A DNA stretch of 32,715 nucleotides from a virus. The stretch covers positions 1 through 32,715 of IMG/VR virus record IMGVR_UViG_3300032236_000690. One strand, 5' to 3'. A program made the position numbers and the translations under genes. Below the pieces are notes generated by a model that saw only the letters and a program-made list of their open reading frames with translations, had not been told where the DNA came from and did not search any database. Within the stretch, counting starts at the first letter, position 1, and every line of letters begins with the position of its first letter. Below are positions 1 to 32,715 of this stretch, piece by piece.

Positions 1-1411
1 CAAGTGGGACAAGAAACGCACGAGCAACATCTCTAACAACCCCCTTATCCTTAAAGTATTGATATGTAGAAATAGAAGCAACGTGTTTAAACTTCTTACG
101 TAAATACTCTTTAACCTCACCACGACGGCGATCCATAAAATCTGTATCAATATCAGGAAAGTCATTACGTTCTGGATTAATAAAACGAAAGAACAATAGG
201 TCAAACTTAATTGGGTCTACATCTGTAATACCCATTAAATAACATACTAAAGATCCTGCTGCGGATCCACGTCCTGGTCCAACCATGATTTGATTGTCCT
301 TCGCCCAGCCAACCATATCGCCAACGACAAGGAAGTAACTAGCAAAGTTTTTATCAGAAATGACCTTAAGTTCTTCTTTGAGTCTTTCTTTGTACGTCTC
401 ATTATCCAACCCCATATCTACTAGAGACTTTTCACACATATCTTTTAACGTCTTTAAAGCATTTTTCTTTGGTACTGGTAGCAAATCAAGGTTCTCATGA
501 AAATCATAAGGCTCAACTTTGTCAGCAATCTCTACTGACGATTCATAAATATCTTTTCTTTCAATTTTAACTTTCTCAAAGTCCATACTAATCTCAGAAT
601 AGGATTGAATATAAACGTTAATGTCAGCGAAAGAAATAGGCCTATCGGGATAAATATGGTCAAAGCGATCAATAATATTAGATCGTGCACGACCACTTGT
701 GTAATCTGCTTCTTTGTTTTGCGTTGGCTTTGTTGATAGGATGAGGAGGAGTTCTTCCAAATCCCTCTCCTCTTTAACTGCAAAATGACAGTCTCCTGTA
801 GCAACTGGCTTCACCCCAAACTCATCTGCCAATGCAAGAAGGGCAGTGTTTAAACTATCTGGGTTGTGTGCTTGTACTTCAATATAAAAGTCTTTGCCAA
901 AACGCTTTTTAAACATCTTAACATATTCTCTTGCCTTGTCCATATCTTCACGCTCAATAGCCTTTGAGATAAGTCCATTCATGCAACCAGACAATACAAT
1001 TATACCGTCACCAAATTCAAATAGAACTTCTATATCAATTCGTGGCTTGTGATAATATCCTTCTGTCCAAGCAATCTGTGATAACTTTTGTAGGTTTTTT
1101 AAACCTTGATCATTCTTGGCAAGAAGAATAATGTGGTTGTAAAGCGAAGTATTATCTTCACGCTTGGATACCGCTCTTTTGTCAAAACGATCAGTAGCAG
1201 AAATATACGCCTCTAATCCTAAGATTGGCTTTATACCTAATTCTTTTGCAGCAATCTGCATATCTCTATGTGCTGCTAGTGATCCATGGTCTGTAATAGC
1301 AAGAGATGTCTGACCTTGATTCTTTGCAGCCTGAAGTAATTCTTTAGGGGTATTAAGTCCATCCATCAACGAGTAATGGCTATGAACATGCAAATGCACA
1401 AAGTCAGACAT
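1..1411 (-). CDS. dnaE: DNA polymerase III alpha subunit (DnaE-type), 3' end cut by the window
   Basis: This is the phage replicative DNA polymerase, family C. The ATG is at 1411 and 470 codons are open to the window edge without a stop. I read every triplet and found none. The N-terminal PHP domain (about residues 1-230) starts HLHVHSHYSLMDG and keeps the expected metal ligands: H6, H8, D17, H42 (TDHG), E67, H93, C143 (GCMNG), D207 and H209 (GDCHF). A PHP-based proofreading exonuclease is therefore plausible. The palm begins near residue 385 with GPGRGSAAGS, followed by PDIDTDF with D420 and D422 as the likely first two catalytic aspartates. The third aspartate, the rest of the palm, the fingers and the OB fold lie beyond the edge. 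The gene is the last visible member of the helicase-primase-SSB-polymerase block, 25 bases after the SSB gene. The identification is firm. Confidence 0.95.
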   Translation of the reverse strand, partial: MSDFVHLHVHSHYSLMDGLNTPKELLQAAKNQGQTSLAITDHGSLAAHRDMQIAAKELGIKPILGLEAYISATDRFDKRAVSKREDNTSLYNHIILLAKNDQGLKNLQKLSQIAWTEGYYHKPRIDIEVLFEFGDGIIVLSGCMNGLISKAIEREDMDKAREYVKMFKKRFGKDFYIEVQAHNPDSLNTALLALADEFGVKPVATGDCHFAVKEERDLEELLLILSTKPTQNKEADYTSGRARSNIIDRFDHIYPDRPISFADINVYIQSYSEISMDFEKVKIERKDIYESSVEIADKVEPYDFHENLDLLPVPKKNALKTLKDMCEKSLVDMGLDNETYKERLKEELKVISDKNFASYFLVVGDMVGWAKDNQIMVGPGRGSAAGSLVCYLMGITDVDPIKFDLLFFRFINPERNDFPDIDTDFMDRRRGEVKEYLRKKFKHVASISTYQYFKDKGVVRDVARAFLVPL

Positions 1412-1436
1412 TTTAATCTCTTCTATTAGTTTCTAA

Positions 1437-2117
1437 TTACCACTCAACGGCTGATGAAGTGGATGATTCCTTTTCACTTGAGGAATCTGTTGTTGTTCCA
1501 AAGTAGAACGCCTCTTGCTCCGCATAAGGTACATCACGTACTGCAGTCTTTTCAAGATCAAACATTTCATACTTATCAAAGTTGATTGGTTCAATGCTTG
1601 CTGTTGGAAGTGGAATTGCAGAATAACTTGTATCTGTTGCTCCGCTACCTGTACGCTTTACCTTCCAGTTAGTGTTTGTAATGCTACCTGTTTCTCCCGC
1701 CCATGCAATTACTGATTCAGTAATAGCCTTTGGACCTAGGCCTTGTGATAGGATTGCGACATATGGTTCCTTAGCACCATCATCAACAATTACGTTTGCA
1801 TAGAAACGCTTCTTGCCACCCCACTTAGCCTTTGGATCACGACGATGCATTTCGCAACCAAAGCAACGGCCTTGGTCTTCAATTGAACACAACGCTTTGC
1901 GTTGGTAGTGATCTGGATTTGTATGCTCAACTGCAATAAAAGCAGTTCCAGCCTTTTCATTATAGTTTTCTGAATTTGGATCAATCTCTTGCATGAAACG
2001 AATCTTCACTGATTGTCCATCGTTAATCTTTAGCCAAGTACCTTTTTGACCTTCGCCAGAATATTCTGACTTTTCCATTTGTTGATTTAATGCATTTAAG
2101 CCTCTTACGATTCCCAT
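1437..2117 (-). CDS. single-stranded DNA-binding protein, T4 gp32-like
   Basis: A 226-residue protein that probably coats single-stranded DNA at the replication fork. The central part has a histidine, then three cysteines in CSIEDQGRCFGC followed by EMH. This H-x11-C-x7-C-x2-C spacing resembles the zinc site of T4 gp32. The C-terminus is serine- and acid-rich (about residues 209-226, ending AVEW), as in phage and bacterial SSBs whose acidic tails bind partner proteins. The start is supported by AAGGAG before ATG at 2117. It lies between primase and polymerase and has its own upstream promoter-like site. No enzyme motif is seen. The role is inferred from the zinc pattern, tail and context, and the match to any one SSB family was not tested. 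Confidence 0.8.
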   Translation of the reverse strand: MGIVRGLNALNQQMEKSEYSGEGQKGTWLKINDGQSVKIRFMQEIDPNSENYNEKAGTAFIAVEHTNPDHYQRKALCSIEDQGRCFGCEMHRRDPKAKWGGKKRFYANVIVDDGAKEPYVAILSQGLGPKAITESVIAWAGETGSITNTNWKVKRTGSGATDTSYSAIPLPTASIEPINFDKYEMFDLEKTAVRDVPYAEQEAFYFGTTTDSSSEKESSTSSAVEW

Positions 2118-2164
2118 ATATTTTCTCCTTAGTATAACGGACTCTAAAATGTCCTGTTGTATTC

Positions 2165-2194
2165 ATTATAGCATGCTAGGGCATGCTTTGTCTA
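2165..2194 (-). promoter_or_regulatory. promoter-like site before the SSB gene
   Basis: On the minus strand, TAGACA (2189-2194), an 18-base spacer and TATAAT (2165-2170). The upstream TGC makes an extended -10 (TGCTATAAT). It lies 48 bases before the ATG of the SSB gene and directly after the primase stop. Confidence 0.6.
2170..2187. promoter_or_regulatory. inverted repeat inside the SSB promoter spacer, possible operator
   Basis: AGCATGC (2170-2176), TAGG, GCATGCT (2181-2187). This perfect inverted repeat of 7-base arms lies between the -35 and -10 elements of the promoter-like site, a good place for a repressor or other regulator. It could instead form a small RNA hairpin if transcription came from upstream. 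Confidence 0.4.
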
Positions 2195-3148
2195 CTACAT
2201 TAATGCATATTCAAAATGCGGTATTGCATTCTTTACGCATTGCTTTATTTCTTCATCTGTGAGATCGCCCACATCTTTTGCTTGTCTAGGATAAACTATA
2301 TTAGCATCATACCTAGCCCACAAAATATTTTTATTCTTTAATTTATTAGCAATTACTTTGCCTAGTGCTCTACCAGCATTGTCATTATCTGTCATAATAA
2401 TGATTGTTGTAGAATACTTATTTAAATGATTTAAATTAATATCTGATATGCTCCCGCCTAAAGTCGCAACAGCATTTGGATATCCTGCCTGCCATAAACG
2501 AATAGCATCAAAACTTGATTCAACAACAATAATTGTTCCACCTTCACGCTTTGCTCTATGCAAGTTGAACATTGTCTTATTGCGTGGAAGGTTGGGACTA
2601 TTCTTAAAAGATTTTCCCTCTATAGATCTTCCAATTACCCCTACTGGTACTCCGTCTGGTGAATGTAGTGGAACTGTTACCATTCCTTGTTTCTGTGAAT
2701 ATCCCAAATTAAAGTGATCAATAGCATCACTATTAATATGCCTTTTAGCATAATAACTCCTTGATTCTTCAGTTAAGCCAGCATGTAATGATTTTAAAGT
2801 TTCATTGGGGAACTCTGTGAACTCTGGTTTTTCATCAAGCATTTCTTTTAAGCCTTCTTCAAATGCTTCTGCTTCTGTTAATTTACTTGAAGCAATAAAT
2901 CTCATCGCTTCAAAATCATTTCTATTAGTTAGATTCTTAACTAAATCTAATACAGTTCCTGCCGAATTACAATTTTGATTGTAGCAAATATATAAGCCTT
3001 TTGAATAACTTACTGCAAATGCTGGAGAGTCTAAGTTGTGGTGAAATGGGCATAGGCACAAAAAATCAGTGCCTGTCTCTGAAATTATTTCAATTCCACA
3101 GGAACGCAAAATAGAGCGGAGATCCGCTTTACTATATGCATCTAACAT
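2195..3148 (-). CDS. DNA primase, CHC2 zinc finger plus TOPRIM
   Basis: A 317-residue primase that makes RNA primers for the phage fork. The N-terminal zinc-binding domain has C33-x2-H36 and C55-x4-C60 (CPFH ... CYNQNC). The catalytic TOPRIM fold follows, with E210 in IVVESSFDA, the GGSIS turn near 231-235, and D254/D256 in IMTDNDNAGR. At 317 residues it is much shorter than bacterial DnaG (about 580) and lacks the C-terminal helicase-binding domain, which is common in phage primases. The ATG directly follows the TAA of the upstream gene, with AAGGA ahead of it. The helicase gene lies just upstream. Confidence is high from both signature domains. Confidence 0.93.
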   Translation of the reverse strand: MLDAYSKADLRSILRSCGIEIISETGTDFLCLCPFHHNLDSPAFAVSYSKGLYICYNQNCNSAGTVLDLVKNLTNRNDFEAMRFIASSKLTEAEAFEEGLKEMLDEKPEFTEFPNETLKSLHAGLTEESRSYYAKRHINSDAIDHFNLGYSQKQGMVTVPLHSPDGVPVGVIGRSIEGKSFKNSPNLPRNKTMFNLHRAKREGGTIIVVESSFDAIRLWQAGYPNAVATLGGSISDINLNHLNKYSTTIIIMTDNDNAGRALGKVIANKLKNKNILWARYDANIVYPRQAKDVGDLTDEEIKQCVKNAIPHFEYALM

Positions 3149-3433
3149 TTATTTTCCTTTTGGTATTAAGCCCTGACCTGAAAATCCTTCATACTGCCGT
3201 GCTTTATTTTTACCTAGATATATCCCATACATCACTAGCAAGAAAGTGTAGTGATCCTTCTGTTCATTGTATTTTACATTAAACTGAGGCATCATGTCAA
3301 GTACTGGAACATAGCCCTTGTCCCGCATCTGCTGGACTAAAAGCCTTTCGTAGTTTTCTCTTGAACTTTGGAATAGAGAGTCATCCTTAATGATTCCATT
3401 CATCCAGAAGTCATGTATTTTTCGTGGGTACAT
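3149..3433 (-). CDS. small hypothetical protein between helicase and primase
   Basis: A 94-residue protein that I do not recognise. It is charged and aromatic-rich, with no signal peptide or membrane segment. The middle (RENYERLLVQQMRDKGYVPV) looks helical and the C-terminus is basic and glycine-containing. It starts with ATG at 3433, just downstream of a promoter-like site, and its TAA abuts the primase ATG, so the two are probably translated together. The position suggests a replication role, such as a partner of primase or helicase, but nothing in the sequence proves it. Confidence 0.7.
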   Translation of the reverse strand: MYPRKIHDFWMNGIIKDDSLFQSSRENYERLLVQQMRDKGYVPVLDMMPQFNVKYNEQKDHYTFLLVMYGIYLGKNKARQYEGFSGQGLIPKGK

Positions 3434-3439
3434 GATTGC

Positions 3440-3469
3440 CTAACTGTCTAACTAATTATACCAAGTTAG
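3440..3469. promoter_or_regulatory. extended -10 promoter flanked by CTAACT half-sites
   Basis: On the minus strand TGGTATAAT (3455-3463) is an extended -10 but has no good -35 at 16-18 bases. Three copies of CTAACT surround it: 3440-3445 and 3448-3453 in the same orientation, and an inverted copy at 3464-3469. CTAACT, ten bases, AGTTAG flanks the -10 itself, so this looks like a regulated promoter for the gene at 3149-3433 and primase. Confidence 0.45.
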
Positions 3470-3487
3470 TCAATCATTACATATTAT

Positions 3488-4714
3488 TTATTGAATTGGA
3501 GTATCGTAAATTTCCTTAACAACACCACGATTTAGGTCCCAATCTAGGAAGAAACCAAACTCTGTGCCGTGACGATTTTTTCTACTTACCACTTCAATAA
3601 TATTTGTGTCTGGGGTTCTATGAACCGCCATAGCCATATCAGCATCATACTCGATAGCCTTTGACCAAGCCACCTGTGACAATAATGGTGGTCCATCTTG
3701 AGATGTTGAGTCATCCATAGTTGCAGCGGTAATATCAATAATTGGAATATTATTGGTCATCGCCAAGGCCTTAAAAGACTTTGAGATGTTCATATTACGC
3801 TCTGTAGGGGCCTTAGAGCCTTGATTGTCAGCAAACAGTTGGTGATAGTCAAGGATAACAAGATCGGGCTTGTGTTGGTCAATCTTTGCTTGAATGGTGG
3901 CAGGCGTTACTTCTCCAGCACCTTCGTTTGATACAAGAATGAACTGATTCTTGTCAGCAAACTTTTTAGTTCCCCAATCATCAAATGCATCAATATCAAT
4001 AGCACCTCTAGCAAAATCTGAAGCCTTAAACATTCCAGAACCAAGCATGGTATAAATACGGTCACGCATATTCTCTGGAGTCATTTCAAGAGAAACAATC
4101 ATTGGCTTAAATCCTTGTTCCCAAGCCTTGCATGCAAGGTAAGATGACATCCAAGTTTTACCACGACCAGGCCAACCAATCATAACAATTAAATGACCTG
4201 GTGCCATACCTGTAGGATACGCATAATCAATAGCCTTAAAGCCAGTCATGATTCCTGGACTACCGCCCATCAAATCTGATCTATCTTTTACTGCCTTAAA
4301 ATGTTCTTCTGCTAACTTAAAATCTGTAAGATCAACGTCTCTTACATTACTTGTTAATTTACCTAGGCTACTGAGTTCTGCTTGCATATTTGCAATAACT
4401 CTTGATGAAGCATCTGTCTTTAAACTTGCTCCAGACGTAAGGAGTAGGTTTCTAATTCGTGAAGCAAGGTATTCATTTTTAAGTTGGTCAAGATAATAGG
4501 CTGTCTCGCCTTTGACCTTTACTGGTTCAAAATCTTTAAACTTATCTGTCAATACAGAAATATCTGGAACAGCCTTAAACTTAATGTAGTAAGATTTTAA
4601 ACCTTCCCAAACATCTCTGTGAGAAGTAAAGACATTATCAATGTTTGCAGCCATTACTGTAGAGATATCTTTGTTCTCACAAATAGATGTAATTACCGCT
4701 GCTTCATTATTCAT
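3488..4714 (-). CDS. dnaB: replicative DNA helicase, DnaB type
   Basis: A hexameric RecA-fold helicase that unwinds DNA ahead of the phage polymerase. Numbering from the chosen ATG (4714, 408 residues), the N-terminal part (about 1-100) is a helical DnaB-N-like region. A linker follows, then the motor domain from about 150: PGIMTGFKAID, Walker A GWPGRGKTW at about 181-189, and Walker B LVILDYHQL with D289. The late region, SRKNRHGTEFGFFLDWD, fits the DnaB C-terminal motif. A TTG six bases further upstream is possible, but ATG 4714 has AAGGA eight bases ahead of it. The start overlaps the end of the preceding gene by 8 bases. Confidence is high. Confidence 0.94.
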   Translation of the reverse strand: MNNEAAVITSICENKDISTVMAANIDNVFTSHRDVWEGLKSYYIKFKAVPDISVLTDKFKDFEPVKVKGETAYYLDQLKNEYLASRIRNLLLTSGASLKTDASSRVIANMQAELSSLGKLTSNVRDVDLTDFKLAEEHFKAVKDRSDLMGGSPGIMTGFKAIDYAYPTGMAPGHLIVMIGWPGRGKTWMSSYLACKAWEQGFKPMIVSLEMTPENMRDRIYTMLGSGMFKASDFARGAIDIDAFDDWGTKKFADKNQFILVSNEGAGEVTPATIQAKIDQHKPDLVILDYHQLFADNQGSKAPTERNMNISKSFKALAMTNNIPIIDITAATMDDSTSQDGPPLLSQVAWSKAIEYDADMAMAVHRTPDTNIIEVVSRKNRHGTEFGFFLDWDLNRGVVKEIYDTPIQ

Positions 4715-5036
4715 TATCAATATCCTTAACCATTTGCTTTGTCTTTTGGCGAATTACTTCTCTACGTGTTTTATCTTCTTCAACTTGAGTTAGGTTTACA
4801 TCTAACTTCTCAAAATTATAAAAGAACCAAGTCAATGGATGACCGTTCTTTGCAACCTTAAAATAATATTCTAATAATTGTCTTGCTCTATCATAGCCTA
4901 CGCTATCAACAACATCTTGCATTGCCCATTTTTCACGATAACGATTTACAACTGGTGACTTGCCATAAAGTTCTTTATAAAGAACGCAATAAAGGCCTAC
5001 TAAGCCATATGCCAATTTTGCTTCATCTTTTGTCAT
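4707..5036 (-). CDS. hypothetical protein before the helicase, possible helicase-loading or replication-organising protein
   Basis: A 109-residue, mostly helical protein. No catalytic or metal motif is seen. The middle includes GYDRARQLLEYYFKVAKNGH and WFFYNFEKLD, and the C-terminus is strongly charged (EEDKTRREVIRQKTKQ). The ATG at 5036 overlaps the previous gene's stop as TAATG, and its own end overlaps the DnaB start, so translation is tightly coupled to the helicase. Small helical proteins just before a phage DnaB gene are sometimes helicase loaders. That role is inferred from position only. Confidence 0.75.
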   Translation of the reverse strand: MTKDEAKLAYGLVGLYCVLYKELYGKSPVVNRYREKWAMQDVVDSVGYDRARQLLEYYFKVAKNGHPLTWFFYNFEKLDVNLTQVEEDKTRREVIRQKTKQMVKDIDNE

Positions 5037-5254
5037 TACTTTTTGCCCTTTGGCTTTAATTCTTGTTCAATCTCATTTACCTTTTCGATAACCTTAGACT
5101 CAACAAATTCATAAACACGATCAGTAGCAGTTGATGTATTTTCTCCCGTACGAACAAAATCTTCTACGCCAATAGACACACGAACACTTTCATAATTTCC
5201 TAGGTTACGTGTAAACTGTAACTCTACCTTAACGCTTGTCTGATTCGTCGTCAT
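5036..5254 (-). CDS. small hypothetical protein
   Basis: A 72-residue protein of unknown function. It begins MTTNQTSVKVELQF, with alternating polar and hydrophobic residues that suggest beta strands (VKVELQF, VRVSIGVEDF). It then has a helical, charged C-terminus ending in lysines. I chose the ATG at 5254, with AAGGA about eleven bases ahead. A TTG at 5275 would add seven basic residues that overlap more of the upstream gene. It overlaps both neighbours, as expected in a tightly packed early operon. Its regular composition and overlaps support it being real. Confidence 0.65.
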   Translation of the reverse strand: MTTNQTSVKVELQFTRNLGNYESVRVSIGVEDFVRTGENTSTATDRVYEFVESKVIEKVNEIEQELKPKGKK

Positions 5255-5474
5255 CTTCCGCTTCTTCCTTTTCAACTAGTGCAAACCCTGGCTTAAATTT
5301 CTTAATGCCTTTATCAGCAAGATGTTGATATAACATCATCAATCTGTCCGATATGGCTATCATAGCATCTAAATCCTCTTTTTGTCCAGCCAACTCCATA
5401 GCGTGTTCTAAAACTCTTAATGCAGCATCTAGTGTCTGCTTTGCTTCTTTATTTAACTTTTGATCTTTTACCAT
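5229..5474 (-). CDS. small acidic helical protein, unknown
   Basis: An 81-residue protein predicted to be nearly all alpha-helical (residues 5-60, with heptad-like leucines and alanines). It ends in a strongly acidic tail, EKEEAEDDDESDKR. No enzyme motif is visible. The acidic tail could mimic DNA or bind a basic partner, but this is speculation. The ATG at 5474 overlaps the upstream stop by seven bases, and its 3' end overlaps the next gene by 26 bases, so it sits inside the pre-helicase operon. Confidence 0.65.
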   Translation of the reverse strand: MVKDQKLNKEAKQTLDAALRVLEHAMELAGQKEDLDAMIAISDRLMMLYQHLADKGIKKFKPGFALVEKEEAEDDDESDKR

Positions 5475-5983
5475 TCAGGCTGTTTCCAAACTGGGATAAA
5501 TTCCCCATCATTATTTTTAACATATAAAATGTTTTCTTGTTTCATTATTGCTTCTATTTCAGCCCTGCTTGGCATGTTGCCTGGATTGACAATACCATCA
5601 TTTCTTGGTCTGCCCCTATGAACTGTTTTAAAATAATCATGCATTTTTCTAACATCATCTTCACTCCAATAATATTTTCCTGGAGTTTTGTTTCCATTTA
5701 AAGAATATACTTGTTCTGGAAACTTTAAATTACCAGCATAAAGATGTCTTTTAATTGTATCTTCGTGTTTACCAATAATTTTAACAACTTGAGAGATGGG
5801 ATAAGCATGTTGCTTATTTTTGTTAACGTCAGTTAAACTATAAGCAACACGCTTTCCACTTTTATAGTGCCAAGCGACGATAAGATCTTCTGCTCTTGAT
5901 TGGCGTATGACTTTGTGTAGATCCCCGTTTAGGTAGAAATACCGTAGTTTTTGTGTAGTTCTTCTTCTACTCTTGATAGCCAT
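5468..5983 (-). CDS. DNA-binding protein with helix-turn-helix and AT-hook-like motif
   Basis: A 171-residue protein likely to bind DNA. Residues about 61-90 (YPISQVVKIIGKHEDTIKRH then LYAGNLKFPE) read like an excisionase/MerR-type helix-turn-helix with a following wing, and YYWSEDDVRKM near 104-114 matches the end of such a domain. A basic RGRPRND at about 123-129 resembles an AT-hook core (RGRP). The N-terminus is basic (KSRRRTTQK). It is the first sizeable gene upstream of the replication cassette, so it may regulate that operon or take part in origin recognition. Both roles are inferred. The start codon overlaps the preceding zinc-ribbon gene by 55 bases, and no better internal ATG was found. 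Confidence 0.75.
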   Translation of the reverse strand: MAIKSRRRTTQKLRYFYLNGDLHKVIRQSRAEDLIVAWHYKSGKRVAYSLTDVNKNKQHAYPISQVVKIIGKHEDTIKRHLYAGNLKFPEQVYSLNGNKTPGKYYWSEDDVRKMHDYFKTVHRGRPRNDGIVNPGNMPSRAEIEAIMKQENILYVKNNDGEFIPVWKQPEW

Positions 5984-6114
5984 GAACCAAACCTAGTTTC
6001 TTTTCTTATCATCCATCTATTCCCACATAAGATGCAGTACAATTCGATGCGAAGTTTTTGGGAATAAACCCTGTCAACGAAAACTCTTCCGTTACTACAT
6101 CTTTTACAATACAT
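5929..6114 (-). CDS. small zinc-ribbon protein
   Basis: A 61-residue protein with two CxxC knuckles, C3-x2-C6 (CKRC) and C27-x2-C30 (CILC), spaced as in a zinc ribbon. The short sheet-like segment between them (RVFVDRVY, LRIELY) fits that fold. Such proteins often bind nucleic acids or act as transcription accessory factors, but the target is unknown. The C-terminal helix (WLSRVEEELHK) is encoded in DNA that also encodes the N-terminus of the HTH protein in another frame, an unusually long 55-base overlap for this genome. The ribosome site is weak (GGA about 12 bases before ATG). The four paired cysteines make it likely to be real. Confidence 0.65.
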   Translation of the reverse strand: MYCKRCSNGRVFVDRVYSQKLRIELYCILCGNRWMIRKETRFGSWLSRVEEELHKNYGIST

Positions 6115-6134
6115 TATTTAGTTTTCCGTTTATG

Positions 6135-6419
6135 CTACTTTGCAGCAGCCTTTTTGGTTGTCTTCTTAGCAATTGTTTCTGTAACTGCAGCAGTAGCCTG
6201 CTCTGCAACAATACCGAACGCTGGGTCCTTCTTGTTAACAAAACGTAAGATTACTGGCACTAGTGAACCCCATAGAGCGTTGGCAACTAAGCCATACTCG
6301 TGTGATCCAAAGTTAGCAACTGAAACATGTGTCGTTGAAGACACGATTGTTGCTGCAGCGATAACTTGACCAAGCAAGTTACGCACATAAGACTCAATTA
6401 ACGCTTGGTTAATCTTCAT
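6135..6419 (-). CDS. small membrane protein, holin-like
   Basis: A 94-residue protein with two hydrophobic stretches, about residues 14-36 (LLGQVIAAATIVSSTTHVSV) and 43-61 (GLVANALWGSLVPVILRFV). A short polar turn and a lysine-rich C-terminus (AKKTTKKAAAK) complete it. This layout fits a small holin that permeabilises the inner membrane at lysis. It has a good ribosome site, AAGGAG, before ATG 6419. No endolysin gene is adjacent in the window, which lowers confidence. Another small phage membrane protein is possible. Confidence 0.5.
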   Translation of the reverse strand: MKINQALIESYVRNLLGQVIAAATIVSSTTHVSVANFGSHEYGLVANALWGSLVPVILRFVNKKDPAFGIVAEQATAAVTETIAKKTTKKAAAK

Positions 6420-6436
6420 TATTTTCTCCTTATAGG

Positions 6437-7198
6437 TTATGCGGTAAATATTTTACCGTCAACTACACAAGTGTAGTCTCTTGTTATTTGGATTAATTGC
6501 ATGTGTGGATAATCATTGACTACGTGAGCCACTGCAAATCCCGCCTGCCAATTCTTTTGAATTGAATAATCCATTTTATCTTCATCGCAAAGGTGGCCTA
6601 TCTCATATCCACGAAGTTCTTGACCCGTGATATTGTATGTTTGATAATAGGCTCCCATGCGGTGAGAGTGTCCACGAACTAGAGATACTCCCCAGTTGTT
6701 TACGTCATTACGTACAGATTCTCCAGAGTGCTTAGAAATGGACTCACCGTGGTGACCATACATATCACCAAAGCGTTTAACAGGTGGCTCGTTATATTCG
6801 TGCCAGTTAATGCCATGCTTTTTATATTCATAGAGTGAATCTGGGGTAATGAATTCTAGAAATGCTGGAGCCTTCTTTGCTAAGTAATCACCATGTCTTG
6901 TCCAGCCGTGATTACCGTCGTGAAAATGAATATCTGTTTCTGATCCTGTTGCACTTCTTAAATCTGATAAGAAGTTTCTTGTTCCTGTGACTCCGCCGTC
7001 ACTTACTGGTATTGAAAATTCTGCAGGATATTCTGCTGCCCAGCGTGATGTTGAATCTGCATCATCAATATCGCCAAGTAGGTCAACTGCATCTGGTTTA
7101 AACCACTTCAACACCTTCATGAATAGTTCTACTTTTCTTGGATCATGGCGAGGGAAGTGAATATCAGATACCATCATCCATTTTAAATCATTAGTCAT
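6437..7198 (-). CDS. calcineurin-like metallophosphoesterase
   Basis: A 253-residue two-metal hydrolase of the calcineurin-like superfamily, with the motifs in canonical order: D12-x-H14 (SDIHF), G42-D43 in LLGDIDDAD, GNH at 95-97 in HDGNHGW, H149/H150 in YGHHGE, and GHSH at 176-179. These bind Fe/Mn/Zn and cleave a phosphoester. The substrate (nucleotide, nucleic acid or protein phosphate) cannot be told from sequence. No signal peptide is visible, so it likely acts in the cytoplasm. It overlaps the end of the upstream dioxygenase gene by eight bases. The family call is firm and the role in the infection cycle is unknown. Confidence 0.88.
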   Translation of the reverse strand: MTNDLKWMMVSDIHFPRHDPRKVELFMKVLKWFKPDAVDLLGDIDDADSTSRWAAEYPAEFSIPVSDGGVTGTRNFLSDLRSATGSETDIHFHDGNHGWTRHGDYLAKKAPAFLEFITPDSLYEYKKHGINWHEYNEPPVKRFGDMYGHHGESISKHSGESVRNDVNNWGVSLVRGHSHRMGAYYQTYNITGQELRGYEIGHLCDEDKMDYSIQKNWQAGFAVAHVVNDYPHMQLIQITRDYTCVVDGKIFTA

Positions 7199-7733
7199 TA
7201 TTTTCCTTTTTAGTTACGAAACACTGTAAGGTGATTCTAAATTTGTCATCTGCTTTAACTGGGCTAGTACCGTGTAATGTTTTTGAATTATTAACTATTG
7301 CTAAATTAAATGAAGGAAGAACAGATTTCCATTCTTGTGATTCTTCATCAAACCAATTAAACATTCCGCCATCATTATATTTCCATTCTTTATTTAAATA
7401 AATAGTAATAGCCTTTCCATGTGAATCTGAATGTTCTGCTATATAAGAATTTTTTGTCCAAACATAAAGCATAACTTGCCCATATGATGGTAAGTTATCT
7501 TCTTGTAAATTTATAATTCCTTGTTGTTCCATTTGAACATTAAATTGATCAACTAACTCTTGAGGTATTCTTATACATATTACTGGAGCACTATCATGAA
7601 CAATATAATCATCCCACGCTTTATTTAGGTAAAAAGAAACAGGATCTTTTCTTTTGCTCCTTACCGTGTCATCTGCAAAATTATATAAAAACGTCGCAAA
7701 ATCTTCAGTTAAAACTGATTTGTATTGTTTCAT
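7191..7733 (-). CDS. 2-oxoglutarate/Fe(II)-dependent dioxygenase, prolyl-hydroxylase-like
   Basis: A 180-residue protein with the double-stranded beta-helix signature of 2-oxoglutarate oxygenases. The iron ligands are H101-x-D103 (AEHSDSH) and distal H154 (TLHGTSPV), and R166 (KFRITLQ) sits where the 2-oxoglutarate-binding arginine is expected. The P4H-like subfamily is suggested by GGMFNWFD and the HG/R spacing. It would hydroxylate a protein or nucleotide substrate using O2. It follows a strong-looking promoter (TTGACA-18-TACAAT, 7756-7785) and is coupled to the phosphoesterase gene. It differs clearly from the second dioxygenase in this block, so it is not a simple recent duplicate. Confidence 0.82.
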   Translation of the reverse strand: MKQYKSVLTEDFATFLYNFADDTVRSKRKDPVSFYLNKAWDDYIVHDSAPVICIRIPQELVDQFNVQMEQQGIINLQEDNLPSYGQVMLYVWTKNSYIAEHSDSHGKAITIYLNKEWKYNDGGMFNWFDEESQEWKSVLPSFNLAIVNNSKTLHGTSPVKADDKFRITLQCFVTKKENND

Positions 7734-7755
7734 ATTTTATCTTTCTCTTACACTT

Positions 7756-7785
7756 ATTGTATCTGAGTCATGTTACTTTTGTCAA
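7756..7785 (-). promoter_or_regulatory. sigma70-like promoter before the first dioxygenase
   Basis: TTGACA (7780-7785) is a consensus -35, followed by 18 bases and TACAAT (7756-7761). It is 23 bases before ATG 7733. The -35 overlaps the stop codon of the HNH gene. This is the best -35 in the window. Confidence 0.6.
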
Positions 7786-8042
7786 GCAGCGTGTGCTTTA
7801 TTGTGCTCTATTCTTGAGCAAAGAAATAGATTAATTAATCTATTATCAGTTTTATCTTCATTAATGTGGTGAATAGTTTCCCATACATCAATGATTCTTC
7901 CTATTTCTTTTTCTATTACAAGGCGATGTTCATAGTACCAGCCCATAAAATTTTTTGGATGTTCTGGAACCTTTACCAATACATAGCCATTTATACTTAT
8001 TTTCCTATCACGCTTTGTCCAAGCCCTGATAGGTTCGTACAT
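7782..8042 (-). CDS. HNH endonuclease, free-standing
   Basis: An 86-residue HNH nuclease. The core reads EHRLVIEKEIGR (H39), then IHHINEDKTDNRLINL with H58/H59, N67 and N71, and H80 in the closing EHNKAH helix. This is the layout of small HNH_3-type phage nucleases, often homing endonucleases that insert between genes. It lacks a separate DNA-binding domain. The N-terminal 30 residues (NGYVLVKVPEHP) match the beta hairpin often seen before the HNH core. Its ATG overlaps the upstream stop as TAATG, and its TGA overlaps the -35 element of the next promoter. It may be a mobile gene, though no scar is visible. Confidence 0.85.
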   Translation of the reverse strand: MYEPIRAWTKRDRKISINGYVLVKVPEHPKNFMGWYYEHRLVIEKEIGRIIDVWETIHHINEDKTDNRLINLFLCSRIEHNKAHAA

Positions 8043-8464
8043 TAAAGCCCTACCGCAATGTAGTGCAAAACGGCCCCTGCGGGTGTTTTAACGCTGTAAT
8101 GAAAATCTGCCTTATCCTTTGTTGGTGCAGTCTGCATATGGCAATATACTGGCTTTGAGCCTGCACTTAACACTACTCCAACAACTACTGGTGGTGCAGT
8201 AAACCCACCTTTTGAAAGATCAACTAGTGTGTGAATTGAATTTGTTGTAATTGGAACACTATTTCCATAAACCTTTTTTGTTCCAGTTGTTTGACCAATC
8301 ACATTACCGCTAGAATCTGTTGATTGAACAGTATGTAACGTACCTGCAACTAATTGATCAATAGTGTTTTGATGACTATTAACAGCCTCAATAAGAGCAG
8401 CAATAGTTGTATAATCAATTACAGCGTTATCATATTGAATTACTGGGTTTACATTACTAGCCAT
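8042..8464 (-). CDS. hypothetical structural protein, fibre-tip or lectin-like
   Basis: A 140-residue protein. The first 45 residues include a helix (YTTIAALIEAVNSHQNTIDQL) that could trimerise. The rest is beta-rich, glycine- and threonine-containing, and ends ADFHYSVKTPAGAVLHYIAVGL, a pattern reminiscent of H-type lectin or fibre-tip domains with a terminal tyrosine/alanine/valine strand. This suggests a virion surface component that contacts the host, but no family was confirmed. It overlaps both neighbours and sits with dioxygenases downstream of the fibre genes. Confidence 0.6.
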   Translation of the reverse strand: MASNVNPVIQYDNAVIDYTTIAALIEAVNSHQNTIDQLVAGTLHTVQSTDSSGNVIGQTTGTKKVYGNSVPITTNSIHTLVDLSKGGFTAPPVVVGVVLSAGSKPVYCHMQTAPTKDKADFHYSVKTPAGAVLHYIAVGL

Positions 8465-8843
8465 TTAACTTATCTCCTAATTGGTGCACAGATATTTCTT
8501 TTTCACCAGCGTCAACTACTTCTTGATCTATCCATAACAGTACATCTGGATCTACCACATGGCGACGTTTTGAATCGCTTATAAGATATATTTTACCATC
8601 TGAGATGTCTTTTACCAAAGTCCCGTCTCTAAATCCCAACAATCCAGAAACTGGATAATCTTTCATCATGACCTCTTTGGTTTCAACAACTGTTAATAGC
8701 CAGGAATCTTTTGCTCTATCAGAAACAAACTTAAACCTTTTTTGCCCTTTTACATAAAAATATCCTTTTTCTGTATGAGCAATTAACCCACTTGGTACAA
8801 CTGGTGTATAGATTTTGTTTGATTTCTTTTTAGCAAACCACAT
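8457..8843 (-). CDS. small protein with two copies of a surface-protein repeat
   Basis: A 128-residue basic protein. Residues about 70-98 (FRDGTLVKDISDGKIYLISD then SKRRHVV) match a repeat often found in bacterial wall and surface proteins, of the form GTLVK...VYLI.NGKRR. A more degenerate copy lies at about 22-45 (HTEKGYFYVKGQKRFKFVSD). The link between copies is tryptophan- and valine-rich. It may help attach to cell-wall polymers or be part of the virion. No signal peptide is visible. The ATG at 8843 lacks a clear ribosome site and is five bases after the upstream stop, so translation is probably coupled. Confidence 0.6.
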   Translation of the reverse strand: MWFAKKKSNKIYTPVVPSGLIAHTEKGYFYVKGQKRFKFVSDRAKDSWLLTVVETKEVMMKDYPVSGLLGFRDGTLVKDISDGKIYLISDSKRRHVVDPDVLLWIDQEVVDAGEKEISVHQLGDKLNG

Positions 8844-8848
8844 TTTAA

Positions 8849-9466
8849 TTAATGAATCCAGTTAACTACTGTATATCGAACGCCCTCTGTAACCTCATGA
8901 ACTGTGTGTGCATAAGGATAGTTTGAAGGAAATACAACCATGTCTCCTGCTTGTGGCTTAATCTTTAAATTAAACCTAGGGAACTCTATTTCCCCGCCAA
9001 CATAATCATCATTTAAATAATATGAATATGAAATTCTTCTATGATAGGCTTCACAATCATCCATGTGATTATGGAAAAAATGTCCTTTACCATATCTTAA
9101 AATTTGATAAGAGTCGTGAATATCAAAATCAATATGAAACTCTCTCTTGTAATCCATTTCTACTTCACGCAATGTTTCAAACAACATATTGTTTCCATGT
9201 CTTACAAAACTATCAAAATCATCAAATCTATTTCCATTGTAAGGAGTTAATTCTCCAAAATATGGTATTCCAAATGTGTCAACATCTCTAACTTGTGTGT
9301 TAGTAACATCTTGTAGTTTATTTTCATATTCATTAATAACACTACCCTTGTTCCATTTAAAAAGATCTTTTGAAGCACCTTCTTCTAGGAAATCAATAAA
9401 CTGTTGTCTTTGAGGCATTACATTTTTATAAACAATAACGCCTGGTACTAATTCTACTTTTTCCAT
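8849..9466 (-). CDS. 2-oxoglutarate/Fe(II)-dependent dioxygenase, P4H/PKHD-like
   Basis: A 205-residue protein of the prolyl 4-hydroxylase-like superfamily. The catalytic strand order is clear: H134-x-D136 in FFHNHMDD, a typical YYLNDDYVGGEIEFP strand pair (about 149-163), AGDMVVFPS, distal H187 in YAHTVHEV, and R197 in GVRYTVVNW, fitting H-x-V-x2-V-x2-G-x-R. It resembles PKHD-type hydroxylases and many phage 2-oxoglutarate enzymes of unknown substrate. It has an AGAAAG ribosome-site element seven or more bases ahead of ATG 9466. A few genes upstream lies a proline-rich fibre protein, a possible substrate (inference). Confidence 0.9.
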   Translation of the reverse strand: MEKVELVPGVIVYKNVMPQRQQFIDFLEEGASKDLFKWNKGSVINEYENKLQDVTNTQVRDVDTFGIPYFGELTPYNGNRFDDFDSFVRHGNNMLFETLREVEMDYKREFHIDFDIHDSYQILRYGKGHFFHNHMDDCEAYHRRISYSYYLNDDYVGGEIEFPRFNLKIKPQAGDMVVFPSNYPYAHTVHEVTEGVRYTVVNWIH

Positions 9467-9478
9467 GATATATTCTTT

Positions 9479-9625
9479 CTACTTATTATTTTCTTGTTTT
9501 TCATTAATAGAGTTTTGTAACTCTGTATACTCAGCACGAAGTACGGCAATTTGTGTTTCATAATTTGAAACAATCTCACCAATACGTTGTTGTAGAGCAG
9601 TAATTATTAGTTCTGCTTTATCCAT
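9479..9625 (-). CDS. 48-residue coiled-coil protein
   Basis: A short ORF starting ATG at 9625 (MDKAELIITALQQR...) and ending at TAG 9479-9481. The whole chain is amphipathic helix with leucine/isoleucine every three to four residues and glutamines, as in a short coiled coil (ALQQRIGEIVSNYETQIAVL). An AGAAAGAA ribosome-site element lies about seven bases ahead, the same type as before the next gene. The function is unknown. Small coiled coils just after tail fibre genes can be fibre chaperones or trimerising pieces, but this is only a guess. Size, ribosome site and clean packing between neighbours favour a real gene. Confidence 0.6.
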   Translation of the reverse strand: MDKAELIITALQQRIGEIVSNYETQIAVLRAEYTELQNSINEKQENNK

Positions 9626-9637
9626 TTGTTATTCTTT

Positions 9638-9898
9638 CTATTTGTTGTTTGAAGCAAGGGCTGCTTGCTCTGCTGCTTTTGCAGCATTTAATGTTGTAAG
9701 TTCAGTATTGATTACTGCGCTTTGAGCATCAATATCTGACATTTGAAGTGTAAGAGAATCAATTGTAGCAGTATTTGGAACCGCTGCTGCATTTGCTTCC
9801 TTAACACTTAATTCAAGATTATATCTTGTATATTGAAGATTCTTTAAATGTTGATCTACAATACTAATTTTTTCATCAGTAGTTAATTCATTTGACAT
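9638..9898 (-). CDS. 86-residue coiled-coil protein following the fibre gene
   Basis: An 86-residue protein, all helical. Residues about 8-32 (EKISIVDQHLKNLQYTRYNL) and 40-84 (SLTLQMSDIDAQSAVINTEL, then an alanine-rich helix) form two heptad-like stretches with a proline/asparagine break. No membrane or enzyme motif is visible. It has the strongest ribosome site of this block, AGGAGG nine bases before ATG 9898, and its own promoter at 9919-9947. High expression is therefore likely. It could be a fibre-associated or virion protein, but I do not recognise it. Confidence 0.7.
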   Translation of the reverse strand: MSNELTTDEKISIVDQHLKNLQYTRYNLELSVKEANAAAVPNTATIDSLTLQMSDIDAQSAVINTELTTLNAAKAAEQAALASNNK

Positions 9899-9918
9899 TG
9901 TATATTGCCTCCTTTCTT

Positions 9919-9947
9919 ATTATAGCACTTAATTTAAAATCTGTCTA
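9919..9947 (-). promoter_or_regulatory. promoter-like site before the 86-residue coiled-coil gene
   Basis: TAGACA (9942-9947), 17 bases, TATAAT (9919-9924) with an extended TGC (TGCTATAAT). It is nearly the same as the SSB promoter. It lies 21 bases before ATG 9898 and overlaps the end of the fibre gene. Confidence 0.6.
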
Positions 9948-12900
9948 TATGGCCTTTGCGTTGTGTACTATATATCCATCAGCATAGAACAAATCGTTTG
10001 TTTCCACGTCAATATCAACAACCATTACCATCTTTTCTACTCTTTCTATTGATGTAATCTCTATTTCATTATTTTGTGAATCCATAAGCATGTTGCCAAC
10101 TTCTAGATCCCTTGTTTGTACAAATTGCCAAACATTGTCTACTCCAGTAAACAAGAAGTGCTCTTGAGTTACTTTTGTTGTACCATTAATTAAGTAATAA
10201 TGATCTTCAACAATGTGTCTAATGTTTGTAACCGTTGTGTCTTCAATTGTTGTTTCAAATGGATCTGTAAGTGACCAGGCACTGGCTGGGTACCATTTAA
10301 CTATGTTTTCTCCATTTGGATATGTAGGGATAACTGCTGCCTTAACTGTTTGTCCAATTGTAAGATTTTCAATGTTAGTTAAAGTATTATCTGATAATAA
10401 CACTTGAGTTCCATAAGCAAAACATCCTCCACCGCCACCCACTGGAGAAACACCTACAGGAGAAACACCTACAGGAGAAACACCGCCCACTGGGATAACT
10501 CCTACTGGAAATACTGGAGACACTCCCACGGGTGATACCCCTACTGGTGATACGCCAACGGGTGAAACACCTACTGGTGATACGCCTCCTACTGGAATAA
10601 CACCAACTGGTGATACTGGAACGCCACCTGGGAAAGTACTTACTGGGAATACTGGTGAGACGCCAACTGGTGAAACACCTACTGGGGACACACCTACTGG
10701 GGACACACCTACTGGGGACACACCTACTGGGGAAACACCAACTGGGGATACTCCTGCAGGTGTATATGTAAGTGCAAATGGTCCACCAGTAGCACTTGTT
10801 GATTTTGATGTTGGTGTAACATTGTTTGATCCGCTTAAAGTTCCACCTGTTCCATTTCCACCACCATTTACATCAGACCACGCTGAAACTCCAACTACTG
10901 TAACTTTTAAACCAGCGGTTGCAAAAGTAATTGATGTTGCGGTTGTATAACCATCATAATATGTTGATCCTACAGAGTAATAATAGTAATAACTTGCTGC
11001 ATTTGCTGATGCGCCCCAACTTATTGTTGCCTGTGTTGTAGCATTATATGCATAAACAGTTGCAGATTCATTTCCACTTTTTGAATAACTCCATGTATCT
11101 GAAGTACTTGTTCCAGTATTAAATAAACTTGAATTAAAAATACCGCTTACCTGATCTGCATAAGATGTTGCATTACTTGCAGAATTCCATGTTACTGTCA
11201 TTACATTGCTTGTAGATCCAGAAATACTAATACCCGCACCCGAAGGCCAAGAAGGGGTTGCCGTACTATCTGATACTGAATAACTAAACGCTCCTGGTGT
11301 GATATATGGTGTACCAGTTATAGATGCTGACTGTAGTGTATACCCTGGTAATTTAGCACTTACTGAAATTGTTGCAGAAGAGTTATTACTCATATTTGCA
11401 ATAGTTACATTTTGACCATTTCTAGTAATGCTCGGCGTTGTATTAGATGTTGTGCTTGAAACAGAAAGAGTGTATGTTGCAGTTGAATCATAATTAGTAA
11501 TAGAGAATGAAAATCCAGCAGATGCTGTCGTAACAGAACTTAATGTTGGTGTTGTTCCAGTTAATTCATAAGATTGAATAGAGCCGTATCCAGCAGAGAT
11601 AAGAACCGTATTTGATCCAGTTGTTGAGTATCCGCCACTATAAAAATAATAAGTTGTTCCATTATAGCCAAGAACTGTGTCTCTTGTAGCAAATTGATCT
11701 GCGGGTGATGATACATCTGATGCAGAAATTGTATATGGTGACGTTGTAGAAAAAGCACCTTGAACCCCGCCAAAATAAGATGTAGTAGATCCTAATAGTG
11801 CTGTTGATGTAACTGTGCCATAATTATAAGAACCAGAACCAAAATAGATCTTAGAGTTATATGCTCCAGTGCCAGATATACTTGGATTTGAAATTACAGT
11901 AGGTGCTGGATATGTAAAAGGCCCAAGTGCAGATGATGAGTATGCACTTATGCTTGCACCATTTGGATAAGAGTTATATGCAATAACTCTAAAGTCTAAC
12001 TTTTTACCTTGATAATCACTTGTGACAGTCCAATCATAATATGAGTTTGCTTGATTGGTTGCATTAAACACATTTGTGCCACCAGCATCTTGCTTATCTA
12101 AATAATAGTCAAATGAAGATGGAGAGTTTGTCCATGTTCCCGCATACAATCTGTAAACTGCTCCTACTTGATTTGCCGTACCTGATTGTAATACTGCATA
12201 AGGTTTAGTAACATTTACTGGAATTGGTGCTGTTACCGCATTAGTAGAAGCACTTGTTACTGAAACACCTGAAGGCGCACCAGTATTTATTGCTGTAACA
12301 ACAACATAAATTGTTTTACCGTTATCTGAAGATTGCACAGTATATGAAGAACTTGTTGCTCCAGAAATTGCACCGCTAGAGTTATACCATTGATAAGTAT
12401 ATGAATCTGGTATGGTATCTGTTGCAGAGTTCCAGTGTGAAACTGCATTTAATGTAAGACCAATATATGGCAAAAGATTATCTATGTATACATCTACATT
12501 GACTGGTCTATTTTTAATAACTTGATCATATCCATTACTTGAGGCAACATTGCCACCTGAGTTGTTTGTTGCAACTACTCTAAAAATTATATATTTACCA
12601 TTGTCTGCCAAAACTGTTGTATATGTAGTTCCAGTAGCACCTGCAATTGTAGTAAATGTTCCAGTTGGGCTGTCTCCTCTATACCATTGATATGCATAGG
12701 TTATTGTTCCATTAGAGGAGGTCCAGGTACCTTTGTCTCCCGTCAAAGTTGTATATAGTCTAAAACCTGTTATTGATGATGTAGCAGCAGTTCCTGAAAT
12801 GGTTGGAAGAACATTGGCTTCTGGAACTGAATCATAAAATACACGGTACCATCCGCTAGAGAGTTTTATCCAAACACCCTTCATTCTAGTCCAAACATTT

Positions 12901-12974
12901 GCAGCAGTTTTTAATCTAACGTGTGTTGCTCTTGTCCAAGTTGAAGTTCCAGTTTTTGCTCTTATGTAACCCAT
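9945..12974 (-). CDS. tail fibre protein with Ig-like domains, GVSPV repeats and C-terminal Hint domain
   Basis: A 1009-residue virion fibre candidate. Residues 1-48 contain tryptophan-basic repeats ([26 protein letters not shown]). Three bacterial Ig-like domains follow (about 55-155, 160-250, 255-355), each with a YQWY or similar strand and DNGK-type turns. The middle (about 360-735) is beta-rich and Ser/Thr/Tyr-rich. Residues 740-845 are 15 GVSPV pentapeptides in three runs, then GGGGG. Residues 851-1005 form a complete mini-Hint domain: C851 in CFAYGTQ, TQEH block, [19 protein letters not shown] ending at N1005. Only AKAI remains after it. The +1 residue is alanine, so C-terminal cleavage rather than splicing is expected. 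Its ATG directly follows the TAA of the preceding tail gene, with GGAG ahead. Domain calls are strong. Fibre function and processing are inferred. Confidence 0.85.
9960..10424 (-). other. Hint (bacterial intein-like) domain in the fibre gene
   Basis: Residues 851-1005 of the fibre protein, 155 residues with no room for a homing endonuclease. It begins with C851 (block [11 protein letters not shown]), has T-x-x-H in block B (TQEH), and ends with blocks F/G ([21 protein letters not shown]). The next residue is alanine, not C/S/T, so it fits a type A bacterial intein-like domain that cleaves rather than splices. Confidence 0.85.
10441..10755. repeat. 15-base tandem repeats encoding GVSPV
   Basis: Three runs of a 15-base unit: three copies at 10441-10485, five at 10513-10587 and seven at 10651-10755, 15 in all. 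Three units at 10681-10725 are identical, indicating recent slippage. Runs are separated by related sequence encoding FPV and GVIPVGG, itself partly duplicated. Each unit is 15 bases, so gain or loss keeps the frame. Confidence 0.95.
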
Positions 12975-15900
12975 TTACCACTCCAACCAAATATCTCCTA
13001 CTTGACCATCAGTACCTGCTGGTGTACCACCTGATGCATAAATATTTCTAAATGCTCCAATTGAAGGTGCTGCTGATGTTGAACCATATTGCATTCCTAA
13101 TACACTGGTGTTTACAAGAATATATCCGCTTGTTGCACTTAATGAAAACAATCCATTACTACTAATACTCATGCTTGAAGTTGCAGAAACACTTGTAATA
13201 GAAGAAAACATGGATGCAAAAGATCCAGTGGATACGGCGTAGGTTGAAAAATAAGGTCTATCTGCCCATCCAGAATTAGTTGGGGGAGTAATAAACAAAG
13301 ATGAAGATCCACCAAATTGTGTCATATTTATATACCCTGGCGATGTTTGAGTTGTTCCTGGAGCATAAAAATTAATCGTGTCTCCTCCTGGAATTGAAAT
13401 ATACCCATTTCCAGTATTAGAAGTTTGTAGGCTTGAACCAGTAATAGTGGCACCAGTAATATTGTTACCAGTTAAATTACCTCTAAAATATGCTGATCCA
13501 TCGGTATTAATTTCTACTGTTGGAGTTGAATTTCCTGCTGCATAATTTTTTAAACCAGCAGATGTAAGTTCAATTCTTGCACCTGTTGCAGAACTTCTTA
13601 CTACAGCAAGATTTAAATCAATTGCTCCAGTTTTAATATTGTTACCAGAAATAGTTGTTGTTCCATTAGATAAGTTAACATTTGTTGCATATGCATTTAA
13701 TGAACTAGTTGTTGCATATGCAGAAAGATCACTTGACAAAGCATATCCACTAAATACTGCACCTGATGCATATAGCGTTCCATCTTGTGCTACCTTAAAT
13801 TTAGCAGCCTCAATACCTGCTGCAGTATTACTTGCTGCTCCCGCCCATGCAACATATGAAGTTCCGCTTGTACCTGCAGTAGGAGAAGATATTGCTAGGT
13901 GATAATTTCCAGAACTATTAGCAATATCAATTCTTGCATTATCGCTGTCTAGGGTTACAGTTCCTGCTGTTGAATTTTTATAAATAGTATTTGCTGTTGT
14001 TGCAACTTGCCATCCACCAATAACCGCACTCTTTGTTGTAAATGTTCCAGAGGTTGCATCAATAGTTGTAATTCCACTTGTAGTAGCATTACTAAATGTA
14101 AGTCCTGAAGAATTTAATATAAATCCAGCACTTGTTAGATTACCCGAGCCGTTTAAAGTGCCTGAAAAAATTGATGCTCCACCACTGATTCCAGATTTAA
14201 TTTCTACGTTTCCAGCAAAATATCCTTTACGTGCTCTTAGATCTCCATCAATAACAAAGTTACTTCCATCCCAACTAAGATAATTACTTGTGCTACCGCC
14301 CAACTTAAACAATGCGCTTGTGCCAGAATTAACATACCAATAATTATTTGCATTAAAATATAAACCTTGGTTAGTGGTATTTCCACCAACGCCTGATCCA
14401 AATTGAAATTGATTTGATCCTGCAGTTATATAGTTAGATACTGATGGGGTTCCCGCAATTGTTACATCTGAATATGAAACATAATTAGTTGAAGTATTAT
14501 TAAATTCATCATAAGTTGCTATTGCAAGTTTATATGTTGCACCAACTGCTAATCCAGTAAGTTTATATGAAGTTCCAGTTCCTGGTGAATCAACATAAGA
14601 ATATTGTGGATTTGCTCCTGCATCGGTTGTAAATCTAATTCTGTAACCACGCAGACTTGTATCTGAAACTGCTGTCCAAGAAAGATTTATGTATCCATTG
14701 AATCCTAGTCCACCAGATAGGTCAATGCCACTGGTTGTTACTAACCCAGCATTTGAAACATTTGCAGGTCCAACATTGTCAGCACCTACTGCAGATAAAG
14801 GAGTAATTGGTGCTGGAGTTGAAAATGTGGGATATCCCCCAAGAGCATCGTATAGTCTTACCTTAACCCATCTTTGATTATAATTTGGAGTAACATATGT
14901 AATTGGGTTTGAAGATGATTGTGCAACAACTTGATAACCAGCAACTGGATCAGTTGTTGAGTTTGATTCAACCTCATAAACTGTTGCATTTAAAAATGCA
15001 GAAGAACTTTGAGATGTATAAGAAACAGAATATCCACCTGTTGTGGCTGTAAGATTAACCGTTGGTGTTGTTAATGGACTTGCATATGAAACTTGAGCAA
15101 ATGTTACTTCAGCACTTTCATTTCCAAATGCATCAACTGCAATAACTGATCCTGAAAATGCTACTTGTGGAACACCAAATGCTGCTCTATTTTGTGCAAG
15201 AGACAAAGCAAAAGATTGATGTAACCCAGAAGATGCTGGTGCGGTAAAGGTATGCGTTCCACTATTTCCAACAAGTTTAACTAGAAAATAAGAAAAATAA
15301 GAATTGGTATACCCTGATGGTGCAGTTGATGTATCATCATCAAATGTTAATTTAAAATCTGTTCCTGTCCATGTACCAACTAAGTTGGTAACTCCTGGTG
15401 GCTTTGGCATTGATAAGTAACTAGAACTTGTTAGTGCACCTGCAATGTCTGATCCTTTTGCAGACCATGTTCCATCTTGATACCAATAGTTTTGATCATT
15501 AATGTATATACCAGTTTTTGTTCCTGTAGGATCTACATTAGGACCAATCTTTACCGTACCTGCCGTCACGGTTCCAGCAAAATATGCTTTACCAGTTACT
15601 GCATCAATATAAAATTCTTTTATTCCTTGATTAAATGCTGCAAGACCAGTTTGATTTAAGATAACACCAGTTCCAGTAGTAGTACCATTTACAACATCAA
15701 TAAGACCGCTATTAGCAGGAAAACTTCCTGCAAAAATAGAGCCACCAGATAATTGACTATCTGTTCCAATATTTGAATTACTAAAGTTAGATCCACTAAT
15801 TGTAGTTGGAGGAGTATTTACTATTAATGCTGCAGAAGGCTCTGAGTGAATTGTATTGCCATCAACATCTGTTGTAACAGCCGTAACGGTAATGCTGTAG

Positions 15901-16490
15901 GTTTGATTTAAATCAAGACCAGAGATTTTTAATGGAACTCTTCCAACATTTCCAAGATCTGTTGGCTTGCTCCCTACCGTTCCCGCTACCCATGTTGCAG
16001 TTGCATCTGTTGGTCCACCTGGAGTATTTGTTCCTGCGCCAGTTCCAGCAACTGTTGATCCACCATTAGCACCGCCACCAGTTTGACTTGCTTGGCTTGT
16101 TTTGCTTGTGCTTCCAGCATTAGTAACTGAAGACTGCGAAGATCCAGCACCATTTGTAGTAGTTGCCGTAATTGTTCCGCCTGGCATATTAACAACATTT
16201 GTTGTTGATGCATTTGTATATTGTTTGCGAGTTCCAGCAGTTGTACCGTTGTATGGCGTTACATAAACTAAATAATGGTAACCAGCGTTTAAACTATTTA
16301 CTGTACAAGTAACTGTACTTCCAACAGAAGAAGATGAAAATGAAAAATATTGAGATGCTGCAGTAAAACCATTGTCTGCATTTACAACGGTTACTAAATA
16401 CTTAGTGGTATTGGCTGGCTTTGCAAATGCAACAGTAATATAGTTGCTATAAGCACGTATACTAATTCCGCCAATTGCTCCTACTGCCAT
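12975..16490 (-). CDS. large minor tail/fibre protein with fibronectin type III-like domains
   Basis: A 1171-residue tail-tip or fibre protein, probably involved in host contact. Residues about 8-105 form a first FN3-like module. A Gly/Ser/Thr-rich linker follows (about 104-165), then another FN3-like module ending in ITVTAVTTDVDG and SEPSAALIV. Later modules include GYINLSWTAVSDTSLRGYRI and YKLAIATYDEFNN. Between and after them are beta-helix-like segments with repeated YFAG motifs (AYFAGTVTAG, GYFAGNVEI) and paired NYWY sequences. The C-terminus, TDGQVGDIWLEW, resembles the ends of other phage tail proteins. The ATG at 16490 has a GGGGTGAG element upstream. No enzyme motif was seen. The exact receptor or subunit role is unknown. 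Confidence 0.82.
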   Translation of the reverse strand: MAVGAIGGISIRAYSNYITVAFAKPANTTKYLVTVVNADNGFTAASQYFSFSSSSVGSTVTCTVNSLNAGYHYLVYVTPYNGTTAGTRKQYTNASTTNVVNMPGGTITATTTNGAGSSQSSVTNAGSTSKTSQASQTGGGANGGSTVAGTGAGTNTPGGPTDATATWVAGTVGSKPTDLGNVGRVPLKISGLDLNQTYSITVTAVTTDVDGNTIHSEPSAALIVNTPPTTISGSNFSNSNIGTDSQLSGGSIFAGSFPANSGLIDVVNGTTTGTGVILNQTGLAAFNQGIKEFYIDAVTGKAYFAGTVTAGTVKIGPNVDPTGTKTGIYINDQNYWYQDGTWSAKGSDIAGALTSSSYLSMPKPPGVTNLVGTWTGTDFKLTFDDDTSTAPSGYTNSYFSYFLVKLVGNSGTHTFTAPASSGLHQSFALSLAQNRAAFGVPQVAFSGSVIAVDAFGNESAEVTFAQVSYASPLTTPTVNLTATTGGYSVSYTSQSSSAFLNATVYEVESNSTTDPVAGYQVVAQSSSNPITYVTPNYNQRWVKVRLYDALGGYPTFSTPAPITPLSAVGADNVGPANVSNAGLVTTSGIDLSGGLGFNGYINLSWTAVSDTSLRGYRIRFTTDAGANPQYSYVDSPGTGTSYKLTGLAVGATYKLAIATYDEFNNTSTNYVSYSDVTIAGTPSVSNYITAGSNQFQFGSGVGGNTTNQGLYFNANNYWYVNSGTSALFKLGGSTSNYLSWDGSNFVIDGDLRARKGYFAGNVEIKSGISGGASIFSGTLNGSGNLTSAGFILNSSGLTFSNATTSGITTIDATSGTFTTKSAVIGGWQVATTANTIYKNSTAGTVTLDSDNARIDIANSSGNYHLAISSPTAGTSGTSYVAWAGAASNTAAGIEAAKFKVAQDGTLYASGAVFSGYALSSDLSAYATTSSLNAYATNVNLSNGTTTISGNNIKTGAIDLNLAVVRSSATGARIELTSAGLKNYAAGNSTPTVEINTDGSAYFRGNLTGNNITGATITGSSLQTSNTGNGYISIPGGDTINFYAPGTTQTSPGYINMTQFGGSSSLFITPPTNSGWADRPYFSTYAVSTGSFASMFSSITSVSATSSMSISSNGLFSLSATSGYILVNTSVLGMQYGSTSAAPSIGAFRNIYASGGTPAGTDGQVGDIWLEW

Positions 16491-16502
16491 TTATCTCACC
16501 CC

Positions 16503-17429
16503 CTATAGTAACTGTAGATAATATTCTACGTCTAAAGTAATTCCGTACATCTTTGCGATAGGATTATAAAGAACTGATTTACTAATTATATATTCAGTAC
16601 TTGTTAATTCTCTTGTTGTTGATGCTTTAATTGCATCAAGAGTTAATACTCCAGTGCTATCCGTTGTAATATTAATTGATTTAATAGTTGATAAATACTG
16701 TACTCCTGATGGGAATGGGGCAGACAATATGCTGTATCCAGCATTATCTGATAAAACATAATTAAATGTTAAGGTTTGATTATTTGCATCTGTCATTGTA
16801 ACTGTAGCATTTCCCGCTACCGTGTTGTAAACAAGAAGTTTAAGCGTATCAATATCACTATACCCTTGAAGACTAAATCCGTACGTATTATTATAATAAG
16901 AAGTATTTGGATAAATCTCTACGCTAAACCCACCAATTCTTGGCGACTGTGGTGCTTGTGGCATAAAGCCAGTAATTTCTACAGTTCCATTCATTGCAAC
17001 TTGATTATTAATATCAGCAACGCTTGCAACCCAATTACTTAAATCTGAAAAGTCTGTTAAAATTCTATTGTTTCTATTGGCAATATCTGTGTTTTTACTT
17101 TCTGGATACACGCCTATCTCATAAATATTTGCATACATTGTAGATGGAAGCGTTCCACGCAAAACAATTAAGTCTGGATCAGTTAATGTTTTTGATCTAA
17201 ATGTTTTTAAAGTAATAGGAACTCTTGCTGTTTCAAAGTTTAATTCAGTATCTGTTGATAATGGCGGATTAGAGATTGCACCAATTGCTAAGTCTGATGC
17301 CCATTCATTTCTGTATCCAGACAAGTACTGAAGTATAGTTTTTCTTCCGTCATCAGTAATGATATTTTCTGAACGACCTACCTCTACACCATCTTGCTTA
17401 AATACATATGTTCCTTTAAATTGTGACAT
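16503..17429 (-). CDS. minor tail protein
   Basis: A 308-residue beta-rich protein. The first 130 residues (MSQFKGTYVFKQDGVEVGRS, DDGRKTILQYLSG, YANIYEIGVYPE) look like a phage baseplate or tail-tip domain. The rest has Asn/Thr-rich strands and carbohydrate-binding-like segments. No catalytic motif is visible. Its start overlaps the upstream gene by 14 bases, and 12 bases separate its end from the next gene. Position between the hub-like and fibre genes supports a tail-tip role. The family is not recognised. Confidence 0.75.
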   Translation of the reverse strand: MSQFKGTYVFKQDGVEVGRSENIITDDGRKTILQYLSGYRNEWASDLAIGAISNPPLSTDTELNFETARVPITLKTFRSKTLTDPDLIVLRGTLPSTMYANIYEIGVYPESKNTDIANRNNRILTDFSDLSNWVASVADINNQVAMNGTVEITGFMPQAPQSPRIGGFSVEIYPNTSYYNNTYGFSLQGYSDIDTLKLLVYNTVAGNATVTMTDANNQTLTFNYVLSDNAGYSILSAPFPSGVQYLSTIKSINITTDSTGVLTLDAIKASTTRELTSTEYIISKSVLYNPIAKMYGITLDVEYYLQLL

Positions 17430-18210
17430 TCTTTGAAACCACCCCCGATACCCCTTTAGTATATTGAACTGAAAGATCTAACTTGTATGCCCCAGTAAAT
17501 GACTTTGTTGCTACTGGGCGAACAGTAATGTAATGCGTAGTTGCTTTTGGCGTTGGTACGCTATGATAAGTCTTTGAAAGTTGTCCCGCTGCCAAATTTT
17601 TACCAGTTACCGTAAGGTTGTAGCCAGTTGCATCAGAAATGTTTGGAAAACTAATCTGAATTTGAGACGATGTTGCATTAACAATAGTAATTGATTTTAC
17701 TGGATTAAACGTATTTGCTGTACTTCCAGTTCCAATTGCACCTGCGTTTTGTCCAGTTACATTTGTAATTGTATAATCATAACGAATGTTTGTACTATCG
17801 GTTACAACATCATCTACTGATGGATCAAAAGTAATTGTTATATTAACACTATTTGAACCGCTATTTGCATTAAACTCTGTACTTGAGTTATCAGAATAAT
17901 CCCAATAAAGATTTGTTGGGGCATGTAAGTTTGATACTAACTTGCCCTCGTCCGATTGACCTGGATCTGATCCCGCAATTGGTAATCCATCTGGAGTATA
18001 CTGAAGACCAACCTGTGTTTTTAAAAGATTTTTATACGCTTCTGGGCTAAGAACAATAATGTCAGCATAGTACTTTGAAGCATATGAACCTTTAAAAACA
18101 TCATTTTGTGCACGAGGGTCATCGCTTGACAAATACAAAGTCTTACGCTTTTGAACGGAAGAAGAGATATTGCTTGCTGATCTACCGCTTCTGTTTGTTT
18201 GAACTGTCAT
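17416..18210 (-). CDS. minor tail protein with FN3-like fold
   Basis: A 264-residue protein. The N-terminal 50 residues are basic and polar (NRSGRSASNISSSVQKRKTL), followed by SKYYADIIVLSPEAYKNLL, a helical segment that may dock to the tail. The rest (about 95-264) is beta-rich with SPF/Asn-Thr segments and one FN3- or Ig-like unit (IQISFPNISDATGYNLTVTG). The gene is preceded by a GGGAGGG ribosome site and its own TGTTATAAT promoter-like site. The role is inferred from position in the tail cluster. The overlap with the next gene (14 bases) supports coupled translation. Confidence 0.72.
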   Translation of the reverse strand: MTVQTNRSGRSASNISSSVQKRKTLYLSSDDPRAQNDVFKGSYASKYYADIIVLSPEAYKNLLKTQVGLQYTPDGLPIAGSDPGQSDEGKLVSNLHAPTNLYWDYSDNSSTEFNANSGSNSVNITITFDPSVDDVVTDSTNIRYDYTITNVTGQNAGAIGTGSTANTFNPVKSITIVNATSSQIQISFPNISDATGYNLTVTGKNLAAGQLSKTYHSVPTPKATTHYITVRPVATKSFTGAYKLDLSVQYTKGVSGVVSKNVTI

Positions 18211-18224
18211 TTAACCCTCCCTAT

Positions 18225-18254
18225 ATTATAACATTTAAGCATGTCTTTACGCAA
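18225..18254 (-). promoter_or_regulatory. promoter-like site before the minor tail gene at 18210
   Basis: TGTTATAAT (18225-18233) is an extended -10. A weak TTGCGT (18249-18254) lies 18 bases upstream, in the 3' end of the hub gene. It is 15 bases before ATG 18210. Confidence 0.45.
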
Positions 18255-21200
18255 TCTGATTTAGAGTCAAGATTGTTTTAAGACCTTGATCAAATACCTG
18301 TTGAATTCCCTGAACAAAATATGTTTGATTAGATATATTCTTTAATGAATAATTAATTTTAACTACATCTCCAATTTCAAACAATGGGTTTCCATATATT
18401 GAGATTTGAGTATCTCTAGAGAAACCGTCAACCGCCTTAGATATTGTATCTAAAACTCCCAGTGCTGCTTTTTTAGATTGCATCCAATTTGTTCTAATCT
18501 CTATGCTTTCTGAGGAATTTGATTGATCAAATATTTTTTCTAAAGAGTACTCGTCACTTAAGGTAATTACTTCTTTTGTATTAATTGAGAATATAACATC
18601 AACTGTATTTTTAGAATCTGGTGCTTTTTTAAGCCAAACTGCAGATGGGGTTCCATTAATAACTGCAACCTTACCCCTAAATCCAGAATGATGGACATTA
18701 GAATAATTTAATGCGTCTTCGGAAACCGATATATTGTTAAGTTGAGTTTTGTTATTAACTGGGTCAGCAAAATAATACCAGTTATAAGAAACCTTTAAGG
18801 GATAAGCATTCATTGCTGGTGCTAGACTGTACTGAACATCATATAAATTTATTCCAACAATTTGTGGTCTTACTTGAAATAGATAATTAATTTCAAATAT
18901 TTTTGAACCGCTAACAATTGTGTTTGCAAAACTTGGAAGTTCATAGTGATACTGTACTGCTGGTGTTTCAAGCCTTGATTGTGTTGCGTAAAGTTCTGTA
19001 AAAGGTATACTGCCAGTTGCTGCTCCGCTTGCAACTGCAAACATTCCAAAATTACCAGATACATCCAGATTTAATCCTGGCTTGATTCCAACAAATATTT
19101 CTTCTTTATTTATAAAGATTCTAAATGATGAACTTGAAGTTTTTACAAATCTTAAGTTAACAACTTGTCCAAATTCAGAAAATGGCGAATCTACTGGGTA
19201 TGATGTTGCATCATTAATTAATTTACTTTCAATTGAATAATACTCATGATCTAATAAGGTTCCAGAATTGTTATATACATATAGCCTATATGATGGATAA
19301 GTCTTAGATCCTTTTTTAACTGGCGTTTGCATATCTTGTCTAATCTCTACGTATGTAGGATTATTATCAATGTTCATTACAATCCCGCCACCTACACCAT
19401 CAGCAAATGCGTGACCAGAGTTAGGGCCTATGCCCATTTTTACTGAAAAAGTATTATAACCATAACTTGGTTCATTTATTGGTTTAACTATATTTTTAAC
19501 AAAACCTTGTGCACCTAAATAAACTTGATAGTCATTAACATTAATTGAACCCTGACCCACTTGTTGCATTTTTGTTAAAAAGGTAGAGTTATCTTTAACA
19601 ACCAAATGCGATCTTACTGGTGTATTGAATAACCCTCTTTCAACATTTCTAATATACCCTGTAGGTTCGTATGCTAATTTTCCACTATAACCAACTAAAG
19701 AACTGAATGCAGAAACTTCTCTTTTTAAATCTGCAGAGTTTGAAATTACAACAGTATTATTTAATGGAGTTGATGGCATTGCTAGCGGTCCAGGGACCAG
19801 GTTAAATGCATATTCTTTATCTTTAAAACTTACAATTTCACCTTCAATAATTGCATAACCATCATGATCCATGTTAAATGAATTAAAGGTTTTTGTTAAA
19901 TCCATAGGATTTATTTTAAAATAATTTTGAGAAACAGTAGTAATTGATTCATCAAGATAGTTAAATGTAGTTTGATCATCTTTATCTAATACCCATAAAG
20001 CATCGTTCTTATCAATAAGGCTAGTTGTCAAGGCTGGATAACTTAATCCATATCCCGTTCCAGAAGGATCAATTGTTTTATTAATTTGTGGAATTCTATA
20101 TTTTATTGTGGCTTTGCCCAATTTTAACTTTACAGTTTCAGTATATGTATCTTGTACAATATTGCTAGTTACTGTGAGGCCAGGGACTGTTGTAGAGTCT
20201 GCTGTTGTTGAGTCATGCAAAACCATATTTGGAGTTTTATTTGCAAGAATAGAATTTAAGTTTAAAAAGTTCATTACCCCATAGTTATCAATATAGGCAC
20301 CAATTTGATATGCTTCAAATATTTCTCTTAACACATCAAAAACTTTTTGTTGCAAGCCATTAGCATAAAAATATGATGTGTGAATTGGTTGGTTTTTATC
20401 TCTTGTAACTTCTTTTAAACTGTCATAATCGTAATCTGTAAATCCAGAAAAATCCAATAAGTTTGTAATTACTTTAAATACATCTTCAGATTGAGAAACA
20501 TAATCAGTTGGCGATGTAAGTTGAAGTTGTTTTGAGATATCATACATTGTTACTTGAGTTTTTTCAATATCTTTGCCGTCCCAAACTTCAGCGTAATAAA
20601 CACCATTAGGAACAACTTTATCTGAAGATGAGGCTCCAGATACTGCATCTCTAATTATATAATTTAAATAAAACTTAACATTTTTTTTAAACAAACCCTT
20701 TAAAGGAGAACCGCTTGCATTATTTGAAAAAAGACTTAAAACAGTATTACTTACTGTTAAAGGAACATTTGAAAGCATTAATGTAGCCATATTAGAAGAT
20801 ATTGCTGAAATAGGTAATGGGTTTTGTTTGTTATCTAATTCAGATTGTGTTTCTACGGTCATTGTAAAATAAGAAAGATCTAGTTCTAATCTTGGTGATA
20901 CTTCAATTACCTGAAATCTTGACATATCTGTTTGTGCAATATTATTGGTTGAAGTTACGCTTGAGTAATTTGAATTTATATGTGCACTTGTTTGATTAAC
21001 AACAATTTTATTAATTGGTTGAGAATTTGTTATTTGCCCGCTAAGATTAAAGGTTGGCATTACGGTCCAAGGAGAGGTGGTCCATGTGCCATCAGTTTGA
21101 CGATAAAGAATTACCACTCCATTTGAAATACTTGTGTATGGAATAGAAACTGTATTGCTATATCCTGTAACAGTATTATAAAGATGCACATCAACACTTG

Positions 21201-22113
21201 GTGTTGAGTATGATGTATTAAACTTTAAAACAATTTTATTTGTGTAAAGTTGTTGTTCATATACAGCACCTAGATTGTAGTTGCTTGTATCTGAAACAAA
21301 ATATTTATACTGAGTCCATTCTGATAAAATACCGTTTTTATAAAGGGGGTTAGACCCTGCTGCTCCTAATAATCTGGGGTTATAAACAACAGGGCTAACT
21401 GGCATCTGCATGCTCCATGTTTTAGATGCTGGGACGGTAGAACTAATTGATCTAAAATTTGATGGAAGCGGTGTTAATGCATTTCCAGACGGGACATAAC
21501 TCTCGCCTGGCCTAAAGTATGAAAACGGTGCTTTTGTTTGCCATAGGTTTCCATATTGATAATCAAACTCAGTAGTTTGATAAATTTGAATCATGTCAAT
21601 TAAAATATGACATGGTAAAACTGTTGTGTCTGCTAGGGTGTAATCTAGTGCCCATGCAAATGAAGAGTATGCTGTATCAACTGGACGTGAACTAATAAAT
21701 GTTTCAAACTTTGTCCATGTTGTATTATCAATTATGTGTGAAGAAGAATTAGATCTGTGACTATCTAGGTAAGTTAATGAAGTTAATGTAACTTGTTGAT
21801 TTTCAACAACTTTTGCATAAAATACAATTTTATAAGTATTTGTTCCAGATGGGACAGTTACTGTTGTTGCTGAAGAACCATTAATAGAACTTGCAGTAAA
21901 TTGCAAAGCATTTCCACCATTTTTGCCTAGGCCGTTGGTTGTAAATGGTGTATTTGTCCATGACCCAATTGTTGCTACAGACGATCCATCACTTGCAAAT
22001 GTGGCATATGGACTATAAAACATATTGTAGTTCCATTCAGCAGAAACGACAGGAGTCACATAATGTGATGTTCCCGTTGAGAAATATTGCTGGACTGGTG
22101 TTGTACCTAGCAT
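18247..22113 (-). CDS. large tail hub / baseplate-like minor tail protein
   Basis: A 1288-residue protein that probably caps the tail and joins the fibres. The N-terminal part (about 45-190) has carbohydrate-binding-like strands (YKIVFYAKVVENQQVTLTSL). The middle (about 400-650) resembles the phage hub (gp27/Tal-like) fold: SRFQVIEVSPRLELDLSYF, GVYYAEVWDGKD, a helical DVFKVITNLLDFSGF, and QQKVFDVLREIFEAYQIGAY. A second beta-rich, concanavalin-like part follows (about 880-1040: YLGAQGFVK, NFGMFAVASG). The end matches the hub's final strands (GDVVKINYSLKNIS, LKTILTLNQIA). No peptidase motif was seen. Its ATG overlaps the upstream stop as TAATG. Confidence 0.8.
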   Translation of the reverse strand: MLGTTPVQQYFSTGTSHYVTPVVSAEWNYNMFYSPYATFASDGSSVATIGSWTNTPFTTNGLGKNGGNALQFTASSINGSSATTVTVPSGTNTYKIVFYAKVVENQQVTLTSLTYLDSHRSNSSSHIIDNTTWTKFETFISSRPVDTAYSSFAWALDYTLADTTVLPCHILIDMIQIYQTTEFDYQYGNLWQTKAPFSYFRPGESYVPSGNALTPLPSNFRSISSTVPASKTWSMQMPVSPVVYNPRLLGAAGSNPLYKNGILSEWTQYKYFVSDTSNYNLGAVYEQQLYTNKIVLKFNTSYSTPSVDVHLYNTVTGYSNTVSIPYTSISNGVVILYRQTDGTWTTSPWTVMPTFNLSGQITNSQPINKIVVNQTSAHINSNYSSVTSTNNIAQTDMSRFQVIEVSPRLELDLSYFTMTVETQSELDNKQNPLPISAISSNMATLMLSNVPLTVSNTVLSLFSNNASGSPLKGLFKKNVKFYLNYIIRDAVSGASSSDKVVPNGVYYAEVWDGKDIEKTQVTMYDISKQLQLTSPTDYVSQSEDVFKVITNLLDFSGFTDYDYDSLKEVTRDKNQPIHTSYFYANGLQQKVFDVLREIFEAYQIGAYIDNYGVMNFLNLNSILANKTPNMVLHDSTTADSTTVPGLTVTSNIVQDTYTETVKLKLGKATIKYRIPQINKTIDPSGTGYGLSYPALTTSLIDKNDALWVLDKDDQTTFNYLDESITTVSQNYFKINPMDLTKTFNSFNMDHDGYAIIEGEIVSFKDKEYAFNLVPGPLAMPSTPLNNTVVISNSADLKREVSAFSSLVGYSGKLAYEPTGYIRNVERGLFNTPVRSHLVVKDNSTFLTKMQQVGQGSINVNDYQVYLGAQGFVKNIVKPINEPSYGYNTFSVKMGIGPNSGHAFADGVGGGIVMNIDNNPTYVEIRQDMQTPVKKGSKTYPSYRLYVYNNSGTLLDHEYYSIESKLINDATSYPVDSPFSEFGQVVNLRFVKTSSSSFRIFINKEEIFVGIKPGLNLDVSGNFGMFAVASGAATGSIPFTELYATQSRLETPAVQYHYELPSFANTIVSGSKIFEINYLFQVRPQIVGINLYDVQYSLAPAMNAYPLKVSYNWYYFADPVNNKTQLNNISVSEDALNYSNVHHSGFRGKVAVINGTPSAVWLKKAPDSKNTVDVIFSINTKEVITLSDEYSLEKIFDQSNSSESIEIRTNWMQSKKAALGVLDTISKAVDGFSRDTQISIYGNPLFEIGDVVKINYSLKNISNQTYFVQGIQQVFDQGLKTILTLNQIA

Positions 22114-22637
22114 TATACCTCCGTAAACTCTATGCTTATGTTAACTAAATCAAAGTCTTTATTTCTTTTATTTACTTCGTAATCAAAATTTGTAATATAT
22201 GTCATGTATACAGGGTTTGTTGTGCTTGTTGATGCACCCTTTGCAGAAAAATAATTAGCCTCATCATAACTTGGAGAGTTTGGGTCGTGAGTTCCATTAT
22301 ATTCTCCAGCGATAATTAACTTAACATATACTGGTGTAAATACATTAACCTCATAAAAAGACTTCATCCATGACCCGCCCTTGTTTCCATCAACGGTATC
22401 ATTTATAGTTTTTCCTCCAACTAAACGTGATGTTGAACTTGGGACTAATTGCCAAGACGTAGTTAACTTATGTTTTCTTGCAATTACGAACCTTCTAAGT
22501 GTACCATCTGCCATACGATTTGTCTTCTCAATAACTTCATATGTTACTTTAATTGGTTGACGATTATGATCGGTAAGTGAATACCAAGTTGTTTGATCTA
22601 AAGATACCTGAACTCCTGCATTAATTGAATATGTCAT
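22113..22637 (-). CDS. distal-tail-like protein
   Basis: A 174-residue protein lying right after the tape measure gene, where distal tail (Dit) proteins are normally encoded. It is beta-rich, with RRFVIARKHKLTTSWQLVPS in the middle and VYMTYITNFDYEVNKRNKDF then VNISIEFTEV at the C-terminus, the latter typical of tail-tube-like domains (edge strand ending in a hydrophobic/acidic tail). It likely forms the ring joining tube to hub. The TAATG overlaps at both ends (22637 and 22113) show strict coupling with the flanking tail genes. Placement supports the call more than sequence. Confidence 0.7.
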   Translation of the reverse strand: MTYSINAGVQVSLDQTTWYSLTDHNRQPIKVTYEVIEKTNRMADGTLRRFVIARKHKLTTSWQLVPSSTSRLVGGKTINDTVDGNKGGSWMKSFYEVNVFTPVYVKLIIAGEYNGTHDPNSPSYDEANYFSAKGASTSTTNPVYMTYITNFDYEVNKRNKDFDLVNISIEFTEV

Positions 22638-25600
22638 TAGCCACCCACCTGTGTAGTTCTTCCACTCTTAGCATTATTTGCTGCAAGTGCTTTAAGAACG
22701 CTATCTGTTAACTGCTTTTGATCAAGATTTGATCCATTAATATTAATAACAACATTGTTATTACTATTATCAATTGTACCAAATTGTGCGGTAGAGCCAT
22801 ATGCTGCAGCAGCAGGAACATCAAAGTTTTTAGGTGTTACTCCCTTAAAGCCTTTATCTGTTGCAAGTTTTGTCATTTCTTTTGTAATCTTGGTTTTATC
22901 CGCTTTTCCAGATTCAAGTTCAGCAACTTTTTGTCTTGCTGCATCAAGAATTTGTTGATCTTTAAATGAAGCAGTATCACGATTATATTGGTCCGTATTG
23001 CCTAGTGCTTGCTGTCTTAACAAGTTAGCCTTTAAGAAATCTCCAGTTGCTGTTGCTTGTTTAATTTGATTTTGCATATCTGTCATTGAGATAGCATAAT
23101 CTTGTTGTCTTTTTGCTTCAGCATTAGAGTCTTGTTGAATCTTAAGTCTTTTTTCCATTGATGCAATATAAAGATTTTCTTTTTTAATTAATCCATCATA
23201 TTGCTTATCTAATGCGGTTGGTCCAGTGCCACCGAGACCATCTGTTCCACCTACATTTGGAACCGTTGTGACAGTTGGCTTTTCAACTACTCCGCCAAGT
23301 TTGTCTAAATATTTTTGATTCTCTGGCTTTGCAAGCCATTCCATAAATGATTTTGTTTTGTCTCCAGCCTTTTGTGCTGCTGCAAATGCTTTGTCTGCTT
23401 CTTGTCTTGCAGCATTAGTTTGAGATACAGATGCTGCTCTCATAACCTTTAATGCTTGAGCCATTGGTAAATTAGCAATCTTCATCATATCAACGCCAAT
23501 TGCCTTCATAGGACCCTTGGTATCAATCATTGCTTGTGCAAGCATCTTTGTTCCACCCGCAGTATTAAACTGAGATTTTGCAAGTGCGTCGCTGACTTCT
23601 TTTACCTTCTTTAAATCAGTTCCAGTACTTAATAAAGTTTTTGCAGTGTTTTCTAATCCAGCACCAGATCCGCCTTGATATACATTAGATGCAAATTCTT
23701 TTTGACCTTGTTCTATTTGCTGATAATAAGCAGTACCTGCTCTTCCGCCATATGCAACTGCTGCATTTGCTGTACCGCCCGATTGCATTGCAGCCATTAC
23801 TCTTGGATTATATGCTTGCTGTTTTAAGAAATTTGTAACACCTTGGCCTTGTGTTCCAACATGCTCTTTTAATGTATTTGCGACTAGGCCTGAATATTGT
23901 CCTTGTCCCGCTGCAGATAATAATGTTTGCATGTCTGCTGCAACTTTTTTAGGATCTGCTCCTTGAGCAACAAGAGCACTTGCTTTTTGTTGAATAGCAT
24001 AAGCAACATCTCCGCCTTTATTCATGCCTTGTATTTTTTTATAAAATTCTTTTTCTTGATCTCCATCTTTAAGTGCATCTAATCTCTTTTTTTCTGCGTC
24101 CGCAGAAGCAACAGAAGCAGCAACTGGAGCCTTTACATTTCCAGCAGCGTTATTTAATGCTGTAATAGAAAGGGTAGCATTATCAATAGTTTCTTTATAC
24201 TTATCCAGTTCGCTTGTGCTAACCTTGAATACAGATTCTGCTTGAGCCTTATGTTCTTTTTCTGCAGCAATTAAATGACCAATCCCAGAAGTTACCAATC
24301 CCAATGCAGCACCCGCTGCTGCTCCCCAAGGTCCGAACATAGATCCCATAGAAGCCATAGATGTTGCTGACTGAACAGCATCTTTAATGCCCCCTGCTGG
24401 AAGAGCATTTTCTGCCATGCTTAGCCCCATAAGTGCTGAAGAACCTAATGCTCTTTTTCCAATACTTACCTGCTTCTTTTGAAGTTTAGTTTGTTCTTCT
24501 TCCGTTGCCTGAAGCAATTTTCCTTCAGACTCTTTTATGCCCTTAATCTTTCCATCAGCCCTATCCTTGGCAAGTTGTTCTTCAACCTTAGATGGACTTG
24601 CTGTGCCATAGATTTCTTTAATTGCAGCATCATCAATTTCTTTTCTCTTTTTTGCATGTGCTTTTGCTGCTGCAACATCAGCAGGATTGAGATTATCAAC
24701 CTTAAGATTTTCTGTTAATGGCAAGGTGCCCGAAACTCTTGCACCAGTTACTTTTTCTGCAACTCTTGACCATTGCGATGTGCCTTTAGGTAACTTTATT
24801 TCACCCTTTTCAACCTTTGAATTAAGATCTTTTAACGCTTCATGATAAAGATTTGTTTCAAGTTTTGTAATAGGCTGTTGTCCACCTACCAACCTTGCTT
24901 TTGCTGCTTTAACTTCTTCTTCCGCAAAGCCTTTATCCATTAAAGTTTTTCCTGCTGTATCTACAGAAGAAGAGAACGCTGATTTTGTAGATGCACCTCT
25001 TCTTGCTCCAGTCAAAAATTCTAAAGCATTGTTTTCTACTGCTGATGATCCTCTAATATTTGCAAGATTTTTCCAATCTTTTGGGGCACCCGTTGCACCT
25101 GGAACTACGTGTGCAAGATCATTTTGAAGCATTGATCTAATTTGTTTAAATGTTGCTCCAACTCCTTGTGCTGCTTCAACAATAATTTTTTCTTGTGTTT
25201 CAAGAGATCCAGATTGAATAATTGATGCTGTTCCAAAACTTCCAAGTGCTGTTGGTCTGCTATATCCACCTGATGTTCCTGTTGCAAAATGTGGAATATT
25301 ATTTCCAAGCAAAGCACTAATAATAGATGGGTTTGCTGCAGTTGCAGATTTAGGTATAACTGCTTCTCCTGGCATAAGCATTGCTGGATAAGAATCTGAG
25401 TTTCCAGATCCTGGGATAATTCCTCCACCTGCAAGTTTAGGTGCTTTAAATGGAATTGTTCTTAATGCTGCTGGTACGCCAACTTCTGCAGCCATTGTAG
25501 CAATAGATGTTGCTGACGCTACCTTTTCTGCAAATGAAGATGTTGCTGCTTGATTCATTGATGCAACCATTCCATCTAACGTAATGGTTAAATCTTTAAT

Positions 25601-27448
25601 TGCTGTATCTAATAAATTTACTGCGTCAACATCATTAATAATTTCTGTACTAAATAATTTTGCTGCTTCTTTTGCTGCTATTGATTCTGGAGTAAATAGT
25701 TCACCAAATGATTTTGCTCCAGTTAATAAGTTTTTAAATGCAAATACACCCTTTAATACGTTACCAATAAGGTTAGCAAATACACCAGTAAGCATAATAA
25801 CAGGTCCAGCAATTGCAACTCCCGCTGCCAAGATACCTAAAATTAATTTAATTGGGCCAGGAATTGCACTAAATGCTTTTGATACCCCATCACCAAACTT
25901 TAAAATAACAGTTGCAAATGACATAATCTTTTCTCCAAGCGGAATAAGATCTGCCTTAATAGTTTCAATTGCTCTTTTAAATTTTCCAGTTACTGATTCT
26001 GTAGAAATTTTCATTTCGTTTGCAGCAACACTTGCAAGATCTGCATTGCTTGCATTCATTAATTCAAATGCTGTTTGCGTCTGGCTTCCTACTTGACCAA
26101 GATTTGCCAACAAAGCAGAAATTCTTGCTTCTTGGAATTTACCAAATAATTTTTCAATAAGTTGTGCTCTTGCAAGTGGAGCAATATTTTCTAATGCTTT
26201 TTGAAGAGTTTGAATCATCAATACTGGATTGCCACCAGTTTTTGTTGCAACATCAGCAATATTAATATTGTATGCTGCAAATGCATCTTTAGCAGCCTTT
26301 GTAGGATTAATAAGCGATGCTAATGCTGATTTAATTGCGTTAGCAGATTGTGCTGCTGGAATACCTGCTTCTTTCATTGCAACCATCATTACAGCAGTAT
26401 CTTTAAATGATCCACCTAATTGTTGAACAATTGGTCCAACTTTTGGAATACCTGCAGCCAAATCTTGAAGGCTTGTTGAGGTTTGGTTTTCAACTGCGTT
26501 AAGGAAGTTAACCGCATTACTTCAGTCTTGCGTACTTAACTTATAAACATTTTGAAGAGAAACTGTTGTTTGCATTGCATCTTGAGTACTCATTTCGCCC
26601 AACTTAGTTAGACGCATTGCTTCTCTTGTTGCCGTTAAAAGATCATTACCAGTTTTACCAGTTGCTGCTAAATCAGCAGCCATAGCAGCAGTATCTTTTG
26701 CTGCAATACCCATAGTTCTTGCTAACTCGACAGCAAGTGCAGTTACATCAGATTTAATTCCATCAAGAACTTGCTTTGTGGGTGCCTGTAATCCAGTTCC
26801 ATAAACTTTTTGCAAGCGTACAAGTTCATCATTTACTTGTTGAAAAGTTGTCATTGCTTGCTTACCAAATAATGTCATTGGTACTGTTAAGCCAACAGTT
26901 AACTGACGACCCGCCCATTGAGTATTCTTACCCCAGTTAATTAAAGATTGCGATCCTTTTTCAACAGCAATGTTATAAAGGTTTTGCATATTAGTTGCAA
27001 TTTGGGTAGACTTTGCAACTTCATTAATCTTGGTAGGCGTGTATACTGAAAATACACCCTGCTTTGTAGGATCTGCTTGAACAATAGAGTTTTGTAGTTT
27101 TGTTTGTTCAATAGCAAGTGCCCTCATTTGGGCTTGTGCTTCTGCAGACTTGCCCTTGATAATAGCAAAATATTCTGTAAGTTTTAACTTACCATTTACA
27201 AGGGCTTGTCCAAATTTTTCTGTTTCTGATTTTAATTGAACTGTTTGTTGCGTAAATTGACCAGTTGAAAGCATCGTTGCTTTAAACGCTGCTTGTGCAT
27301 TATTTAAGTCTTTAACAAGAGATGAACCTAATCCAACTCCAGCAATACTCTTATTTAAAGAGTCAACCTGAGTTTTAAGTGCTGCAATTTGAGTATTGAC
27401 ACTCTTAAAGTCGCCAAGTGCGACAATGTTAAGTTCGACTCTAGCCAT
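22637..27448 (-). CDS. tape measure protein, reading frame interrupted by one TGA
   Basis: The tape measure protein sets tail length and is packed inside the tube. The frame from ATG 27448 to TAA 22637 has 1603 codons, interrupted only by TGA at 26522-26524 (codon 309). Reading is continuous across it: ...YKLSTQD, stop, then SNAVNFLNAVENQTSTSLQD and AGIPKVGPIVQQLGG. This block looks like the conserved TP901-type tape measure domain. Hydrophobic segments lie near residues 520-570 (GPIKLILGILAAGVAIAGPV). GGGIIPGSGNSDSYPAMLMP and PGEAVIPK form the usual tape-measure motif. A coiled coil lies near the C-terminus. At 0.15 nm per residue an intact protein would give a tail of about 240 nm (inference). 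The downstream part has no good start of its own, only a TTG at 26461. Confidence 0.85.
26522..26524 (-). other. in-frame TGA within the tape measure gene
   Basis: TGA at codon 309, in GAC TGA AGT. The frame is intact before and after it, and conserved-looking sequence continues across it. It is either a true nonsense change, an assembly or read error, or a suppressed stop. Confidence 0.85.
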
Positions 27449-27451
27449 TCA

Positions 27452-27760
27452 TCACTCCCCCAGTTGCATGATTCCTATACCTGCATTTACACCAAAACCT
27501 TCATTTGTTGCTTGGAATCCCTTAAGATCAGCAATATCCATTGTGACCTTCTCTTCATCTTCTGCATCAAGATCAATGCCTTGAATCGCTGCAAAGAATT
27601 TTCTTTCTCTTTTCTCTGCTTCACGACTTGCTTTTAAAGTTGCAATCAATTCTTCTATTGAAAGATTTGATTCCAATTCATCATAGTTTTTCCAATGACC
27701 TAACAAAAAGACTTCTGCTTCTAGGGCTGCTAGATCTAGTTCGTCCCAACTAGTGCTGCC
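27452..27760 (-). CDS. tail assembly chaperone, -1 frame extension (gpT-like)
   Basis: This is the T-like extension of the tail chaperone pair. It has no convincing start: the only early start in this frame is TTG at 27706. The frame is open back to the five-G site, where a -1 slip continues GG then STSWDELDLAALEAEVFLLG and HWKNYDELESN, reading to TGA at 27452. This would make a fusion of about 206 residues (104 from the G part, 102 from this part). The charged, helical sequence (ASREAEKRERKFFAAIQG) fits gpT extensions, which bind the tape measure. The stop sits four bases before the tape measure ATG. Confidence 0.8.
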   Translation of the reverse strand, partial: GSTSWDELDLAALEAEVFLLGHWKNYDELESNLSIEELIATLKASREAEKRERKFFAAIQGIDLDAEDEEKVTMDIADLKGFQATNEGFGVNAGIGIMQLGE

Positions 27761-28071
27761 CCCAAGAGGTTTGGGTCGTTAAGTTTTAGCCCTCCTGCGA
27801 CCTCAAGGATCTTCATTAGGGTTGGAATTTCAATGATTTCTTCAAACTTATCTTTGTCTGTGGATAGTTCTGGCTTGAGGGTTTTAAGGCAAACCATGGC
27901 AGCCTCGATAAAAATATTCATAACATCATCTTCTGATGATACTGCTTCGTCGTCCATCTTCTTAATAACGACCATAAAATCTTTTAATTGCTTAATAGGC
28001 AATGGCTTTAAGGTGAGTGTCTCACCGTTTGATAGTTCTACTTCTAATACATCGTATACTGTTGTTGGCAA
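27736..28071 (-). CDS. tail assembly chaperone (gpG-like)
   Basis: A 111-residue chaperone that keeps the tape measure soluble until the tube forms. It is strand-rich at the start (TVYDVLEVELSNGETLTLKP), then helical (EDDVMNIFIEAAMVCLKTLK). It starts with TTG at 28071, supported by AGGAG seven bases ahead and a promoter at 28097-28124. No usable ATG is in frame. Near its end TTG GGG GCA contains five Gs (27759-27763), the frameshift site. It lies between tail tube and tape measure genes, the standard place for lambda gpG/gpGT-type pairs. Confidence 0.85.
   Translation of the reverse strand: MPTTVYDVLEVELSNGETLTLKPLPIKQLKDFMVVIKKMDDEAVSSEDDVMNIFIEAAMVCLKTLKPELSTDKDKFEEIIEIPTLMKILEVAGGLKLNDPNLLGAALVGTN
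27757..27763 (-). other. -1 frameshift site between the tail chaperone genes
   Basis: The minus-strand run of five Gs (27759-27763) spans TTG GGG GCA in the gpG frame. A GGG-decoding tRNA can slip back one base onto GGG, after which GGC AGC is read and the T frame continues to 27452. Confidence 0.75.
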
Positions 28072-28096
28072 GTTAATGCTCCTTTTCCTCTTCTAC

Positions 28097-28124
28097 ATTA
28101 TACCAAGATAACACGCATAAACAA
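28097..28124 (-). promoter_or_regulatory. promoter-like site before the tail chaperones
   Basis: TTGTTT (28119-28124), 16 bases, TATAAT (28097-28102) with TGG ahead (TGGTATAAT). It lies just after the hairpin that follows the tail tube gene, so it probably restarts transcription for chaperones and tape measure. Confidence 0.55.
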
Positions 28125-28126
28125 AT

Positions 28127-28157
28127 TCAAGACCCCGCCATTTCTGACGGGGCTTGA
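28127..28157 (-). terminator. intrinsic-terminator-like hairpin after the tail tube gene
   Basis: TCAAG (28127-28131) pairs with CTTGA (28153-28157) and CCCCG (28133-28137) with CGGGG (28148-28152), with one bulged A and a ten-base loop. On the minus strand the stem is followed by ATTTGTTTA, a modest T-rich stretch. Confidence 0.7.
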
Positions 28158-28191
28158 AATTCTATATTAAGTTGTATTCTAATATTAGATA

Positions 28192-28947
28192 TTAGATAGT
28201 TCCCCAAACACGGTCAATAACGACTCCATATTCGGTTCCTGCATACTCAGTTTGTGAGTCATCAGGTAAGCAACGGAAGTTCACTGGGAACACAGTTGCA
28301 GCATCACGCTTAAGACCATGCATTGTTGTGTCAATGTTTACAACACGACGAGCAACATATACACGCTCTTTTTGCTTAAGATCTGAAGTGTGAACAGGTG
28401 AAACTGCTCCACCCGCTCCAGATGAAAGTGATGGATCGTATGAAGATCCAATCTGACGTGGGGCAGAACCTACTGCAAGAAGAACACGCTCAACTGGTGT
28501 ATCACCAACAGCACCTGCTGCTAAATTGAGAGTAGACTTGTATGTTGAAGATGTTCCAGTATTTGACAGTGTGTAAACTGGGTTTCCTGATGCATCTGTG
28601 TAGAAATCTGATTGTCCCCATGAAAGGGTAAGGTTTTCGAGAGTTGCCTCAACGAGTTCTGTCTTAAGAACCACCTTAAGTGTTTGCTTGAAAAGACGAG
28701 CAGCATCAAGAAGTTGATCAACCATAACTTCACCATAATTTGGTTCGTATGAGATTTCAATACCTGTTGATGTAAAGCCTACCTCACGGTAGTCTGTTCC
28801 AGAATTTAGTGCTGCACGAGCAGATGAACCTGCTGTGAGAATACTTGAAATATCTGTTGCTTTTGTTGTTGGGCGGTTAGCACCATTCTTATTCGAGATG
28901 AATAGATTTGCTGCTCCGACGATAACGTTTCTAGTACTTGTAGCCAT
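28192..28947 (-). CDS. major tail (tube) protein
   Basis: A 251-residue tail tube protein. It opens MATSTRNVIVGAANLFISNK, the pattern of siphovirus tube proteins, with later ISYEPNYGEVMVDQLLDAAR and FKQTLKVVLKTELVEATLEN. The end includes VYVARRVVNIDTTMHGLKRD and FPVNFRCLPDD, closing with a VIDRVWGTI strand. It would polymerise into stacked hexameric rings. It sits between tail terminator and chaperones as expected. It has its own promoter-like site upstream and an intrinsic-terminator-like hairpin after it, suggesting separate, high expression. Confidence 0.9.
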   Translation of the reverse strand: MATSTRNVIVGAANLFISNKNGANRPTTKATDISSILTAGSSARAALNSGTDYREVGFTSTGIEISYEPNYGEVMVDQLLDAARLFKQTLKVVLKTELVEATLENLTLSWGQSDFYTDASGNPVYTLSNTGTSSTYKSTLNLAAGAVGDTPVERVLLAVGSAPRQIGSSYDPSLSSGAGGAVSPVHTSDLKQKERVYVARRVVNIDTTMHGLKRDAATVFPVNFRCLPDDSQTEYAGTEYGVVIDRVWGTI

Positions 28948-29013
28948 ATTTTATTTTCACCACCTTATTTATTTTGAGATAAAAAAGATTGGCAATTTAC
29001 TTCCTCGTTGATA

Positions 29014-29041
29014 ATAATATCATTAATTTATGATAAGACAA
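29014..29041 (-). promoter_or_regulatory. promoter-like site before the tail tube gene
   Basis: TTGTCT (29036-29041), 16 bases, TATTAT (29014-29019) with TGA ahead (TGATATTAT). It lies in the 97-base gap upstream of the major tail protein. Confidence 0.45.
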
Positions 29042-29044
29042 ACT

Positions 29045-29560
29045 TTAGAGATATCTTCCTGTTTGTCCATCTACTTCACGGCTATATGAGTATACGATGG
29101 ATATAAGACCTGTCATGAACCCGCCTTCATTTTTAAATGGCTGGACTGGATCTGCGCTTTCAAGATGGAAGAAGTGAAAGGTAAATGGACTATCACTAAC
29201 AAGTTCAAGATTGATTTCTTTGGCTGATTGATCATATCTTCTAAATAGGTCAATCATAAAGTTGATAACTGTCTGGATTTGATTTTCATCTGTTGAGGTT
29301 ACTCCAAAAGACATCATTTCTTCTTGCATCCACCATTGAACTCCGCCATGTCTTTGCAGAATGTCATATGTTAGGTACGGTTTTCCAGGAAGTAGGTTAT
29401 TAAACTCTGGCACTTGTTGGGTTGGGATAATTGGTACTAAAGGGCTAAAGAATCCGTCAGCGTAATAGTCCTGCTCATTAAACAGTTTGGCATTCTGTAA
29501 TTCTTGCCAAAGCACCTTTCTAATATCGTAAGATGCTACCTTTGTGTAATCTGGTGTCAT
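29045..29560 (-). CDS. tail terminator protein
   Basis: A 171-residue protein in the position of the tail terminator (lambda gpU-like), just before the tail tube gene. Features are the N-terminal helix ASYDIRKVLWQELQNAKLFN, a beta strand region with HGGVQWWMQEEMMSF, a helix INFMIDLFRRYDQSAKEI, then strands with FTFHFFHLES and GFMTGLISIVYSYSRE. It would stop tube growth and join the tail to the head. Its ATG overlaps the previous stop by four bases (ATGA). The call rests on gene order and fold-like pattern. Confidence 0.75.
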   Translation of the reverse strand: MTPDYTKVASYDIRKVLWQELQNAKLFNEQDYYADGFFSPLVPIIPTQQVPEFNNLLPGKPYLTYDILQRHGGVQWWMQEEMMSFGVTSTDENQIQTVINFMIDLFRRYDQSAKEINLELVSDSPFTFHFFHLESADPVQPFKNEGGFMTGLISIVYSYSREVDGQTGRYL

Positions 29561-30285
29561 TTAACATTTCCCCCTATGCCATACTTTGCTTGTAAAAGTT
29601 GAGTTACTTTTTTAACAACCTCTTTTGGACCTGCTGCATCAGCATTTAAAACAAGTGCTGTTTCATCAATAATTGTTTGATATAGGCCAGATGAATCAAT
29701 AATTTCTCCAGCATATCTACTATACCATTCTAGCATAAATGTTGCTAGGGCATTTTTTGTTTCCCGCCCTCCAGGATTTAAGTTTCTAACTATTTGTCCT
29801 GGCGGTATAAACTTAATTCCATCTGCTCCAAGAAACGCTAAAGTTCTTTTGGCTTGAAAAACAACTGGTGTTCCGTTTTCCATTACTTTTGCTTTGTCTC
29901 TAAATACAGATCTACTTGTAACTGATTTACCAGTTTTTCCAGGGGAAGCAAGTTGTACTGGTACTGGAACTAAAGTTTTTGATGGTAAAAATGTAGTATT
30001 GATTCCAAATGAACCACGAATTACTTTATCTCTACTTAAAACAAAAAGCCTTGCGCTTCTTTGACCAATTCTGTTCCACTCATAAAGGTGATGCATTTTT
30101 TTAGGATTTGACACTGAATAGCGATCAACCTCAGACATAAATCTTTTACCAGTTATTTGAAATATTGATTCTGCCATAACATCTGAAATCTGAGAACTTG
30201 TTAATGCCATGGCACCATCAACCTTTAATTTAAGTTCTGATTGTATATTTTTAATATCTGATTGTTTAATTTGAAGTGTTATCAT
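29557..30285 (-). CDS. head-tail joining / neck protein, HK97 gp10-like
   Basis: A 242-residue protein from ATG 30285 (MITLQIKQSDIKNI). It has a helical N-terminal third with many Ile/Leu/Met (MALTSSQISDVMAESIFQIT), then a basic beta region (KTLVPVPVQLASPGKTGKSV) and a C-terminal helix (VVKKVTQLLQAKYG). Gene order places it where HK97 gp10-type neck proteins occur. A TTG at 30339 would add 18 residues and a long overlap, but I prefer the ATG, which overlaps the upstream gene by 20 bases. It ends in TGA. Confidence 0.68.
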   Translation of the reverse strand: MITLQIKQSDIKNIQSELKLKVDGAMALTSSQISDVMAESIFQITGKRFMSEVDRYSVSNPKKMHHLYEWNRIGQRSARLFVLSRDKVIRGSFGINTTFLPSKTLVPVPVQLASPGKTGKSVTSRSVFRDKAKVMENGTPVVFQAKRTLAFLGADGIKFIPPGQIVRNLNPGGRETKNALATFMLEWYSRYAGEIIDSSGLYQTIIDETALVLNADAAGPKEVVKKVTQLLQAKYGIGGNVK

Positions 30286-30718
30286 TGTGCTGTACTGGTA
30301 CCCTCTGTAATGTGGCTTCAAAATAAGAAACTTTACCAAACGGATCTAGCACTGGGTGAGATGAAAATACCTCAAAGATTGAATCTGGTTGGTTATATCT
30401 GTCAATTTCTACAAAAACCTGTTGACCGTCACTTGAACGAATATTGTTAATTCTCCAACGCTTACTAAGCAATTCTAATGACTTGATCTTAAGTTGTAGT
30501 TTTTCACTATAACCGCCGTCTGATCCTCTATCAAAAGTTTTGCTGTCACCTCTTGTAGATGCACCACCAGATTTAATTGGTTCTACTTTGCATTGAATTG
30601 TTTTATCATAGTTCCATTGCCTGCTCATAAAGCCAGAATTTGGATCTTGTATGTTTTCCTGCACATATATTTCTGCAGTCATATTCATAATTGATGATAT
30701 AAGTGATGAATTAAACAT
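30266..30718 (-). CDS. head-tail stopper-like protein
   Basis: A 150-residue protein rich in beta strands. Residues 14-30 (TAEIYVQENIQDPNSGF) and 34-47 (RQWNYDKTIQCKVE), then EKLQLKIKSLELLSKRWRIN and IFEVFSSHPVLDPFGKVSYF, match the layout of small stopper/closure proteins (SPP1 gp16-like) that plug the portal channel. Its start overlaps the stop of the connector gene as TAATG, and the gp10-like gene follows. Function is by position and style. Confidence 0.65.
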   Translation of the reverse strand: MFNSSLISSIMNMTAEIYVQENIQDPNSGFMSRQWNYDKTIQCKVEPIKSGGASTRGDSKTFDRGSDGGYSEKLQLKIKSLELLSKRWRINNIRSSDGQQVFVEIDRYNQPDSIFEVFSSHPVLDPFGKVSYFEATLQRVPVQHNDNTSN

Positions 30719-31665
30719 TAGATTATGACAATATTGGTATTGCGGTATTGATCCAAGATATTATCTACGGTAACGTTACCTGTACCATTGAATGCCCCTC
30801 CTGCCATTTCAAATGAAATTTCTGAAAGATTAACCTTGTTTAGATATTTATTTCTCCAGTTATAATCGTTGGCAAGAATATCTCCAACTAAAAGCATTGC
30901 TGCAATCTTGATGTCTTCTGGCACATATTTAAATCCAACCTGACCTTGGAATTTATATCTTGCATTATCTCTAAAGCGACCATAGTAAAGTACTGCTGGG
31001 TCTACTTGATTATCGTATCTTACATCCCAACCCTGGTTTACAATTCTTGCAGTAAATCCAGTTGGGCTAATTTCTAGACCAAACCCAAAATTGTTAAATA
31101 CTGGGCTTACTGTATTGTCAATTAGAAGGATGTCGTTTTCCCAAATCTTATCTAGGGTTAGCATAGGCTCTACAAGATGTATTGCATCTGAGCCATTTCC
31201 AAATGCTTCTTGAGAATCATATCTATTATAAAAACGAAGGCTTGTATATCCTTCAATAATTGTTCTTGCTACCTTTTCTGCATAAGCAATTGTCTCTGGA
31301 CTTTTGTAATTTAATTCTGCTGGGCTTGCGCCATATCCATGAAAATCTTGTATATCATTAACTGTTGCATAAACGTTGCTAACTCTATAAAAATCTTCCT
31401 GATCAAATTGAGTTCCATTAATTAAATAATGCCAAATTACTTTTAAAACTCTTGGCATGTTTGTAAGTTGTGGAGTGAGTAGGTATGAATAAACCCCAGT
31501 CGGGCTTTCATCAACTACGTTGCTTGAAAAACCTATGAGTGGGGTCGCATCATTATCAGCATCATAGATGCTAACTGTTGGCAGGGTATCTGCTTGAACT
31601 AGAATAGCGTCATTGTAGACGTTGAGATGTATTTTCTCCTGTGTTCCTTTATTGATATCCTGCAT
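30718..31665 (-). CDS. head-tail connector/adaptor with an extra N-terminal beta domain
   Basis: A 315-residue protein. The C-terminal half is adaptor-like: ETIAYAEKVARTIIEGYTSL and FKYVPEDIKIAAMLLVGDIL form the helices, with a central beta-hairpin region. The first 100 residues are different and beta-rich (IHLNVYNDAILVQADTLPTV, GVYSYLLTPQLTN, GTQFDQEDFYRVSN). They resemble the Ig-like extension found on some baseplate or connector proteins. This makes it longer than typical adaptors (about 100-200 residues). An AGGAGG ribosome site precedes ATG 31665. Fusion of the two parts is inferred from the sequence change. Confidence 0.7.
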   Translation of the reverse strand: MQDINKGTQEKIHLNVYNDAILVQADTLPTVSIYDADNDATPLIGFSSNVVDESPTGVYSYLLTPQLTNMPRVLKVIWHYLINGTQFDQEDFYRVSNVYATVNDIQDFHGYGASPAELNYKSPETIAYAEKVARTIIEGYTSLRFYNRYDSQEAFGNGSDAIHLVEPMLTLDKIWENDILLIDNTVSPVFNNFGFGLEISPTGFTARIVNQGWDVRYDNQVDPAVLYYGRFRDNARYKFQGQVGFKYVPEDIKIAAMLLVGDILANDYNWRNKYLNKVNLSEISFEMAGGAFNGTGNVTVDNILDQYRNTNIVII

Positions 31666-31675
31666 TTAAATCCTC

Positions 31676-32074
31676 CTAGGCGTAAAACTCCTGAACTTCC
31701 CGTGGAGTTGCTGGTCTAAAACCATCTTGTGAGTCAAAAATTGACTGTGCATCTGATTCAGACATTGCTACAAATGGGTGTTCCTGAGTAAATGTATATC
31801 CACCCGTATTATACGAATGGTTCATTCTGTCCATCTTTACAAGCACTGTTTCTGTTGTCTTCATGATCTTTTTCTCTCTTGCTTTCTTCTCAAACTCTGG
31901 AACTTCTACTTCTTCTTTTTCAGCCCCAGAAAACTTGTCGTACATCTGATATGTAATTCCCTCTTCTTCAAGCAGGGCAATGATTTCTTGTTTAGTTTTA
32001 GATCCTTCTGCATCAACTCCAAATGAGTCTGCAATCTTTCTTAATTCTGTAACTTTTAGATCTGTAAATGACAT
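31676..32074 (-). CDS. small head-region protein with SAP/Rho-N-like N-terminus
   Basis: A 132-residue protein. Its first 37 residues (LKVTELRKIADSFGVDAEGS then KTKQEIIALLEE) look like a SAP or Rho N-terminal helical motif, used to bind nucleic acids. The middle (EKEEVEVPEFEKKAREKKIM) is very charged. The C-terminal third (NTGGYTFTQEHPFVAMSESD) is distinct, with HPFVAMS typical of a small structural fold. It sits just after the capsid gene and may be a head protein or connector-associated factor. GAGAGGA precedes ATG 32074, and a new promoter lies upstream. Confidence 0.65.
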   Translation of the reverse strand: MSFTDLKVTELRKIADSFGVDAEGSKTKQEIIALLEEEGITYQMYDKFSGAEKEEVEVPEFEKKAREKKIMKTTETVLVKMDRMNHSYNTGGYTFTQEHPFVAMSESDAQSIFDSQDGFRPATPREVQEFYA

Positions 32075-32097
32075 TTAATTTCCTCTCGTCATTGATT

Positions 32098-32106
32098 ATT
32101 ATAGCA
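32098..32106 (-). promoter_or_regulatory. extended -10 promoter after the capsid gene
   Basis: TGCTATAAT on the minus strand, directly after the capsid hairpin. No good -35 is seen, as the -35 region lies in the hairpin. It is 24 bases before ATG 32074. Confidence 0.5.
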
Positions 32107-32118
32107 GAAAATGGCTAA

Positions 32119-32140
32119 GGGGAATACCTAAGTATTCCCC
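32119..32140 (-). terminator. hairpin after the capsid gene, terminator-like
   Basis: GGGGAATAC (32119-32127), loop of four, GTATTCCCC (32132-32140): a perfect nine-base stem. The following minus-strand sequence has only a short CATTTT run, so it is either a moderate terminator or a 3' mRNA-stabilising hairpin. Confidence 0.6.
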
Positions 32141-32160
32141 CGCCTTGCAACTAATTAATA

Positions 32161-32715
32161 TTAGTATGTGTTTCCGTTTGTACCACCAGAAATATTTGCA
32201 CCGTGTGTTACGGAACCAAATGCTCCTGAAGCGACAGAACCTGAAACCTTGACATTCTTAACGATGACGTGTGCATCGTAGTTCTCAACCTGGCAGCCAA
32301 CACGAATGAATAGAGTGTATTCAATTGTGTCCTTCTTTGGTTGGAACAAACGATAAACAGTTACGTCACGCTTGATACCAATGATAAAGTTCTGTGGGAA
32401 TGTGAGATGGAGGTCACCATGTAACCCTGATGGGCTAGTATAGTCGCCTGCACGTGTCTCATCAAACAATGGAACGCTGATTACTGGAATTCCAAATGCG
32501 AATGGAGTTACAGTACCTGGACCACCGTCGTTTGCAGCAACATCACCACGGATAACGCCAGAAGCGATATCGAATGGATTGAATCCTGCAGATGACATAG
32601 CAGTTAGGTTGTATAGGTAATCCTGTGTCAAGTTCGATCCTGTGAAGAAGCGAAGTTGATTACGGCGTTGCTTATACTTACGTGGCATGGTCTTGATTGC
32701 AAGGTTGAAAACAGC
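32161..32715 (-). CDS. major capsid protein, C-terminal part (start outside the window)
   Basis: The frame is open to the right edge, so only the last 184 residues are visible. An ATG at 32688 exists, but upstream codons (AVFNLAIKT) continue the frame, so it is not the likely start. The sequence has capsid-like strands: FAFGIPVISVPLFDETRAGD, FPQNFIIGIKRDVTVYRLFQ and EYTLFIRVGCQVENYDAHVI, the usual HK97-fold C-terminal order with a GIPV...PLF loop and the IIGI.RD.T strand. It would build the icosahedral shell. A hairpin follows the gene and separates it from the next genes. Confidence 0.85.
   Translation of the reverse strand, partial: AVFNLAIKTMPRKYKQRRNQLRFFTGSNLTQDYLYNLTAMSSAGFNPFDIASGVIRGDVAANDGGPGTVTPFAFGIPVISVPLFDETRAGDYTSPSGLHGDLHLTFPQNFIIGIKRDVTVYRLFQPKKDTIEYTLFIRVGCQVENYDAHVIVKNVKVSGSVASGAFGSVTHGANISGGTNGNTY

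What the first reader, a model, noticed from the sequence alone, without database searches (positions are those of the whole stretch)
9960..10424. Tail fibre protein ends in a complete mini-Hint (intein-like) domain
C851, the TQEH block and the terminal VHN are all present, but the residue after N1005 is alanine and only AKAI follows. That suggests autocleavage, not splicing. Hint domains of this type (bacterial intein-like) are known from secreted bacterial proteins. One at the end of a phage fibre, after a repeat spacer and GGGGG hinge, could mature the fibre or attach it to another molecule by thioester chemistry.
Basis: partly seen in the sequence, partly recalled or inferred. Interest (0 to 1): 0.85.

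Follow-up and report, generated by a model that had tools for sequence, protein, structure and literature searches.

The report
Self-cleaving intein-like end on phage fibre
A surface protein of an uncultured aquatic phage ends in an intact self-processing domain of the intein/Hedgehog kind, shared by at least 30 distinct phage proteins, whose anatomy suggests that the phage cuts or covalently links the tip of its fibre to an amine, a chemistry that, as far as I could find, has not been tested in any phage.

Summary
ORF 9945-12974(-), 1009 aa, ends in a complete mini-Hint domain (C851 to N1005) followed only by AKAI. A 17-row alignment folds at pLDDT 91.5. Its best solved matches are bacterial intein-like (BIL) domains: BIL2 of Tetrahymena BUBL1 (Z 20.5) and C. 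thermocellum BIL (Z 19.1).

It is not a one-off. I collected 37 non-identical phage copies. Nearly all share one plan: adhesin-like domains (Ig, FN3, PASTA, BACON, collagen), usually a low-complexity spacer, usually poly-Gly, then Cys1-Hint-His-Asn and a 3-22 residue tail that ends the protein. Cys1, Thr86, His89, His154 and Asn155 are invariant. There is no conserved +1 nucleophile, so canonical splicing is not expected. The new clue is the tail: otherwise variable, it holds a lysine in 37/37 (19.5 expected), while arginine is depleted.

Best reading: a BIL-like domain that forms a thioester at Gly850-Cys851 and passes the fibre's C-terminal glycine to an amine, probably the tail lysine (K1007), as BIL2 does, with Asn1005 cyclisation freeing the tail. 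Fold and residues are well supported; the reaction and acceptor are inferred. Such domains are annotated in databases as 'Hint' or 'intein', but I found no paper describing the architecture or tail lysine.

The parts
9945..12974 (-). 1009-aa putative tail-fibre/adhesin-type virion protein that carries the domain
   Evidence: ORF; directly downstream of a minor-tail gene (PHROG 11445); PHROG 38766 virion structural protein 7e-17 over its C-terminus
10767..12974 (-). N-terminal region, residues 1-736, weakly Ig-like; not related to the N-terminus of the closest Hint relative L001
   Evidence: IG_AIR9 7e-5 and SCAB-Ig 6.5e-4, both under cut-off; blastp finds only an Ig-like ORF in L053, 34% over 140 aa
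10425..10766 (-). Low-complexity spacer (VSPVG repeats), residues 737-850, ending in the GGGGG hinge
   Evidence: Sequence and composition; tandem repeats
9960..10424 (-). Mini-Hint / BIL-like domain, C851-N1005, no homing-endonuclease insert
   Evidence: AlphaFold2 pLDDT 91.5 pTM 0.86; BIL2 Z 20.5, CthBIL Z 19.1; 37 copies compared
10422..10424 (-). Cys1 (C851), predicted nucleophile; preceding Gly850 at 10425-10427
   Evidence: Cys 37/37; Gly at -1 in 36/37 copies
10158..10169 (-). Block B T-x-x-H (T936-Q-E-H939; Hint positions 86-89)
   Evidence: Thr 37/37 and His 37/37
9993..9995 (-). Asp994 (Hint position 144) in block F, near-invariant
   Evidence: 36/37
9960..9965 (-). Terminal His1004-Asn1005 (block G)
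   Evidence: 37/37 each
9948..9959 (-). C-terminal tail AKAI with lysine K1007 (9954-9956)
   Evidence: Lys in 37/37 tails against 19.5 expected; at +2 in 9/11 members of the window's clade

Best explanation
The protein ends in a self-processing Hint domain of the BIL type. Step 1 (inferred from an intact active site): Cys851, aided by Thr936/His939, moves the Gly850 peptide bond onto its thiol, so the flexible poly-Gly end of the fibre is held as a thioester. Step 2 (inferred; the least certain): an amine takes the acyl group. The best candidate is the side chain of the tail lysine, K1007, in the same chain or a neighbouring one, giving a Gly-Lys isopeptide bond as reported for the BIL2 domain; hydrolysis would be the side reaction. 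Step 3 (inferred): Asn1005 cyclises and frees the tail from the Hint domain. The result is a fibre without the Hint domain, whose poly-Gly end is either capped by, or cross-linked through, the short lysine tail. Shown here: the fold, intact catalytic residues, strict C-terminal placement, the poly-Gly junction and the tail lysine. Not shown: any reaction, or presence of the protein in the virion.
For: Fold: AlphaFold2 pLDDT 91.5, pTM 0.86. Best solved matches are BIL2 of T. thermophila BUBL1 (Foldseek 7.9e-10, Z 20.5) and C. thermocellum BIL (5.6e-9, Z 19.1). The family profile also finds them by sequence (BIL2 1e-9, 2lwy 8e-6). Catalysis: C1, T86, H89, H154, N155 are 37/37 and D144 36/37 in relatives as low as about 25% identical. 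Placement: in all 37 the domain ends the protein, with 3-22 residues after His-Asn. Gly at -1 in 36/37, at least GG in 32/37; no conserved +1 nucleophile (A, F, I, Y, V, L, T, M). Tail lysine in 37/37 against 19.5 expected from 268 control C-termini of the same loci; Arg 8 against 15.8; 12/12 after clustering at 50% identity; exactly one Lys in 27 of 32 clusters at 90%. Precedents: BIL2 gives a Lys side chain-to-C-terminus isopeptide bond without ATP (PMC8616854); type A BILs with C-terminal His-Asn and no +1 nucleophile cleave and can ligate by aminolysis of the thioester (PMC4031507).
Against: No biochemical data. The predicted tail is disordered (last block pLDDT 58), and no coordinates were available to measure the Lys-Cys1 distance. 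The lysine position varies (+2 to about +10) between clades. The tail test was devised after seeing the tails, and relatives are not independent, so the probabilities (naive 10^-3.6 at 50% clustering) are only indicative. Block-F Asp137 is not kept in all members (L009, L010, L022, L024). A tetrapeptide cap has no obvious use. Most records are metagenomic fragments, and no virion proteomics was found.
Confidence: 0.5

Rival explanations
1. Plain autocleavage: the Hint domain only cuts itself off (thioester hydrolysis and/or Asn cyclisation) after the fibre has folded, like a removable C-terminal chaperone. The tail lysine has another role, such as solubility or holding the domain inactive.
For: C-terminal, self-removing domains are an established theme in phage fibres: the S74 autopeptidase is described for jumbo phages in PMC7824862. 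BILs produce mainly cleavage products (PMC7664689). The intact active site fits.
Against: Does not explain the lysine in 37/37 tails with arginine depleted, nor why Asn and His at the C end stay invariant when only 3-22 residues would be removed.
Confidence: 0.3
2. Acyl transfer to another molecule: the thioester attaches the fibre tip to another virion subunit or to an amine on the host surface, giving a covalent link (a cross-linked particle or irreversible adsorption).
For: Poly-Gly donor end at Cys1 and adhesin-like N-terminal domains: PASTA, FN3, BACON, collagen. BIL2 is described as conjugating ubl4 to ubl5 and to Ras (PMC8616854). Hog domains use the same first step for cholesterol (PMC7664689).
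Against: No acceptor identified; nothing shows that the domain stays unreacted until adsorption; the invariant Asn is not needed for this.
Confidence: 0.12
3. Pre-toxin-type Hint: the domain releases a C-terminal toxin or effector, as PT-HINT does in polymorphic toxins.
For: PT-HINT (PF07591) is among the Pfam hits: 0.038 for the window; L024 passes its cut-off.
Against: Nothing but 3-22 residues follows the domain in all 37 copies.
Confidence: 0.02
4. A relic of a mobile intein that lost its C-extein and no longer works.
For: Hint fold, His-Asn end, weak intein profile hits.
Against: Active-site residues invariant in 37 divergent copies; same C-terminal place in unrelated proteins; no endonuclease; the conserved poly-Gly and tail lysine are not extein remnants.
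Confidence: 0.03

Closest known systems
BIL2 domain of the Tetrahymena thermophila BUBL1 polyubiquitin locus (PDB 6y75, 6tmm)
   Same: Fold (Z 20.5, rmsd 1.6 A over 137 residues), Cys1, block B His, C-terminal Asn; a lysine is the reported acyl acceptor there
   Different: About 24% identity; BIL2 sits between two ubiquitin-like domains and its lysine lies in the following domain; here the protein ends within 4 residues and the donor is a phage fibre
Type A bacterial intein-like (BIL) domain, e.g. C. thermocellum (PDB 2lwy)
   Same: Fold (Z 19.1), His-Asn end, no +1 nucleophile; Ala at +1 is also reported for the C. thermocellum BIL (from memory of the Dassa 2004 paper, which is not held)
   Different: Known BILs lie in variable bacterial proteins; this family lies at the C-terminus of phage surface proteins, with a poly-Gly junction and a lysine tail, and near-invariant Asp144 in block F
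Hedgehog C-terminal (Hog) autoprocessing domain (PDB 1at0, 6tyy)
   Same: Hint fold (Z about 17.5); C-terminal place; Gly-Cys junction (Hog junction from general knowledge)
   Different: Hog lacks the His-Asn end (general knowledge) and carries a sterol-recognition region; none follows here
'Intein domain' tail proteins of jumbo phage NCTB and PHROG 38766 proteins of Erwinia/Dickeya phages
   Same: Homologous domain at the C-terminus of annotated tail/virion proteins
   Different: Only about 25-40% identical; the Erwinia/Dickeya copies have a short SG or KG junction in place of poly-Gly and collagen repeats in the protein (L002); database annotation only, no functional account found

Membership tests
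HINT superfamily (Hedgehog/intein fold) | Hint fold | tested here: met
   pLDDT 91.5 model; 83 PDB chains at Z >= 8, the listed top 50 being inteins, BILs and Hog
HINT superfamily (Hedgehog/intein fold) | N-terminal Cys/Ser nucleophile and block B T-x-x-H | tested here: met
   37/37
Type A BIL domain | C-terminal His-Asn | tested here: met
   37/37
Type A BIL domain | No conserved +1 nucleophile | tested here: met
   +1 is A, F, I, Y, V, L, M or T; Ala in the window
Type A BIL domain | Closest by fold/sequence to BILs rather than inteins | tested here: inconclusive
   BILs rank first by sequence profile and structure, but the Z margin over DnaB inteins is small (19.1-20.5 against 18.9); no tree was made
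Type A BIL domain | Located in a bacterial protein | tested here: not met
   All 37 copies lie in phage or viral-contig records; two scans of 84,980 bacterial/archaeal genomes with narrow patterns found no relative. Hence 'BIL-like', not filed as a member
Type A BIL domain | Autocleavage / aminolytic splicing activity | not testable with these tools
   Needs expression
Class 1 intein | Cys/Ser/Thr at +1 and flanking exteins of one conserved host protein | tested here: not met
   Ala at +1; no C-extein domain
Polymorphic-toxin PT-HINT | Toxin domain after the Hint | tested here: not met
   4 residues follow; 3-22 in relatives
Hog domain | Sterol-recognition region after the Hint | tested here: not met
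   Protein ends 4 residues after Asn1005
BUBL-type isopeptide-forming BIL (works like, not member of) | Lysine acceptor next to a Gly-Cys thioester | tested here: inconclusive
   Gly-1 in 36/37 and a tail Lys in 37/37; chemistry untested

The most novel reading that the evidence does not exclude
Phages use a dedicated C-terminal Hint domain as an ATP-free ligase: it joins the poly-Gly end of a fibre to a lysine side chain (its own tail, a neighbouring chain, or an outside target), giving covalently capped or cross-linked fibres, or covalent adhesion. This would be a viral counterpart of the BIL2 ubiquitin-dispensing reaction.
Probability: 0.4. Interest if true: 0.85.

Novelty: new variant of a known kind. 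Interest (0 to 1): 0.64.

Why it matters
If true, phage fibres are matured or linked by self-catalysed thioester chemistry, which to my knowledge has not been described for any virion. It would explain a widespread set of annotated but unexplained 'Hint' or 'intein' tail proteins in aquatic and jumbo phages. It would also offer compact natural domains that link a poly-Gly end to a lysine without ATP, useful as ligation tools. The tail-lysine prediction is sharp and can be tested with one mutant.

Tried and rejected
Pre-toxin Hint: no downstream toxin. Canonical intein with homing endonuclease: domain only 155 aa, no +1 nucleophile, no extein. Relic: rejected by invariant active-site residues. 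Chance motif: rejected by shuffles. Alignment of nine divergent relatives gave no searchable pattern, so narrower alignments and a hand-made DNA pattern were used. A single-protein scan and two bacterial genome scans found nothing new; their peptide patterns are narrow, so absence from bacteria is not proven. Megablast of the region against isolated phages: no match. Searches for a paper on C-terminal Hint domains of phage fibres found none in the open library; the key BIL papers (Dassa 2004, Aranko 2013) are not held, so they are cited through reviews. Considered but not done: a tree of the domain against BILs and inteins, a fold of the N-terminal 736 residues, and a measured Lys-Cys1 distance (no coordinates available).

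Full report
WHAT IS THERE. The window is a 32.7-kb uncultured virus record. It encodes a phage with tape-measure, minor-tail and replication genes: DNA polymerase III alpha, primase and DnaB helicase. The ORF at 9945-12974 on the minus strand (1009 aa) is the last of the large tail-type genes. It lies directly after a 1171-aa protein matching a minor-tail family. Its last 159 residues begin [10 protein letters not shown] and end VHN-AKAI-stop. The finding's coordinates 9960-10424 are exactly C851 to N1005. The poly-Gly hinge and the VSPVG spacer (residues 737-850) are also as described.

IS IT A HINT DOMAIN. PHROG 38766, a phage virion-protein family, matches at 3.6e-18. A profile from 16 relatives without the window scores the domain at 8.8e-66 (best shuffle of 5000: 0.024). 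A profile from seven distant members alone scores 7e-33 (best shuffle 0.007). The AlphaFold2 model from a 17-row alignment has pLDDT 91.5 and pTM 0.86. Its best solved matches are the BIL2 domain of the Tetrahymena BUBL1 locus and the C. thermocellum BIL domain, ahead of inteins and Hog. The same two lead in a sequence-profile search.

RELATIVES. Tblastn against isolated phages found homologues in jumbo phages of Erwinia, Dickeya and Yersinia and in NCTB, and a weaker one in Salmonella phage Sen-NF; several are annotated as tail, tail-fibre or virion structural proteins. NCTB has three copies, one annotated 'large intein domain protein'. Scans of viral contigs gave many more. In all, 37 non-identical full-length C-terminal copies, the window's included, were compared. 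Their N-terminal parts differ: PASTA, FN3, BACON or collagen domains. The window and its closest relative L001 share spacer and Hint (67% identity) but have unrelated N-termini. Spacers differ by clade: VSPVG, PPYVPP, YYAAP, VIIATP or PTATPVPT repeats. So the spacer-Hint end behaves like a module. Two scans of bacterial and archaeal genomes found no relative, with narrow patterns.

ANATOMY THAT BEARS ON MECHANISM. In all 37, the domain ends the protein. Cys1, Thr86, His89, His154 and Asn155 are invariant and Asp144 is 36/37. Gly precedes Cys1 in 36/37, and at least two Gly in 32/37. The +1 residue varies (A, F, I, Y, V, L, M or T) and is rarely a nucleophile. The tail after His-Asn is 3-22 residues and differs greatly between clades, yet every one holds a lysine: AKAI, IKQL, FKL, TKVNPG..., VEVDLEDGDKGFSEEGFA, LSAKT and so on. 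Control C-termini of equal length from 268 other ORFs of the same loci predict 19.5 of 37; arginine is seen in 8 against 15.8 expected. After clustering at 50% identity it is 12 of 12 (naive probability 10^-3.6). In 27 of 32 clusters at 90% identity there is exactly one lysine. In the window's own clade it sits at +2 in 9 of 11, where background is 4-10%. The test was devised after seeing the tails, so it is a strong lead, not a proof. The preference for lysine over arginine suggests an amine with a chemical role rather than a charge.

MECHANISM. Known: type A BIL domains have a C-terminal His-Asn and no +1 nucleophile, mostly cleave, and can ligate by aminolysis of the thioester (PMC4031507; PMC7664689). 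BIL2 is reported to form a bond between a C-terminus and a lysine side chain, without ATP (PMC8616854). Inferred for the phage family: thioester at Gly850-Cys851, transfer of the fibre's C-terminal Gly to an amine, most simply the tail lysine in cis or from a neighbouring chain, and release by Asn1005 cyclisation. Rivals are plain autocleavage (0.3) and transfer to another virion or host molecule (0.12). Pre-toxin and relic readings are unlikely. The confidence of 0.5 is for the whole path; that the domain is an intact Hint domain is near certain.

NOVELTY. Hint domains in phage proteins are annotated in public databases: 'Hint domain containing protein', 'Fibronectin type III' and 'PASTA_pknB' entries of uncultured Caudovirales turn up as structural neighbours. 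I found no paper describing this architecture, its spread or the tail lysine, within a library that lacks most subscription journals. I therefore file it as a new variant of a known kind: BIL-like Hint domains at the C-terminus of phage surface proteins. It works like a BIL, but membership in type A BIL is not claimed, because its host proteins are viral and no tree was made.

Noticed in passing
window 22637-27448 (-), TGA at 26522-26524: The tape-measure gene is split by one in-frame TGA (...KLSTQD*SNAVNFLNAVENQT...), same frame on both sides. TGA ends another gene at 29557 (ATGA overlap), so the code is not simply reassigned; read-through, a mutation or an assembly error are all possible.
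   Followed up: partly
window 8849-9466 and 7191-7733 (-); L009, L010, L022/L025, L024; L012, L015, L016: 2OG-Fe(II) oxygenases of the prolyl-hydroxylase type lie close to genes with proline-rich spacers. In L010 one begins within about 50 bases of the end of the Hint gene, and three records with the VSPVG spacer but no detected Hint also carry one. They may hydroxylate the spacer prolines; several other Hint-bearing records have none.
   Followed up: partly
L003:742-1202 (phage NCTB): A stand-alone 'intein domain' ORF with a broken block A but an intact VHN end and the tail KVD, next to two full Hint-ended proteins.
   Followed up: no
L091:1825-3885: A distant relative appears to carry two Hint domains in tandem (HN-KG-CFLKGT...), with no His-Asn at the end of the second.
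   Followed up: no
window 9480-9920 (-): Two short coiled-coil-like ORFs of about 85 and 48 aa, without annotation, lie between the fibre gene and the oxygenase gene.
   Followed up: no
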